Part shown: piece after piece, positions 1-64,000 of the stretch | Layout: the number at the start of each line of letters is the position of its first letter | How positions within the stretch are numbered: position 1 is the first letter of the stretch | Assembly: GCF_000375645.1 (NCBI RefSeq) | Contig: NZ_AQWR01000005.1 | Location: forward strand, 168 to 64,167 | DNA: 64,000 bases | DNA from: Porphyromonas bennonis DSM 23058 = JCM 16335 | GTDB taxonomy: Bacteria > Bacteroidota > Bacteroidia > Bacteroidales > Porphyromonadaceae | Direction: 5' to 3' | Notes under the pieces: model-generated | The model's input: the letters and a program-made list of their open reading frames with translations, nothing else | What the model was told of the DNA's origin: nothing | The model's database searches: none | Translations under genes and position numbers: made by a program

Positions 1-30
1 CGTGCCTCGACACCCGGTCTAAAAAGCGAT

Positions 31-61
31 GATCCCTCCGGGGCTTCGCCCCTGCGGGATC
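31..61. other. GC-rich stem-loop near the window start
   Basis: GATCCC (31-36) pairs with GGGATC (56-61), and GGGGC pairs with GCCCC around a TTC loop inside it. It may be the end of a transcript that enters from outside the window. A second hairpin lies at 148-166 (CACCCCTG, TCT loop, CAGGGGTG). I see no coding region in bases 1-219. Confidence 0.4.
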
Positions 62-172
62 GGCAGGCGGTAGCAGCAGGGCTGGGAGTCGACAGGATTG
101 CACAGCGACAGGGATTATCACTTCTTTGCTTTAAGGCTCAAATGCGTCACCCCTGTCTCAGGGGTGAAGGGC

Positions 173-202
173 TTGCCATGATGGCAAAATTTCGTACCTT
201 TG
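173..202 (+). promoter_or_regulatory. Bacteroidota-type promoter of the tRNA gene
   Basis: TACCTTTG at 195-202 matches the phylum's -7 box TAnnTTTG. A TTG at 173-175 sits 19 bp upstream as the -33 element. The tRNA starts 17 bases after the -7 box. Confidence 0.7.
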
Positions 203-219
203 CGACCACAAACAGGGAT

Positions 220-293
220 GGCGAGGTAGCTCAGCTGGTTAGAGCGCAGGATTCATAATCCTGAGGTCATGGGATCGTGCCCCATTCTCGCTA
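220..293 (+). tRNA. tRNA with CAT anticodon (elongator Met most likely)
   Basis: The 74-nt cloverleaf has acceptor arms GGCGAGG and TCTCGCT with discriminator A, D-stem GCTC/GAGC, anticodon stem CAGGA/TCCTG with anticodon CAT at 254-256, variable AGGTC and T-stem ATGGG/CCCAT. It lacks the GGG/CCC anticodon-stem signature and the 1-72 mismatch of initiator tRNA, so it is not fMet. A lysidine-modified tRNA-Ile2 cannot be excluded. The T-loop reads ATCGTGC, so positions 54 and 58 are A and T instead of the usual T54/A58. CCA is not encoded. Confidence 0.93.
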
Positions 294-299
294 CTCATT

Positions 300-341
300 A
301 CACAAAGAGCTCAGACGATCACTCGTCTGAGCTCTTTGTGT
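300..341. terminator. Strong symmetrical hairpin, likely bidirectional terminator
   Basis: A perfect 19-bp inverted repeat (300-318 and 323-341) with a 4-nt loop TCAC lies between the tRNA gene and the convergent MsbA-like gene ending at 405. There is no long T tract on either side, so the terminator call rests on stem strength and position. Confidence 0.65.
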
Positions 342-404
342 GTTGTGCCCCGTCAGTAGTCCTCTTGAGAGCCGGGGGTAGGGCGGGAAAATAGTGCTCC
401 TAGC

Positions 405-2246
405 CTAGAGCTTCTGCATGGCCACTAATCGTGCATAATACCTGTCCTGAGCCAGTAATTCCTCATGAGTCCCTCGCTCCACAATCCGTCCCCTATGTAG
501 GACTATGATCTGATCCGCACTGATGATCGTGGAGAGACGGTGAGCGATGACGATAGTGGTGCGCCCTCTCATGAGGTGCTCCAGTGCCTCCTGCACCAGT
601 CGCTCAGACTCCGTGTCCAGAGCAGATGTAGCCTCGTCGAGGATCAGGATGTCCGGGTCCTTGAGTACAGCGCGAGCGATGCTCAGCCGCTGACGCTGCC
701 CGCCGGAGAGCTTACTGCCTCGGTCACCGATATTTGTCTCGTAGCCCTCGGAGAGCTCTCTGATAAAGTCGTCCGCATTGGCCACCTTGCAGGCAGCCAC
801 GATCTCCTCATCGGTAGCATCCTTGTTGCCGAAGGCGACATTGGCTCGGACGGTGTCATTGAAGAGGATTGCCTCCTGATTGACATTACCCATCAGCATC
901 CTCAGGTCGTGCATCCTTAGCTCCCTGATGTCCGTGTCATCTATCTTGATGGACCCCTCGTCCACGTCGTAGAAGCGAGGCAGGAGATCCACAAGAGTAC
1001 TCTTGCCGGAGCCACTCTCCCCCACGATCGCCAGCGTCTTGCCCTTAGGGATGGTGAGATCGACATCTCTCAGGATCCAGTGGTCGTCGTAATTATTGTA
1101 GCGGAAGGAGACATGATCATACCGAATCTCCCTCTCGAAGCGGATCTCCTTAGGGCGATCTGGATCCTGGATCGGATTGACTGCCGAGAGCACTTCGTCA
1201 ATGCGGGTGAGTGATGCCATCCCCTTACGTATGTCGTAGGAGGCGCGGGAGAATTCCTTTGCAGGATTGATGATGCTGTAAAAGATCACTAAGTAGTAGA
1301 TGAAGGTGGAGGCATCAAAGCCGACACTATTGTGGAAAATAAGCGTCCCACCAAACCAGAGTACTACCGCAATGGTGACCGTGCCAAGGAATTCGCTCAC
1401 GGGATGGGCCAGTGCCTGCCGCGAGGCTACATGCCGGGAGATGGTCCGGAACTCCTCATTCTGGCTCTCAAACCGCTCCTGAATGGGCTTCTCGGCATGG
1501 AAGGCCTTGATCACCCTAAGCCCGCCCAATGTCTCCTCAAAGAGGCTGATCAGATAGCCCCACTTCGTCTGCCCCTCGAGGGAGTCGCGCTTGAGTCGCT
1601 TGCCTATACGACCCATGACAAATCCCGCCATAGGGAGCAGGAGCATCACAAAGAGGGTTAGCGAGGGACTGATGATCAGCATAGCAATCAGCGAGACGAG
1701 GATGATGAGCGGGTTCTTGATCATCATGTCGAGCGAACTGATCAGGGAGTGCTGCACCTCATTGACATCACCTGAGATACGCGCCAGCAGATCGCCCTTC
1801 CGCTCTCCGGAGAAGAAGGCAAGGTTGAGCCCAAGCACTCTCTCATTGAGCTGATTTCGTATGTCCCTCACCACGCCTGTCTGGACCGGGATCATAAAGA
1901 AGGAGGCGGCATACTGCACGGACACCTTCAGCAGTGTGATCGCCACCAGATAGAGCGCCAGGATCATCAGAGACTTGGAGACGCCGTAGGCATCGATCAT
2001 CTGCGTCACCGCATAATTGAAGTTGTTCTGTATCCCATTCATTAGGGTGGAGAGAGAGAGCTCACTCCACGGCATGAAGTGGTACGTGGTGGTGTCGATC
2101 CCGAATAGAATCCTCAGGATAGGTATCAGGAGTGAGAATGCCAGTAGGTTTAGTAGCGGCGCAATGGCATTGCAGGCAATGTTACCTGTGATGTACCACT
2201 TATACTTGGGGAGAAATCGTCTGAACGCTCGGAAAAAGTCCTTCAT
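405..2246 (-). CDS. ABC exporter, MsbA-like (fused permease and ATPase)
   Basis: This 613-residue half-transporter has an N-terminal six-helix exporter domain (first helix near residues 17-45) and a C-terminal ATPase. Walker A is GESGSGKST near residue 410, the signature LSGGQRQR is near 518, and Walker B with D-loop (ILILDEATSALD) is near 533. Length and architecture are those of MsbA, which flips lipid A-core across the inner membrane as a homodimer. Homology alone cannot prove the substrate. It is the last gene of a minus-strand run that starts at the DUF2723 gene and lies 31 bp after the PcrA/UvrD-type helicase. A strong hairpin at 300-341 follows. Confidence 0.85.
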   Translation of the reverse strand: MKDFFRAFRRFLPKYKWYITGNIACNAIAPLLNLLAFSLLIPILRILFGIDTTTYHFMPWSELSLSTLMNGIQNNFNYAVTQMIDAYGVSKSLMILALYLVAITLLKVSVQYAASFFMIPVQTGVVRDIRNQLNERVLGLNLAFFSGERKGDLLARISGDVNEVQHSLISSLDMMIKNPLIILVSLIAMLIISPSLTLFVMLLLPMAGFVMGRIGKRLKRDSLEGQTKWGYLISLFEETLGGLRVIKAFHAEKPIQERFESQNEEFRTISRHVASRQALAHPVSEFLGTVTIAVVLWFGGTLIFHNSVGFDASTFIYYLVIFYSIINPAKEFSRASYDIRKGMASLTRIDEVLSAVNPIQDPDRPKEIRFEREIRYDHVSFRYNNYDDHWILRDVDLTIPKGKTLAIVGESGSGKSTLVDLLPRFYDVDEGSIKIDDTDIRELRMHDLRMLMGNVNQEAILFNDTVRANVAFGNKDATDEEIVAACKVANADDFIRELSEGYETNIGDRGSKLSGGQRQRLSIARAVLKDPDILILDEATSALDTESERLVQEALEHLMRGRTTIVIAHRLSTIISADQIIVLHRGRIVERGTHEELLAQDRYYARLVAMQKL

Positions 2247-2277
2247 CAGGGTAAGGTGTTAGTATGTCGCAGTCCAA

Positions 2278-4566
2278 TCAGATCTTGCGAAGCTTGGCAA
2301 ACTTAAGGATCATCTGCTTCTTCGATCCATCATCAAAGGTGACCAGGACCTTAGTCCCGGAGACACTCTGGGAGAAGCCCTCCACCCGACCTACGCCGAA
2401 AGTGGGGTGCTCCACGCGGTCGCCCTTGCTGAGATCGGCCTCGCTCACTCGATCGATCAGAGGAGCATTGTCCTCCTCCTTCGTCCGTATCACCCGACGG
2501 ACGCGTCTAGGCTTGGGATCGAGATGGCGGGAGGACTGCACCGGAGCAGAGGGTGTAACTGTAGGTCTCTCCACTCGGGCAGTGAAGTGGGGCAGGTAGT
2601 CGGTTAGCCCGGTATGATCCTCGAGGTATCGTGGATCCAGATCGAGGAGGAAGCGGCTCGGTCTCTGATAGTCGAGCTGACCGTGGGTCATACGGCTCTG
2701 AGCGTAGGAGAGGATACACTTCTCCTTGGCTCGAGTGATAGCGACGTAGAGGAGTCGCCGCTCCTCCTCGATGTCCTTCTCCTCACTGTATCGGTCACTG
2801 GGGATCAGCTGATCCTCGAGCCCCACGCAGTAGACCTCCTCGTACTCCAGTCCCTTAGAGGCATGCATAGTCATCAGGGTGACACGGGGCGTGCCGTCCT
2901 CCTTCTGATCCGCGTCGGTGAAGAGCGACATATCGCGGACAAAGTCCTCGATGGTCACAGGATCGTCTGAGAGCTCGTAGTGAGCGTCCTCATACTCCTG
3001 CACTGCAGAGACTAACTCATTGAGGTTATCCAGCTTAGACAGAGACTCCACACTCTCGTCGCTGTACATACCTGTCAGCTGCGTGGCGAGGATGAGATGG
3101 CTCATATACTCCGCCAGAGTCATGCCGGTATTAGCCGTCTCGCGTAGCTGATCAATCAGCTCCACAAAACCGGTGATCCGCTTGATAGGGGCTGCCTTGA
3201 GAGACTCTGACATCAGATCAGGATCCGATGCCACCTCCAGTAGGGGTTTCTTTTGTCTATTAGCGAGGTCGGAGAGAGTGCTAAAGGTTACGTCACCGAT
3301 TCCCCTCTTGGGGGTGTTGTATACCCGTCGAAACGCCTCATCGTCACTTGCATTGATCACCAAACGGAGGTAGGCCAGGGCATCCTTGATCTCAGCCCGG
3401 TCATAGAAGGAGAGTCCACCGTAGATTCTGTAAGGGACGGAATAATTGCGTAACTGCTCCTCGAGGAGACGGCTCTGAGCATTGGTGCGGTAGAGTATCG
3501 CCACCTCCTCGGGTGATCTCCCTCGGCGAAGTGAGGCGGAGATCATCTCGGCGACCCGCTCAGCCTCGGACTTGCCACTAAAAGCATCGAAGAGGGTGAG
3601 CTTCTCCCCCTTGCCGGCGACCGCCTCCACAGTCTTGGGGATGCGGAAGCGATTTTTCTCGATCAGGCTATTGGCAATGTCGACGATATTGGAGGTCGAG
3701 CGATAGTTTTTCCGGAGCTTATAGACCACGGCGCCCGGGAATGTGTCACTGAAACTGAGGATATTCTCGATTACTGCTCCTCGGAAGGAGTATATGCTCT
3801 GTGCGTCGTCACCTACGACGGTGAGGATCGTATCGGGTCCCTTCAGTTGCTTGACGATCTCGTTTTGCACCCAATTGGTGTCCTGATACTCGTCAACAAG
3901 GATGTAGCGAAATCTCCTGTAGAGCTCGTCTCTCACCTCCGGGTGCTGTCTCAGCAGTCGCAGCATATTGATCAACAGATCATCGAAGTCCATCGCATTG
4001 GCCCTGAAGCAACGACTCAGATAGCCCCTATAGATGTCATCGAAACGGGGCATCCGGCGTAACCTCGGGTCGCTGTCTGAGAGACTGCCCGGGGTGAGTC
4101 CGTCATTCTTGCAGGCTGAGATCAGTCCGTAGACCTTCTTGGGGGGATAGTCTTTCTCGTCCAGCTTCATGTCTCGTATGATCACCTTGACCAAGGTCCG
4201 TGAGTCGCCCGAGTCATAGATGGTGTAGTCGCTATCGTATCCGAGGTACTTCCCATAACTACGTAGCCAGCGAGCAAAGATGGAGTGGAAGGTGCCCATA
4301 GGGATCATCTGAGATAGTCCATCTCCCACAATGGTTGCGATACGAGAGCGCATCTCTCTTGCAGCCTTATTCGTGAAAGTCAGAGCCAGCACCTCTGAGG
4401 GACGGGCCTTACCCTCTGCCAGGATGTAGGCTATCTTTGTCGTCAGGACGCGTGTCTTACCGGAGCCGGCTCCTGCGATCACCAGACTATCATGAGAGAG
4501 ATCCTCGACAGCCTGACGTTGCTCCTCATTGAGTGTCGCTAAGAGCTCCTCGCTTGTCGTCATCAT
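2278..4566 (-). CDS. pcrA: UvrD/PcrA-family superfamily 1A DNA helicase
   Basis: A 762-residue 3'-5' helicase. The Q motif (NEEQRQAV) is at residues 13-20, Walker A (AGAGSGKT) at 31-38, the Walker B form DEYQDTN near 226, then the GDDAQSIYSFRG, GLEYEEVYCVGLE and LLYVAITRAK motifs. The C-terminal 60 residues form the short Tudor-like PcrA/UvrD tail. It probably acts in nucleotide excision repair and replication-fork maintenance. The start ATG overlaps the uvrA stop codon, so the two repair genes are translationally coupled. UvrD and PcrA cannot be told apart from sequence alone. Confidence 0.9.
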   Translation of the reverse strand: MMTTSEELLATLNEEQRQAVEDLSHDSLVIAGAGSGKTRVLTTKIAYILAEGKARPSEVLALTFTNKAAREMRSRIATIVGDGLSQMIPMGTFHSIFARWLRSYGKYLGYDSDYTIYDSGDSRTLVKVIIRDMKLDEKDYPPKKVYGLISACKNDGLTPGSLSDSDPRLRRMPRFDDIYRGYLSRCFRANAMDFDDLLINMLRLLRQHPEVRDELYRRFRYILVDEYQDTNWVQNEIVKQLKGPDTILTVVGDDAQSIYSFRGAVIENILSFSDTFPGAVVYKLRKNYRSTSNIVDIANSLIEKNRFRIPKTVEAVAGKGEKLTLFDAFSGKSEAERVAEMISASLRRGRSPEEVAILYRTNAQSRLLEEQLRNYSVPYRIYGGLSFYDRAEIKDALAYLRLVINASDDEAFRRVYNTPKRGIGDVTFSTLSDLANRQKKPLLEVASDPDLMSESLKAAPIKRITGFVELIDQLRETANTGMTLAEYMSHLILATQLTGMYSDESVESLSKLDNLNELVSAVQEYEDAHYELSDDPVTIEDFVRDMSLFTDADQKEDGTPRVTLMTMHASKGLEYEEVYCVGLEDQLIPSDRYSEEKDIEEERRLLYVAITRAKEKCILSYAQSRMTHGQLDYQRPSRFLLDLDPRYLEDHTGLTDYLPHFTARVERPTVTPSAPVQSSRHLDPKPRRVRRVIRTKEEDNAPLIDRVSEADLSKGDRVEHPTFGVGRVEGFSQSVSGTKVLVTFDDGSKKQMILKFAKLRKI

Positions 4567-7433
4567 ACCTCTCTTCCTGCTGCCTTAAATTCCTCTCTCA
4601 GATACTTTGCCGTGTGGCTGTCACAGCGCTGCACCATTTCCTCAGGTGTTCCCTGGAAAATGATGTGCCCTCCGTCCTTTCCTCCCTCGGGACCAATGTC
4701 TATAATATGATCTGCGGTCTTGATTACGTCGAGATTGTGCTCAATGATCACGACAGTATTGCCTCTATCTACAAGTCTATTGACAATAGCCATCAGCATG
4801 CGTATGTCCTCGAAGTGAAGGCCCGTCGTCGGCTCATCGAGGAAGTAGATCGTATTGCCGGTGTCACGCCTATTTAGTTCGCTCGCCAGCTTGATCCTCT
4901 GACACTCACCTCCGGAGAGGGTGGAGGAGGACTGCCCCAGCTTGATATAGCCGAGCCCCACGTCCTGTAGCACCTTGATCTTACTTCGGATGCGACTCTG
5001 CCCCTCGAAGAAGTCCACAGCCTGATTAACCGTCATCTCCAGCACGTCGGAGATGGACTGTCCTTTGTATCGTACCTCCAGCGTCTCTCTATTGTATCGC
5101 TTTCCTCGGCACGCCTCACACGGCACGTAGACATCGGGGAGGAAGTGCATCTCGATCCGGCGATAACCGTTTCCATTGCACGCCTCGCAACGTCCCCCCT
5201 TGACATTAAAGGAGAAACGCCCCGGCTTGTACCCTCTGATCTTCGCCTCCGGCATCTCTGTGAAGAGGTTTCGTATGTCGGTGAAGACTCCTGTGTAGGT
5301 AGCGGGGTTGCTCCTCGGAGTACGTCCGATGGGCGACTGATCCACCTGGACCACTTTATCTACCAGATCGATACCCTCTATCGAGTCATACTCCAGTGGC
5401 TCCGCCAGTGACTTGTAGAGATGCTTGGAGAGGGCAGGGTAGAGGGTGTCATTGACATAAGTACTCTTACCCGAACCGCTGACTCCGGTCACCAATGTTA
5501 GCGTACCCAGTGGAATGGAGAAGGGCTCTCCCTGCAGATTATTTCCCTTAGCTCCCATCAGTGTGAGACTCTTGCCCGAACCGCACCGCCGTATCTTCGG
5601 GATCTCAATGTCCTTCTCCCTCCTCAGGTACTGGGCTGTCAGCGTATCAGACTGCATCAACTCCTTAGGCGTGCCGCTAAAGACGATATGCCCTCCCTTG
5701 CGTCCCGCTCCGGGACCGATATCGATGATGTAGTCTGCCTGCTCCATGATCTCTCGGTCATGCTCAACGACTAAGATCGTATTGCCTTGGTCCCGTAGCG
5801 ACTTGAGGGATCGTATCAGTCGGTCGTTATCCCTCTGATGAAGGCCTATAGAGGGCTCATCGAGGATATAGAGGACATTCACCAATCGGCTTCCCAGCTG
5901 TGTAGCCAGTCGTATCCGCTGCATCTCACCTCCGGAGAGAGTGGCAGTGGTTCGGTCTAAGGAAATGTAGGTCAGCCCTACCTCTACTAAGAATGAGAGA
6001 CGACTCTCGATCTCCTTGCAGATCTCGGTGGCGACGACACGTCTCTGTCGGTCGATCTTGGCCGGGACCGACTTAATCTCCTCGAGTAGGTCAGGTATGG
6101 GCATCGACGACATCTCTGTGATGTCCTTGCCATTGATCTTAAAGGCAAGAGCCTCCTTACGCAGTCGCTTACCGTGACACCGAGGACAGGGGACGTAGGT
6201 GCTAAATTGCTCCGCCCACTTCTTTGTCTTTGCGTTATAGTCCCCCTCGGTCATCTTCTCGAGTATGGAGACGATGCCGTCATACTCGGTCAGCCTCTGT
6301 CGCACACCGGTCTTGGTGTGATAGAAGAGTGGATAGTCGACACCATTCAGCACGTCATCAATCAGCTCCTCCGGATAGTCCTCAATGGGGGTGTCGAGAT
6401 CCAGATCGTGATGCTTAAGGATCGCATCCAACTGAGCAAAGAGGAGCCCCCGCTTGTACTTCCCGATCGGTGCCAGCCCTCCCTGTCTCATGCTGAGCTT
6501 TGGGTCCGGTATCACCTTAGAGAGATCTGGTGCGGTGACCACGCCGAGTCCCTTACACTTTGGACAACTTCCCTGTGGAGAATTGAAAGAAAACGTATTA
6601 GGGTCCGGATCCGGTAGCGACTCCCCCGCTTCCTCGTCCATCAGATTACGGCTATAGTAGGAGGGCTTAAGACCATCCTCCTGCATATCCTGTACGAGGA
6701 TGATCCCCTTACCTATCCTCAGAGCCGTCCTGACGCTCTCCTTGATCCGCTCAGACTGCTTTGGCACCACCTTCAGCTTATCAATCAGGATCTCTATTGA
6801 GTGGTTTTTGTATCTCGACAAGGCGAGACCAGGCTTCAGATTAGTCAGCTCCCCATCGATTCGTGCGGAGACATACCCCTTCATGCGGTAGCTCTCGAGC
6901 AGCTCTCGATAGTGCCCCTTACGAGTCCGCACGACTGGAGCGTAAATGTAAACCTTATGGTCGACATAGGTCTCGAGTATCCGCTCGATGATCTGATCCT
7001 CTGAGTAGTGCACCAGCTCCTTACCTGTCTTCAGCGAGTAGGCGGTTGCACAGCGGGCGTAGAGCAGACGGAGGAAGTCGTAGACCTCCGTCGTCGTCCC
7101 TACGGTACTTCGAGGATTCTTATTGGTTGTCTTCTGCTCGATGGAAATGACTGGCGACAGACCGGTAATCTCATCTACGTCAGGCCGCTCCAGGTCACCG
7201 ATATAGCCTCTGGCATACGAGGAGAAGGTCTCCAGGTAGCGCCGATTTCCCTCTGCGTAGATAGTATCAAAGGCGAGGGATGACTTTCCACTTCCACTCA
7301 GACCGGTAACTACGGTGAGTGAATTGCGCGGAATGGTCACGGAGATGTCACGGAGATTGTGCTCCCTCGCCCCCTGAACCACGATCCAACCTTTCTCTAC
7401 AGCCTTGCTCTCTATTTTGCTCTTATCTTTCAT
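4563..7433 (-). CDS. uvrA: Excinuclease ABC subunit A
   Basis: This 956-residue protein is the damage-sensing ATPase of nucleotide excision repair. It has two ABC modules: Walker A copies GLSGSGKSS near residue 45 and GVSGSGKST near 650, each with its LSGGE/LSGGEC signature. Zinc-binding CxxC pairs include CPKC, CPRC and the late CEAC...CEAC finger. I place the start at ATG 7433. A frame-extending TTG at 7448 lies inside the -7 box at 7446-7453, so it cannot be in the transcript. The gene overlaps the downstream helicase gene by 4 bp and begins right after queG. Confidence 0.97.
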
Positions 7434-7445
7434 AGATATAATGGG

Positions 7446-7453
7446 CAAAGGTA
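7446..7453 (-). promoter_or_regulatory. Promoter -7 box before uvrA
   Basis: On the minus strand this reads TACCTTTG, 12 bp upstream of the uvrA ATG at 7433 and directly behind the queG stop codon. It gives uvrA a very short leader. I found no clear -33 element. Confidence 0.65.
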
Positions 7454-7454
7454 C

Positions 7455-8399
7455 TCAATTATCGGCGTCGTGAGGAGGATTATTCTCAAGCCAAAGTCGG
7501 CAGTTGCGCGTCATCCACTTATAATTTGCTCGCCGGGCTGAACTTTGCTGAAATATCCTGTGGTACTCCTCCAGCGACATCTCAGTAATGTCCTCCCTAC
7601 TGAGGTCGAGGATCGTGTCGTAGGAGGGGAAGAGCTTTGTCGGCTTGGGTCGACGATTGAAGGGGCAGGCATCCTGGCAGCTGTCACATCCGAAGAGCCT
7701 ATTCCCCATCCGTCGGGTCAGCTCAGGAGAGACCTCATCATGGTGCTCCACGGTGAGGTAGCTGATACAGCGGCGGGCATCCATCCCTTCAGGAGAGAGC
7801 GCTCCCGTCGGGCAGACGTCCAGGCAGCGATGACAGGAACCACAGAGTGAGCGTCGAATCGGATGCTCCGACTCTAGCTCAAGCGTCGTCAGCATCTCCG
7901 CGAGAAAAAAGAAACTCCCTATACCAGGGATAATCATGCACCGGTTCTTCCCGATAAAGCCTATTCCTGCCTCGCTCGCCCAGTACCGCTCCAGGAAAGG
8001 CACGCTACCTGAGATGCAGCGGAAGGAGTGGGGTGCCACCCGCTCATTAATTCCCTCGCCAAGACGTACCAGTGCCTCCGTCAGCACATCGTGATAGTCC
8101 GGACCATAGGCGTACTTAGCCACCTGCGGCGCCTCCTTGGGCTGCTGTCTCACCGGATAGTATGAGGCTGCCACCACGATCACCGAGCGAGCACCCGGGA
8201 GGATCTTGTCGATGGGATTCTTCCTTACATCCACGTTCTTGGACATGTAGCCCATGCCCGCTGCCTTACCCTCCTCGAGCCAATGGTCGAGATAAGCCTG
8301 GTGCTCGTCCGACACCTCCCCAAGCCGAGCAAAGCCTACTGCATCAAAGCCATACTCCCTGGCTGCATCACGAATGAGTGCCCGCAGGTCCTGAGTCAT
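7455..8399 (-). CDS. queG: Epoxyqueuosine reductase
   Basis: A 314-residue, B12- and iron-sulfur-dependent enzyme that reduces epoxyqueuosine to queuosine in the wobble position of tRNAs, the last step of the pathway. Two 4Fe-4S clusters are coded by CGSCHRCLDVCPTG and the later CDSCQDACPFN. The N-terminal RSVIVVAASYYP segment is typical of the family. It overlaps the DUF2723 gene by 4 bp and is probably co-transcribed with it. The tRNA-guanine transglycosylase gene of the same pathway is at the far end of the window. Confidence 0.95.
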   Translation of the reverse strand: MTQDLRALIRDAAREYGFDAVGFARLGEVSDEHQAYLDHWLEEGKAAGMGYMSKNVDVRKNPIDKILPGARSVIVVAASYYPVRQQPKEAPQVAKYAYGPDYHDVLTEALVRLGEGINERVAPHSFRCISGSVPFLERYWASEAGIGFIGKNRCMIIPGIGSFFFLAEMLTTLELESEHPIRRSLCGSCHRCLDVCPTGALSPEGMDARRCISYLTVEHHDEVSPELTRRMGNRLFGCDSCQDACPFNRRPKPTKLFPSYDTILDLSREDITEMSLEEYHRIFQQSSARRANYKWMTRNCRLWLENNPPHDADN

Positions 8400-11300
8400 T
8401 GCTGAGTAGCCCCGGAGAGCTGGTTGTAGATCTGCAGGTAAGCCTTACTATAGTAGTCGCAGTCCTTGCCATACTTCGCCTCCAGACCGCTGCCATGGGC
8501 GCGATTGAGACGCATGAGCTCCTCAGCTACGATGATCTCACGCTCAATCTCGGGCATACAGGTGATGAAGTCCCTGTCGTTGAGACGGAAGTACCAGTCC
8601 AAATCTCTCAGGCTCCGATCCAGCATCAGCGAGGTGATCTCCTCTGCGTCACCAGTCATCCCTGCGTCGTAGAAGGCTCCCACAAGGGGAAGCGAAGAGG
8701 CTCCATGCGGAACCACCTCATCAAGGATGGCCGTCTTGGACCGCTCCAGAACCTCTCGTGCACGGATCGAGTCACCTCGGGCTACGAGACCCTTCGCCAG
8801 CGGAGCAAAGATCATACTTCGGTAGGTCTCCAGCATACGGCGAGCATTCTCGTCCATGTAGGTCCCTGGGCGATCGGCTCCCGCCCAGCGGAAGCGCTCC
8901 ATCACGTTGGTGTACATCCGATCCACGTCTACCTCGCTCGTGGTCCCCTTTGTCCGGATCGGGAGCACCTGATAGGCCATGCCGGTCTGGCGGAAGTAAG
9001 GCGTCAGACCCATACGATTGGACTCGCCAACCGTGATGCAGAAGTAGATCGGTCTCTCCCATCGATTGGCCTCGATCATATCGTAGGAGACCAGCTCCTC
9101 CTTACCGAGATAGCTCTTGCCCTCAAAGTCATACAGTGTCATAGGGCTCTTAATAAGCGCTGTATCGCTGGGGTAAAGCACACCTCTCTGGATCAGATCA
9201 GCAGAATCATAGGGTAGGGCGACCTTTGTGCTTGGGAGGTAGTCCACCTTCTGCACAATACCAGGGATATCCTTGGTGGAGGGGTCATCGGAGCCGATGA
9301 AGTCAAGTGCGTGCCTCAGCTCCAGCGTATCCCTCATCACCGGCACCACATAAGCGATGCCACGCTTATCACCCCCATACTCCTTCAAACCCCAAGTGAT
9401 GGGCATTGGAGCCGCCTCGTAGGTCTGCTTCTTCATCTGCTCTATGTACCAGTCCGCCTGCAGGTATGAGGAGTTGCAGACCTTCAGGTCAGTCCGTACT
9501 CCCTCCACTTCCTGCGCATACCATAGGGGGAAGGTATCGTTGTCCCCATTGCAGTAGATGATCCCATTCGGCTCGCAACTATTAAGGTAGTTATTCCCCG
9601 TGTCGGCTGCGAGACGACGTCCCGAGCGATCGTGATCGTCCCAGTTTTGCCAGGCGACTAAGGTCGGTACCAAGAGACAGAGGGCTGTTAGACCGAGAGC
9701 CAGACCGCTCTTCTTCCTACTTCTCTCCCCGGTGATGAGGTCATAGAGACCGAAGACACCACACCCAATCCAGATGCTAAAGGCGTAGAAAGACCCCGCA
9801 TAGGAGTAGTCTCGCTCGCGCACCTGATAGGGCGTCTGATTGACATACAGCACAATGGCTATACCGGTCATGAAGAAGAGCGAGAGGATGATCCAGAAAT
9901 TCTGCCTGCTCCGCTCTCTTCGGCTCAGCAGCTGAGCAATCAGTCCCAGGAGACCAAGGATGAGGGGCAGCATGAAGTAGCGATTGTGTCCGGGGTTGTC
10001 GGTCACAAAGGAGGGTAGGTCCGTTTGCGGTCCGAGGAATAGCCCGTCTATGAAGGGGATGCCGGTGATCCAATTACCCTTCGTCAGCTCTCCCTGTCCC
10101 TGGATGTCGTTTTGTCGACCGGAGAAGTTCCAGAGGAAATACCTCCAGTACATATAATTGAGCTGGTAAGAGAAGAAGTAACGGAGATTTTCTCCGAAGG
10201 TCGGTAGCGTCACCGTCTCCGCCTTACCCGCCTGGTTCACAGTCTTCGTCTCTCCCTTCACCTCACCCCAGATCTCATACCCCTGTTTAAAGTGGGGCAT
10301 CATATTGCTGTAAACGCGCGGGAAGAGCATCTTCATATCGCTCCTATAGACCAGCGAGCTACTCTCCTGTCGCTCGTAGTGATCTGGGTCATCAGGAGAG
10401 AGCTTATTGGTCCGGGCGTAGGTGACCTTGGTGGTCGTCACCGGCCGCCCCTGAGCATCGTACTCCGGCAGAGAGGCGTAGGTCTGTCCATAGATCAGCG
10501 GGGTACTCCCATACTGCTCACGAGAGAGGTAGTACCGGAGTGCAAAGACATCAGCAGGGGTATTCTGATTCATCGGAATATCCGAGTTGGCTCGCACAAG
10601 GATCACACCATAAGTGCTGATACCGGCAAAGAGAAGTCCCATCGCCATGGTCAGGTGTGCCAGTCGATGTGCATCTGTCCGCATGGAGTACCAGAGGTAC
10701 CAGACAAGAGCGGCAATCACGATGATCGGGACGATCCAACCGCTGCCCATAAATGGGATCCCCAGTAGGATGCAGGTGGAGAGGAAGCCCACTCTGAGGA
10801 GGGTCATCGGCACCGGTCGTCTCATCGATGCATAGACGGTCAGACTCATCACAAGCGCCAGCACCAGGACGTAGCAGATCAGACCACTATTGTAGCTGAG
10901 ACCAAGCGTATTGACAAAAAAGAGGTCGAAGTACCCCGCCACCTCCGGCACACCTGGGATAATGCCGAAGAGGATCACAGCGACGAGGACAAAGGATAGC
11001 AGCGTAGCTACCACTCCGCCCTTCCACGTCGCCTTTTCTGTCCGCTTGAAGTAGTACACCAGCGCCATCGCCGGGATCGCTAGCAGATTGAGCAGATGGA
11101 CTCCGACACTCAGTCCCATGAGGTACGCTGTAATAAGGAGCCAGCGGTCCTCCTTGATCGGATTGCGCGTCTCCTCCCACTTCAGTATGAGATAAAAAAC
11201 GAGCGCTGTGAAGAAACTTGAGAAGGCATACACCTCACTCTCCACCGCACTGTACCAGAATGTGTCAGTGAAGGCATAGGTGAGCGAACCCACCAGAGCA

Positions 11301-11695
11301 CTTCCCAGAGCAATCCACGCATAGTCCGCAGGTATCTCAGTCTCCTCGCGCCATGAGGCGGTGCGGAGGATGAAGGACCGCCGGATCAGGTGGCTGATTG
11401 TCCGAAAGAGAAGTAGTATCGTCAGTCCGGAGAGGAGTCCACTCAGGGCATTGCCCGCAATGGCAATCCAGTCGCCATGAGCAGGGAAAAGCTCAGCAAA
11501 GGCATTGTACGCCAGCATATAGAACGGCGCACCCGGCGGGTGTCCCACCTCTAGTTTGTGGAAGGTGGTAATGAACTCAGGGCAGTCCCATACCGAGGCA
11601 CTCTTCTCCATGGTCACCCAGTAGACGATGGCAGAGATGGCAAAGACGAGCCAGCTCATGCCACGCTCCAGGCGCTTATAGTTACTTCGTTGCAT
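8396..11695 (-). CDS. DUF2723 multi-spanning membrane protein (GT-C-like)
   Basis: A 1099-residue protein. The N-terminal 650 or so residues carry many hydrophobic helices; the remainder is largely soluble. The N-terminal segment WDCPEFITTFHKLEVGHPPG is the hallmark of DUF2723, common in Bacteroidota. Family members resemble GT-C glycosyltransferases that use lipid-linked sugars, with acidic residues in the first periplasmic loop. A role in protein or cell-surface glycosylation is inference. The start is ATG 11695. An in-frame TTG at 11737 falls in the promoter box at 11735-11742, so it was rejected. The gene leads the operon with queG. Confidence 0.85.
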   Translation of the reverse strand: MQRSNYKRLERGMSWLVFAISAIVYWVTMEKSASVWDCPEFITTFHKLEVGHPPGAPFYMLAYNAFAELFPAHGDWIAIAGNALSGLLSGLTILLLFRTISHLIRRSFILRTASWREETEIPADYAWIALGSALVGSLTYAFTDTFWYSAVESEVYAFSSFFTALVFYLILKWEETRNPIKEDRWLLITAYLMGLSVGVHLLNLLAIPAMALVYYFKRTEKATWKGGVVATLLSFVLVAVILFGIIPGVPEVAGYFDLFFVNTLGLSYNSGLICYVLVLALVMSLTVYASMRRPVPMTLLRVGFLSTCILLGIPFMGSGWIVPIIVIAALVWYLWYSMRTDAHRLAHLTMAMGLLFAGISTYGVILVRANSDIPMNQNTPADVFALRYYLSREQYGSTPLIYGQTYASLPEYDAQGRPVTTTKVTYARTNKLSPDDPDHYERQESSSLVYRSDMKMLFPRVYSNMMPHFKQGYEIWGEVKGETKTVNQAGKAETVTLPTFGENLRYFFSYQLNYMYWRYFLWNFSGRQNDIQGQGELTKGNWITGIPFIDGLFLGPQTDLPSFVTDNPGHNRYFMLPLILGLLGLIAQLLSRRERSRQNFWIILSLFFMTGIAIVLYVNQTPYQVRERDYSYAGSFYAFSIWIGCGVFGLYDLITGERSRKKSGLALGLTALCLLVPTLVAWQNWDDHDRSGRRLAADTGNNYLNSCEPNGIIYCNGDNDTFPLWYAQEVEGVRTDLKVCNSSYLQADWYIEQMKKQTYEAAPMPITWGLKEYGGDKRGIAYVVPVMRDTLELRHALDFIGSDDPSTKDIPGIVQKVDYLPSTKVALPYDSADLIQRGVLYPSDTALIKSPMTLYDFEGKSYLGKEELVSYDMIEANRWERPIYFCITVGESNRMGLTPYFRQTGMAYQVLPIRTKGTTSEVDVDRMYTNVMERFRWAGADRPGTYMDENARRMLETYRSMIFAPLAKGLVARGDSIRAREVLERSKTAILDEVVPHGASSLPLVGAFYDAGMTGDAEEITSLMLDRSLRDLDWYFRLNDRDFITCMPEIEREIIVAEELMRLNRAHGSGLEAKYGKDCDYYSKAYLQIYNQLSGATQQ

Positions 11696-11714
11696 GCTTA
11701 TCTTCTCAACCGAC

Positions 11715-11726
11715 CGTGACGTCACG
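11715..11726. promoter_or_regulatory. 12-bp perfect palindrome in the DUF2723 leader
   Basis: CGTGACGTCACG lies between the -7 box (11735-11742, minus) and the ATG at 11695, close to the expected transcription start. That is a plausible operator position, but no regulator is identified. Confidence 0.35.
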
Positions 11727-11734
11727 ATCAGTTG

Positions 11735-11742
11735 CAAAAGTA
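11735..11742 (-). promoter_or_regulatory. Promoter -7 box before the DUF2723 gene
   Basis: The minus strand reads TACTTTTG (TAnnTTTG), 40 bp upstream of the ATG at 11695. It fixes the 5' end of the DUF2723-queG unit. Confidence 0.55.
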
Positions 11743-11857
11743 ATGATTTTAGTCCGATAGGTGCTCCCTTCCACGATATTCTTATCAGGGAATACGCTTG
11801 TCCTATTGCTCACACCCCTTTATCAGCATCTAACTTGGTTGGGGATGGAAGTGTGCC

Positions 11858-11889
11858 TTGCTCTGATTAAGAAAAATATGGTATTTTTG
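11858..11889 (+). promoter_or_regulatory. Promoter of the ADP-ribosylglycohydrolase gene
   Basis: TATTTTTG (11882-11889) fits the -7 box, with TTG (11858-11860) 21 bp upstream. The gene's ATG follows 20 bp downstream. Confidence 0.6.
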
Positions 11890-11909
11890 GACAAAAGAAG
11901 ACATTAAGT

Positions 11910-12686
11910 ATGATAGGAGCAATTATCGGAGATGTGACAGGCTCATCCTATGAGTTTGACAATAATACGGAGGACTACGACCTCGACCTCTTCCGCGAGG
12001 GAACAACCTTTACGGACGACACTGTCTGTACTATAGCTGTGGCGGATGCGATCTTGCACCACAAGTCTTACGAGTCTGCACTCCTGGAGTGGTGTGACAG
12101 ATACCCGGGGAGAGGGTACGGAGGACGCTTCCAGATGTGGCTCACCTCTGCTGTCCATCACCCCTATGGGAGCTACGGCAATGGGGCTGCGATGAGAGTT
12201 TCCCCGGTAGGCTGGGCGTTTGAGGATCTGGAGACCACTCTGGCAGAGGCTGAGCAGACCGCTCTCCCCACGCACAATCATCCAGAGGGGATCAAGGGGG
12301 CTCAGGTAGTAGCTGAGGCAATCTTCCGTCTCAGGCGAGGTGAGTGGGATAAGATACAGGAGCTCCTTATCTCGTCCTACGGAGCAGACTATGAGCGGCA
12401 ACTTCCCGGCGTGGGTGTCTTCGATGAGACTTGTCAGGGATGCGTCCCTCTCTCCCTGCTCATACTGACTAAGTCGACAGACTTTGAGGACGCGATACGC
12501 TCAGCAATTCACTACGGCGGAGATAGTGATACCCTTGCTGCCATCGTGGGGAGTATGGCAGAGGCCTACTTTGGGGTCCCGGATCCACTTGCTGAGAGGG
12601 CTCTCAGCTATCTTCCACAGGAAATGCGGGAGATCTACGAGGAGTTTAGAGATTGCTTTATGTCGCCCTCTTCCTCTTCCCTATAG
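11910..12686 (+). CDS. ADP-ribosylglycohydrolase family protein
   Basis: A 258-residue protein of the DraG/ARH fold. The N-terminal GAIIGDVTGSSYE, the TDDT motif near residue 43 and the C-terminal GGDSDTLAAIVGSMAEAYFG motif supply the acidic ligands for the binuclear magnesium centre. The family removes ADP-ribose from proteins, nucleic acids or small molecules. The substrate here is unknown and no ADP-ribosyltransferase is nearby. It is a single-gene unit. Its stop codon overlaps the convergent bioD by 6 bp, so no separate terminator exists between them. Confidence 0.88.
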   Translation: MIGAIIGDVTGSSYEFDNNTEDYDLDLFREGTTFTDDTVCTIAVADAILHHKSYESALLEWCDRYPGRGYGGRFQMWLTSAVHHPYGSYGNGAAMRVSPVGWAFEDLETTLAEAEQTALPTHNHPEGIKGAQVVAEAIFRLRRGEWDKIQELLISSYGADYERQLPGVGVFDETCQGCVPLSLLILTKSTDFEDAIRSAIHYGGDSDTLAAIVGSMAEAYFGVPDPLAERALSYLPQEMREIYEEFRDCFMSPSSSSL

Positions 12687-13355
12687 GTCTAGGATCGGAA
12701 GGGGGATAAAGCTCGTCTCAGGATAGTGCCTCTGCAGATAGCCACGGAGATATCTCTCGGTCTCTGCGGTGATCCTCTCATCGGTGGCTACACCCCTATT
12801 ATATAGGAGTGCCGGAGTGGGGATGCCCCTGTGGCCAAGTGCTTCCATGCTGAGGAGGATGTGATTGATGCTTCCCAGCTTCGCTGTCCCGACGAGGATG
12901 CAGGGTAGTCCCTGGTCAGCAATGTAGTCTATATTGAGGTAGTCCTCCGTCAGCGGCACCATAAGTCCACCTGCCCCTTCGACCAAAACCTTGTCGTACT
13001 TCTGCTCCAGTAGATGAGTGTTGGCAGTCGCCTTGTCATACTCCGGTGCGCGTCCGTCGATGGCGATCGCCATGTGAGGGGAGCATGGGTAGGAGTATAT
13101 AAGGCAGCAGGTCGTCCCATCGATATCCTCCGGCAGTAGTGCTCGATCCTCTATCTTTCGATGCATGGCAATATCCTCTGAGATCCCGTGATTGCCCGTC
13201 TGGATCAGCTTCTGAGTGATCACGTCCACACCCTCCTCGCGGAGTTTCCTTGAGATAAATCCAGTGGCGACTGTCTTACCGGCGTCCGTATCGATGCCGG
13301 AGACGAAGTAAGTCTTGAGGGGGAATAATTCTTTCATATCATCAATTGCTTTCAT
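12681..13355 (-). CDS. bioD: Dethiobiotin synthetase
   Basis: A 224-residue ATP-dependent enzyme that closes the ureido ring of dethiobiotin from DAPA and CO2. The P-loop FVSGIDTDAGKT and the later VEGAGGLMVPL motif are diagnostic. I chose the start at 13355 because its ATG overlaps the bioC TGA in an ATGA junction, as at most other joints of this operon. A second candidate is ATG 13337. It is the last gene of the biotin operon. Confidence 0.95.
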   Translation of the reverse strand: MKAIDDMKELFPLKTYFVSGIDTDAGKTVATGFISRKLREEGVDVITQKLIQTGNHGISEDIAMHRKIEDRALLPEDIDGTTCCLIYSYPCSPHMAIAIDGRAPEYDKATANTHLLEQKYDKVLVEGAGGLMVPLTEDYLNIDYIADQGLPCILVGTAKLGSINHILLSMEALGHRGIPTPALLYNRGVATDERITAETERYLRGYLQRHYPETSFIPLPILDL

Positions 13356-14104
13356 CGGCGCCCGTAGCCAAGTACTCCCACGTAGGTGAGTGGCAAGGAG
13401 GCGCATTGGGATAAGTTTAAGTTCTCTCTATACGTCTGCTCCATCGCTCCGAGTCTTCTTGGAGTCAAGAGACCCCCCGATCCGAGGCTATTGGTACCGG
13501 TATTGCGCAGGTGGCGAAGGAGTTCAATGAGGGTAGGGAAGTAGAGCGACTTCCGATACTGCTGTAGCTGTATGTCTCTAAAGCCTGCTCTCTGCAGGCC
13601 ACTCTCGATCTCCTCCGAGTCGGGGTAGTGCAGCCCCACACCCGTAACCGCACTGAGCTCGCCAAGGTTGTCCGGGAGGAAGGTGCTGAAGACCAATTGG
13701 CCACCCAACATCAGGGCGTCGTATGACTTAGAGAAGAATGATAGTGGATCCTCCCACCACTGAATGCAAGAGGCGGAGGCAATAACACTGCACTCCATCG
13801 GCCAATCGATCCGCTCCGCATCTCCCGGCAGGAAGAGCCCGCTGGTCCCCACCTTCTGCCTCAGTGGTCTCTCCATCTCAGGCGACAGATCATTGTAGAT
13901 AAATCGGCAGTCTCTGAGCCGCTCTACGAGGAGGGACGATAGTAGTCCCGTCCCACAGCCGATCTCAAGCACAGTGCCGCACTCTATCGGCTCTATCAGG
14001 CTGATCAGTTGCTCCGAGATCTCCCGCTGGACAACCCCCGCCGTCTCGTAGGTGGAGATGCTCCGGGCAAATCGGTCTGCAATGTCCTGCTTACGGGGTA
14101 TCAT
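13352..14104 (-). CDS. bioC: Malonyl-ACP O-methyltransferase
   Basis: A 250-residue SAM-dependent class I methyltransferase with motif I VLEIGCGTGLLS. BioC methylates the malonyl-ACP free carboxyl so that fatty acid synthesis can build the pimeloyl chain. It starts at ATG 14104 in an ATGA overlap with bioG. Position between bioG and bioD supports the function. Confidence 0.93.
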   Translation of the reverse strand: MIPRKQDIADRFARSISTYETAGVVQREISEQLISLIEPIECGTVLEIGCGTGLLSSLLVERLRDCRFIYNDLSPEMERPLRQKVGTSGLFLPGDAERIDWPMECSVIASASCIQWWEDPLSFFSKSYDALMLGGQLVFSTFLPDNLGELSAVTGVGLHYPDSEEIESGLQRAGFRDIQLQQYRKSLYFPTLIELLRHLRNTGTNSLGSGGLLTPRRLGAMEQTYRENLNLSQCASLPLTYVGVLGYGRR

Positions 14105-14769
14105 AGTCTGAGCAGTTCTCTCCATGACTTTATGTAGGTGCCGAGGATCAGGTGAGGGGCGGTAGGGAGCTCCTCGATAGGTATGCTGCGATCCGACCAG
14201 AAGCGACGCTGCCCACCTGAAGGGATCACGAGATCGTGGTCACTGACTATTGCGCGCGTCCAGGGCACATCACACTCGGTAACAGAGCCACCGAGATCAC
14301 CGACCCAGCGCAATTCCTCCTGAGCGGCGGTGATGCCCCGATGATCCGGTAGGGAGAGGAAGTGCGCGGTCGTTTCCTCTGAGAGGCACATCTGACGGAC
14401 AAAGTGACGGTAGCCCTCCACATCCAGTCCCGTTGCCATCCTCTGATAGTCCACACCCTTTATACCATACCGGTCCGAGATCAGAGAGGGAGTACCATTG
14501 ATCGCCACTGCAAGGGAGGGTGCCGGATAGCACTTGTGGAAATACTCCGCTGCCCAGACCCCCATGCTCCAGGCGACCAGATATAGCCGGCTGAAGCAGG
14601 ACATATCAGGCCACTGAGGGAGCTCTCCTCGGTAGTCCCCTACAGAGAATAGGGTCCACTCCTCCGGTAGCTCCATCTCCAGCGCAAGAGAGTGGGGGGC
14701 ACTCCAGCCGGTGAAGTAGAGGACAGCAGTTCCTCCATTGCTCCCCTGATGAAGCAGCTTTACATCCAT
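14101..14769 (-). CDS. bioG: Pimeloyl-ACP methyl ester esterase BioG (DUF452)
   Basis: A 222-residue alpha/beta hydrolase of the BioG type. The nucleophile elbow is AWSMGVWAAEY near residue 70. BioG replaces BioH in many bacteria and ends the methyl-protected elongation cycle started by BioC. The gene overlaps bioF by 10 bp and bioC by 4 bp. Confidence 0.92.
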   Translation of the reverse strand: MDVKLLHQGSNGGTAVLYFTGWSAPHSLALEMELPEEWTLFSVGDYRGELPQWPDMSCFSRLYLVAWSMGVWAAEYFHKCYPAPSLAVAINGTPSLISDRYGIKGVDYQRMATGLDVEGYRHFVRQMCLSEETTAHFLSLPDHRGITAAQEELRWVGDLGGSVTECDVPWTRAIVSDHDLVIPSGGQRRFWSDRSIPIEELPTAPHLILGTYIKSWRELLRL

Positions 14770-15893
14770 CTCCTTACCACCTCTCCTATATGGTCGATCT
14801 CCTCAGTACTCATCGCCGCTGTGAGTGAGATGCGCAGACGCTCTCGTCCCGATGGCACGGTGGGCTTCCTGATGGGCCGCACAAAGAGTCCCTCACGCAT
14901 AAAGTCCTTAGCTGCCTCCGCAACCTTCTGCTCTCCGGGGATCTCCAGGCTGATGATCTGACTCTCCGGAGCCCTTCCTATACGGTCCCCCAGTCGCTGC
15001 CTCATCTCCACCAGATGTGCCCTCCGGTCCTCCATCTCCCTTACCTTACGTAGTAGGAATAAGGTCCACCCGACCATCAGAGGTGGTAGTGCGGTGGTGT
15101 ATATAAAGGGTCTCGCCTGAGAGACGAAGATCTCCCGTAGACTTGCCGACTGGAGGGAGTAAGCGCCTATCGAACCGAGCGCCTTGCCCAGCGTCCCGAG
15201 CAGCAGGTCGACTCCGGAGAGGAGACCAAGCTCGGCGCAGAGACCAAGTCCATGACCACAGAGACCCACTGAGTGTGCTTCGTCCACATACAGTCGCATC
15301 GAGGGAAAGTCTCTCTTGAGTGCCACAATATCTGCGAGTGGTGCCACATCTCCATCCATGCTGTAGACACTCTCCACCAGCACCCAGATATGGCGGTACT
15401 CCCCCTCATTCCGCTCTAGTAAGTCTCTCAGGCGGGTCACGTCATTGTGCTCGAAGCGGGCAAATCTACAGCCTGACAGTCTCAGCCCCTCGACCATGCT
15501 GGCGTGGATGAGTCTGTCAGCAAGGAAAAGCGTCTCTCCATCGACGAGGGAGGGTATGATCCCACTATTAGCTGCAAAACCACTGGTCCAGACAAGCGCC
15601 GAGGGAACCGAGTACTGAGCAGCGAGGTACTGCTCCAGCTCTTGATAGATCCGATCATTCCCCGTCAGGAGCCTTGCGGATGAGCTACTCATCATCGGGC
15701 GAAACTCCCGAGACTGGCGGTACTCCTCCGGCAGCCCGGACAACTCCTGTAGACCGAGGTAGTCATTACTGCTCAGATTAAGCAACTTCTTCCCACTTAC
15801 ATAGACATACTTCCCCTCGGTCTCAGTAGGCTGTAGGCTCCTATAGGTGCCACTCTCCCTGATCTGCTGCAGGCGCTCCTTATACTCTATCAT
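14760..15893 (-). CDS. bioF: 8-amino-7-oxononanoate synthase
   Basis: A 377-residue PLP-dependent alpha-oxoamine synthase that condenses pimeloyl-ACP with alanine. Visible family marks are LSSNDYLGLQ near the N terminus, VDEAHSVGLCGHGLG and the PLP-lysine region LLLGTLGKALGSIGA. ATG 15893 forms an ATGA overlap with the bioA stop. A GTG at 15902 is the alternative. Confidence 0.95.
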   Translation of the reverse strand: MIEYKERLQQIRESGTYRSLQPTETEGKYVYVSGKKLLNLSSNDYLGLQELSGLPEEYRQSREFRPMMSSSSARLLTGNDRIYQELEQYLAAQYSVPSALVWTSGFAANSGIIPSLVDGETLFLADRLIHASMVEGLRLSGCRFARFEHNDVTRLRDLLERNEGEYRHIWVLVESVYSMDGDVAPLADIVALKRDFPSMRLYVDEAHSVGLCGHGLGLCAELGLLSGVDLLLGTLGKALGSIGAYSLQSASLREIFVSQARPFIYTTALPPLMVGWTLFLLRKVREMEDRRAHLVEMRQRLGDRIGRAPESQIISLEIPGEQKVAEAAKDFMREGLFVRPIRKPTVPSGRERLRISLTAAMSTEEIDHIGEVVRRWM

Positions 15894-17182
15894 CGATAGC
15901 ACGCTCTTAGTACCCGGCTGAGTCCTCCGATGAGGCTATCCAGCTGCTCATCAGTAATCGCCATGAACTGAGGCTCTAAGTAAACCAATCTCCCGAAGGG
16001 ACGCACCCAGATCCCTTCCTCCAGAAATCGGGGGATCAACTGCTCCATATCCACCGGCTCCCTCATCTCCACGACGCCGATCGCTCCGAGACAGCGCACC
16101 TCCCGCACGTCGCTTAGCTCCTGAAGTGGACTGAGTCCCTCTTGCAGCTGATTCTCTATATTGCTGACCTTACCACGCCAGTCCTGGCTGAGTAGAAGCT
16201 CGATTGATGCTTTGCTCACCGCACATGCCATAGGATTGGCCATAAAGGTGGGCCCGTGCATGAAGCAGCCCGCCTCGCCACTACAGATGGTATCTGCGAT
16301 CTCTTGTGTAGTGGCGGTGCAGGCGAGCGTCATATACCCGCCGGTCATGGCCTTGCCTATCGTAAGTATATCCGGCTTAATACTCGTGAAGTAGGTCGCC
16401 AGCAATTCGCCGGTTCGTCCGAAGCCGGTAGCAATCTCATCGAAGATTAGCAACAGGTCGTACTCGTCGCAGAGTGCTCGAAGTCCCTCCAGATACTTGG
16501 GGTGATAAAAATACATTCCCCCGGCACCTTGTACAATCGGCTCCACAATGATCCCCGCTAAGTGATCCTGGTGCCTCTCTACCAACTCCTGCATCGGTCG
16601 CAGATCCTCGGGATCCCACTCGTCACCGAAGGCACATGCTGGCTGTGGCGCAAAGTACTGAACCGGCAAAGTGCCGTAGAAGAGACTATGCATGCTGGTG
16701 ATCGGATCGCAGACAGACATCGCATGCCAGGTATCTCCGTGATAGCCTCTGCTGATAGTGGCAAAGTGGGTATGTCCCGCTCGACCCCTCGCCAACTGAT
16801 ACTGGATCGCCATCTTGAGTGCTACCTCTACCGACACCGACCCGCTGTCGGAGTAGAAGAGCCTGTCTATCCCCTCCGGAAGTATCTGATCGACAAGGAG
16901 CTGTCCCAGCTCCACTGCAGGGCGGTGAGTGAAGCCGCCAAACATAATGTGCGCCAGCTGCTCCGTCTGATCCTTGATCGCCCGAGTCAGAGTGGGGTGG
17001 CTGTATCCGTGGATAGCGCACCACCAGGAGCTCATCCCGTCGATCAGTTCTCTCCCATCCTCCAGTGTGATCACACACCCCTTGGCGGAGGCTACCGGAT
17101 AGGTCTGCTGCGGGTGAACTGTAGAGGTGTAGGGGTGCCAGAGGTGTGTCCGGTCCCACTTTAGGAGTTCTTCTGTTGTCAT
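15890..17182 (-). CDS. bioA: Adenosylmethionine-8-amino-7-oxononanoate aminotransferase
   Basis: A 430-residue class III aminotransferase that converts KAPA to DAPA with SAM as amino donor. DRTHLWHPYTS at the N terminus, GMSSWWCAIHGY and the LLIFDEIATGFGRTG motif identify BioA. The start ATG 17182 lies 32 bp after the -7 box at 17214-17221. An upstream in-frame codon at 17260 would precede the promoter and is rejected. It is the first gene of bioA-F-G-C-D. No bioB or birA lies in this window. Confidence 0.96.
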   Translation of the reverse strand: MTTEELLKWDRTHLWHPYTSTVHPQQTYPVASAKGCVITLEDGRELIDGMSSWWCAIHGYSHPTLTRAIKDQTEQLAHIMFGGFTHRPAVELGQLLVDQILPEGIDRLFYSDSGSVSVEVALKMAIQYQLARGRAGHTHFATISRGYHGDTWHAMSVCDPITSMHSLFYGTLPVQYFAPQPACAFGDEWDPEDLRPMQELVERHQDHLAGIIVEPIVQGAGGMYFYHPKYLEGLRALCDEYDLLLIFDEIATGFGRTGELLATYFTSIKPDILTIGKAMTGGYMTLACTATTQEIADTICSGEAGCFMHGPTFMANPMACAVSKASIELLLSQDWRGKVSNIENQLQEGLSPLQELSDVREVRCLGAIGVVEMREPVDMEQLIPRFLEEGIWVRPFGRLVYLEPQFMAITDEQLDSLIGGLSRVLRACYR

Positions 17183-17213
17183 GGCGAGATTTCTAGCTTT
17201 TCTGTTTCGGGCA

Positions 17214-17221
17214 CAAAGGTA
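17214..17221 (-). promoter_or_regulatory. Promoter -7 box of the biotin operon
   Basis: The minus strand reads TACCTTTG, 32 bp upstream of the bioA ATG. The four-unit palindromic repeat array ends 54 bp upstream of it, at 17276. Confidence 0.7.
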
Positions 17222-17275
17222 GTCATTCCGACTCTCAATCCTCTGCTCCGCTCTCACCAACGGAGACCCCTCAAT

Positions 17276-17357
17276 CTAATACCGGTATTAGTCTTCACTA
17301 TAGTCGGTATTAGTCGGCACTATTACCGGTAATAGTTGACTCTAATATCGGTAATAG
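17276..17357. repeat. 82-bp four-unit palindromic array, locus 1
   Basis: Four 16-bp units start at 17276, 17298, 17320 and 17342, an exact 22-bp period with 6-bp spacers that differ from each other. The units are CTAATACCGGTATTAG, CTATAGTCGGTATTAG, CTATTACCGGTAATAG and CTAATATCGGTAATAG. The array lies between the end of the HTH regulator gene (17502, minus) and the bioA promoter (minus). Four more arrays of the same length and period occur in the window. Confidence 0.95.
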
Positions 17358-17501
17358 ATCTTACTGTCCACTATATGCTGAGAACTAAGACACTAAGACG
17401 ATTTAGCGGCGGTGCAAAAATTCCCGCCTGTAACTCTCACCGAGACTTACGAGGTTGTGACTAATGCTCCTACTCTATCTCGTTGAGGATCAATAATTGA
17501 A

Positions 17502-17993
17502 CTAAAAGTCCTTCGTGCAGTCGGTCAGGTGGGAAGGGTAAAGCGTCTCAAACGTATTATCGTCATAGTATATGATGACCTTCTGCACTCGCTTCGAGGA
17601 GGATCGCTCTGTAGTAGTCTGAGTGGCTTCCCGAGTGCGCTCCTCCACCTTTCCCCTTCTCACTCCACTATTAGGCACCGTAGCGGCTACCGGAGATGGA
17701 GTGGATCCGGAGCCGTCTCCATCGGAATCGCTGAAGAGGGGAATGGAGGTGCTCTTTACCTGCTGCTCACTGTAGACCTCGGTCCACATGGGTCCACTAC
17801 CATGCAGCAACCAGTCAGACTCATATTGAGGATAAGCGGCAAGTATTTTACTGATCACGTCGACGCTGGGGTTATTTCGACCGGTCAGTACGTGATTAAG
17901 AGTCGAGGTATTGATGCCTGTCGTCTCTGCAAATGCCACCTGCGTGACCCCTTCGGTCTCTATGATGAGCTTGATTCTATCCCTTGTATCCAT
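17502..17993 (-). CDS. XRE/CI-like helix-turn-helix regulator
   Basis: A 163-residue protein with an N-terminal helix-turn-helix domain (residues 1-65, with VTQVAFAETTGINTSTLNHV as the HTH core) followed by a Ser/Thr/Pro-rich, poorly conserved tail. It resembles small phage-repressor-type regulators of Bacteroidota. The tail does not show a LexA-type Ser-Lys protease. I place the start at 17993. The longer frame to 18047 would reach into the promoter box at 18045-18052. Palindromes at 18006-18017 and 18021-18028 lie in its leader, which suggests autoregulation. The target is unknown. Confidence 0.75.
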   Translation of the reverse strand: MDTRDRIKLIIETEGVTQVAFAETTGINTSTLNHVLTGRNNPSVDVISKILAAYPQYESDWLLHGSGPMWTEVYSEQQVKSTSIPLFSDSDGDGSGSTPSPVAATVPNSGVRRGKVEERTREATQTTTERSSSKRVQKVIIYYDDNTFETLYPSHLTDCTKDF

Positions 17994-18005
17994 ATATAAA
18001 CGCAC

Positions 18006-18028
18006 ATATACGTATATCAGATGTACAT
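18006..18028. promoter_or_regulatory. Two palindromes upstream of the HTH gene, candidate operator
   Basis: ATATACGTATAT (18006-18017) and ATGTACAT (18021-18028) are perfect palindromes between the -7 box and the start codon of the regulator. Related ATGTAC/GTACAT words recur at 18391-18460. Confidence 0.4.
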
Positions 18029-18044
18029 AAATAATATCTCGATA

Positions 18045-18052
18045 CAAATATA
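18045..18052 (-). promoter_or_regulatory. Promoter -7 box of the HTH regulator gene
   Basis: The minus strand reads TATATTTG (TAnnTTTG), 52 bp upstream of the chosen start at 17993. Confidence 0.45.
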
Positions 18053-18509
18053 TATGTAAATATCCGGATTAACGGTGTAGAAAGATTCAAATGAATCTAT
18101 TTCGCACGCGGAGATGCTTGTGATGGTTAGAACATATTCTACATAAGGAATCCTAATCTATTGGTTTGCAATAGTCATAATGGTCTAAACCAATGTTAGT
18201 CATCCGGATCAGATGTAAATAGGAGGCTCGAGGGCTAAATAAAATCTAAACAAATGGACGTAAGTTAATGGCATACAATACTTAGTCTGTTCTCTATTTC
18301 AGCTTTAGTCGACGTTCTCCTGTGTTCGTGATTGTTCCACGACGCGATGCGCGAGACGATGACGTCTCGACGAAAGCATCAAGGCGATATATGTATGTAA
18401 ATGCATTTTCGCTCAATAATATATGTACGTGGCGGGTTTGATACGTTTCCGTACATACATTCTCTACTTTTGAGAGGGTGGTGCTTGTGGGGGATCGACT
18501 TTTTAATCG
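18053..18509. other. AT-rich intergenic stretch with several inverted repeats
   Basis: No convincing gene lies here. Structure seen: ATTGGTTT/AAACCAAT (18160-18167 and 18187-18194), a hairpin CGAGACG/CGTCTCG with a 4-nt loop (18352-18369), and ATGTATGTA/TACATACAT (18391-18399 and 18452-18460) flanking a further ATGTACGT. It could hold operators for the neighbouring HTH protein, a small RNA, or the remnant of a lost element. Confidence 0.4.
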
Positions 18510-18517
18510 TACTTTTG
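18510..18517 (+). promoter_or_regulatory. Promoter -7 box of pyrK-pyrD
   Basis: TACTTTTG (TAnnTTTG) lies 41 bp upstream of the pyrK ATG. Confidence 0.5.
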
Positions 18518-18558
18518 GATGAATGAGTCAGTATAGGGGGAGAGATGCTTAAAAGATT

Positions 18559-19329
18559 ATGCGACAGATGAAAGATCTATGTATGTCCGTCAAGGGCATA
18601 CGCCACTTTAGCGAGACGCTCTATTGCATCAGACTGGAGCCGATCAATCCTGGTGAAAGCGTGCCCTCGTTTGCACCGGGGCAGTTCGTTCAGCTACGGA
18701 TCCATGCTCCTGAGGTGCTACTGAGGCGCCCCATATCCATCTACGGAGGCAGTGAGCATCACCTAGATCTGCTGATACAGGTGGCAGGAAAGGCTACAAA
18801 GTACCTGAGTACTGCTCCCATAGGAACCAAGGTGGAGGTACTGGGACCCCTAGGCAACAGATTTAGTGATCCGACCGGTGAGCAAATCCTCCTCGTAGGT
18901 GGCGGAGTCGGCATAGCCCCACTACTGACGATGGGGCGACACCTCCGGGAGGAGGGGCATAGACCCTGCTTCCTCCTTGGTGCACGGTCTGAGACTGCGT
19001 TTCCTGACCTGAAGCCCTTTGAGGAGCTGGGGCAGCTCCTTATTACTACTGAGGACGGAAGTCTGGGCGAGATAGGATTTGTGACTGATCACTCCGTCTG
19101 GTCGCAGGGCACACCCTCAGATATCTATTGCTGTGGTCCCACACCCATGATGAAGGCAGTGGCCTCACTTGTACGGGAGCGACAGATCCGATGCGAGGTG
19201 TCACTGGAGAATATGATGGCCTGTGGCATAGGGATCTGCTTGTGCTGCGTAGAGCCAACCCTGCGAGGGAATGTGTGTGTCTGTACAGAGGGACCGGTTT
19301 TTAATACTAAGGATCTATTATGGCAATGA
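18559..19329 (+). CDS. pyrK: Dihydroorotate dehydrogenase electron-transfer subunit
   Basis: A 256-residue FAD/2Fe-2S protein that passes electrons from PyrD to NAD+ in class 1B dihydroorotate dehydrogenase. The flavin-binding segment RRPISIYGG is near residue 56. The C-terminal CGIGICLCCVEPTLRG...CVCTEGPVF cysteines hold the iron-sulfur cluster. It overlaps pyrD by 10 bp, which fits heterotetramer assembly. Confidence 0.94.
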   Translation: MRQMKDLCMSVKGIRHFSETLYCIRLEPINPGESVPSFAPGQFVQLRIHAPEVLLRRPISIYGGSEHHLDLLIQVAGKATKYLSTAPIGTKVEVLGPLGNRFSDPTGEQILLVGGGVGIAPLLTMGRHLREEGHRPCFLLGARSETAFPDLKPFEELGQLLITTEDGSLGEIGFVTDHSVWSQGTPSDIYCCGPTPMMKAVASLVRERQIRCEVSLENMMACGIGICLCCVEPTLRGNVCVCTEGPVFNTKDLLWQ

Positions 19330-20249
19330 AAACGATGAATGACCTCACGACTCGGATAGGTGATCTGACGCTGAAGAATCCTGTCACGACCGCCTCCGGA
19401 ACCTTTGGGGACGGCGTGCTGATGAATCAGATCTATGATGTATCTCAGCTCGGAGGGATCTTTGCCAAGGCTGTGACTCTGGAGCCTCGTCAGGGTAACC
19501 CGAAGCCTCGTATGGCTGAGACCCCATCCGGTATGATCAATGCCGTAGGTCTGCAAAATAAAGGGCTGGACTACTGGATCAACCACATCTATCCTGAGGC
19601 AAATCAGCTGGGGACGGAGATCATCCCTAACGTCAGCGGATCGACCATCGACTCCTACGTGCAGGTGGCTGAGGCGCTTAATGACCTTGACCGGGTACAT
19701 GCCATAGAGCTCAATATCTCCTGCCCCAATGTCAGAGACGGGGGGATGCTCTACGGCGTATCGTGCGAGGGGACCGGGGAGATCGTACGAGCCGTACGAC
19801 AAGTCTTCGATAAGACACTTATCGTGAAGCTTACTCCTAATGTGACCAGCATTGTTGATATTGCCAGAGCAGCTGTAGATGCGGGGGCAGACGCACTGTC
19901 TCTGATCAATACGCTTATGGCGATGGCTGTCGATGCTGAGCGAAGACGCCCTAAGATCTCTACGATCACGGGTGGACTCTCCGGACCGGCAGTGAAGCCC
20001 ATAGCTCTTAGGATGGTCTGGCAGGTGTCTCAGGCTGTCGATGTGCCGCTGATAGGTATTGGAGGGATCTGCGACTGGAGGGATGCGATCGAGTTTATTC
20101 TCTGTGGTGCTTCCGCAGTACAGATCGGGACTCAGAACTTTGTGGATCCATTGTCCCCCCTAAAGGTGATCGAGGGCATCGACGACTATATGACCAGGCA
20201 TCACTTCTCTTCGGTCAGTGAGATGGTGGGCGCAATGATCACTGATTAG
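19320..20249 (+). CDS. pyrD: Dihydroorotate dehydrogenase, class 1B catalytic subunit
   Basis: A 309-residue FMN-dependent TIM barrel. NPVTTASGTFG at the N terminus, the catalytic-loop NISCPNVRDGG with the class 1 cysteine, and GIGGICDWRDAIEFILCGASAVQIG at the FMN phosphate site are all present. It oxidises dihydroorotate to orotate, which PyrE (44017 to 43376) then uses. It is coupled to pyrK by overlap. Confidence 0.96.
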   Translation: MAMKTMNDLTTRIGDLTLKNPVTTASGTFGDGVLMNQIYDVSQLGGIFAKAVTLEPRQGNPKPRMAETPSGMINAVGLQNKGLDYWINHIYPEANQLGTEIIPNVSGSTIDSYVQVAEALNDLDRVHAIELNISCPNVRDGGMLYGVSCEGTGEIVRAVRQVFDKTLIVKLTPNVTSIVDIARAAVDAGADALSLINTLMAMAVDAERRRPKISTITGGLSGPAVKPIALRMVWQVSQAVDVPLIGIGGICDWRDAIEFILCGASAVQIGTQNFVDPLSPLKVIEGIDDYMTRHHFSSVSEMVGAMITD

Positions 20250-20332
20250 TTCGCTACTGTCTGAGTCTGCAAAAACTTCAGTCAGCAGGGGAAAATAGGT
20301 AATTCTGTGAAGCAGAGTTATCGTTTTTTTGG

Positions 20333-20340
20333 TATTTTTG
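20333..20340 (+). promoter_or_regulatory. Promoter -7 box of leuS
   Basis: TATTTTTG lies 41 bp before the leuS ATG. No clear -33 element was found. Confidence 0.5.
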
Positions 20341-20381
20341 CGCTTGATAGCTAAGTCAGTCTGACAAAGTAAGTAGTACTC

Positions 20382-23171
20382 ATGTCTTACAACTACACTG
20401 AGATCGAGAAGAAATGGCAGGCCTGGTGGCGTGACCATGAAGTATATAAGGTAGACGAGGATCCGTCTAAGGAGAAGTTTTACTGTCTGGATATGTTTCC
20501 CTATCCCTCGGGAGCAGGACTTCATGTGGGTCATCCTCTGGGATATATCGCCTCTGATATCCTCAGCAGATACAAGCGGCTCTGTGGCTTCAACGTCCTA
20601 CATCCCATGGGGTACGATGCTTATGGACTCCCTGCAGAGCAGTATGCCATACAGACAGGACAGCATCCCGCTCTTACCACTAAGATCAATACTGACCGGT
20701 ACCGCAAACAGCTGGATAACATCGGCTTCTCTTACGACTGGAGCCGCATGGTCATGACATGTGATCCGGAGTACTATAGGTGGACTCAGTGGGCCTTCAT
20801 ACAGATGTTTCACTCCTACTACGACACACAGCTAGATAAGGCTCAACCTATCTCCGCTCTGGCCGACCACTTCGCTAAGCAGGGGACGGAGGGGCTCCAT
20901 GCTGTTGGATCTGAGGAGCTGACATTTACCGCTGACGAATGGCAGGAGTGGGATGAACGCAAGCAGCAAGAGGTGCTGATGAATTATCGCATCGCATATC
21001 GTGGCGAGACGATGGTCAATTGGTGTCCTGCTCTGGGGACGGTGCTCGCCAACGACGAAGTGAGCGAGGGCCTGTCTGTACGTGGAGGTCATCCTGTGGA
21101 GCAAAAGGTTATGAAGCAGTGGTGTCTGCGTGTCTCAGCGTATGCCGAGAGACTGCTCTCCGGGCTGGAGAATATAGACTGGACACCGTCTATCAAGGAG
21201 ACTCAGCGTAACTGGATCGGTCGTTCTGAGGGGGCGGAGATCGTTTTTCACCTTCCCGATAACAAGGAGACGATTACGGTCTTCACCACCCGTGCGGATA
21301 CCCTATATGGAGTAACCTTTATGGTACTTGCTCCGGAGAGTCCTCTGGTGGACGAGGTGACTACTGCCGACCAGAGAGAGGCGGTGGATGCCTACCTGGA
21401 GCGCACCAAGAGGAGATCCGAACGGGAGCGTATGATGGATCACTCCGTCTCCGGAGTCTTCTCGGGTAGCTATGCGATCCATCCTATTACAGGAGCTGAG
21501 ATCCCTATATGGATCAGTGACTACGTCCTCATCGGATACGGTACAGGCGCCGTGATGGCTGTCCCCGCGCATGACTCCAGGGACTTTGCTTTCGCAAAGC
21601 ATTTCTCTCTACCTATCATTCAGGTGGTCAAGGCAAATGGCACAGAGGTTAGTGACCCATCGATCTGGGAGGAGTCCATTGATAGCCATGAGGGGACGAT
21701 GATCAACTCCGGCTTCCTCGATGGAATGAGTGTCGATGAGGCGATAGGTGCTATGAGAGATTATGTCGATGAGCACAAGCTTGGCCGTAAGAGAGTCAAT
21801 TATCGTCTCAGAGATGCGATCTTCAGTAGACAGAGGTACTGGGGAGAGCCCATTCCGATTTACTACAAGGATGGTATACCTTACGCCTTGGACGAGTCCG
21901 ACCTGCCGCTTAAACTCCCGGAGGTAGATAAGTACCTGCCCACAGAGACCGGTGAGCCGCCTCTTGGTCGAGCAAAGAACTGGTGTACGAAGGAGGGATA
22001 CCCTCTCGAGCTATGTACGATGCCCGGATTTGCGGGTAGCTCTGCATACTATCTCCGCTATATGGATCCGCACAACTGTGAGGCTCTTGTCAGCAAGGAA
22101 GCAAACAACTACTGGAGAAGTGTGGATGTCTATGTGGGCGGCACCGAGCATGCTACGGGACACTTGATATATAGTCGATTCTGGAATAAGTTCCTCTACG
22201 ACCTCGGTTACGTCTGTGAGGATGAGCCCTTCCGTAAGCTGATCAATCAAGGAATGATCCAGGGGCGATCCAGCTTTGCTTACAGAGTCATCGGGACCAA
22301 TACCTTCGTCTCACTGGGTAAGATTGGGGACCACGAGGTACAGCCAATACACGTGTCCGTCAATATTGTCCACAATGATCGACTAGACCTCGAGGCGTTT
22401 AAGGCATCTCAGCGCGAGCTGGAGGATGCTGAGTTTATTCTGGAGGACGACGGCTCCTATATCTGCGGCAATGCGGTGGAGAAGATGAGCAAGTCTTACC
22501 TTAACGTCGTCAACCCTGACGATATCATCAAGCAGTACGGTGCTGATACGCTGAGGGTGTATGAGATGTTCCTTGGTCCTATAGAGCAGTCTAAGCCTTG
22601 GGACACCAATGGGATAGATGGCGCATTCCGATTTCTGAGGCGAGTCTATGGCTTCTTCTTCGATGACGAAGGGAAGCTAAAGGTGACGGATGACAAGCCG
22701 TCGAAAGACTCCCTGAAGTCTCTCCATACAGCGCTTAAGAAGGTGACACAAGGCATCGAGTCCTACTCCTTCAATACCTGCGTGAGTGCTATGATGGTCT
22801 GTGCCAATGAGCTCGCGAGTCAGAAGTGTACGTCCAAGGAGCTATTACAAGACTTCATCGTCATGCTCTCTCCCTTTGCTCCTCACCTTGCGGAGGAGGT
22901 ATGGCATGCTCTGGGACATGACGATAGCGTGGTCGATGCCAAGTGGCCGGAGCTGAATGAGGACTTCCTCAAGGAGTCAACCATCACTTACCCGATCTCA
23001 TTCAATGGTAAGGTACGCTTTACCATGGACCTCGCAGCAGATCTGAGTAAGGCAGAGATAGAGGAGATAGTCACTTCATCGGAGGAGACACAACGCTACC
23101 TTGAGGGCAAGAAGCCCGGTAGGGTAATCGTGGTTCCTCATAAGATCGTCAATATCGTCCTGGGAAAATAA
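20382..23171 (+). CDS. leuS: Leucyl-tRNA synthetase
   Basis: A 929-residue class I synthetase. The HIGH-type motif is within [16 protein letters not shown] near residue 42-57, the CP1 editing domain includes [18 protein letters not shown], and the KMSKS loop is in [10 protein letters not shown] near 700. The length is slightly greater than the E. coli enzyme, with the family's usual insert in the catalytic domain. No leader peptide or T-box is seen upstream. Confidence 0.98.
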
Positions 23172-23206
23172 TAAAATACATCACGTATAGTTTTAACTTA
23201 TAAGTC

Positions 23207-24166
23207 ATGGGCATTAGCAAGTCAGCTAAGATCTGGCGGGAGGTAGAGGATTATATCCTGATCTTCTTAACCCTGCTGCTGTACACCTTCTTCTGGCGAG
23301 GATTTATCTTCTCTCACGAGATCACCTCTGGTGGATTATCCGGTATCGCTTCGGTGATCACATGGGCCTGCGACAAGGCCGGTATGACCTTCGATGTGGG
23401 TTGGCCGTACAATATCATCAATGGTATCCTGGTGGTACTATCGGTGATCATCCTTGGGTGGAAGTTCTCCATCCGTACTGTCTTCAGCGTCATCGTACTC
23501 GGTATATCCATCCCTGCGTCTGGTCAGTTCTTTGACACTCCTATGCTTGCCGACGATCCGGCAATGGCTGTCATCATTGGTTCTATCGGAATAGGCTTCA
23601 GCCTTGCGATGATCTTTGCTCGTGGTGGCTCGACGGGTGGTACGGATATCATAGCTTCGATCATCAATAAGTACAAGCACATGGCGATCGGGCGTGCTCT
23701 CTTGGCGATCGATGTGATCACGGTGGGCATCTCGTGGTTTATCTTTCAGGATCCGGATAAGCTGGTCTACTCATTCATCCAGATCATCACATGCAACCTG
23801 TCCGTTGATTTCTTCCTTAACGGATACCGCCAGTGTGTTCAGTTCTTTATCATCTCATCCAAGTATGAAGAGATCAGTCGTCTAATCATCAAGGAGGCAG
23901 GTCGAGGCGTAACCCTGCTAAAGGGCGTTGGGGCTTTCTCCGGATCGGATATGAAGGTGATGATGGTTATTGCTCGTCGTGCTCAGACCGCTACGATCAT
24001 GAGGATCGTCAAGGATATCGATGAGCGGGCATTCATTACAGAGGCTCCGGTCAGAGGGGTCTATGGAGAAGGCTTTGACGTCAATTATGTGAAGTCTACG
24101 AAGAAGTCGCAACAGGAAGAGGAAGCACTAAGTACCTCATCAGCATCAGAAGAGGCTGAAGGATAA
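23207..24166 (+). CDS. YitT family membrane protein
   Basis: A 319-residue protein with about five or six hydrophobic helices in the first 210 residues and a C-terminal DUF2179 domain of about 80 residues. GGSTGGTDIIASIINKY in the membrane part is characteristic of YitT proteins. The molecular role of the family is not settled, and I infer none. It begins 35 bp after leuS and ends 14 bp before rdgB. Confidence 0.85.
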   Translation: MGISKSAKIWREVEDYILIFLTLLLYTFFWRGFIFSHEITSGGLSGIASVITWACDKAGMTFDVGWPYNIINGILVVLSVIILGWKFSIRTVFSVIVLGISIPASGQFFDTPMLADDPAMAVIIGSIGIGFSLAMIFARGGSTGGTDIIASIINKYKHMAIGRALLAIDVITVGISWFIFQDPDKLVYSFIQIITCNLSVDFFLNGYRQCVQFFIISSKYEEISRLIIKEAGRGVTLLKGVGAFSGSDMKVMMVIARRAQTATIMRIVKDIDERAFITEAPVRGVYGEGFDVNYVKSTKKSQQEEEALSTSSASEEAEG

Positions 24167-24180
24167 GCCTAGAAGACATC

Positions 24181-24783
24181 ATGTGTGAGAAACGTAGGCT
24201 CATCCTTGCCACTCATAACGAGCATAAGACACAAGAGATACGAGACCTGATTATCTCCGAGGACTTGCCCTATGAGGTGGTGTCTCTCCATGAGATCGGC
24301 GACGACCTCGAGATAGAGGAGACAGGGGAGACTCTGATGGAGAATTCTCAGCTCAAGGCTGAGACGTGTCATCGGCGGCATCACATAGATTGCTTCGCCG
24401 ACGACACCGGGCTGGAGGTTACCTCTCTGGGAGGTAGACCCGGGGTCTACTCAGCTCGCTATGCAGGACCGGCGTGCCGACCGGCCGACAACATCCGTAA
24501 GCTCCTCCACGAGCTGGAAGGCGTCGAGGACAGGACTGCAGTCTTTAAGACCGTAATCACTCTGATCTTAGACGATAAAGTCCACACCTTTGAGGGTCAG
24601 GTCAGGGGGGCTATCACTGAGCAGCCACGGGGAGAGGACGGATTTGGCTATGATCCGATCTTTCAGCCCGAGGGCTATGACTGCACCTTTGCACAGATGA
24701 GCGAGGAGGAGAAGAATCATATCAGCCACCGAGGTAGAGCTGTGGAGGCTCTGATCTGCTTCCTTAGATCACTTCACGGATGA
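24181..24783 (+). CDS. rdgB: Non-canonical purine NTP pyrophosphatase (RdgB/HAM1)
   Basis: A 200-residue house-cleaning enzyme that hydrolyses dITP, ITP and XTP to monophosphates. LATHNEHKTQEI at the N terminus, FADDTGLEVTSLGGRPGVYSARY in the middle, GFGYDPIFQPEG, and the later SHRGRAVEAL are family motifs. It is followed by xseA after 10 bp. Confidence 0.95.
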   Translation: MCEKRRLILATHNEHKTQEIRDLIISEDLPYEVVSLHEIGDDLEIEETGETLMENSQLKAETCHRRHHIDCFADDTGLEVTSLGGRPGVYSARYAGPACRPADNIRKLLHELEGVEDRTAVFKTVITLILDDKVHTFEGQVRGAITEQPRGEDGFGYDPIFQPEGYDCTFAQMSEEEKNHISHRGRAVEALICFLRSLHG

Positions 24784-24793
24784 GGAATTATCT

Positions 24794-26239
24794 ATGAGCG
24801 TGGGAGCATCGAGGATCAGCCTCTTTGAGGACGATCATGAGATAAAGGCGTACAGGCTGAGTGAATTGCTCGGAAGTGTCCGCCGTGCTCTCGAGGCAAG
24901 CTTCAAAGGGTACTACAGGATAGTCGCAGAGGTGGCGAGCATCAACTCGAATGCCTCCTCCGGGCACGTCTACCTCGAGCTGACAGAGACGAATAAAAGC
25001 GGACGAAAAGTAGCCTCCACACGAGCCACCATGTGGTCCGGTACTGCTAGGAGCGTGATGCAGCGCTTCTGCGATGTAACGGGCAGTTACCCTCAGGTAG
25101 GGATGGAGCTCCTGATGACTGTGAGCGTCACGTTTCATGAGCAGTATGGTTTTTCGCTAAATATCCAGGATATAGACCCCAATCATACGCTTGGCAATCT
25201 GGAGCGCATCCGTCGGGAGACCATCCAGAAGCTGAAGGAGAATGGGATCCTGAATCTTAATAAGGAGCAGTGCACACTCCCCACACTTACCCAGAGGATA
25301 GCCGTCATCTCCTCTGAGACGGCAGCAGGGTGGGGCGACTTCCGTGATCAGATGCGGAGGAGCGCCCTTGCCGGACTCTTCCACTTCGATCTATACCCGG
25401 CTACGATGCAGGGTGCTACCACCACGAAGACAGTGATAAGTGCGCTGGATAGGATCTATAGCCATGCAGACTCCTACGATGCTGTGGTGATCCTGCGTGG
25501 TGGGGGCAGCCCGATAGACCTCTCCGCCTTTGATGACTATAGACTCTGCGAGTATATTGCCTGCTTTTGCCTGCCGGTGATTACCGCTATTGGCCATGAG
25601 CGTGACTTCTCCGTAGCGGACCATGTGGCCAACACATCGGTCAAGACACCTACGGCAGCAGCAGAGTTTTTGATCCATCGACTGGAGGAGCAGGTGAGTA
25701 GGGTGGTCGATGCTGGAGATCAGCTGAGCAGTCTGCTCCTCGATCGCTATCACCGGATGCAGCAGCTCCAGGTCGATCACCCCACGCGACTGGGGAAGGT
25801 GCTGTCCACCCTCGAGCGACGGGAGAGTGATCGCATGCGGCGCTCTGAGAGGAGACTGAACTATGCTATGCATGCTCACCAAGAGGCTCTCCGTGATCAC
25901 GTCGAGGCCTTAGCCAAGCGATCCACCACGCTGCTCTACGACCACAGGATGCACGTCAGCTCTCAGTCTGTCAGTCTGGAGAGCAGGAGTAAGCGTCTTT
26001 CTATGATCCTATCGAGGATCATTCCACAGGAGCAGGAGAAGTTGGATAACTACTCTAAGCTGGCAGAACTCTACAATCCTGAGAAAATCATGCTTCGCGG
26101 GTTCCTGCCTGTTCTTCAGGGAGGACGCCAGCTCACTTCGATAAGTGAGGTGGACAGCGATAGTAACTTACAGATCCTGATGACCGACGGCTCCATAGAG
26201 GGCAAGGTCATCCATATACACACTGATAAGTCTCAATAG
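24794..26239 (+). CDS. xseA: Exodeoxyribonuclease VII large subunit
   Basis: A 481-residue nuclease subunit with an N-terminal OB-fold (YRLSELLGSVRRALEASFKGYYRIVAEV), the catalytic domain with VILRGGGSPIDLSAFDD and AIGHERDFSVADHVANTSVKTPTAAAE, and a long C-terminal coiled coil before a short beta-barrel end. It degrades single-stranded DNA together with XseB, whose gene starts 4 bp downstream. Confidence 0.95.
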   Translation: MSVGASRISLFEDDHEIKAYRLSELLGSVRRALEASFKGYYRIVAEVASINSNASSGHVYLELTETNKSGRKVASTRATMWSGTARSVMQRFCDVTGSYPQVGMELLMTVSVTFHEQYGFSLNIQDIDPNHTLGNLERIRRETIQKLKENGILNLNKEQCTLPTLTQRIAVISSETAAGWGDFRDQMRRSALAGLFHFDLYPATMQGATTTKTVISALDRIYSHADSYDAVVILRGGGSPIDLSAFDDYRLCEYIACFCLPVITAIGHERDFSVADHVANTSVKTPTAAAEFLIHRLEEQVSRVVDAGDQLSSLLLDRYHRMQQLQVDHPTRLGKVLSTLERRESDRMRRSERRLNYAMHAHQEALRDHVEALAKRSTTLLYDHRMHVSSQSVSLESRSKRLSMILSRIIPQEQEKLDNYSKLAELYNPEKIMLRGFLPVLQGGRQLTSISEVDSDSNLQILMTDGSIEGKVIHIHTDKSQ

Positions 26240-26243
26240 ACCC

Positions 26244-26480
26244 ATGACCAAAGAAGAGATCAAGGAGAAAGTAGATGCGCTGACTTACGATGAGGCCATT
26301 GCCGAGACGGAACGCGTGCTCTCACATCTGGAAGAGGGTAATCTGCCTATAGATGAGGTGCTTAGCCAGAGTCGATATGCCGTGGCACTGATCACTCACT
26401 GTCGGGCAAAGATAGCGCAGGTAGGCAAGGAGGTCGATCGTATACTGGACGATCTGGACCCCAGTCCCGATAAGGAGTAA
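26244..26480 (+). CDS. xseB: Exodeoxyribonuclease VII small subunit
   Basis: A 78-residue helical-hairpin protein containing LTYDEAIAETERVLSHLEEG and the central SQSRYAVALITHCRAKI. It stacks on XseA. It is the last gene of its unit. A four-unit palindromic array begins 23 bp behind the stop codon. Confidence 0.93.
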   Translation: MTKEEIKEKVDALTYDEAIAETERVLSHLEEGNLPIDEVLSQSRYAVALITHCRAKIAQVGKEVDRILDDLDPSPDKE

Positions 26481-26503
26481 CAGTCTAATATTTGAACCTG
26501 AAA

Positions 26504-26585
26504 CTAATATCGGTATTAGTGATTACTATTACCGGTATTAGGCAACACTAATACCGGTAATAGATGACGCTAATATCGGTATTAG
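26504..26585. repeat. 82-bp four-unit palindromic array, locus 2
   Basis: Units start at 26504, 26526, 26548 and 26570 (22-bp period): CTAATATCGGTATTAG, CTATTACCGGTATTAG, CTAATACCGGTAATAG and CTAATATCGGTATTAG. Units 2 and 3 are exact reverse complements, so they can form a 16-bp hairpin with the 6-nt spacer as loop. The array lies between xseB and the cytidylate-kinase-like gene. Confidence 0.95.
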
Positions 26586-26784
26586 AAACGTGCGATAGTG
26601 ATGTGCTGGTTACCAGGCTTGTGTGTATGGGTTTTATAAGTACTCCCGTGCAGGGACTTTGGCGCTGCTGGTCTTTGTTCTTCCTATGTTTCGAATCCAC
26701 TTTTATTGAGTATATAATAGCGATTATGTTAAGTAAGAAGCGAGGGAGATACATGAGCTCAATAATGAAGTCAGTGGGAATGGT

Positions 26785-26792
26785 TAACTTTG
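26785..26792 (+). promoter_or_regulatory. Promoter -7 box of the cytidylate-kinase-like gene
   Basis: TAACTTTG (TAnnTTTG) lies 34 bp upstream of the ATG. The 200 bp between the array and this box hold nothing I can assign. Confidence 0.5.
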
Positions 26793-26826
26793 ACTCATAA
26801 GAAACAACTACAAGCTCGTAACTACC

Positions 26827-27531
26827 ATGAGAGAATCCGATACAATAAACCCTGAGCAGAAAGTCATGCTGCCAAGCGACAAATTCGCAATCTGTATCTC
26901 CAGATCCCAGTGCAGTGGCGGAGTTACATTCGCCCATCTGCTTGGGGATAAGTTAGGTATACCTGTTTACGATGACAATATCTTCGACCTCTCTGCGAAG
27001 GATCACAATATCCGGCGCGATCTCTTTGTGAAAAATGAGGATAATACAGACTTCTCAGTCCCTATTATATACGGTGCGGAGTATGCTTCGTCAGGAGCGA
27101 TGATCACCTATACGGATAACTTTTTGTCCAATAAGAACATTCACAGTATGCAGTCAGAGACAATCCTGAGGCTTGCCGCTGAGAGCTCTGCCATATTCCT
27201 GGGTCATACAGCTGACTTCGTGTTAAGGAACCACCCTAACCTACTGAAGCTCTATATCTCCGAGCCGATGGCTATTCGCATAAAGAACCTCCAGAGAGAC
27301 TACGAGGGAGTCAGCGATGAGGAGGCGATGGATAGACTCCTGAAGCTGGATAAGGAAAGGCGTCAGTACTACAACTATTACACCGGCATGCGCTGGGGAC
27401 GCTGTGAGACTTACGATCTGGCTCTGCAACCGTCTTTCTTTGGCATAGATTATGCAACTGATTTAGTAATGGAGATTATTCGCGCCAAGCAGTTCCCCCT
27501 CATGGGCACCTCCTTGGCAGGCGAACATTAG
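26827..27531 (+). CDS. Cytidylate kinase-like family protein
   Basis: A 234-residue protein of the Cytidylate_kin2-like family, common in Bacteroidota. KLGIPVYDDNIFDLSAK after the P-loop region and RRQYYNYYTGMRWGRCETYDLAL near the C terminus are typical. The P-loop reads SRSQCSGG where relatives usually have a form of GREYGSGG, so two glycines are lost. Activity is therefore uncertain. It is not the housekeeping Cmk. It precedes clpC by 32 bp. Confidence 0.75.
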   Translation: MRESDTINPEQKVMLPSDKFAICISRSQCSGGVTFAHLLGDKLGIPVYDDNIFDLSAKDHNIRRDLFVKNEDNTDFSVPIIYGAEYASSGAMITYTDNFLSNKNIHSMQSETILRLAAESSAIFLGHTADFVLRNHPNLLKLYISEPMAIRIKNLQRDYEGVSDEEAMDRLLKLDKERRQYYNYYTGMRWGRCETYDLALQPSFFGIDYATDLVMEIIRAKQFPLMGTSLAGEH

Positions 27532-27563
27532 GTTCCAAGTCCATAACTAAGCAGTTTGTATAG

Positions 27564-29696
27564 ATGTCAAATAAAAATAATAAGAAGATATATGACCCAA
27601 TAGTGGAGTCTTCTATTTCCGACCAGGAGGACTTCGATACCCTCTTTGATCAGCCCTCATCCGATGGAGGGGGCTCGGGAGGAGATGATGCGAGTGGCGG
27701 TCAGGAGTCTACTCAGAAGACTGAGACTCCCACCCTGGATGCCTACGGTACGTGGCTCAATGAGCAGGTGAAGAGAGGGAAGCTGGATCCCGTGTATGGT
27801 CGTGAGAAGGAACTTCAGCGGATCACTCAGATACTCGCAAGGAAAAAGAAGAATAACCCCCTACTCCTGGGTGAGCCGGGTGTGGGAAAGACAGCGGTAG
27901 TCGAGGCTCTGGCACAGAGAATCGCATCCGGAAATGTCCCACCCTATCTGCTCAATAAGCGGATCGTTGCGGTGGATATGTCGTCCATTGTGGCGGGGAC
28001 GATGTATAGGGGACAATTTGAGGAGCGGATGAAGAAGCTCATCCACGAGCTCAAGGCAAATCCCGATGTCATCCTCTATATGGATGAGATACACACTCTT
28101 ATGGGTAGCGGCAACACCCAGGGAGGAGTCGATGCCGCCAGCATGCTCAAGCCGCCACTGGCACGAGGTGAGATCCGCTGCATCGGTGCCACAACTCTAG
28201 AGGAGTATCGTAAGAGCATCGAGAAAGATGGTGCGATGGACCGGAGATTTCAGAAAGTTATGGTCAACGCTCCTGACGAGAAGGAGACACTCCTTATTCT
28301 AAAGAAGCTCCAGCCGATCTACGAGAAGCACCATCACGTGACTTATACGGAGAAAGCCCTTGAGTCAGCCGTCTATCTGACTGAGCGCTATGTCACTGAC
28401 CGGCAATTCCCCGACAAGGCGATAGATGCTCTCGATGAAGCGGGCGCCTACTCCTTTATCAAGAATCAGAAGCCGGTCGATCTGAAGCCCTATCAAGACC
28501 AGATCGACGAGATACGGAAGCTGAAGCTTCAGTACGTCAACGAAGGGCGGTATGACCTTGCCTCTCAGGCGAGGGATAAGGAGAAGCAGTATCAGGAGGA
28601 TCTTAGGACGGTCAAGCGTAGCCTGGAGCGTGGTGAGATGCTCGGCGACCCTACCCTCGTGGACAGTCAGGAGGTAGAGTACGTGGTGTCTCTGGGGAGC
28701 GGCGTGCCAGTACAGTCCTTTACCGCCGGAGATCTAAAGGCACTCTGTCAGCTAGAGTCTACACTGAAGTCCAAGGTGATCGGTCAGGATCATGTGGTGC
28801 GCGACGTCGCTACAGCCATCCAGCGGAATAAGGTGGGGCTCAGAGACCCGGGGAAGCCCATTGGCTCCTTCCTCTTCTTAGGATCCTCCGGCGTCGGTAA
28901 GACATATCTCTCTAAGATGCTCGCTAAGGAGCTCTTTGGCACAGAGGATGCCATGATCCGTGTGGACATGAGTGAATTTATGGAGAAGTACTCCGTCTCT
29001 CGACTGATCGGTGCTCCTCCCGGATATGTCGGATATGACCAGGGTGGCGAGCTAACGGTGAAAGTGAAGCGACGCCCCTACTCCGTGATCCTCTTCGATG
29101 AGATCGAGAAGGCTCACCCTGATGTACAAAATCTTATGCTACAGATCCTTGATGATGGTGTACTGACAGATAGTACAGGTGACAAGGTTAATTTTAAGAA
29201 CACCATCATCATCATGACATCCAACGTCGGGACTCGCCAATTGAGCGAGTTTGGTACCGGTATAGGATTTAAGGATCAGAGCGATGGAGATGAGGCGGCT
29301 GAGCAGGTGATCCGAAAGGCTCTCAATAAGCGCTTTGCCCCTGAGTTCCTCAATCGTATCGACAAGATCGTTACCTTCAATCAGCTCAAAAAGCAAGACA
29401 TCCGTAAGATTACGGATCTGGAGCTGAGTAAGCTGGATAAGCGTCTGGAGAACCTCAATATCCGAGTGCAGTACTCCGATAAGGCGAGAGACTTCGTGGC
29501 TGAGAAGGGGTTTGATCCTAAGCTCGGAGCCAGACCGCTCAAGAGAGCAATAGCGCAGTACATCGAGGAGATGATCACGGACGGAATCATCAGTGGCGAG
29601 GTGCAGCCGGGAGAGGATTACCAGATCGATGTGGATGGTACGGGGAAGGACATGAAGCTGAAGATCATGGTACCGGAGCCGCTACTGATCTCATAA
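27564..29696 (+). CDS. clpC: ClpC-like AAA+ unfoldase lacking the N domain
   Basis: A 710-residue Hsp100 protein with two AAA+ modules: Walker A GEPGVGKT near residue 105 and GSSGVGKT near 441. Between them lies a UVR-type coiled motif (residues 310-350), which marks ClpC rather than ClpA. The second module has an IGF loop near 567 for ClpP docking. The usual 140-residue Clp_N adaptor domain is absent. The protein opens with about 60 residues rich in Asp, Gly and Ser, then enters the D1 linker ([19 protein letters not shown]). Only 32 bp separate it from the previous gene, so the domain is not simply missed. Confidence 0.88.
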
Positions 29697-29712
29697 GTAA
29701 TTGATACTACTC

Positions 29713-29754
29713 AGAGAGGGGCATTATGGCATATGAGCTGTGATGCCCCTCTCT
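29713..29754. terminator. Hairpin behind clpC
   Basis: AGAGAGGGGCAT (29713-29724) and ATGCCCCTCTCT (29743-29754) form a perfect 12-bp stem with an 18-nt loop, 17 bp after the clpC stop. The T run is poor, so Rho-independent action is likely but not certain. Confidence 0.6.
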
Positions 29755-29793
29755 CTTGGGACTTCGGGCGATCACTTCGTCCCCACAATTGCG

Positions 29794-29801
29794 TATCTTT
29801 G
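29794..29801 (+). promoter_or_regulatory. Promoter -7 box of tsaD
   Basis: TATCTTTG (TAnnTTTG) lies 22 bp upstream of the tsaD ATG. Confidence 0.6.
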
Positions 29802-29823
29802 TAGGAAGAAATCTTAGTAACCA

Positions 29824-30864
29824 ATGGTACCATTCTCAATAGATCCAGATAAAATCATCCTCGGCATCGAGTCCTCCTGCGATGACACCTCAGCTGCTGT
29901 CCTAAGGGGTCAGACACTCTTGTCAAATGTCATAGCGAGCCAAAAGGTCCACGAGCAATACGGTGGCGTAGTGCCCGAACTGGCCAGCCGAGCCCACTTG
30001 CAGAACGTGGTCCCCGTCATCAGTGAGGCTATTCGGCAGGCCGGGATCACGCGTGAGGATATAGACGTGATCGCCTACACGAGAGGTCCCGGTCTCCTAG
30101 GATCCCTGCTGGTCGGAGGGACCTTCGCCAAGGGGATGAGCCAGGCGCTCGGTATCCCGATGGTAGACGTCAATCATCTGCAGGGGCACGTGATGGCTCA
30201 CTTCGTACAGCAGCCGGGCGAGGAGCGACCTGTCCCCCACTTCCCATTCCTCTGCCTGCTCGTATCAGGAGGCAACTCGCAGATTATTCTAGTCCATAGC
30301 CCCCTAGACATGGAGATTATCGGCAAGACCATCGATGATGCTGCCGGCGAAGCATTTGACAAGTGTGCCAAAGTGATGGGACTGGGGTACCCTGGAGGAC
30401 CGGTCGTCGATCGACTTGCCAAGGAGGGAGACCCAAGGGCCTTCCACTTCGCCAAGCCCAGAATAGAGGGCTATGATTACAGCTTCAGTGGGCTGAAGAC
30501 CTCCTTCCTCTACACCCTAAGAGATAATCTGGAGAAGGATCCTCTCTTTATCGAGAAGAATAAGGAGGATCTGTGTGCTTCACTCCAGGAGACCGTGATC
30601 GAGCTCCTCATGGAAAAGCTCGAGCGGGCTGCTGAGGATCTCAATATCGATCAGGTGGGTGTAGCCGGCGGTGTCTCCGCCAATAGCCGCCTAAGACAGG
30701 CCTTTGTGGACTATGGCGAGCGTAGTGGTAAGGCTGTCTTTATTCCCCCATTCAGCTACACGACAGATAATGCGGCGATGATTGCAATGGCCGGTGCCTG
30801 TCTCTATGCTGCAGGTCGACGTAGCGAGATGACGGACGCCCCTTACTCAAGGATCACAATCTAA
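29824..30864 (+). CDS. tsaD: tRNA N6-adenosine threonylcarbamoyltransferase
   Basis: A 346-residue ASKHA-fold protein that transfers threonylcarbamoyl to A37 of ANN-decoding tRNAs. LGIESSCDDTSAAVL at the N terminus, the metal-binding HLQGHVMAH and the GGVSANSRLR segment near the C terminus are diagnostic. The donor is made by the TsaC/Sua5-type protein at 53138. It is followed by the CinA-like gene after 11 bp. Confidence 0.97.
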   Translation: MVPFSIDPDKIILGIESSCDDTSAAVLRGQTLLSNVIASQKVHEQYGGVVPELASRAHLQNVVPVISEAIRQAGITREDIDVIAYTRGPGLLGSLLVGGTFAKGMSQALGIPMVDVNHLQGHVMAHFVQQPGEERPVPHFPFLCLLVSGGNSQIILVHSPLDMEIIGKTIDDAAGEAFDKCAKVMGLGYPGGPVVDRLAKEGDPRAFHFAKPRIEGYDYSFSGLKTSFLYTLRDNLEKDPLFIEKNKEDLCASLQETVIELLMEKLERAAEDLNIDQVGVAGGVSANSRLRQAFVDYGERSGKAVFIPPFSYTTDNAAMIAMAGACLYAAGRRSEMTDAPYSRITI

Positions 30865-30875
30865 GCGCCAAGTAT

Positions 30876-31406
30876 ATGGAATACGATAAGTCACTACACA
30901 AGTACTTGACGGAGCTCAGTGCTACAGCTCTGCAGGTATCCGAACTCCTACTCTCGCTCAAGTCCCACTTGTCAGTGGCTGAGAGCTGCACCGGTGGGCT
31001 GATCGCTGCCACCTGTACTAGTATAAGTGGTGCCTCAGACTGGTTTGATACCGGAGTAACCACTTATACCCGGCACAGCAAGCGTGATGTCCTCGGGCTG
31101 AAGGATCGGGAGATCCGTGACGGGCTTGTCTCTGAGGCCACTGCTATCGCCATGTGCGAGCACATAGCGAAGCTCTCAGCAGTCGATGTCGCACTCTCTA
31201 CCACAGGAGTCGCCGGACCATCGGAGAGCGAGGGGTACAAGCCATGTGCAGCGTGGATCGCCGTCCATACACCTATGGGCACTGTCTCTCGATGGCTCGA
31301 GCATGAGGATGAGGGACGAAACACCAATCGCGCATTCATCGCCCTTCAGGCGCTCTCACTACTTCGCGAAGAGCTGCAGAAGTATCTAGAGACCTCGTGG
31401 GGATGA
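30876..31406 (+). CDS. CinA C-terminal domain protein (PncC-type amidohydrolase)
   Basis: A 176-residue protein consisting only of the CinA C-terminal domain, with [22 protein letters not shown] and STTGVAGPS. Stand-alone members deamidate nicotinamide mononucleotide in pyridine nucleotide recycling. The residues of the active site are visible, so this is the likely role. The last four bases overlap recQ in an ATGA junction. Confidence 0.85.
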
Positions 31407-32941
31407 CGCTTCAGGAGGCACTCAAAAAAGCATTCGGATATACTGGCTTCAGACCCAATCAGGAGGAGGCTTGTCGTAACCTTCTCCACGGTCGTGATCA
31501 GCTCGTCATACTGCCCACGGGCGGCGGCAAGTCGATCTGCTATCAGCTGCCGGCCATTCTCCAGGATAGATGTGCCATCGTAGTGTCGCCTCTGATTGCG
31601 CTAATGAGAGACCAGATCGACTCACTCAATCGGCATCACATCCCCTCGGCCACCATCAATAGCTCTCTCTCTGACTCTGTACGACGCCAGGTGCTTCTAC
31701 TGCTACTCAGGGGAAAACTGAAGCTGCTCTACCTGAGCCCGGAGACTCTGATGTCTCCAATGGGAGACTATATCCTGAGCAATGCCAAGATCTCTTTCTT
31801 CGCCATAGACGAGGCTCACTGTATCAGCCAGTGGGGCCATGACTTCAGACCCGAGTACTCGCAGCTTGGATTTCTTAAGCAAAAGTACCCTTCCCTTCCC
31901 ATCATCGCACTGACGGCAACAGCCGACCCTGCCACAAGGAAGGATATTATCAATAAATTGCAGCTGACAGATCCTGTGGAAATAGTCGGGGACTTCGATA
32001 GACCTAACATCCACATCTCGGTACGGCGAGGAGTAAAGAAGAGAGAGAAGCTAAGGCAGATAGCAGACTATATCGAGGAGCAGGGCACACTCTCCAGCGG
32101 CATCATCTACTGCACAAAGCGCAAGGATACTGAGATGCTCTCCGAGTATCTCAATAGTCAAAACATCCACGCTCTGCCCTACCACGCCAATATGTCCCCC
32201 GAAGACAGACTGGTGGTCCATCGTGCCTTCCTTTCGGGAAATGTGCAGGTGGTCTGTGCTACCGTAGCCTTCGGGATGGGGATCGACAAGCCTGATGTGA
32301 GGTGGGTCATACACTACAGTATGCCGATGAATATCGAGCAGTACTATCAGGAAATAGGACGAGTCGGCCGTGATGGTCAACCGGCAGAAGCCCTGATGTA
32401 CTACTCCTTTGGAGATCTAAAGGTACTCGAACTACTCATCAAGAACACCCCAAACGAGGATCTCAATAAGGCTAAAATGGACTATATGAAGCGCTTCTGC
32501 GAAGCAACAGTCTGCCGACGGAAGATCTTATTAGCCTACTTCGGACAGGAGACTGCAGAGGCGTGCGGTAATTGCGACCTCTGCCTCTTGCCACCGGAAG
32601 CTACCTTTGACGGTACAATCCATGCTCAGAAGGTGATGAGCACCATCGTAAGGGCACAAGAGACACTGACTGTGGAGGATGTGGCAAACATTCTGATAGG
32701 ATCTCAGCAGAGAGAGCTCTGGAGCAGAGGGCTCAATAGACTGACCACCTTTGGGATCGGTAGGGATGAGACCTGGCTGGCATGGAGGGAGTATATCTAC
32801 CAGATGACCCAGAATGGTCTCATCGCCATAGACTACAGCAATAGCTGTCGCTTTACGATGACCAAGTTGGGCTGGGAAGTGTTAAGGGGAGAGATGTCCC
32901 TGACACTCACTAAATTCACCCCATATCGCAAGAAAGCGTGA
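31403..32941 (+). CDS. recQ: RecQ-family DNA helicase (short form)
   Basis: A 512-residue 3'-5' helicase. Motif 0 and I are [14 protein letters not shown] and [14 protein letters not shown], and the DEAH box is [19 protein letters not shown]. The zinc-binding part [12 protein letters not shown]...CGNCDLC is followed by a winged-helix region. There is no C-terminal HRDC domain, so the protein is about 100 residues shorter than E. coli RecQ. I start it at ATG 31403 because it overlaps the cinA stop; GTG 31397 is the alternative. Confidence 0.93.
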
Positions 32942-33059
32942 CCCTACTTATTGAGGGTGTACGTACCTCCACGTGCCGGCGATCTAAACCGCATTACATT
33001 TGGTCTGTAAGCTATGAGCTACAAGTGAATGGCTATCAGCAGGAAGTAGTCTGCCAAAT

Positions 33060-33141
33060 CTAATACCGGTAATAGACAACACTAATACCGATATTAGTCT
33101 CAACTATTACCGGTAATAGTAATCACTATTATCGGTAATAG
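33060..33141. repeat. 82-bp four-unit palindromic array, locus 3
   Basis: Units start at 33060, 33082, 33104 and 33126: CTAATACCGGTAATAG, CTAATACCGATATTAG, CTATTACCGGTAATAG and CTATTATCGGTAATAG. It lies 118 bp after recQ and 89 bp before the metK -7 box. Nothing else was recognised between 32942 and 33059. Confidence 0.95.
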
Positions 33142-33230
33142 TCTGAGGTCATCTAGCTACGCTATCTCTGAAAAAGCACACAGATTAATTGCTTGTGTAA
33201 AACCGATCTGGGAAAAAGGGGAATAAATCG

Positions 33231-33238
33231 TACCTTTG
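33231..33238 (+). promoter_or_regulatory. Promoter -7 box of metK
   Basis: TACCTTTG lies 212 bp before the metK ATG and just upstream of the SAM-II-like aptamer, so the aptamer is at the very 5' end of the transcript. Confidence 0.7.
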
Positions 33239-33246
33239 CGGCAACA

Positions 33247-33297
33247 CGTGGAGAGATTTGTGTCTGCTTGCAACCACGCTAAAACAATGCTAAAGGG
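33247..33297 (+). ncRNA. SAM-II-like riboswitch upstream of metK
   Basis: Stem P1 is CGTGG (33247-33251) with CCACG (33274-33278). The loop carries GATTT (33254-33258), an 8-nt gap and TTGCAA (33268-33273). The 3' pseudoknot strand GCTAAAGGG lies at 33289-33297. Order and spacing match the SAM-II (metA-type) class known from Alphaproteobacteria and Bacteroidota. Unlike classic SAM-II, which hides the gene's own ribosome-binding site, metK starts about 150 nt further on. The call is by eye against the remembered consensus. Confidence 0.75.
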
Positions 33298-33310
33298 CAC
33301 TCTTGAGTCA

Positions 33311-33355
33311 ATGAACAATGATCGGAGCTTCTTGCTCACGGATCGTGGAGTCTGA
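33311..33355 (+). CDS. Possible 14-codon upstream ORF in the metK leader
   Basis: ATG 33311 opens 14 codons ending in TGA 33353-33355. The AAAGGG end of the riboswitch lies 13 bp upstream as a possible ribosome-binding site, and a hairpin starts at the stop codon. The peptide itself has no recognisable feature. It may only serve to place a ribosome on the hairpin's left arm. Confidence 0.3.
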   Translation: MNNDRSFLLTDRGV

Positions 33356-33408
33356 CCGAGAGAGGCTTTGAGCGTTGCATGCTTTTAGGATAAGGGTCTC
33401 TTCTCGGT
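33355..33408 (+). terminator. Hairpin in the metK leader, possible conditional terminator
   Basis: ACCGAGA (33355-33361) pairs with TCTCGGT (33402-33408), and the stem continues with GAGGC against GTCTC after one bulged base. It is followed by TT and then ATAG, which is a weak T run. With the upstream aptamer it could be the expression platform. Confidence 0.4.
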
Positions 33409-33450
33409 TTATAGACATTGTACACTTCATCTACTTAGGTTCATTGATAT

Positions 33451-34749
33451 ATGAAAACTTCTGATACCTACCTCTTTAGCTCCGAGTCTGTGAGCGATGG
33501 ACACCCCGATAAGGTGGCCGACCAGATCTCTGATGCCCTCCTGGACAACTTCCTTGCTCAGGATCCCAAGAGCAAGGTGGCATGTGAGACATTAGTGACT
33601 GCCGGTCAGGTACTTATTGCCGGCGAGATCACCTCTGACGCTTACGTCGACCTGCAGTCTGTCGTGCGAGGAGTGATCGCTGACATCGGTTACACCAAAG
33701 GCGAGTATGGCTTCGATGCGCAGTCGGTCGGTATCCTCAGCGCCATCCACGAGCAGAGTCCTGACATCCATATGGGTGTCGTGCGTGAGTCGGACGAGGA
33801 CCAGGGCGCAGGAGATCAGGGGATTATGTTTGGCTACGCCTCATGTGAGAGCGACAACTATATGCCACTCCCGATCGAGCTGTCTCACTCGATGCTGCAG
33901 ATCCTATCCCAGATCCGCAAGGAGGAGCCGGACCTTATGCCCTACCTTCGTCCTGATGCTAAGGGACAGGTGACACTGGAGTATAATATGGACCGCACTC
34001 CTAAGCGCGTCAATACCATCGTCCTCAGCACACAGCATGATGACTTCGTAAAGCCGCATGATGGGATGAGCCAGGCAGAAGCTGACCGACTGATGCAGGA
34101 GAAGATCTCAGAGGATGTCCGCCGTATTGTGATCCCGAGGCTGATCGAGAAGTACAGCTCTAAGGTCCAGAACCTCCTCGATGATCAGGTCAGGTATCTG
34201 ATCAATCCTACCGGTCGCTTTGTCCTCGGTGGTCCAGCCGGGGATACCGGTCTGACCGGACGTAAGATCATCGTAGATACCTATGGCGGCCGGGCTGCTC
34301 ATGGTGGTGGTGCCTTCAGCGGTAAGGATCCGAGTAAGGTGGATCGCTCCGCTACCTATGCTGCTCGTTATCTCGCCAAAAACCTGGTTGCCGCCGGGGT
34401 GAGCGATGAGATCAAGATCCAGGTCGCCTACGCCATCGGTCAGGCAGATCCGGTGAGCATCTATGTGGATACCTACGGCAGGAGCAGAGTACGTGAGACG
34501 GATGGCGAGATCGCCTCGATGCTGTCCTCTCTCTTCGACCTCAGACCCTATCACATCATCAAGTCACTTCACCTGGAGTCGCCGATCTACAGGGAGAGCT
34601 CTGCCTACGGGCATATCGGCCGCACACCTCGAGTGGCGACGAAGTCCTTTACGGATGGGAATGGTCGGACGCTCACTAAGGAGGTGGAGCTCTTTGCCTG
34701 GGAAAAAACGGATCTCGTCGATAAGGTCAGGGGTGCTTTCCACTTCTGA
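33451..34749 (+). CDS. metK: S-adenosylmethionine synthetase
   Basis: A 432-residue enzyme that makes SAM from methionine and [20 protein letters not shown] at the N terminus and the [16 protein letters not shown] loop near residue 285-300 are diagnostic. It is somewhat longer than E. coli MetK (384 residues), as in other Bacteroidota. It is preceded by a 200-nt leader with a SAM-II-like aptamer and followed by the methyltransferase gene after 21 bp. Confidence 0.98.
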
Positions 34750-34770
34750 TACTCGCCAGAAGAATAACTT

Positions 34771-35499
34771 ATGTCCGTCTTCCGCATGAAGGGCTTCGAG
34801 CTCGAGCAGGGCGAAGCAGCCATGAAGGTGGGTACCGACGGCACAGTGCTGGGTGCATACACCATCGAGTGGCTGCTGAAAAGGCATATCCAGCCTCGGC
34901 TGATCCTCGATGTAGGCACAGGGACGGGAGTCATCGCCCTCATGCTGGCTCAGAAGTTTTCCTCCGCAGTGGTTCATGCTATCGAGATCGATCATGGAGC
35001 AGCAGAGACTGCAAGGCGCAATTTCTCCCACTCTCCTTTCTCATCCCGGCTTCAGCTTACCGAGGGGGACTATGGCTTAGTTAGAGCGGAGGACCTGACC
35101 GACAGGTACGACCTGATCGTCAGTAACCCACCCTACCACAATGGGAGCTACCTCCCCGAGGATGAGCGGCGGCAGATCGCCCGACACAGCGGGACGCTGC
35201 CCCCGGAGGTATTCTTCGGGATCTCCTCAGAGCTGCTGTCGCCGAGGGGGTACATCGCAGTGGTTTTACCATCGAGCCAGCTACCCCTTTACGATTACGC
35301 AGCATCATCCTTCGGGCTGGAGATGATTCACCGTTGTCTCATCCAGACCGTGGCAGGCAAGGCTTGCAAGCGTGTCATAGGACTATGGACACGTGGAGAA
35401 AAGAGCGACTGTACAGATGAGCTGCTGACTATCTCCTCAGGTGAGGGCTACAGCGACCGATATGCGGAGTTGATGCGAGACTTTCTGACGATATTTTGA
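34771..35499 (+). CDS. tRNA1(Val) adenine-37 N6-methyltransferase-like protein
   Basis: A 242-residue class I methyltransferase of the TrmN6/YfiC type. MKVGTDGTVLGA, motif I LDVGTGTGVIALM, and the catalytic NPPY in IVSNPPYHNGSY mark N6-adenine methylation. The family modifies A37 of tRNA1(Val) in E. coli; the tRNA target here is inferred. Location right behind metK places a SAM user beside its supplier. Confidence 0.85.
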   Translation: MSVFRMKGFELEQGEAAMKVGTDGTVLGAYTIEWLLKRHIQPRLILDVGTGTGVIALMLAQKFSSAVVHAIEIDHGAAETARRNFSHSPFSSRLQLTEGDYGLVRAEDLTDRYDLIVSNPPYHNGSYLPEDERRQIARHSGTLPPEVFFGISSELLSPRGYIAVVLPSSQLPLYDYAASSFGLEMIHRCLIQTVAGKACKRVIGLWTRGEKSDCTDELLTISSGEGYSDRYAELMRDFLTIF

Positions 35500-35531
35500 T
35501 TGCGGAGGTGGCATAAGCACATACTTTATGG

Positions 35532-35539
35532 TAAATTTG
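35532..35539 (+). promoter_or_regulatory. Promoter -7 box of hpt-adk
   Basis: TAAATTTG (TAnnTTTG) lies 25 bp upstream of the hpt ATG in the 65-bp gap after the methyltransferase gene. Confidence 0.45.
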
Positions 35540-35564
35540 TTTTTTAATCATAGGAACGTAGATC

Positions 35565-36140
35565 ATGAAGTCAATAGAGGTGGATGGGCTGACATTTAAG
35601 CCCTATCTGTCACAGGAGGAGCTGCACCCTCACATAGCGAGAGTTGCGAAGGAGATCATCGCGGACGTGGGAGACAGAGATCCGCTCTTTGTCTGTATCC
35701 TCAACGGAGCATTTATGTTTGGCTCTGACATTGCCCATCTGCTGGACAAACCCTACGAGATGGCCTTTGCGAAGTACAGCTCCTACTCGGGTATGCACTC
35801 CACGGGTCGGCTCACGGAGGTTATGGCTCCACAGATTGATGTTAAGGGACGCGTCGTGGTGGTGCTGGAGGATCTTGTGGACACCGGATTTACCCTAACA
35901 CAGATTAAGGAACTCTACCTCTCCCGAGGTGCCGAGGAGGTGCGCATAGCTGTCATGCTCGATAAGCCCAATGCACACAAGGATGCATCTCTCGAGCTGG
36001 ACTATGTGGGGATGGAGATCCCAGATGACTTTATCGTGGGTCACGGACTGGACTACAATGGCTTCGGACGGATGCTCAATGACATCTTCGTGGTCGACGA
36101 GGAGTCCCTCCGGAAGAAGAATCAATCACTCAACATATAA
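35565..36140 (+). CDS. hpt: Hypoxanthine phosphoribosyltransferase
   Basis: A 191-residue purine salvage enzyme that converts hypoxanthine and guanine to IMP and GMP. The PRPP-binding motif is VVVLEDLVDTGFTL, and VCILNGAFMFGSDI and KYSSYSG are family segments. It is followed by adk after 2 bp, so the two nucleotide genes are co-transcribed. Confidence 0.94.
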   Translation: MKSIEVDGLTFKPYLSQEELHPHIARVAKEIIADVGDRDPLFVCILNGAFMFGSDIAHLLDKPYEMAFAKYSSYSGMHSTGRLTEVMAPQIDVKGRVVVVLEDLVDTGFTLTQIKELYLSRGAEEVRIAVMLDKPNAHKDASLELDYVGMEIPDDFIVGHGLDYNGFGRMLNDIFVVDEESLRKKNQSLNI

Positions 36141-36142
36141 TC

Positions 36143-36718
36143 ATGCTTAATATCATCATATTCGGGGCTCCCGGCTCCGGCAAGGGTACCCAGAGTGCAC
36201 ACATCAAGGAGCACTACAACCTCAATCACATCTCCACAGGGGATCTCCTGCGTGCAGAGATCAAGAAGGGAACTCCCCTGGGGAAGAAGGTGGAGGGGCT
36301 CATCAGCGAGGGACACCTCGTACCCGATGAGACCATCGTGAGTATCATGGAGGGTCATATCGAGGATCCCGGTGAGTATGCCGGTATCATCTTCGATGGC
36401 TTCCCCCGCACGGTAGCCCAGGCTGAGGCGCTGGACACGATGCTGAGTACTCATGGCGAGAGCGTCACTCTTCTGCTGGAGCTACAGGTAGGTGAGGAGG
36501 AGCTCATCAGCCGCATCCTCGAGCGAGGAAAGGTTTCCGGTCGAGCTGATGACAACGAGGAGTCGGCTCGTGAGCGACTCAAGGTCTACCACAACGAGAC
36601 TGAGCCGGTCCGCAACTTCTACTCCAAGCAAGGCAAGTACGTTGCTTTAGAGGGCGAGGGCAGTATCGATGAGATTACGGAGCGGATCATCAAGGCTATC
36701 GATAACTTCGTAGCCTGA
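36143..36718 (+). CDS. adk: Adenylate kinase
   Basis: A 191-residue kinase with P-loop GAPGSGKGTQ at residues 7-16, NMP-binding HISTGDLLRAEI and the short lid GRADDNEESARERL. The short lid without a zinc-finger insert resembles the AK1-type small variant and explains the length below the 215 residues of E. coli Adk. Confidence 0.96.
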   Translation: MLNIIIFGAPGSGKGTQSAHIKEHYNLNHISTGDLLRAEIKKGTPLGKKVEGLISEGHLVPDETIVSIMEGHIEDPGEYAGIIFDGFPRTVAQAEALDTMLSTHGESVTLLLELQVGEEELISRILERGKVSGRADDNEESARERLKVYHNETEPVRNFYSKQGKYVALEGEGSIDEITERIIKAIDNFVA

Positions 36719-36781
36719 TACCGTCATCTAGTAGATTCTCTCACGCATCAGGAAAAAGTTCCCTCTGAAGAAATAAGTGCC

Positions 36782-37939
36782 ATGGCTGAGTCAGGATTTG
36801 TCGATTACGTAAAGATCTATTGCCGGAGCGGCAAGGGAGGACAGGGATGTGTCCACTTCTACAGATCCAAGCGGAGTCCTAAGGGAGGACCTGACGGAGG
36901 TGATGGCGGTCGCGGAGGTGATGTCTACCTAAGGGGTGATCGGAACTACTGGACCCTCCTTCACCTTCGCTACAATCGCCATATCTTTGCCGGAAATGGC
37001 AAGAGCGGTGGTGAGAACAACCGCACCGGCGCCGATGGAGAGGATATCTACATTGACGTCCCACTCGGGACCGCCTGCTACGATGCCGACACGGGAGACT
37101 ACATCACCGAGGTGCGAGAGCATGGAGAGGTGATCAGGATCCTGAAGGGAGGTCGTGGGGGACAGGGAAACACCCGCTTTGCCACCTCGACCAATCAGGC
37201 TCCCCGCTTCGCTCAGCCCGGTGAGGCGCGCGAGGAGCGGGAGGTGATACTCCAGCTGAAGTTGCTGGCCGATGTGGGACTGGTAGGCTTCCCCAACGCA
37301 GGGAAGTCGACCCTTCTATCTGCTATCACCACCTCTAAGCCCAAGGTGGCGAACTACCCATTCACGACACTGGTGCCCAACCTCGGCATCGTGAAGTACC
37401 GCGATGGTCGCTCCTTCGTCATGGCAGACATCCCCGGGATCATCGAGGGTGCTGCCGAGGGCAAGGGGCTGGGACTCCGCTTCCTCCGTCATATCGAGCG
37501 CAATGCCGCCCTACTCTTCCTCATCCCCTCCAATGCTGACAACATCTCAGAGGAGTACGAGATACTGCTGGGAGAGCTGGAGAAGTACAACCCCTCGCTG
37601 CTGGATAAGAATAGGGTCCTGGGCATCTCAAAGTCCGACCTCGTTGATGAGGATCTCGAGGAAATGATTCGCGAGACTCTCCCAGAAGGGGTGCCGGTCT
37701 GCTTCTTCTCCTCGGTAACCGGACAGGGAGTGGCAGAGCTCAAGGATCTGATCTGGAAGAGCATTACCGTCAATAACTTTGAGGCGGTCTCTCCTCTCGT
37801 GGAGCAGAATCTCAATCGCACCCTGCAAGGGGTCGAACTCGATGAGAGCGAGGATGATGCTGTGGAGTCCTCCGACACTGACGAGGAGTCCGCGGAGACC
37901 GATGCCGGAGGTAGGATGCATGACGAGGATCCCTACTGA
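36782..37939 (+). CDS. obg: Obg-family GTPase
   Basis: A 385-residue ribosome-assembly and stress GTPase. The Gly-rich Obg fold fills residues 1-158, the G domain has G1 GFPNAGKST near 168 and G3 DIPGIIEGA, and the tail of about 50 residues is acidic (Asp/Glu/Ser), as in other Obg proteins with variable C termini. It stands between adk and gltX in the same direction. Confidence 0.96.
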
Positions 37940-37986
37940 TCCTATGACCCAACGACAGCGACAGAACGATAGATAAGAATACAGAC

Positions 37987-39516
37987 ATGACTGATACTAC
38001 TCCATCACAGGTAAGAGTACGATTTGCACCCAGTCCTACCGGACCACTTCATATCGGTGGTGTGCGCACCGCTCTTTATAATTACCTCTTTGCCAAAAAT
38101 CAGGGCGGAAAGTTGCTTCTGAGGATTGAGGATACCGACTCTCGTCGGTTTGTCCCCGGAGCAGAGGAATACATCATTGAGTCCCTCAAGTGGCTTGGTA
38201 TCCATATCGACGAGGGTGTAGGTGTGGGAGGTGAGTATGGTCCCTACCGCCAGAGCGAGCGCAGGGACATTTACCGCAAGTATGTCCGCGAGCTGCTGGA
38301 TAGTGGTCAGGCCTATAAGGCGTACGACACCCCTGAGGAGCTGGAGCAGGCTCGTGAGAGTACCAAGAACTTTCAGTATGATGCATCCACCCGTATGGGT
38401 ATGCGCAACTCGCTCGCGCTGACTGAGAGCGAGTGCGAGGAGCTGGAGCAAGCTGGCGTGCCTTACGTTGTGAGGCTTCGGATAGAGCCGGGAGAGGCGA
38501 TCAGCTTCACCGATATGGTACGCGGTGAGGTGACCATCAACTCCTCGGAGCTTGACGACAAGGTGCTCTTCAAGCAGAGCGATGACCTCCCCACCTACCA
38601 TCTGGCTAACGTAGTAGATGATCATCTGATGAAGATCTCTCACGTCATACGTGGTGAGGAGTGGGTGACTTCTACACCTCTTCATGTCTTGCTATATCGT
38701 GCTTTTGGCTGGGAGAATGAGATGCCTCGATTTGCCCACCTACCCCTTTTACTTAAGCCCGAGGGTAGTGGCAAGCTTAGCAAGAGAGATGGGGACAAGT
38801 TTGGCTTCCCGGTCTTCCCCCTTCGCTGGGAGTCACCTGAGGACGGAGCTGTGAGCCCGGGCTATCGCGAGAGCGGCTACCTGCCTGAGGCGGTGGTTAA
38901 TTTTCTCGCTCTCCTGGGGTGGAATCCAGGTGATGATATTGAGCTTATGCCGATGAATGTCCTCATCCGTCGGTTTGACCTCAGCAGTGTCAATAAGAGT
39001 GGCGCCCGCTTCGACTACGAGAAGGGGAAGTGGTTCAATCAGCAGTACATCAGGATCTGCGACCTCGATCGCTTAGCTGACCTCTGTAAGCCTTACCTTG
39101 AGCAGGCGGGCATCACTTGTGACCACCACAAGCTGGTCTGTGCCCTTGAGTTGACACGTGAGCGACTGACTCTCCTCCCGGATGTCGTCGAGCAGACAGG
39201 CTACCTCCTCCAGGCGCCGACTGACTTTGATGAGAAATCGGTGAAGAAGCGGTGGAAGGAGGATAGCGCCAAGCAACTTACTGAGTACCTCGAGTATATC
39301 GACACCTTCTCGAGACCTCTCGATGTGAAGCTACTCGACGAGAAGACTCACGGCTGGCTGGAGGAGAAAGGCTATAAGATCGGAGTGGTGATGAACGCCC
39401 TCAGAGTGGCTCTCGTAGGGAAGGCGATAGGGCTCTACATCTACGACATCATCGACTTCATTGGTGTCAAGGAGACGAAGCAAAGGGTTCAGTACGCCAT
39501 TGAGCGACTAGGCTGA
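37987..39516 (+). CDS. gltX: Glutamyl-tRNA synthetase
   Basis: A 509-residue class Ib synthetase. The HIGH-type motif is [19 protein letters not shown] near residues 14-32, and the KMSKS-type loop is [12 protein letters not shown] near 260. Bacteroidota have a separate GlnS or amidotransferase; nothing here shows which tRNAs are charged. A strong bidirectional terminator follows at once. Confidence 0.97.
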
Positions 39517-39529
39517 TATCTATATCAAG

Positions 39530-39575
39530 AAAAAAGCAGGACGTAAAGCTTAGTGCTTTGCGTCCTGCTTTTTTT
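39530..39575. terminator. Bidirectional Rho-independent terminator
   Basis: The stem AAAAGCAGGACGTAAAGC and GCTTTGCGTCCTGCTTTT (one G-T pair, 5-nt loop) has A and T runs on both outer sides. It serves the convergent gltX (plus) and LpxL-like gene (minus). Confidence 0.93.
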
Positions 39576-39576
39576 C

Positions 39577-40458
39577 TCATCGTTTCTCGTACTTGAAGCG
39601 CTTGTGACTCCAGAGGTAATAGGCCGGCTCTCTCCGGATCATCTCCTCTAATAGTACGTAAAACTGCTGCGTGAGTGTGAAGCCCCCCTGGTCGTCCTCC
39701 TTGTCATAGGGCATAGGGATGACTCTCACACTCCAGTAGCCTCTCCTCTCGCGATGCAGATCAAGGAAGTAAGCAGTCAGATTCAGTCTCCTTGTGATCT
39801 TTTCCGCCCCTACATGTGTAGGCACCTGCCGACCAAAGAAGTCAATGTAATGATGAAGTTTGTCTGCAGAGGGAGACTGGTCAGCCACATACCCTACCCC
39901 GAATGGCTTTCCTGACTGTCTTGCTGAGAGCACATACCGGAGCGTGTCTCTCATCTCAACCGACTTACTGCCGTGAGCCTGACGATTGGCAAGGATGATC
40001 TGGTCAGAGACCGGGTCGTGGAGCTGAGAGTAGATCTGTGCACAAGTGACCCCGGGAAGCCAGAGAGCGATGGATGGGATCCACTCCCACTGACCATAGT
40101 GACCGATGTAGAGGGTAAAATTGCGTCCACTCGCGGTATCCTCGCGGATCTGCTCTATGCCCTCAAAGGTGATGTGCTCCTTCATCTCCTCCTTCGACCA
40201 AGTCATCATCCTTGGAGCCTCCAGTATCAGATCGCAGAAGTAGCTGTAGAAGTCTTTCGCTATCTTTTGCCTCTCCTTCCTAGTAAGCTCCGGGAAGGCG
40301 ATCTCAAGATTGTGATCCACTACTTCTTTCCGGTACCGAACCACATCCCTGACCACCCAGGCCAAGAAATCAGACAGACGATAGAGCCGTCGGAGAGGGA
40401 TCCTACCAAGCCGCCGCCAGAGCCTGAGCACCCACTTGATCTTCTTTTCCTCTGTCAT
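39577..40458 (-). CDS. LpxL/HtrB-like lipid A acyltransferase
   Basis: A 293-residue member of the lysophospholipid/lipid A late acyltransferase family. The catalytic HX4E motif is HYGQWE near residue 120. A membrane-associated N terminus and basic character fit an inner-membrane enzyme facing the cytoplasm. It probably adds a secondary acyl chain to lipid A, though other acyl acceptors are possible. It is the last gene of the pyrE-SRPBCC-lipoprotein-GH20 run. Confidence 0.85.
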   Translation of the reverse strand: MTEEKKIKWVLRLWRRLGRIPLRRLYRLSDFLAWVVRDVVRYRKEVVDHNLEIAFPELTRKERQKIAKDFYSYFCDLILEAPRMMTWSKEEMKEHITFEGIEQIREDTASGRNFTLYIGHYGQWEWIPSIALWLPGVTCAQIYSQLHDPVSDQIILANRQAHGSKSVEMRDTLRYVLSARQSGKPFGVGYVADQSPSADKLHHYIDFFGRQVPTHVGAEKITRRLNLTAYFLDLHRERRGYWSVRVIPMPYDKEDDQGGFTLTQQFYVLLEEMIRREPAYYLWSHKRFKYEKR

Positions 40459-40461
40459 AAC

Positions 40462-42408
40462 TCACTGGAGCATATCGTCTACAAAAACTGCCGTTGCCAT
40501 CCATTTGACCGGAGCATACCATGCACTTCCGGCGAAGGAGCCGACTGGAATTTTCAGAAGTATCGTATTCCACCCCTGTCGCAGGGTTACCCGTGTCGGA
40601 GGTCTCATCGTATAATTCTCGTCCCAGAATGGGATCTCAGGATCGCCCTTCTGACCAGAGTGAGCCCACAGTGGAGGGGAGATAGCCTCGCCATTAAGCC
40701 ATATCTGAGCATCGGTGTTGCTCCACTTGCCCTTGGGGAAAGCGTCCGCCCATTGCGACCTCGAGTAATCGTAGAAACCTACCCATAGACCCGACTCTCG
40801 CTCCTCGTCACTCCAGACCCGCCGATAGGCATAAACGGTCTGATTGGGAGCGGGATCGGTCCATAGCCCCTTGATCTGCGGATCCCAGAAATGCCTTAGT
40901 ATTAGTGTACCTCCTACAAAGGTCGTGTCGGGTGTCAGCCTCTCCAGTTCCCGTGGGGATAGTGACTCAATGGGGAAAGTCATGGCCGTCTTGCCGCCAT
41001 TGGGATAGGGGCCAAATACGCTCCAGCGGATCTCCGACTGAGCTATGTAAGGGAAAGGAAGCCCTTGCATATATCTCTTACCATAGATACAGAGCCGCCG
41101 CTCAAAGTCTCTAAAGCACTCGAAGTCTCTATCCGGGCTAAGACTGACGAAGTTGTCTACATATCCGCCCCCTCGCCAGCCTTTTTCTGCAAAGGCAACA
41201 AGCGATGGATAGGTCGGATTATGGACATGATTGAGATCGCCATAGAGCAGATTCCGATCATTCCATAAGCACAGTTCCCCACCAAGTAAGTGCTCATCAT
41301 TGTTGTCGGAGTCACTGTCCAGGATACTGTGATAGAAGATCGAGACAACACTCTCCAGCGGATCCATGTGATTGATGTAGAGGTTTCGAGAATCTATCTT
41401 TGCAACCTTGGGATTATCGATCTCCGACTTCTCTGCGGCGCTCCAGAGCTGGCGGATCACAGTCTCGGGATAATTACCCCCGGGGCTCCAGCCGATCACC
41501 TTCACCCCCTTATCTTCTAAGAATGAGACCACAGTGGGTACAAAGTCTCGATTGTGGATTTTCACCTCGTCCGCACCGATATGCAGATAAGGACAGTTGA
41601 CTTGTGATAGAAACTCGTCCAGCAACTCAAGTGTAATCGCCTGTCCCTTCTCGCTCTGCATGGAGCAGTCCATTGTCCTCTCAAATGCAGCAGAGTGCCC
41701 GGGCATATCTATCTCAGGGAGGAAGAGGATGAACCGCTCCTCGCAATACCGACGAAGTTCCTCAAGCTCTTCATAACGATAGAATAGCCCCTTGTCTCTC
41801 GTCATCGTAGCCGGGTCATTGAGCTCGGGATACAGCCGGCTTTCGAGGCGCCACGCCACATCCTCGGTGGCGTGGAAGTGAAAGACATTGAGCTTCAGAC
41901 CGGCCATGGCATCAATCTGCTGCTTCAGTAGCGCCACCGACTGATAGTTGCGCCCCACATCCGCCAGAAATCCCCGCCAGCGAAAGGCTGGTGCATCCTC
42001 CACCAGTCCACAGGGAATGCCGGAGTCGGAGACCAATTGTCTCAGCGTCTGTATCCCATTGTACACTCCCCTTATCGACCTCCCCTCGATAAGGACCTCT
42101 GATGGGGAAACAAGGACACGGTATGCCTCAACACTGGGGCTAAAAGAGAGCGTATCCGTACAGCGGAGGGAGAGTGTCACCTCATGCCCTGCTCGGCGTG
42201 GAAAAGCTCGGTCTATTGCAGGCGTAAGAGTGGAAAGACTGTCGCTTGACAGTTGTGGGATGAGGGCGAAGTCGGAGGGAATCGCCCCTGGATGCTGCTC
42301 CGCAAGGAGTGGACGAGGGATGATATCCTTATATGGTGACTCCTGAGCGAAAACAGAACTAATGGATGCCAGAGCCAGACATAGAAGAAGTAGGAAAGGT
42401 TTATTCAT
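40462..42408 (-). CDS. GH20 beta-N-acetylhexosaminidase, secreted
   Basis: A 648-residue protein with a signal peptide (cleavage likely after ISSVFA, residue about 21), an N-terminal GH20b-like domain and a GH20 barrel. The catalytic Asp-Glu pair is in HIGADEV near residue 275. The C-terminal 150 residues form a beta-rich domain. It releases terminal N-acetylglucosamine or galactosamine from glycans, so host mucin or recycled cell-wall sugars are plausible substrates. It is secreted to the periplasm or beyond. Confidence 0.93.
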   Translation of the reverse strand: MNKPFLLLLCLALASISSVFAQESPYKDIIPRPLLAEQHPGAIPSDFALIPQLSSDSLSTLTPAIDRAFPRRAGHEVTLSLRCTDTLSFSPSVEAYRVLVSPSEVLIEGRSIRGVYNGIQTLRQLVSDSGIPCGLVEDAPAFRWRGFLADVGRNYQSVALLKQQIDAMAGLKLNVFHFHATEDVAWRLESRLYPELNDPATMTRDKGLFYRYEELEELRRYCEERFILFLPEIDMPGHSAAFERTMDCSMQSEKGQAITLELLDEFLSQVNCPYLHIGADEVKIHNRDFVPTVVSFLEDKGVKVIGWSPGGNYPETVIRQLWSAAEKSEIDNPKVAKIDSRNLYINHMDPLESVVSIFYHSILDSDSDNNDEHLLGGELCLWNDRNLLYGDLNHVHNPTYPSLVAFAEKGWRGGGYVDNFVSLSPDRDFECFRDFERRLCIYGKRYMQGLPFPYIAQSEIRWSVFGPYPNGGKTAMTFPIESLSPRELERLTPDTTFVGGTLILRHFWDPQIKGLWTDPAPNQTVYAYRRVWSDEERESGLWVGFYDYSRSQWADAFPKGKWSNTDAQIWLNGEAISPPLWAHSGQKGDPEIPFWDENYTMRPPTRVTLRQGWNTILLKIPVGSFAGSAWYAPVKWMATAVFVDDMLQ

Positions 42409-42409
42409 C

Positions 42410-42934
42410 TTAGTAGCCGATAATTAAGTCTCTTCCGCGGACCATGGCAGGGTAGCGCTTCAGCACCGCCGCCGGCAGGTCCTTACGGATCTGCTGTCCC
42501 ACACCAAGCGATAGATCGTATACGGCACCGCACTTGTCGCAGGTGGCAGACATCAGTGTCTCCATTGCCGGGACATGATCCGGTCTTACCACCCCCGCCG
42601 TGGGATAGCAGAGGGGACACTGAGCATCATATGCCGCATAGCCACCACCCTCCACCTCACCCGGAAGTCCATGGCATACGAGCACCCCCCCCACTCCGAG
42701 CAGATCGCTCTGATGACGAGGAGTAATGATAAGGATCGCAGTCTGAGGGGAGGCAATTGACCTTCCCTCGGAGGACATGAGATCAATGGTGTAGGACACC
42801 GGAAGGTCCGGTAGTGTATCCTGTATGGGCGTGTCGGTGCCGAAGTGTCTGCAAGAGAGGACGGTCACAGCCAGCACCAGCACTGTGACCATTTGAGGGA
42901 GTGGGTAGAGTACTTCTGACTTACTTCTTGCCAA
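42410..42934 (-). CDS. Lipoprotein with a Rieske-like/CxxC domain
   Basis: A 174-residue protein with a lipobox (VTVLSC, Cys near residue 28). The mature part contains YAAYDAQCPLCYP and, further on, CDKCGAVYDLSLG, arranged like the two ligand loops of a Rieske domain but with cysteines instead of histidines. It could hold iron or zinc, or simply a structural fold. Similar lipoproteins occur in Bacteroidota, but I know no function. The start overlaps the SRPBCC gene by 14 bp. Confidence 0.6.
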   Translation of the reverse strand: MARSKSEVLYPLPQMVTVLVLAVTVLSCRHFGTDTPIQDTLPDLPVSYTIDLMSSEGRSIASPQTAILIITPRHQSDLLGVGGVLVCHGLPGEVEGGGYAAYDAQCPLCYPTAGVVRPDHVPAMETLMSATCDKCGAVYDLSLGVGQQIRKDLPAAVLKRYPAMVRGRDLIIGY

Positions 42935-43352
42935 GGAAGCGATCCACGTCCAGGAGTTCGAGACTATCAGCCATCTTATCCAGCATAGGCTGCAGCTTAG
43001 TCTTCACCATACCGGCGACGAAGGAGGGTGCCTCTACTTCGACAGACACCTGAGTCTTGGTGTTTTCGCCATCGGGCTGAAAATTAAGCACCAGCTCCAC
43101 CGGAACCGGAGCTCCCTCTGCCTTGTAGCTGACAAGAGAGGGTTTCTCTATGCGGTTGCGACGAAGGGTAATGTCACCGACAAATGGAAGCTTGGCAGCG
43201 ATGCTATCATCGGTTACGGAGACATCCTTAAACATCGGCTTATCGCCCACCTTGCTCAGGAAGTGACGTGCCGACTCCGGCTCTCCCGCTAGATCAAATA
43301 CCGTCTCTATATCCTTCTTAATGGTAAACGGTCTGCTATTGATTACCTGCAT
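42921..43352 (-). CDS. SRPBCC (START-like) family protein
   Basis: A 143-residue protein with the helix-grip pattern: an N-terminal beta strand (RPFTIKKDIETVFDLAG), a curved sheet and a long C-terminal helix ending in MLDKMADSLELL. Such folds bind hydrophobic ligands. No ligand can be inferred. It sits between pyrE (23 bp) and the lipoprotein gene. Confidence 0.7.
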   Translation of the reverse strand: MQVINSRPFTIKKDIETVFDLAGEPESARHFLSKVGDKPMFKDVSVTDDSIAAKLPFVGDITLRRNRIEKPSLVSYKAEGAPVPVELVLNFQPDGENTKTQVSVEVEAPSFVAGMVKTKLQPMLDKMADSLELLDVDRFLGKK

Positions 43353-43375
43353 ATCTATCGTCTATTCTACGTGCA

Positions 43376-44017
43376 TTATTTACCCCAGTTGGCCGGATCC
43401 TTCCTCCACTCCTTGAGGGTCTCCACCTGGTCGCTGTGGATAAATCCTCTCCTCTCCGCCTCTGCAACCACGTGATTATAGTCGCTGAGGGTGTACATCG
43501 GTATGGAAGCCTCAGTAAAGGCATCCTCAGCGACGGCAAAGCCATGAGAGTAAGTAGCGACCAGTCCGAGCACCTCATAACCGGCTGCCTGCAGTGCCCT
43601 CGCTGCTGAGAGACTGCTACCACCGGTGGAGATAAGGTCCTCGATGACCACCACCTTGGCATTCTTATCTATGGAGCCCTCGATCTGATTTTGCATCCCA
43701 TGATCCTTAGCCTTTGCGCGGATATAGGAGAGGGGCAGATGCATGCGATCGGCGACAAGAGCTGCCTGAGGGATACCACCCGTGGCGACACCGGAGACTG
43801 CTGTGACCTGAGGGAATTTATCCTTGATCAGATCCACCAGCGCATCAGCGATCTGTGTACGGATCTCCGTCGACGAGAGCGTCACTCTATTATCGCAGTA
43901 GATGGGACTATGCCAGCCCGAGGCCCATGTGTAGGGATGTTCAGGGTTAAGTGACACTGCATGAGCGTCCAGCAGGAGCTTAGCAATCTTCTCAGCTACG
44001 GTTATGGAGGTAAACAT
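43376..44017 (-). CDS. pyrE: Orotate phosphoribosyltransferase
   Basis: A 213-residue enzyme that joins orotate to PRPP. The PRPP motif VVVIEDLISTGGSS and the flexible loop RAKAKDHGMQNQIEG with catalytic lysines are clear. It heads a minus-strand run whose other genes are unrelated to pyrimidines. A -7 box lies 36-43 bp upstream of its ATG. Confidence 0.96.
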   Translation of the reverse strand: MFTSITVAEKIAKLLLDAHAVSLNPEHPYTWASGWHSPIYCDNRVTLSSTEIRTQIADALVDLIKDKFPQVTAVSGVATGGIPQAALVADRMHLPLSYIRAKAKDHGMQNQIEGSIDKNAKVVVIEDLISTGGSSLSAARALQAAGYEVLGLVATYSHGFAVAEDAFTEASIPMYTLSDYNHVVAEAERRGFIHSDQVETLKEWRKDPANWGK

Positions 44018-44052
44018 AGGGTGTTATTTCGTGAGTTATATTATCCAGCACC

Positions 44053-44060
44053 CAAAGGTA
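44053..44060 (-). promoter_or_regulatory. Promoter -7 box of the pyrE unit
   Basis: The minus strand reads TACCTTTG, 35 bp before the pyrE ATG. It diverges from the metY leader promoter at 44202-44209. Confidence 0.65.
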
Positions 44061-44178
44061 ACTCATTTTTCTCTACCTGCCGACCTGATTTTCACTGCTT
44101 GCGATGCTATAACCTTATTCTGAGAAATGGTTTTGTAACACAGTATTTATTCCGTAAATAGAATAATCATCAAATATA

Positions 44179-44209
44179 TTTGCTACTTAAATGTATTTTC
44201 GTACCTTTG
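44179..44209 (+). promoter_or_regulatory. Promoter of the metY-metX-thrA leader
   Basis: TTTG (44179-44182), a 19-bp spacer and TACCTTTG (44202-44209) are the best full match to the Bacteroidota promoter in the window. The start of the Met-rich leader peptide follows 22 bp after the -7 box. Confidence 0.85.
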
Positions 44210-44231
44210 TCACACTGTTCAAATAAACATT

Positions 44232-44468
44232 ATGAGACAAAAGAGCTACATATCCCTCTGCAGCATGCTGCCGCAGATGATGATGCGGATGTACGGCGTA
44301 CACTCGTCGGCTCTATCGTGTCCACACTTGGTCTCGAAACTATTTCCGAAGACAACATTCATGCACACGAAGCGAAACCGACGAGCCAGAAGCTCAGATT
44401 GGTTTCGCTTCACTTTTATCATCACATACACTACACCCTACCATTATGTCACACTTTTCTCAGCCTAA
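44232..44468 (+). CDS. Met-rich leader ORF (putative leader peptide)
   Basis: The frame opens with ATG close behind the promoter and reads MRQKSYISLCSMLPQMMMRM over its first 20 codons: six Met in 20 codons, four of them at codons 16-18 and 20. The rest shows no domain. It ends at 44468, overlapping the metY start by 23 bp. I read it as the sensing part of an attenuator for the methionine genes behind it. The lack of an early stop codon is unusual for a leader peptide. Confidence 0.55.
   Translation: MRQKSYISLCSMLPQMMMRMYGVHSSALSCPHLVSKLFPKTTFMHTKRNRRARSSDWFRFTFIITYTTPYHYVTLFSA
44303..44417 (+). promoter_or_regulatory. Candidate attenuator: antiterminator and terminator stems
   Basis: Terminator form: GAAGCGAAACC (44369-44379) pairs perfectly with GGTTTCGCTTC (44401-44411), with an inner GAGC/GCTC stem, then TTTT at 44414-44417. 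Antiterminator form: CTCGTCGG (44303-44310) pairs perfectly with CCGACGAG (44378-44385), which removes the end of the terminator arm and the inner stem. A smaller hairpin TGTAC/GTACA (44290-44302) sits between the Met codons and the antiterminator arm. Confidence 0.55.
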
Positions 44469-45747
44469 GTACACTCCTGAGACCATTGCACTCCACTATG
44501 GCTACGATCCTCTTGCTACCGGTCACCATGCGGTGTCCGTTCCGCTGGTAGCCTCGACCGCATACGCCTTCGCCGACTCACAGGAGGCGATCGACATCTT
44601 TGCACTCCGCAAGGAGGGGTTCCTCTACTCCCGACTCGGCAGTCCCACTGTGGACGTCCTCGAGAAGCGACTCGCCGCATATGAGGACGGAGTCGGTGCA
44701 GTGGTTACCGCGACGGGACAGAGCGCCCACAGTACACTCTTCCTCACCCTGCTCCGATCTGGGGACCACGTCGTCGCCTCCAATAGCATCTACGGCGGGA
44801 CCTTTAATCTCCTCGAGTCGACCCTACCCCGCTTCGGCATCACCACTACCTTTGTAGACATCAATAATGCAGAAGAAGTGGAGGCTGCCATCACCGACAA
44901 GACCAAGCTGGTCTTCTGCGAGACACTCAGCAACCCACGGCTAACCATCACCAATATCCCCGAGGTATCCGAGATAGCTCATCGCCACGGTCTGCCTCTC
45001 GTGGCAGACATTACCCTCACCGAGGGGATCAGCCATGCCATTAGTGAGGGCGCCGACGTCCTCACATCTGCTCTCACCAAGATTGTCTGCGGCAACGGCA
45101 CGACCCTTGGAGGGGCGATCATCGACTCCGGTCGGTACGACTGGGGTGGCGGGCGTTTCCCCGAGCTCTCAGAGCCCTGCCCCACATACAACAACATCTC
45201 CTTTACGGAAACCTTCGGACCCCAGGCACTCATCACGGCACTCCGCGCTATCGGTCTGCGGGACCTCGGGACCGGGCTCAGTCCCCTCAATGCCTACGAG
45301 ATGATCAAGGGACTGGAGACGCTCGACCTGAGGGCGCACGCCATTAGTGACCGTACCCGTGAGCTGGCTGAGTGGCTGGAGGCTAATCCAAAGGTCGCCT
45401 GGGTTCGCTACCCCACCCTTCCCTCTCACGATCAGAGCGACCTCTGCCGGACTTTGCTCGGAGGCTTTGGCGGTGGGATCCTCACCTTTGCACCCAAGGG
45501 TGGTTATCATGCGGCTCGCAAGGTAACTGAGAGTACCCGGCTCTTTACACTCGTTGCTAATCTCGGTGACAGCAAGTCCCTCATTACCCATCCCGCCGGC
45601 ACCACCCACAGCCAGATGACCGAAGAGGAGCTCCGCCAGGCGGGTATCTCAGATGATCTCATACGTCTCTCTATCGGTCTAGAGAGCATCGAGGACCTGA
45701 AGGCAGATCTCCAATACGCACTCGACCAATCATGCTCGGACAAGTAA
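44446..45747 (+). CDS. metY: O-acetylhomoserine sulfhydrylase
   Basis: A 433-residue PLP enzyme of the Cys/Met metabolism family that makes homocysteine from O-acetylhomoserine and sulfide. SVPLVASTAYAFADSQEA and YSRLGSPTVDVLEKRLAAYE in the first 90 residues and the PLP-lysine in LTSALTKIVCGNGTTLGG near residue 205 are visible. It could instead use cysteine (cystathionine gamma-synthase), but length and neighbours favour MetY. It overlaps metX by 16 bp. Confidence 0.92.
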   Translation: MSHFSQPKYTPETIALHYGYDPLATGHHAVSVPLVASTAYAFADSQEAIDIFALRKEGFLYSRLGSPTVDVLEKRLAAYEDGVGAVVTATGQSAHSTLFLTLLRSGDHVVASNSIYGGTFNLLESTLPRFGITTTFVDINNAEEVEAAITDKTKLVFCETLSNPRLTITNIPEVSEIAHRHGLPLVADITLTEGISHAISEGADVLTSALTKIVCGNGTTLGGAIIDSGRYDWGGGRFPELSEPCPTYNNISFTETFGPQALITALRAIGLRDLGTGLSPLNAYEMIKGLETLDLRAHAISDRTRELAEWLEANPKVAWVRYPTLPSHDQSDLCRTLLGGFGGGILTFAPKGGYHAARKVTESTRLFTLVANLGDSKSLITHPAGTTHSQMTEEELRQAGISDDLIRLSIGLESIEDLKADLQYALDQSCSDK

Positions 45748-46679
45748 CGCTCTCGGGATTCACGAACTGGCGAGGGGAGAGTATCCCCTCACTCACACTC
45801 ACCTACCAGGTGGCAGGTCCCGCCCTCGGTGCCGCTCCGATCGTCCTCGTCTGCCATGCCCTCACCGGCAACTCTGCCGTCGTCGGTCCTGAGGGTTGGT
45901 GGGCAAAGCTCATCGGTCCGGGGCAGACGATCGACACGACCCGCTATACCATCCTCTCGATCGACATCCCGGGGAATGAGTATGCCGGCTCTGCGCCACT
46001 GGACGACCCATCCCTGCTCAGTGTCAGGGATGTGGCTCGCCTCTGGCTGCTCGTGCTGAGGGAGCTCCGTGTCGATCACCTCTACGCCCTCATCGGGCCC
46101 AGTCTCGGTGGAGGCATTGCCTGGCAGATTGCCGCCCTTGAGCCGACGCTGGCTGAGCTCCTCTTCCCCATAGCCACTGACTACAAGGCCTCCGACTGGC
46201 TTCTTGCCCAGACTGAGGTACAGAGACTGATACTGGATCACTCCGACCGCCCGATCCACGACGCGCGGGTCCACGCCATGCTCACCTACCGCACGCCGAA
46301 GTCTCTTATAGGTCGCTTTGAGGGGAAAACAACCGACAGCGGACTCCCCAGAGTACTTGACTGGCTTGACTACCACGGTCGCACGCTGGAGGGACGCTTC
46401 AGCCTAAGCGCCTACCGGGTGATGACCTTCCTTACGTCCACGATCCACGCGGCGGAGAGTGAGAAAGAGCTGACACGGATCGCCTCCGACATCCACCTTG
46501 TTGCCATTGACAGCGACCGCCTCTTCCCCTACTTCATCGCCTGTGAGACCATTGAGCGACTCAGGTGCTCCGGCAAAGAGCGTGCGGAGCTCCACACCAT
46601 TGTCTCCGACCATGGTCACGACGCTTTCCTCATCGAGTATGACCAGCTCTGCAGGATCATGAGTCCCTTCTTTCCTTAA
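45732..46679 (+). CDS. metX: Homoserine O-acetyltransferase
   Basis: A 315-residue alpha/beta hydrolase-fold acyltransferase. VLVCHALTGNSAVVG, the nucleophile elbow GPSLGGGIAWQIA near residue 120 and the C-terminal SDHGHDAFLIEYDQL with the catalytic histidine are all in place. It activates homoserine for MetY. It is coupled to metY by overlap and followed by thrA after 20 bp. Confidence 0.94.
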   Translation: MLGQVTLSGFTNWRGESIPSLTLTYQVAGPALGAAPIVLVCHALTGNSAVVGPEGWWAKLIGPGQTIDTTRYTILSIDIPGNEYAGSAPLDDPSLLSVRDVARLWLLVLRELRVDHLYALIGPSLGGGIAWQIAALEPTLAELLFPIATDYKASDWLLAQTEVQRLILDHSDRPIHDARVHAMLTYRTPKSLIGRFEGKTTDSGLPRVLDWLDYHGRTLEGRFSLSAYRVMTFLTSTIHAAESEKELTRIASDIHLVAIDSDRLFPYFIACETIERLRCSGKERAELHTIVSDHGHDAFLIEYDQLCRIMSPFFP

Positions 46680-46699
46680 ACCATAAGACAATTGTATAT

Positions 46700-49096
46700 A
46701 TGCGTGTGCTAAAGTTTGGGGGCAAGTCCCTCGCTAATGGGGAGCCCCTCCGTCTCTCCCTCCGGATCATCCAAGACGTTGTCGCAAGTGACGAAACCCC
46801 ACCCTTAGTCATCGTCTCTGCTCGTGGCAAGACGACAGACCGACTCCTCGAGTTGGCTCACCTCGCCGAGGCCGGGGAGCCCTGGCGGGAGAGCTACCGA
46901 CAGCTCCTCTCTGACCAGGGGGAGGGAACGGAAGGGCTGTCAGATCGACTTACCCGACTCCTCGAGGGAATAGAGCTCCTGCGAGAGTGCAGTGCTAAGA
47001 CGCTGGATGAGGTACTCTCCTTTGGCGAGCTCTTCTCCGCCCACCACATCGCCCGGCTCCTGTCCCACGCCCTACCGATCGACGCCGGGGACCTCATCGT
47101 CACCGACAGCTCCTACGGAGAGGCGAGTGTGGAGCTCAAGGAGTCGGAGGAAAAGACACGCAGCTACTTCGCTCACCTCCCAGCCGGCACACTCCCGATC
47201 GTGACCGGCTTCATCGCCCGAAGCGAGGACGGAACGCGAACCACCCTCGGAAGAAACGGAAGCAACTACACCGCTGCCCTCCTTGCCAACTTCCTCGATG
47301 CCACGCAGCTCGACAACTACAGCAATATCGACGGCATCTACTCTGCCCACCCGGGCATCGTCCTGTCGGCGCACAAGATCCCCGAGCTCTCCTACACCGA
47401 GGCGGCCGAGCTCTCCCAGCTTGGGGCTGAGATCCTCCACTACAAGACGATCGATCCACTTGCTGCCAAGCAGATCCCCCTCCGCATACTCGACTCCTTC
47501 AGCCCCGAGGGATGCCGCCAGGAGGGGACACTCGTCCATCTCCTCCCCTCCTCTCAGCAGGCAAGAGCCATTGCCGCCCTCTCCGGCAAGGCGCTGATCC
47601 ACTTCGAGCGGCACGAGATGAAGGGGTTACCCGGCTTCGACGCCAGGATCTTCTCCGTCCTCCGGGACGAGGGTATCAGCACCGGGATCATCTCCCAGGG
47701 ATCGACGGAGCGCGGTGTCGGCTTCGTCGTGGCGGAGAGTGAGGCTGATCACGCCGTGGCGTCACTTAGGCGAGAGTTTGACCGAGACATCCACCGTCCC
47801 ACGATCGAGGCGACGAAGGGACTCTCCGTCATTGCCCTCATCGGGGTAAGCCTCTCCGGCTTCGATCACCCCTACTCTGCCCTGATCCGAAACGGCATCA
47901 CGCCCCTACTGGTCAATAACGCCGTCACCGGCGACACGCTCTTCCTCCTCGTGCGTGACGAAGAGGTACCGAAGGCGCTCAATGTGATCCACGGGGAAAT
48001 GTTTGCCCACGCCAAGCGGATCCATGTCGCCTGTATCGGTCACGGTACAGTGGGTGGCGCCTTCCTCGACCGAGTGACTGAGGAGCGGGCGCGGATCCTC
48101 TCCGACAAGGCGGTCGATCTCCGCCTCTTCGCCATCGCCAGCAGCCGTCAGCTGCTCCTCGACCAAGAGGGCATCGGTACCGACTGGAGGGAGCGAAAGG
48201 CAGCCGCCCCAGCTTCCGAGGACCCGATCCGCGAGATCATCCACTATGCGGAGGCGAACTACCTTGAGAATGTTGTCGTCATCGACAACACCGCCTCGCC
48301 TGCCATCGCCGACCGCTACTGCGAGCTCGCTGAGCAGGGCTACGACCTCGTCTCTTCCAATAAGATCTTCAATACCGGTCCCTACCCTGACTACCTCCGA
48401 CTCCGTGAGATCCTGCGGGACCACCGCCGAACCTATAGGTATGAGACCAATGTGGGAGCCGGACTGCCCCTGATCGACAACCTCAGGCTCCTCCACCTCT
48501 CCGGAGATCGCATCACCCGTATTAGGGGGCTCTTCAGTGGCACGCTCGGGTATATCCTCTCCTCCCTCGGCGACCGCACCTCTTACGCTGAGGCGATCCG
48601 CTCCGCCGCCCGTCTCGGCTACTCAGAGCCGGACCCAAGGCAGGACCTCAATGGTCTCGACGTGGCGCGGAAGTTGCTCATCCTTGCCCGCGAGGTGGGC
48701 ATATCGGCAGAGATGTCGGACATAGAGGTGGAGGACTTAGTCCCCGAGACCCTCAGGGACTGCTCAGCGGAGCACTTCATGGAGCGACTGGATGAGACTC
48801 AGGTCTACTTCGAGAGCCTATCTGAGACCTCGCAGGGGGAGGTGCTGAGATATGTCGGGGAGCTGACCATCGGGGACAGCACCGATGCCGCCCGGCTTTC
48901 CTGCGGTCTCAGAAGTCTTCCCGCCGATAGCGCCCTCGGCTCAGTCAGTGGTGCGGACTCCTGCTTCGAGATCTATACCGAGAGCTATGGGGACCTTCCC
49001 TTTGTCATCCGCGGGGCCGGAGCAGGCGCGGAAGTGACTGCGCTCGGAGTCTTTGGGGACCTCCTAAGGATTGCCGACCGTGGCGAACTCTCCTGA
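46700..49096 (+). CDS. thrA: Bifunctional aspartokinase/homoserine dehydrogenase
   Basis: A 798-residue fusion: aspartokinase in the first 280 residues (MRVLKFGGKSLANGE, TLGRNGSNYTAALLA), two ACT-like domains to about 430, then homoserine dehydrogenase (GHGTVGGAFLDRV, YETNVGAGLPLIDNL, GLFSGTLGYILSSL, EPDPRQDLNGLDVARK). It feeds homoserine to MetX. Its place behind metY-metX under a Met-rich leader suggests the MetL role rather than the threonine role. Two kinase positions differ from E. coli ThrA: FGGKS for FGGTS and YSNIDG for WTDVDG. Confidence 0.95.
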   Translation: MRVLKFGGKSLANGEPLRLSLRIIQDVVASDETPPLVIVSARGKTTDRLLELAHLAEAGEPWRESYRQLLSDQGEGTEGLSDRLTRLLEGIELLRECSAKTLDEVLSFGELFSAHHIARLLSHALPIDAGDLIVTDSSYGEASVELKESEEKTRSYFAHLPAGTLPIVTGFIARSEDGTRTTLGRNGSNYTAALLANFLDATQLDNYSNIDGIYSAHPGIVLSAHKIPELSYTEAAELSQLGAEILHYKTIDPLAAKQIPLRILDSFSPEGCRQEGTLVHLLPSSQQARAIAALSGKALIHFERHEMKGLPGFDARIFSVLRDEGISTGIISQGSTERGVGFVVAESEADHAVASLRREFDRDIHRPTIEATKGLSVIALIGVSLSGFDHPYSALIRNGITPLLVNNAVTGDTLFLLVRDEEVPKALNVIHGEMFAHAKRIHVACIGHGTVGGAFLDRVTEERARILSDKAVDLRLFAIASSRQLLLDQEGIGTDWRERKAAAPASEDPIREIIHYAEANYLENVVVIDNTASPAIADRYCELAEQGYDLVSSNKIFNTGPYPDYLRLREILRDHRRTYRYETNVGAGLPLIDNLRLLHLSGDRITRIRGLFSGTLGYILSSLGDRTSYAEAIRSAARLGYSEPDPRQDLNGLDVARKLLILAREVGISAEMSDIEVEDLVPETLRDCSAEHFMERLDETQVYFESLSETSQGEVLRYVGELTIGDSTDAARLSCGLRSLPADSALGSVSGADSCFEIYTESYGDLPFVIRGAGAGAEVTALGVFGDLLRIADRGELS

Positions 49097-49232
49097 CAAA
49101 TTGTCGCTCTAAGTGAAGTATCGCTAATCACATAAAAATCAATCAATTACGACTGTAGAAAATACCCGCATAGCAGATACAAAAAACACCCACACATCAG
49201 TCTGGTAATCAGTAGATTGTGATCGGCCTCTT
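49097..49232. other. Gap between thrA and array 4, no feature seen
   Basis: AT-rich, with no hairpin, promoter box or reading frame that I can support. I see no obvious terminator for the metY-metX-thrA unit apart from the array that follows. Confidence 0.5.
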
Positions 49233-49314
49233 CTAATACCGGTATTAGCATCCACTATTACCGGTATTAGTGTCGACTAATACCGACTATAGTAATCACT
49301 AATACCGATATTAG
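49233..49314. repeat. 82-bp four-unit palindromic array, locus 4
   Basis: Units start at 49233, 49255, 49277 and 49299: CTAATACCGGTATTAG, CTATTACCGGTATTAG, CTAATACCGACTATAG and CTAATACCGATATTAG. Read in the direction of the neighbouring genes, its aberrant third unit is identical to the third unit of locus 1. It lies between thrA and the alaS promoter, 60 bp before the -7 box. Confidence 0.95.
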
Positions 49315-49374
49315 TCCGGAGGTGTAGTCTTATCGCATTTGTTTAGGGGGCTGAGTAAATTCTTTTTTCATTAG

Positions 49375-49382
49375 TATCTTTG
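49375..49382 (+). promoter_or_regulatory. Promoter -7 box of alaS
   Basis: TATCTTTG (TAnnTTTG) lies 70 bp before the alaS ATG. The leader in between carries a hairpin at 49397-49428. Confidence 0.6.
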
Positions 49383-49396
49383 TGAGAGAGAAACGA

Positions 49397-49428
49397 ATGA
49401 CTCCGCAAGTGGGAGGGAGCGGGGTCAT
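49397..49428 (+). promoter_or_regulatory. Hairpin in the alaS leader
   Basis: ATGACTCCGC (49397-49406) pairs with GCGGGGTCAT (49419-49428), ten base pairs with one G-T pair and a 12-nt purine-rich loop. It ends 24 bp before the alaS ATG. E. coli AlaRS represses its own gene by DNA binding; whether this structure serves self-control here is unknown. Confidence 0.45.
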
Positions 49429-49452
49429 ATTACTATGTGAGTTATTGCAGAA

Positions 49453-52089
49453 ATGAAAACGGTTAATGAAATCCGTCAGATGTACCTTGACTTCTTTGCA
49501 GAGCGAGGACATCATATCGTTCCCTCCGCTCCGATGGTCCTGCAGGGGGATCCGACCCTAATGTTTACCAATGCGGGGATGAATCAATTCAAGGACATCA
49601 TCCTGGGGAATGCTCCGAGGAAGTACCCGCGGGTAACCGACTCTCAGAAGTGCCTGCGCGTGAGCGGTAAGCACAATGACCTCTCCGCCGTAGGACACGA
49701 CACCTACCACCATACCATGTTTGAGATGCTGGGGAACTGGTCCTTCGGAGATTACTTCAAGCAGGAGATCATCCCGTGGGCGTGGGAGCTGCTGACGGAG
49801 GTATACGGGCTGCCCAAGGATCGGCTCTATGTCACCATCTTTGAGGGAGCACCTCAGGAGGGTCTGGAGCGTGATCAGGAGGCATATGATGCCTGGGCAA
49901 AGCTGCTGCCGGAGGAGAGGATACTTAATGGTAACAAGCACGATAACTTCTGGGAGATGGGCGAGACCGGTCCCTGCGGCCCCTGCTCGGAGATCCATAT
50001 CGACCTGAGGAGCGAGGAAGAGATCGCCCGCATCCCCGGCAGAGACCTCGTCAATCAGGACGACCCGCTGGTGATCGAGATCTGGAACCTCGTCTTCATG
50101 CAGTACAATCGCATGGCAGACGGTCACCTCGAGGCTCTGCCCCACCACGTCATCGATACAGGCATGGGACTGGAGCGCCTCTGTATGGCGATGCAGGGGA
50201 AGAAGTCCAATTACGACACTGATGTCTTCCAACCACTCATCGGCAAGGTCGCAGAGATCTCCGGCGTGACCTATGGTTCGTCGGAGAAGACCGACGTAGC
50301 TATGCGTGTGATCGCCGACCACATAAGAGCGATAGCCTTTGCCATTACCGACGGACAGCTGCCCTCCAGTACGAGAGCGGGCTACGTTATCCGCCGAATC
50401 CTCCGGCGCGCGGTACGGTATGGCTACACTTTCCTCAATCTCAAGGAGCCCTTTATGTACCTCCTTATCCCCACCCTCGTGGAGAGCATGGGCGGACACT
50501 ACACAGAACTGGTGGCTCAGCAGGAGCTGATCACTCGCGTGACAAAGCAGGAGGAGAGTGCCTTCCTCAGGACCCTCTCTACCGGCATAGAGATGCTGCA
50601 GTCTCACATAGATGAGTCCAAGAAGAAGGGAGAGAAGACGCTATCCGGCGAGATCATCTTCGAGCTCTACGACACCTATGGCTTCCCGGCAGACCTTACG
50701 GAGCTGATCCTGGAGGAGCAGGGTATGGAGGCCGACCTAAAGGGCTTCGACAGCGAGATGGCGAAGCAGAAGGAGCGCGCCCGTAAGGCTCAGCACACCG
50801 AGACTGGCGACTGGCAGTGGATCGGAGATCAGGAGACAGAGACCACTTTCGTCGGCTATGAGATGCACGAGGCGCAGACTCGGATCGTCCGGTACCGCCA
50901 GGTGACGCAGAATGGAAAGAAGAGCTATCAGGTGGTCCTCGAGACAACGCCCTTCTACGCCGAGATGGGCGGCCAGGTGGGCGACACAGGTACTCTCATC
51001 GGCGAGGAGGATCAGGAGAGGATCAAGGTCCTCGATACGATCCAGGAGAATAACCTGCCGATGCTTCTGGTGGATAAGTTGCCCACCGATCCTCATCAGG
51101 ACTTCCTCGCCTCTATCGACAGCGAGCGCAGGTATAACATCGAGCGCAATCACACTGCTACCCATCTGCTGGACCATGCCCTGAGGACACTATTCGGGGA
51201 CATGACGGAGCAAAAGGGCTCCCTCGTGAGCGATCGTGTACTGAGTTACGACTTTGCCCACTTCGAGAAGATGACGAAGAAGGAGATCCGAGAGGTGGAG
51301 CGGATGGTCAATGAGGCAATCCAAGCAGACTACCAGCGGGTCGAGCATAGGGACGTACCGATCTCTAAGGCGAAGGAGATGGGAGCCATTGCCCTCTTCG
51401 GAGAGAAATATGGGGACTACGTCCGGGTAATGCAATTTGGAGACAGTATTGAGCTCTGTGGTGGCTGCCATGCTCCGTCGACCGGGGTACTGGGGAGCTT
51501 CCACATCACCCAAGAGACCTCCGTGGCAGCGGGTGTGCGCCGTATCTTTGCCGTCACCGGTCCCGCTGCTCTCGACTATGTACACGAGCTGGAGGATACG
51601 ATCGAGAGTGTGAAGAGCTACTTCGGCGGTGGCAACCTGATCTCAGCGATCAAGAAGGTGCTGGAGGAGAATCACACTCTCTCTGCCGAGGTGAAGCAGG
51701 CTTATGAGCGTGAGAAGGGGAGCCTGATCAGTCGTCTGCAGAAGCACTATGAGCTGGTGGATGGTGTGAAGGTGATTCGACCTGACGTAGCGATCCCGTC
51801 TGCTCTGGCGAAGGACATTGCCTTCGGGCTCAAGCAGGTTCTGGACGGCGACTATGTCTTCGTGAGCGGTTCTAAGGATGAGGGCAAGGCACTCCTTACC
51901 GTGCTGATCAGCGATGGTCTCGTGGAGAAGGGGTATAACGCCGGCAAGTTGGTCAAGGCTGCCGGTCAATTCATCCAAGGCGGTGGCGGCGGGCAGCCCT
52001 CTCTCGCTACGGCGGGTGGGAAACGGCCGGAGGGACTACCTGAGGCTGTTGATTTTGTTCTGGGAGAGCTGGGACTGAAGAAGGAGTAA
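49453..52089 (+). CDS. alaS: Alanyl-tRNA synthetase
   Basis: An 878-residue class II synthetase. Residues 1-450 hold the catalytic and tRNA-recognition parts (FTNAGMNQFKDIILG, GETGPCGPCSEIHID). The editing domain has HTATHLLDHALR and the metal-binding CGGCHAPSTG. The C-Ala end with GGGGGQPSLATAGGK closes the protein. The editing residues are intact. It is followed by aroB after 5 bp. Confidence 0.98.
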   Translation: MKTVNEIRQMYLDFFAERGHHIVPSAPMVLQGDPTLMFTNAGMNQFKDIILGNAPRKYPRVTDSQKCLRVSGKHNDLSAVGHDTYHHTMFEMLGNWSFGDYFKQEIIPWAWELLTEVYGLPKDRLYVTIFEGAPQEGLERDQEAYDAWAKLLPEERILNGNKHDNFWEMGETGPCGPCSEIHIDLRSEEEIARIPGRDLVNQDDPLVIEIWNLVFMQYNRMADGHLEALPHHVIDTGMGLERLCMAMQGKKSNYDTDVFQPLIGKVAEISGVTYGSSEKTDVAMRVIADHIRAIAFAITDGQLPSSTRAGYVIRRILRRAVRYGYTFLNLKEPFMYLLIPTLVESMGGHYTELVAQQELITRVTKQEESAFLRTLSTGIEMLQSHIDESKKKGEKTLSGEIIFELYDTYGFPADLTELILEEQGMEADLKGFDSEMAKQKERARKAQHTETGDWQWIGDQETETTFVGYEMHEAQTRIVRYRQVTQNGKKSYQVVLETTPFYAEMGGQVGDTGTLIGEEDQERIKVLDTIQENNLPMLLVDKLPTDPHQDFLASIDSERRYNIERNHTATHLLDHALRTLFGDMTEQKGSLVSDRVLSYDFAHFEKMTKKEIREVERMVNEAIQADYQRVEHRDVPISKAKEMGAIALFGEKYGDYVRVMQFGDSIELCGGCHAPSTGVLGSFHITQETSVAAGVRRIFAVTGPAALDYVHELEDTIESVKSYFGGGNLISAIKKVLEENHTLSAEVKQAYEREKGSLISRLQKHYELVDGVKVIRPDVAIPSALAKDIAFGLKQVLDGDYVFVSGSKDEGKALLTVLISDGLVEKGYNAGKLVKAAGQFIQGGGGGQPSLATAGGKRPEGLPEAVDFVLGELGLKKE

Positions 52090-52094
52090 ATGCT

Positions 52095-53135
52095 ATGGAG
52101 TCCCCGCTCCGCTATATTCTCTTCGACAACCTTGAGGAGCTTAGGACCCGACTTCGGTCACTGACGTCAGGTCGACGGGCGATCTGGGTAACTGAGAGCA
52201 ATTGTGCCGACCTTTGCCTTGATCGGATCGGGATAGAGTCCGCTGACATTGTGCTTCCTCCCGGTGAGGAGGCAAAGACGGCTGAGCAGCTGCTCCGCCT
52301 CTGGAGCGGACTGACCGATCTGGGAGCGACCCGAGGAGATCTGATGATAGCGGTCGGTGGTGGGGCGCTGTTGGACGTGGCGGGACTCTCCGCTGCGACC
52401 TACAAGCGTGGGATGGGGCTGGTCTATGTCCCGACCACCCTGCTGGCGGATGTGGATGCCTCTATTGGCGGTAAGACAGCGATAGATTTTGAGGGCGTGA
52501 AGAATGGCGTTGGGACCTTCTATACCCCCGAGGAGGTGCTGATAACGCCCGCCTTTCTCTCCACACTCCCTGAGCTGGAGCTACTCTCCGGCTGGGGCGA
52601 GATCCTGAAGTATTCTATGCTGGCGGGCTTCTCCGTGGATGAGGACGTGTGGGGGACGGCTGAGGTAGCCCCTTCGCTTACCCGACGATGTATTGACTAC
52701 AAGATAGAGGTGGTCGCTTCGGATCCGCTGGACAAGGGCGGCAAAAGACAGTTCCTCAACCTTGGTCACACCCTTGGTCACGCGTTGGAGGCGCTTCATC
52801 TTAGCAAGGGCGAGCCGGCGCCACACGGTATCGCCGTGGCTGCTGGACTGGTGATGGAGGGGTACTTGTCACTACGGAGGGATCGACTGCCACAGGAGGA
52901 TCTGATGCGACTGGCGAGAGTAGTAAGGGATTACTTCCCTCCCGTCTCTGTCCTCTGTACGGAGTATGAGCAGATCCATACGCTTGCCCAACAGGACAAG
53001 AAGCTTCGCTCGGCAGAGGAGGGTATCCCGGTGGTGATGCTGGATGGTATCGGTAAGCCTGCCCCTGCGGAGTTTTTTTCACTCAAGGAGCTGGATGAGG
53101 CGATCGACTTTTACCGAGACTTTATGCAGATATAA
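52095..53135 (+). CDS. aroB: 3-dehydroquinate synthase
   Basis: A 346-residue NAD- and zinc-dependent enzyme, second step of the shikimate pathway. AVGGGALLDVAGLSAATYKRGM, VPTTLLADVDASIGGKTAIDF and NLGHTLGHALEAL are diagnostic, with the metal ligands Glu and His in place. It lies between alaS and the Sua5/TsaC gene, 2 bp from the latter. Confidence 0.96.
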   Translation: MESPLRYILFDNLEELRTRLRSLTSGRRAIWVTESNCADLCLDRIGIESADIVLPPGEEAKTAEQLLRLWSGLTDLGATRGDLMIAVGGGALLDVAGLSAATYKRGMGLVYVPTTLLADVDASIGGKTAIDFEGVKNGVGTFYTPEEVLITPAFLSTLPELELLSGWGEILKYSMLAGFSVDEDVWGTAEVAPSLTRRCIDYKIEVVASDPLDKGGKRQFLNLGHTLGHALEALHLSKGEPAPHGIAVAAGLVMEGYLSLRRDRLPQEDLMRLARVVRDYFPPVSVLCTEYEQIHTLAQQDKKLRSAEEGIPVVMLDGIGKPAPAEFFSLKELDEAIDFYRDFMQI

Positions 53136-53137
53136 AT

Positions 53138-53743
53138 ATGAAGAAGAGAATAGACGAAGAGCTGGAAGAGATGCCCCGCTGGGATCTGGAGGACCTGAGC
53201 GAGGCTGTCGCTACGCTGAAGCGTGGAGGTCTGATCCTTTACCCCACAGACACCATATGGGGCATTGGGTGCGATGCGACTAATGCCGAGGCGGTGAGCC
53301 GGATCTTTGCTCTTAAGCAGAGAGATGATGCTAAGGCGCTCCTCTCTATCGTGTCCAGCGATGGGATGCTGGCACAAGTGGTCCGGACCATTCCGGACAT
53401 TGCCTACGATATGATGGATACGGCGACGAAGCCCCTGACGATCATCTATCCTGATGCCATTGGCCTCGCTCCTAACCTCCTTGCTGAGGATGGCAGCGCA
53501 GGCATCCGAGTGGTGGGAGATCACTTCTGTAAGAAAATGTGTGAGCGACTGGGCGGACCCATCGTGAGTACTTCAGCGAATATCTCCGGCAAGCCATCGC
53601 CCGCTGCCTTTGCGGATATCACGGACGAAGTGCGCAATGGAGTTGACTACGTCGTGAGGTATCGCCAAGAGGAGCAGACGAAACATGTGGCCTCCAACAT
53701 CATCAAGCTGGGACTGAGAGGCGAAGTAAAGGTGATCCGATAA
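53138..53743 (+). CDS. tsaC: L-threonylcarbamoyladenylate synthase (YrdC/Sua5 type)
   Basis: A 201-residue YrdC-domain protein without the C-terminal Sua5 domain. LKRGGLILYPTDTIWGIGCDA and STSANISGKPSP are characteristic. It makes threonylcarbamoyl-AMP, the donor used by TsaD (29824). The ClC gene starts right after its stop codon. Confidence 0.93.
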   Translation: MKKRIDEELEEMPRWDLEDLSEAVATLKRGGLILYPTDTIWGIGCDATNAEAVSRIFALKQRDDAKALLSIVSSDGMLAQVVRTIPDIAYDMMDTATKPLTIIYPDAIGLAPNLLAEDGSAGIRVVGDHFCKKMCERLGGPIVSTSANISGKPSPAAFADITDEVRNGVDYVVRYRQEEQTKHVASNIIKLGLRGEVKVIR

Positions 53744-55543
53744 ATGCAAGCTACAGAGGTAAAGTCACAACCCAGGAAGCCATTCTCCAATTGGCTCCAT
53801 AAGCACCTTCCTGAGGGGATGCCGGTGACGGCACTGGCACTCCTTACCGGTATCGCATGTGCGCTTGTCTCAGCGTTGCTGAAGTGGTTTGTCACCACGA
53901 TACAGCACTTCGTCATCGGGCTGAATACCCACACCGACCTTTATCTCTCCTACCTCATCACACCTGTGGTGGGGATCTTCCTCTGTGGTCTCTTTGTGAA
54001 GTACATCGTAAGAGACAATATCTCTCATGGGATCACCAGGGTGCTCTATGCGATCAGCCGTCGTCAGAGCCGGCTGAAGCCCCACAACACTTGGACCTCG
54101 GTCGTTGCCTCGTCCATTACTATCGGACTGGGCGGCTCTGTGGGAGCGGAGGCACCGATCGTGCTAACCGGTGCCGCCATAGGTAGCAATATAGGTCGGC
54201 TCTTCCATATGGAGCACCGAAACCTTATGCTCCTCGTGGGGTGCGGTGCCGCCGGCGCGATTGCGGGGATCTTCAAGGCACCGATCACCGGGCTGCTATT
54301 TGTCATCGAGGTGCTGATGATGGACTTTACTCTCACCAGCGTGATGCCTCTGATGATCTCATCCGTGACAGCAGCGACGGTTAGCTATCTGATCTTCGGT
54401 ATGGGTGCCCTCTTCCCTGTGATGGCCGAGGAGGCCTTTACCCTCAATAGACTACCCTACGTGGTTCTGCTCGGTCTCTGTTGCGGTGGTCTCTCACTCT
54501 ACTTTACCCGATGCTCCTCGTGGTTGGAGCGGAAACTTGGCGGAATCAGTACCTGGAGCGTCCGCTTTGTGATTGCGTCTCTGATCCTCAGCAGCCTGAT
54601 CTTCCTCCTCCCTCCTCTATATGGCGAGGGATACGACATCATATCAATGCTGATGAGCGATCACCCGGAGAGGATCTTGGAGGGGTCGCTGCTGGAGAAT
54701 GTCTCCGACCCATCCCATCGGAGCTTCATCCTCTTCCTCTTGGCAGCCATGCTACTTAAGATCTTCGCCACCGTGGCAACCAATTCCGGTGGCGGGTGCG
54801 GCGGAACCTTTGCCCCTACTCTCTTCGTAGGCGCTTTCCTGGGATTCTTCTTCTCCTACATCTGCGGTGAACTGGGCATTGAGACCTATCTGCCCCATCA
54901 AAACTTTACCCTCATGGGTATGGCGGGACTGATGGCGGGCGTTATGCATGCGCCGCTGACCGGGACCTTCCTCATTGCGGAGCTCTCAGGACAATACAAT
55001 CTCTTCCTTCCGCTCCTGATAGTGTCGCTGATTTCCTACGGCTTCATGCGGATCTTCACGAAGTACAATATCTACGCGATGCGACTAGGTGAAGAGGGGC
55101 AACTGGTGACGCACGAGAAGGACCGAGCAGTACTGACACTGATGGACGTGGAGGATGTGGTGGAGAAGAAATTCAAGACCCTGCATCCGGAAGAGACCCT
55201 CGGTGAGACAGTAAAGACCTTCACGGAGAGCCAGCGCAATATCTTCCCGGTACTGGACGATGATGACCACTTAGTGGGCATTGTGATGCTCGACAATATC
55301 CGAAACATTATGTTCCGCCCCGACCTATACGAGAGACTCCGAGTGAAGAAGTTTATGGTAGAGCCGGGGATCCGAATTAAAACGAATATGCAGATGGAGG
55401 ATGTGATGACCATCTTTGATGACTCTGGACTGTGGAATCTCCCGGTAGAGACTCCTGAGGGGAAGTATGTCGGCTTCATCTCCAAGTCGGCTATCCTCAA
55501 CGTCTACCGGAGAGTGCTTAACCTGAACTTTGGTGACGAATAA
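53744..55543 (+). CDS. ClC-family chloride channel/antiporter with CBS domains
   Basis: A 599-residue membrane protein with about ten helices to residue 440 and a pair of CBS domains from about 465 to the end. The glutamate-gate motif reads GAEAP (canonical GREGP), and the GGxFxP motif is GGTFAP. The first Ser-type selectivity motif GSGIP is not visible. Chloride/proton exchange is the usual role, but the anion is unproven. CBS domains may bind adenine nucleotides. Confidence 0.9.
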   Translation: MQATEVKSQPRKPFSNWLHKHLPEGMPVTALALLTGIACALVSALLKWFVTTIQHFVIGLNTHTDLYLSYLITPVVGIFLCGLFVKYIVRDNISHGITRVLYAISRRQSRLKPHNTWTSVVASSITIGLGGSVGAEAPIVLTGAAIGSNIGRLFHMEHRNLMLLVGCGAAGAIAGIFKAPITGLLFVIEVLMMDFTLTSVMPLMISSVTAATVSYLIFGMGALFPVMAEEAFTLNRLPYVVLLGLCCGGLSLYFTRCSSWLERKLGGISTWSVRFVIASLILSSLIFLLPPLYGEGYDIISMLMSDHPERILEGSLLENVSDPSHRSFILFLLAAMLLKIFATVATNSGGGCGGTFAPTLFVGAFLGFFFSYICGELGIETYLPHQNFTLMGMAGLMAGVMHAPLTGTFLIAELSGQYNLFLPLLIVSLISYGFMRIFTKYNIYAMRLGEEGQLVTHEKDRAVLTLMDVEDVVEKKFKTLHPEETLGETVKTFTESQRNIFPVLDDDDHLVGIVMLDNIRNIMFRPDLYERLRVKKFMVEPGIRIKTNMQMEDVMTIFDDSGLWNLPVETPEGKYVGFISKSAILNVYRRVLNLNFGDE

Positions 55544-55547
55544 GATA

Positions 55548-56525
55548 ATGAAGATCGTATTTTTTGGCACACCCGAATTTGCAGCCTACTCTCTCCACTC
55601 GCTCGTAGAGCATAATCGGGAGGTGGTTGCTGTAGTTACGATGCCCGATAAGCCCAAGGGGCGTGGCCATAAGCTCCAGCCCTCAGACGTCAAGCGTACG
55701 GCTCAGGTGCTCTTGCCCGAGATCCCAATCCTCCAGCCGGAACGGCTTCGAGACGAGGAGTTTCTGGAGCGCCTGCGAGAGATCAATGCTGACCTCTTTA
55801 TTGTCGTCGCCTTTAGGATGCTCCCCGAGGAGGTCTGGGATATGCCCCCTCGTGGGACGATCAATCTCCACGCCGCCCTCCTGCCTAAGTACCGTGGGGC
55901 GGCACCGATCCAGTGGGCGGTGATCAATGGCGAGCAGGAGACCGGTGTCACCACTTTTCTCCTTGATAAGGAGATCGACACCGGACGAGTACTTCTCCAG
56001 GAGCGTGTGCCGATCTCAGTAGATGAGACAGGCGGGACCCTGCATGACAAGCTTATGGTCATCGGGGCAAAGGTGATCGAGGAGACGATCGACTTGATCG
56101 GGCAGTCTGAGGAGCCGAAGGAGCATCTCGGTCATCCTCAGCCGGAGGATGTCTCTCACCTGCCGATGGCTCCAAAGATCTTCAAGGAGGAGCAGACCAT
56201 CCGCTTTGCCTCGATGACTGCAGAGGAGATCGATCGACGCGTGAGAGCTATGGCGCCCTACCCTAAGGCATTAGCCCTTTTCCACGATGAGACTACCGAT
56301 GCAGAGGTGGAGATCAAGATATTAAGCGTGTGTATCTGCGAGAAACCGATCCACCGTGATCTCGCACCGGGTGAGCCTCTCGAGACAGACGACAAGCGGC
56401 TGTTCGTTGGCACAGCCAGGGGCACTATAGAGGTGCTGGAGCTGCAGTGGCCCTCCAGCAAGGTGATGCCCACGAAGGCATTTCTCCTTGGTCACTCACC
56501 GTTCCCTCTGGGGACTTTTCTCTAA
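55548..56525 (+). CDS. fmt: Methionyl-tRNA formyltransferase
   Basis: A 325-residue enzyme that formylates initiator Met-tRNA. KIVFFGTPEFAAYSLHSL at the N terminus, the catalytic NLHAALLPKYRGAAPIQWA near residue 110-128 and a C-terminal OB-like domain are present. I start at ATG 55548, just behind the ClC stop (55541-55543). A GTG at 55530 would lie inside the ClC gene. A strong terminator follows. Confidence 0.96.
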   Translation: MKIVFFGTPEFAAYSLHSLVEHNREVVAVVTMPDKPKGRGHKLQPSDVKRTAQVLLPEIPILQPERLRDEEFLERLREINADLFIVVAFRMLPEEVWDMPPRGTINLHAALLPKYRGAAPIQWAVINGEQETGVTTFLLDKEIDTGRVLLQERVPISVDETGGTLHDKLMVIGAKVIEETIDLIGQSEEPKEHLGHPQPEDVSHLPMAPKIFKEEQTIRFASMTAEEIDRRVRAMAPYPKALALFHDETTDAEVEIKILSVCICEKPIHRDLAPGEPLETDDKRLFVGTARGTIEVLELQWPSSKVMPTKAFLLGHSPFPLGTFL

Positions 56526-56526
56526 T

Positions 56527-56563
56527 AAAAAGCGGAGCGTTCATCAAGAGCGCTCCGCTTTTT
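56527..56563. terminator. Bidirectional Rho-independent terminator
   Basis: AAAAAGCGGAGCG (56527-56539 with one A shared) and CGCTCCGCTTTTT (56551-56563) form a perfect 13-bp stem with an 11-nt loop. A and T tails lie on both sides. It separates fmt (plus) from the convergent DUF5606 gene (minus). Confidence 0.93.
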
Positions 56564-56585
56564 GTTTTACGAGAGTGTAAGTACT

Positions 56586-57005
56586 TCAGTCCTCCTTCTC
56601 TTCCTCCTCAGAGGGCATAAAGGAGTCCATACCCTTCTGTCGCAGGATCTGGTACCACTTAGCCAGCTTCTTAATGTCGCTCTGATGGATCCGCTCCTGG
56701 TCCCAATTGGGGAGAGCCTTGTCCATAAAGTCCTTAAGTGACTCGGCACTCTCGGAGACAGACTTAGCATCCGGGATCTCCTCCCCAAAAGTCTCGTACA
56801 TCCCCTGCATCACCTCAGCCAGTGGCTTCTCCCCCTCGGTGGTGTACATGGAGATATTGCTGAGCAGGCTCATCTTCTCCCGACCAAAGACCGGCATGCG
56901 ACGTCCGGTCTCTAATTCCTCCACTGTGTAGGGAACTCGTGAGCTATTGATAAAGAGGAAAAGTCCGGGCTTGCCGGAGATAGAGACGATTTCTGATAGT
57001 TTCAT
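56586..57005 (-). CDS. DUF5606 domain protein
   Basis: A 139-residue protein with the N-terminal MKLSEIVSISGKPGLFLF and RMPVFGREKMSLLSNISMYT segments of DUF5606, a Bacteroidota-specific family. Function unknown. The tail is acidic (SEEEEKED). I start at ATG 57005, 2 bp behind the coaE stop; the longer frame to 57044 would lie inside coaE. It is the last gene of the nusB-yajC-ybbR-coaE run. Confidence 0.85.
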   Translation of the reverse strand: MKLSEIVSISGKPGLFLFINSSRVPYTVEELETGRRMPVFGREKMSLLSNISMYTTEGEKPLAEVMQGMYETFGEEIPDAKSVSESAESLKDFMDKALPNWDQERIHQSDIKKLAKWYQILRQKGMDSFMPSEEEEKED

Positions 57006-57007
57006 GT

Positions 57008-57607
57008 CTAACGATGATTGATTTCTATGAGGATCCGCTCGCACTGATGGATCAGCGAGTCAGATCCATTGTTATAGATTGTGTAGTCCGCCAGTCGGCC
57101 TCTGAGATCAGCTTCCTTGAGCTGCAGACTACTCATTGACTTGTACTGAGTGGCACCGTGAGTACGATCTCTGAATTGGGTTCGCCGGGACCGTAGGGCT
57201 TCATCAGCAGCTACTTCGATCGAGCAGTCCACGCACCTGTCCATACCTGAGGAGAAGAGGATCCCCGACTCCAGTATCACATAAGGCTCCGCGGACTCAG
57301 CAAGCCAGTGGGCAAAGTCCTCCCTGACAGCCTCATGGATGATCCCCTCAAGTAGCGGCCTGAGGTGCTCGTCATGCAAGGCGGAGGAGAGTAGCTCCTT
57401 CTTCAGTCGACCATCCTGATCGATAGGATCCTCATGCAGTAGCGAGGTGATCTCAGCCCGCACCACGGGATCTCTGTAAAGTGCCTTAGCTCTGGTGTCA
57501 CAGTCGTAGGTAGGAGAGTCAAGGAGCAGCCCCAGCACTCTCCTCACCACGCTCTTACCGGAGCCGATACCGCCACAGACGCCTATGACAAGAGGTCGCT
57601 CACTCAT
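57008..57607 (-). CDS. coaE: Dephospho-CoA kinase
   Basis: A 199-residue P-loop kinase for the last step of coenzyme A synthesis. GVCGGIGSGKSVVRRVL near residue 10 is the P-loop, and the later YDCDTRAKALYRDP region binds dephospho-CoA. The start ATG 57607 directly follows the YbbR-like stop codon. Confidence 0.93.
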   Translation of the reverse strand: MSERPLVIGVCGGIGSGKSVVRRVLGLLLDSPTYDCDTRAKALYRDPVVRAEITSLLHEDPIDQDGRLKKELLSSALHDEHLRPLLEGIIHEAVREDFAHWLAESAEPYVILESGILFSSGMDRCVDCSIEVAADEALRSRRTQFRDRTHGATQYKSMSSLQLKEADLRGRLADYTIYNNGSDSLIHQCERILIEINHR

Positions 57608-57608
57608 A

Positions 57609-58670
57609 TCACTTCCTCTCACGGAGGATAAAGTCAAGTCGGTCAGGCACCACCTGGATCATATCCACCTGAGAGGGAACCTTATCAACGTGGACCATCA
57701 GAGCCTTGCGATTAGCTCCATCAAATGCCTCGCGAGCATCAATGTAGAGTCCGGGGTCAAAGAGTGTCTCCTCACCCACTTTGTCCTTCGGGACCAGATA
57801 GGTCACCGTCACTTGTAGAGGGATCAGGCTCAGGTCGTATCCGGGCGGCAGATTTCGGATCTCTATGTCAGAGGTGGTAAAGCTATGATAAACCAGTTCG
57901 TTGGTCATCAGGACCACATCGACGGAGTCGGGACGCGCATCGATACCGGATGGCGTCACTATGGCGACACGTATGGTGTCACGACCGGGGTTATCTATCT
58001 TCAGACCGATCGTATCCGTGGTGAGGACAGCTCCTGTAGCCATGAAGTCCTCGAGATCACTCTTTACACCAAAAACCCGTACTGATGAGGGTATAAGGCT
58101 GATGGTATCGGCAAGCTTAAAGTTCCGATGGACCCCGAAGTCGATCTGACTACCAAATAGCACGTCTGCCTTACCCTCACTCAGTGGCTCGTAAGAGAAG
58201 GATATCTCCTCAGGATAGATCTTAAGGTCCGTCGAGGTATTGAGATCCATCCGTGAGACATCATGAAGCGGCTTACTCAGTAGTAGCCGCTTGAGATCCC
58301 TCTCTCTTAGTCGATACTGACCACCCTCAGCCAGCAGCTGAGTGGTATCCACAGTAGGGCGCACTCGGTAGGAGGATCGACCGATCTGATTAATGGTGTA
58401 CCTCAGCAAGGAGCCTCCCTTAGCATGGACCTTGACGTAGACCACCTCAGGGTACTGAGAGAGATCCGTCATCCGGTAGTTCGTAGGGAGGATCGGCTTA
58501 TCCAGCTGGACAGCAATCTCCTTGGTATAGCCTCTCGGGTCATCGATCGCTGCAACGACCCAGAAGAAGACAGAGATGAGCAGACAGATAGAGAGCGCCA
58601 CCCACCTCCTATCTCGCATAAAGTAAGCGGTGAATCGCCCCTCTCTCAGTAAGCGTCTAAGTCCTCTCAT
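57609..58670 (-). CDS. YbbR-like domain protein
   Basis: A 353-residue protein with one N-terminal membrane helix (residues about 25-43) and YbbR-type beta repeats outside the membrane. In Firmicutes such a protein (CdaR) regulates a diadenylate cyclase. No cyclase gene is next to it here, so that role is unproven. The neighbourhood nusB-yajC-ybbR-coaE is typical for Bacteroidota. Confidence 0.82.
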   Translation of the reverse strand: MRGLRRLLREGRFTAYFMRDRRWVALSICLLISVFFWVVAAIDDPRGYTKEIAVQLDKPILPTNYRMTDLSQYPEVVYVKVHAKGGSLLRYTINQIGRSSYRVRPTVDTTQLLAEGGQYRLRERDLKRLLLSKPLHDVSRMDLNTSTDLKIYPEEISFSYEPLSEGKADVLFGSQIDFGVHRNFKLADTISLIPSSVRVFGVKSDLEDFMATGAVLTTDTIGLKIDNPGRDTIRVAIVTPSGIDARPDSVDVVLMTNELVYHSFTTSDIEIRNLPPGYDLSLIPLQVTVTYLVPKDKVGEETLFDPGLYIDAREAFDGANRKALMVHVDKVPSQVDMIQVVPDRLDFILRERK

Positions 58671-58700
58671 ACTCGTCGACTAAGCGATACTGGAGAGACT

Positions 58701-59027
58701 TTACTTTGCCTCCTTGTCCTTTCCGACCTCCTCGAGAGAGAAGATATTATTGATATCTACCTTAACCTTGACCCCATCCCACACCTCGAGGGTGACCTGA
58801 CCATTGGCCTTATTGATCTCGCGGATGATGCCATACATGCCTCCGCTGGTGATCACTTTGTCGCCCGCTTTCATCGCTTCACGAGCCTTCTGGAGCTCCT
58901 TCTGACGCTTCGTCTGTGGACGGATCATGAAGAAGTAGAAGATCACGATCATCAGTACGATCATGAAGATGCTCATAAGGGCGTTTCCCTGAGGTGCCTG
59001 CGCCTGGAGAAGTATTGCTTGTAACAT
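58701..59027 (-). CDS. yajC: Preprotein translocase subunit YajC
   Basis: A 108-residue protein with one membrane helix (about residues 17-37), the FMIRPQTKRQKELQK segment at the membrane face and a small soluble domain with DKVITSGGMYGIIREI. It assists SecDF in protein export. It lies 29 bp after nusB. Confidence 0.92.
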   Translation of the reverse strand: MLQAILLQAQAPQGNALMSIFMIVLMIVIFYFFMIRPQTKRQKELQKAREAMKAGDKVITSGGMYGIIREINKANGQVTLEVWDGVKVKVDINNIFSLEEVGKDKEAK

Positions 59028-59056
59028 ATTTATTATGGATTAAAATTATTTCCGTG

Positions 59057-59980
59057 TCAGTCTCCAATGATCCTGCCCTCCTCCTTAAGGTCTGTGAAGA
59101 GCTTGAAGAGGATGCCATTGATGAAGACGTATGAATTATCGGAGCTAAAGGAGTGAGCAAGATTAAGATACTCATTGATTGTCACTGTCGTAGCGATGGT
59201 CGGGAAGGCGATGGCCTCAGCCATTGCCATCTGCAGGAGCAGATAGTCCACCTCGCTCACTCGGTCAGCGTCCCACCCCTTGAAGTACCCACTGATCTGC
59301 TCCCGGTAGGCCTCCTTATTGTCTATGGATGCCCTGAGGAGCGTCGGTCCGAAGTCACTGTCGCTCTTGGAGATAAACTTGGGGCGGAGCAGCTGCGAGA
59401 CCTCCTTCTCGGGATCCAGACCGTTGTAGAACTTGGTGACAAAGGAGAAGATCACCGGCAGATCAGCGTCTGTGACAAAGGCATCCGTCGTCTCCAGAAT
59501 GTCGTAGACCCTATCGGATTGCCGATACTTGGCACCATAAAGATCACGATAGAACTGGCGTGCTCCCTCAAAGGTCTCCAGCTGTGCGACCGTCACAGAC
59601 TGCTCCTCGAGCGTCTCCGACAGCACTGACTCGTGAAACTCGCTCAGCTCAGGATTATGGAAGACTGAGGTAGCCATCCGCCGCACGACGAAGTCCTGGT
59701 CACCCTCGAGGTGCTGCACCACAGGATTGGTCTCCAGTGCTCTCAGCAGGGAGAGGCGATCCGGATCTGGGGAGAACTTTCCCTCCTCGATCCCAATAAG
59801 CTTCCGAGCCAAGTCTGAGAAGTCCAGCGGCAAGCCGCAGAGGTAGAGGTAGACCCTATAGTCGCTCTCCATGGCCGCCTCCAGAGTTTCCTGGGCAGCC
59901 GAGATTGACATCGACTCCTTGTGATAATAGTTGTAGAGTACCTGCAGTACCTTGACACGAATGAGCGATCGATTGATCAT
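59057..59980 (-). CDS. nusB: Transcription antitermination factor NusB (long form)
   Basis: A 307-residue protein. The first 10 residues (RSLIRVKVLQVLY) and the last 110 residues form the NusB fold, with ATTVTINEYLNLAHSF near 270. A middle insert makes it about twice the length of E. coli NusB; this long form is common in Bacteroidota. It binds NusE/S10 at BoxA RNA of rRNA leaders. It heads a five-gene run. Confidence 0.9.
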   Translation of the reverse strand: MINRSLIRVKVLQVLYNYYHKESMSISAAQETLEAAMESDYRVYLYLCGLPLDFSDLARKLIGIEEGKFSPDPDRLSLLRALETNPVVQHLEGDQDFVVRRMATSVFHNPELSEFHESVLSETLEEQSVTVAQLETFEGARQFYRDLYGAKYRQSDRVYDILETTDAFVTDADLPVIFSFVTKFYNGLDPEKEVSQLLRPKFISKSDSDFGPTLLRASIDNKEAYREQISGYFKGWDADRVSEVDYLLLQMAMAEAIAFPTIATTVTINEYLNLAHSFSSDNSYVFINGILFKLFTDLKEEGRIIGD

Positions 59981-60060
59981 TACTCTTACTTATTGGTTTC
60001 AAATTCAAGCCGGGAGACAGATGCGACCGCTCCGGTCTGCTAACCTATCTCTTGGTGAGA

Positions 60061-60068
60061 CAAAGTTA
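60061..60068 (-). promoter_or_regulatory. Promoter -7 box of the nusB run
   Basis: The minus strand reads TAACTTTG (TAnnTTTG), 80 bp before the nusB ATG. The repeat array at 60125 lies 56 bp upstream of it. Confidence 0.5.
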
Positions 60069-60124
60069 CCACTTTTCACTGTTATAGGACCTTTACTGAT
60101 CCCCCGATCAAATGTGCCTCCAAA

Positions 60125-60206
60125 CTAATTCCGATATTAGTGAAGTCTATTACCGGTATTAGTGAATACTATTATCGGTATTAGTCGCAACTATTACCGG
60201 TAATAG
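60125..60206. repeat. 82-bp four-unit palindromic array, locus 5
   Basis: Units start at 60125, 60147, 60169 and 60191: CTAATTCCGATATTAG, CTATTACCGGTATTAG, CTATTATCGGTATTAG and CTATTACCGGTAATAG. The array begins 15 bp behind the priA stop (minus) and lies before the nusB promoter. Confidence 0.95.
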
Positions 60207-60221
60207 TTTGCACGCCTTCTT

Positions 60222-62588
60222 TTAAGGGTCTACGTCGTAGTAATAGCGGAGAGAGGGGATGCCGGAGGTCTTCACCCACCCTGCCACAGTGCTTTGCATA
60301 AAGGTGCGAAGGGGCGACAGCGCAACATCTAAGGGGATGAGAAGCGTCACCCGAAAGCCAAATGAGGCAGCTCGCTTGCTGACCGGAAGAGGAGTCGGTC
60401 CCAAGATCTGCACTGCAGGAAGCAATCGGGACAATTCGCCTGCCATACGGTCGGCAAACCTACTGATCAGGGGCTGACTCTTCCCCTCCAGCACTAAGTC
60501 CGTGATACGGCAGAAGGGCGGGAAGAGCAGCTGATGCCGCTCCTCCATCTCATGCTCTATGAAGGTCTGATAGTCGTCCTCCAGGAAGGCATCAAGCACA
60601 GGGGACTTGGAGAAGTACTGGACGATCAGCCTACCCCCGTCTCGCAGCTCATCCCTGCAGGAGGTCAGCATCCGATACGCTCGCTCAGCAGCCCGATGCT
60701 CGGGGAGGGTAAGGAGGAGATCAAGCTGGATCACTCCCACCATCGAGACCTGGTGCAGGAGACGGAGGGGCGGATCGTAGTCCGAACAGAGCATGATATC
60801 TGCCGTCGGCACCCTGTCGTCCGACTCTACGGTAGCGACCTTCACACCGGCGAAGTAACGGCTCACAGCCTCCTGCAGCCGCTCGATGCCTGTCCCGACC
60901 GCTCTGAGAGAGGGATGATCACAGTGTGGACAACTCGCGGGGAGCGGTGACTTGTAGCCGCAGAGAGGACACTCGATGGTCCTGGCGTCGGTGGAGAGTC
61001 TACAGGCGGTGCGGCAGCGGGGGCAGAGGATCTGCTCGCCACAGTCCTGACACTCGATGGATCGGGCGTAACCGGGACGCTGATAGAGCAGGAGCACCTT
61101 CTCTCTCTTCGCTATCGTCTCCCTGATGGCACCGACCATAACGTCTGAGAGAAGTCTGGCCTGGACCTGATTGTCATCAAAGGCAGTCCTCATACTGACC
61201 GTTTGTAGTGACACCCTACCCTCGGATGGTGTGGAGACTGCCGTCTGGAGGGCATACTTTCCCCTCAGTACCTGAGCCATGCACTCCACAGAGGGAGTAG
61301 AGGAGACGATCAGGGACTTGGCTCCGGACAGAGCAGCAAGCACCAGCACCGCATCAGAGGCAGTAAAGCGGGGTGCAGGCTCCCACTGCCTATACCCCCG
61401 ATGCTCGCTGTCTATCACAACCACCTCACATAGAGTCCCCAGGGGAAGCCAGACTGCCGACCGTAGTCCCACAAAGAGTCCGGGTCGCTTGCGCCATGCT
61501 GCCAGATAGGTCCGCTGTCTGTCCGACTGAGAGACACCGGTGTGGTAGGGGAAGTAGGATGCCCCAAAGACCTGCCTTATCTCCCTCTCAACCTCTCTGA
61601 GCCTGTCTAATGTAGGGAAGAGGAGCAACACCTGTCCTCCCGTCTCTGTGATCTGCTCATAGAGATGACGTATCGGTACTCGCTCATCTGCCCTGGAGAG
61701 AGGCATGTGGAGCAGTAGGATCTGATGGTCTCGGAAGTCAGGCGTCACCCCATTTAGGTTCGGTTTCTTGCCCGGAGCCTCTTCAGAGAGCACTTCTTCC
61801 CGCGCTCGCTCCTCGATCGCCCCGCACTCTCTCAGCCGTCCGATCACATACGTAGAGACACCCAGATAGTCGGCGACCTCTGCAAGTGTGGGGAAAAAGA
61901 GACTGCTCCCCTCCGGGTCGGAGACCAAGCGGTTCAGTGCCTTAAGCACCTGGGGGCTTCGCTTAAGCGATTTTATCACCTCATCCAGCGTCTCAGACTG
62001 AAGGACTCGGGCGCTAACGCCCCATCCTGTGTCGTGAGCAAGGGTCCCGACTCCAGAGATACCCTTCTCGTATGGGACGGCACTCCCCTCCTCGGACCAG
62101 GAGGAGAAGAGATTGGCATAGTCGTCCGGAAAGAGTTGCCTCAGTTCCTTTAGTGAGAAGTAAGACCGCCCCAGTTCTTTCCTCAGGATCTCTACTTCTT
62201 CTCCCCCAACCGTGTCCGGTAGCACATAGCGTTGTCCCCCTTCAGGTCTAAAGGAAGCCGGCAAGGCTGCCCGGAGCACATCGCCAAGGCTACACATATA
62301 ATAGGAGGCAACCCAGCTCCAGAACTTTCGCACCGACTCGGGAATGGCAGGATGAGAGAGCACCTTACGGATGCTCTTCACCTTACCCATAGGGAGCGGA
62401 GAGAGTGTACCTTGATAGGCCCAGACCACGCCGGAGACAGTCTTACCGGCTCCCAGCGGCACCAAGACCACTCGCCCGAGCAACTCCTCAAGCGAGGTGT
62501 CGTCCTCTTCGAGCCGATAGGTAAATATCGGCGACTCGAGAGGGAGCCCAAGCAGCACCCCGTAGTACCTGTAGGTGCCCTTTTTCAT
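60222..62588 (-). CDS. priA: Primosomal protein N' (PriA) with lost helicase motifs
   Basis: A 788-residue PriA by its overall order: N-terminal 3'-DNA-binding part (residues 1-100), a winged-helix segment near 240-270, a helicase-fold core, and four CxxC pairs (CQDCGEQILCPRC, CPLCG, CPHC) near residues 505-550. The ATPase motifs are gone. Where Walker A (GSGKTE) should be it reads MPLSRADERV near residue 295, DEEH has become DSEH, motif V (GTQM..KG) has become LCSDYDPP, and QVAGRAGR has become TSCRDELRDGG. It probably works as a structural loader without unwinding. Same-length relatives keep these motifs. Confidence 0.88.
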   Translation of the reverse strand: MKKGTYRYYGVLLGLPLESPIFTYRLEEDDTSLEELLGRVVLVPLGAGKTVSGVVWAYQGTLSPLPMGKVKSIRKVLSHPAIPESVRKFWSWVASYYMCSLGDVLRAALPASFRPEGGQRYVLPDTVGGEEVEILRKELGRSYFSLKELRQLFPDDYANLFSSWSEEGSAVPYEKGISGVGTLAHDTGWGVSARVLQSETLDEVIKSLKRSPQVLKALNRLVSDPEGSSLFFPTLAEVADYLGVSTYVIGRLRECGAIEERAREEVLSEEAPGKKPNLNGVTPDFRDHQILLLHMPLSRADERVPIRHLYEQITETGGQVLLLFPTLDRLREVEREIRQVFGASYFPYHTGVSQSDRQRTYLAAWRKRPGLFVGLRSAVWLPLGTLCEVVVIDSEHRGYRQWEPAPRFTASDAVLVLAALSGAKSLIVSSTPSVECMAQVLRGKYALQTAVSTPSEGRVSLQTVSMRTAFDDNQVQARLLSDVMVGAIRETIAKREKVLLLYQRPGYARSIECQDCGEQILCPRCRTACRLSTDARTIECPLCGYKSPLPASCPHCDHPSLRAVGTGIERLQEAVSRYFAGVKVATVESDDRVPTADIMLCSDYDPPLRLLHQVSMVGVIQLDLLLTLPEHRAAERAYRMLTSCRDELRDGGRLIVQYFSKSPVLDAFLEDDYQTFIEHEMEERHQLLFPPFCRITDLVLEGKSQPLISRFADRMAGELSRLLPAVQILGPTPLPVSKRAASFGFRVTLLIPLDVALSPLRTFMQSTVAGWVKTSGIPSLRYYYDVDP

Positions 62589-62589
62589 C

Positions 62590-63723
62590 TCACCTCGGGG
62601 CGCGCCAGTAGAGAAAAATTGCGATGGGGATAAAGATTAGATTGGGGAGCCAGGCGGCCATGAAGGGGGACATGGCGCCACTGATGGCGTAGGAGGCTGA
62701 GATGGTGTAGAATAGGATGTAGGCAAAGGCCATCAGAAGTCCCAGGGCCACATTGAGCCCGATGCCTCCCTTTACCTTACGTGCGGAGAGGCAGACCCCG
62801 ATGAGGGTGAGGATGAATGCAGCGGGAATGCTGGCAAATCGCCTGTGGTACTCGACCTGAAAGTTCTTAATATTCCCCATTCCCCTTTTCTCCTGCGCCT
62901 GTATATAGGTGTAGAGCTGTCCGGTCGTCAGCATCTCGCCGTCCTCGGGAGAGATGAGGATATCCTGGGGCGTGATCATCAGGAGCGTATCAAGCTGCTC
63001 ACCCATCGTATCTTGCTCTACGAGACCGTGGAAGTCTCGTATGTGATAGTCGTAGACCGTCCAGTGAGAGACGCTGTCCGGGTGGTACTCGATGCGACGA
63101 GCCGTCATACGGCTGCTAAGCGTATTGTCCTCAAATTGCTCAAGGGAGAAATTGTAGCCGGTATAGCTGTCCTTATCGTAGGTGCTGAAGAATGCGATCA
63201 CTCCCGGCTGAACAGCCAGCTGGACATTATCCCCCTGCTTCACTTCCTTATTATACACCCATTGATTGGTGAAGGCTATGCGCGTCTTATTGAGATGAGG
63301 GATCACCTCGCTCGAGAGGATAAAGGAGAAAGCCGACAGAATGGCTGCCGCAATCATATAGGGCCGAAGGAGACGATTAAAGCTCATCCCGGCTGATGAC
63401 ATCGCTATGATCTCCGACCGGGCTGCCAACTTACTCGTCACGAAGACACAGGCAATGAAGATGAATAGCGGCGCCAGCAGGATGGCAAAGTACGGGATCA
63501 GAGCAATGTAGTAATTGATGATCTCGCGCATCGTCAGGAGGGGATTCATGAAGTTGTCCAACTTCTCCTGCACATCCACCACTACGATGATCGCCATAAT
63601 GAGGGCGAGGGTGAAGAAGAAGGTGGAGAGGAATCGCCAGATGATATAACGATCGATCCGGAGGATGCCTATCCTCGACAGGAACGAGTGCCAGCCATTC
63701 CTATTCCGAGCTTTACGTCCCAT
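62590..63723 (-). CDS. LptF/LptG-family permease
   Basis: A 377-residue YjgP/YjgQ-type protein. Three helices near the N terminus, a large periplasmic part (about residues 135-270) and three C-terminal helices (VALGLLMAFAYILFYTISASY among them) match LptF and LptG, the membrane partners of LptB2 in lipopolysaccharide extraction. Which of the two it is cannot be decided here. It follows tgt, a common Bacteroidota pairing, and priA starts 1 bp behind it. Confidence 0.88.
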   Translation of the reverse strand: MGRKARNRNGWHSFLSRIGILRIDRYIIWRFLSTFFFTLALIMAIIVVVDVQEKLDNFMNPLLTMREIINYYIALIPYFAILLAPLFIFIACVFVTSKLAARSEIIAMSSAGMSFNRLLRPYMIAAAILSAFSFILSSEVIPHLNKTRIAFTNQWVYNKEVKQGDNVQLAVQPGVIAFFSTYDKDSYTGYNFSLEQFEDNTLSSRMTARRIEYHPDSVSHWTVYDYHIRDFHGLVEQDTMGEQLDTLLMITPQDILISPEDGEMLTTGQLYTYIQAQEKRGMGNIKNFQVEYHRRFASIPAAFILTLIGVCLSARKVKGGIGLNVALGLLMAFAYILFYTISASYAISGAMSPFMAAWLPNLIFIPIAIFLYWRAPR

Positions 63724-63729
63724 ATAAGC

Positions 63730-64000
63730 TTATAGACGGCGATCTAAGTCATCGTAAACACTCGACTTCCAGCTACTGAAGTCCCCCTGAAGGATGTGCT
63801 TTCTTGCTGTCCGGACGAGGTCGAGATAAAAGGCGAGGTTGTGGATGCTCGCTATCTGCAGAGCCAGCAGCTCGTCGGCCGCAAAGAGATGACGGACATA
63901 TGCTTTAGTGTAGTCTCTGTCCACAGAAGAGGTACCATAGGGATCAAGGGGCGAGAAGTCATCCTTCCACTTCGCATTACGCATATTCATCGTCCCTTTC
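63730..64000 (-). CDS. tgt: Queuine tRNA-ribosyltransferase, C-terminal part (cut by window edge)
   Basis: The frame stays open to the window end, so the 5' part lies outside. The visible 90 residues contain MNMRNAKWKDDFSPLDPYGT, the segment of TGT that leads into the zinc-site region, then YVRHLFAADELLALQIASIHNL with its histidine near the C terminus. The enzyme swaps guanine-34 for queuine or preQ1 in tRNAs with a GUN anticodon. QueG of the same pathway is at 7455-8399. Confidence 0.9.
   Translation of the reverse strand, partial: KGTMNMRNAKWKDDFSPLDPYGTSSVDRDYTKAYVRHLFAADELLALQIASIHNLAFYLDLVRTARKHILQGDFSSWKSSVYDDLDRRL

Follow-up and report, generated by a model that had tools for sequence, protein, structure and literature searches.

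A candidate methionine leader-peptide attenuator ahead of metY-metX-thrA in Porphyromonas bennonis and related Bacteroidales

The metY-metX-thrA genes of Porphyromonas bennonis DSM 23058 are preceded by a Met-rich reading frame and a set of competing RNA arms, which we read as a ribosome-mediated transcription attenuator that would sense the methionine supply and control the operon (estimated probability about 0.85). The reading draws on the elements seen in the sequence, on their conservation and compensatory changes among relatives, and on a peptide composition that fits the genes downstream. A Met attenuator had been proposed here in a preliminary description, and it is supported by leaders, terminators and antiterminators that recur before metY with compensatory changes.

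The leader and its operon in the window

The window is the whole stretch of DNA that was analysed (64,000 nt; contig NZ_AQWR01000005.1, positions 168 to 64,167) and derives from a 2.0 Mb draft genome (assembly GCF_000375645.1). The following features are predicted (window coordinates):

44202-44209, + strand: -7 promoter box TAccTTTG, from the sequence, and TTTG some 20 nt before it (near 44179-44182)
44232-44468, + strand: Met-rich leader reading frame, 78 codons in the window and 36 in the sister genome
44277-44291, + strand: control codons Met-Met-Met-Arg-Met (MMMRM; ATGATGATGCGGATG), from the sequence
44294-44309 (approximate), + strand: small hairpin CGGCG/CGTCG, from folding, which would mask the antiterminator arm absent a stalled ribosome
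44303-44310, + strand: antiterminator 5' arm CTCGTCGG, with a second stretch at 44316-44324
44369-44411, + strand: terminator hairpin, then ACTTTTA, from folding and a perfect stem
44378-44385, + strand: antiterminator 3' arm CCGACGAG, within the left side of the terminator hairpin
44446-45747, + strand: metY, O-acetylhomoserine sulfhydrylase family (best NCBIfam TIGR01326, slightly under cut-off)
45732-46679, + strand: metX-like homoserine acyltransferase (TIGR01392, under cut-off)
46700-49096, + strand: thrA, aspartate kinase/homoserine dehydrogenase (best NF006959, under cut-off)

The three genes after the leader serve Met synthesis, and their operon arrangement is conserved. The leader frame (ATG at 44232, stop at 44466-44468) begins MRQKSYISLCSMLPQMMMRMYG and contains, as the preliminary description had it, six Met in its first 20 codons, with a run of three and a fourth two codons on. 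Among the 594 ATG-started ORFs of at least 15 codons in the six frames of the window, the leader is the only one with at least six Met in 20 codons, and none of 4,000 dinucleotide shuffles of 44211-44445 yielded a six-Met ORF; the Met run is not a product of chance. The motif ATGATGATGCRRATG was found again at metY leaders of the window's family, though as a pattern by itself it is near the reversed control (13 versus 8 matches), and only its position is informative. The element at 44202-44209 is presumably a Bacteroidetes-type -7 box (consensus TAnnTTTG), and boxes of this type also stand ahead of many leaders in relatives.

The leader is more stably folded than its shuffles (z -3.3; for 44290-44420, z -3.6). 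The terminator stem is perfect over 11 bp (44369-44379/44401-44411), and the folded hairpin reaches -23.8 kcal/mol with a left side that extends to 44386, so that its upper half and the antiterminator pairing are in competition. The proposed complementarity of the 8-nt arm at 44303-44310 to 44378-44385 is perfect, and a second pairing (44316-44324/44362-44370, 89%) is nested within it. The antiterminator state (44303-44391) folds to -24.8 kcal/mol; the two states are thus balanced. As to the earlier claim of an 11-bp terminator followed by TTTT, the stem is borne out, but the tail (AC-TTTT-A) is a weak T tract and the terminator was not detected by a generic terminator scan; several members of the window's family have a similarly weak tract. 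An upstream hairpin that a stalled ribosome would open is predicted by folding, but not at 44290-44302 as first described: folding prefers CGGCG/CGTCG at about 44294-44309, which holds most of the antiterminator arm.

The transcription start, leader translation, stalling and methionine response that we infer would combine as follows. RNA polymerase would start shortly after the -7 box and transcribe the leader, with a ribosome following on the Met-rich peptide. With ample Met-tRNA, the ribosome would clear the Met codons, and the terminator would form and stop transcription before metY. With scarce Met-tRNA, the ribosome would stall at 44277-44291 and open the masking small hairpin; the freed arm at 44303-44310 would then pair with 44378-44385, block the terminator, and allow the operon to be read. 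A Met sensor is odd, since protein synthesis always begins with that very amino acid, and low methionine should slow fMet initiation too, which could weaken such a sensor. Further counterpoints are the weak T tract and the window's reading frame, which has no stop before the terminator.

This frame, which crosses the terminator into metY, had been singled out as unusual. The overlap is present in the window, but it is private to it and carries no coding signal: the leader stops before the terminator in 26 of the 27 units compared, i.e. in the sister and the other 25. A MetY scan of genome contigs gave a single close relative, Porphyromonas sp. HMSC065F10 (its metY is 94% identical). In the sister genome the leader ends at a TAA codon, which is AAA in the window (at about 44334-44342). 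The differences between window and sister number 3/2/6 by codon position before the sister's stop and 5/7/5 after it (small numbers), i.e. the extension shows no coding bias; the sole indel is 3 nt, and the Met run and arms are kept. Given the sister's TAA and the lack of a third-position preference afterwards, the metY overlap is best read as the result of a lost stop. The window copy may hence be partly degenerate, and regulation may be looser than in relatives; a ribosome running on could melt the terminator, or else its translation could be coupled to that of metY.

It is conceivable, if unlikely, that this copy is decayed or deregulated, with a real mechanism in the family and a largely unregulated metY in this strain. 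The AAA in place of the sister's TAA, the unbiased differences after it, the stops of the 26 other units and the ACTTTTA tract all fit such decay; against it, the terminator and antiterminator arms are almost unchanged relative to the sister and form states of balanced energy, the Met run has been kept, and the sister shares the same T tract together with an intact stop. As no stop precedes the terminator in the window, the attenuator is claimed for the leader family, with the window as a possibly altered copy that would work alike.

Conservation and compensatory changes before metY

One MetY lineage, which spans four Bacteroidales families, contributes 20 metY loci to the comparison, and 19 of them have a Met-rich leader, a terminator, and an arm able to pair with it; an example of the short Met-rich leaders in relatives is MKRTTYMMSMMMMQMMSASGSSHLYFA, up to its stop. 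In the window's family (metY loci of at least 50% identity, n=13), a Met-rich leader and then a strong hairpin precede metY at 12 loci, and G019 (L007) is the sole one with no Met leader upstream. The nearest MetY of other families (f16, f96, f99) have the leader in 7/7 cases, all as two units in series; with G024, a tandem in the window's family, the total is eight of the 19 loci. More distant Bacteroidales metY loci (L016-L031, L161-L185) show nothing like this Met leader over some 500 nt, hence the leader follows one MetY lineage. The order of parts throughout the 27 units is Met codons, pairing arm, stop codon (except in the window), terminator. This conservation check on relatives, in which the Met run and the stems recurred in four families with compensatory changes, was one that the attenuator hypothesis survived.

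Two complete attenuator units, each with its own leader and terminator, were observed before metY at L008, L015, L157, L158 and L186-L189. In the distal leaders of L015, L157, L158, L186-L189 and L196, the TAnnTTTG box is only 13-17 nt before the ATG, which suggests nearly leaderless transcripts. An order-wide pattern (ATGATGNNNATGATGATG) was rejected: on inspection, its loci proved for the most part to be chance matches and coding sequence rich in Asp or His, not leaders.

In most units, the region 3' of the Met codons pairs with the left side or loop of the terminator better than shuffles do (combined p about 3e-28, which serves to rank evidence only, as the units are related and so not independent); those not individually below 0.05 are G006 and the proximal units of G132 and G024. 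Another 16 flavobacterial-type units agree (combined p again over related sequences, for ranking only), and folding with the ribosome footprint blocked gave the antiterminator in nearly all units.

The proximal antiterminator comprises nine pairs that are 100% paired; three of these have changed in both partners, pairing in slid controls falls to 23-58%, and the arms were placed in exact register by MAFFT, which is blind to structure. In the distal units, pairing amounts to 87.5% in the antiterminator, where two pairs have changed in both partners, and to 99% in the terminator, where six of nine pairs have done so. The distal left arm varies as CTTT, CTC, CGC and CCC, each with matching partners, and keeps its pairing with both antiterminator and terminator despite the change in sequence; such three-way agreement is a prediction of an attenuator. 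The compensatory changes come from these more distant units (alignments A1 and A2), because the arms of the window's family diverge and are misaligned by MAFFT, and because those of window and sister are identical or nearly so and therefore uninformative. Pair counts for the window's family (alignment A3) were discarded, with the 3' arms misaligned.

A rival reading is a riboswitch of a kind not yet described, with SAM or methionine as its direct ligand. It would share the terminator/antiterminator logic, which is common to riboswitches, and SAM-I elements do occupy the same place in related genomes. We consider this very improbable: the leader has no conserved aptamer-like core, Rfam covariance models (SAM riboswitches and T-box leaders included) gave no match in 44100-44560 up to E 1, and it is the Met codons and competing arms that are chiefly conserved. 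Least credible of all is that the ORF product is a working small protein rich in Met (e.g. for metal binding) and that the hairpins are ordinary. The reading frame is conserved and indels are mostly multiples of three, but apart from the Met (or Met/Cys) content the residues and the length vary widely, and in the cases examined the terminator and pairing arm always follow and sulfur amino-acid genes nearly always lie downstream.

Met/Cys leaders, SAM riboswitches and sulfur genes in other families

SAM-I and SAM-II riboswitches bind SAM directly and need no translation. Like the attenuator read here, they place metY and metK under the sulfur amino-acid supply; unlike it, they find no match in the window leader. 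The window itself contains a SAM-II riboswitch (33242-33303; Rfam RF01726, 51.6 bits) before metK (33451-34749); with SAM-II before metK and the Met leader before metY, two sensors of the same pathway would lie 11 kb apart.

A class-wide search yielded family f173, flavobacterial by appearance, whose MetY are 71-76% identical to the f99 type. Among 36 f173 metY loci, 23 bear SAM-I-like leaders (Rfam confirms 14, and the others were recognised by motif), nine have Met/Cys-rich or Met-rich leaders and terminators, and four have neither. None of the 36 has both a peptide leader and SAM-I before metY; for independent loci, a complete lack of overlap would have a probability of about 8e-6, a figure that shared ancestry weakens. 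The flavobacterial-type leaders are best read as sensing Met and Cys. Met+Cys-rich leaders stand before metY at the flavobacterial-looking loci L192, L193, L196, L197, L205, L211, L212, L220 and L222. Those of L205 are MSKVLCNMCCMMCGNFSAGNTIA and MKSLLNKMMCCCMMCMCMHPARYVLKGGT in series, each to its stop, and at L197 and L205 a SAM-I element follows metY, ahead of the next gene. At L193 and L197, an extra small ORF of about 55-60 codons lies between the leader's terminator and metY.

Further Met/Cys leaders at other genes were found with a covariance model of the distal units (R1), which also matched many ordinary terminators, so that hits were retained only if they scored high and had a Met/Cys ORF. 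At L235 (f140), MNNNFTYTLSTINRPMMCCMMCI and MTTFNFQLLTFNLLMCMCCMMYLRMRSATTMQCCKS follow one another ahead of two genes, one for an aldo/keto reductase and one that is nitrite/sulfite reductase-like; MNYTIHTILNKGMMCCMMCCCPRGMEMSC precedes a sulfite reductase-like gene at L245 (f163), and MMLFVCNMCCMMWKNPQSISIA precedes serine acetyltransferase-like (cysE-like) and cysteine synthase-like (cysK-like) genes at L277 (all four peptides to their stops). MMCCMMC leaders, mostly two in series, were seen near nitrite/sulfite reductase genes at L233, L235, L236, L239 and L245; the first gene after the leaders at L235 and L236 is the aldo/keto reductase, and at L234 two leaders lie upstream of an OsmC-like gene. 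The leaders near sulfite-reductase and cysteine-synthesis genes widen the theme to sulfur assimilation. We lean, with some reserve, towards an undescribed and widespread class of Bacteroidota attenuators, with Met in some orders and Met+Cys in others, commonly in tandem, replacing SAM-I before the same gene, and also governing sulfite reduction and cysteine synthesis.

Known systems and implications

Leader-peptide attenuators are known for several amino acids; to our knowledge, a clear one for Met is hardly documented. The trp, his, leu and thr attenuators of Proteobacteria are built like the leaders described here: a short ORF with many codons for the amino acid that the operon makes, an antiterminator that competes with a terminator, and the biosynthetic operon downstream. 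The present leaders differ in that they would sense Met (or Met+Cys), occur in Bacteroidota, are often two in series, and are exchanged with SAM-I riboswitches, and in that the window copy lacks a stop before the terminator.

Naville and Gautheret (2010) noted leader peptides as known only in Proteobacteria and Actinobacteria, and added Firmicutes (PMC2965389). A Met leader-peptide attenuator (MSTTSDRTPATEATTTPGARCMCRRMCAF) has been proposed for the metL leader before metNIQ of Streptomyces lividans (PMC8079986, Table 4), which differs in belonging to Actinobacteria, in its few Met codons mixed with Cys, and in its transporter operon; no sequence relation was seen. The polycysteine leaderless ORFs of mycobacteria (Canestrari 2020), cited in PMC13236596 as translation attenuation, likewise use a short ORF upstream to sense a sulfur amino acid, in some cases very close to the transcription start, but differ in sensing Cys rather than Met, in attenuating translation, and in occurring in Mycobacteria. 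Within the same phylum, strong clues to leader-peptide attenuation before amino-acid operons come from Flavobacterium psychrophilum, the main text naming no Met or Met/Cys leader (PMC9723704). In the part of the literature that was searched, no Met leader is described for Bacteroidota.

On the sequences compared, the predicted mechanism is ordinary; the novelty is in the amino-acid specificity and the setting, and the window leader appears to belong to a wider Met/Cys set. With loci that have a single unit, a pair, none, or SAM-I instead, the sensing of charged Met-tRNA and of SAM can be compared at the same gene, and the leader is a testable case of transcription-translation coupling in Bacteroidota. 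For members of the phylum from the gut, the mouth and the environment, the leaders suggest a rule by which sulfur assimilation is regulated.
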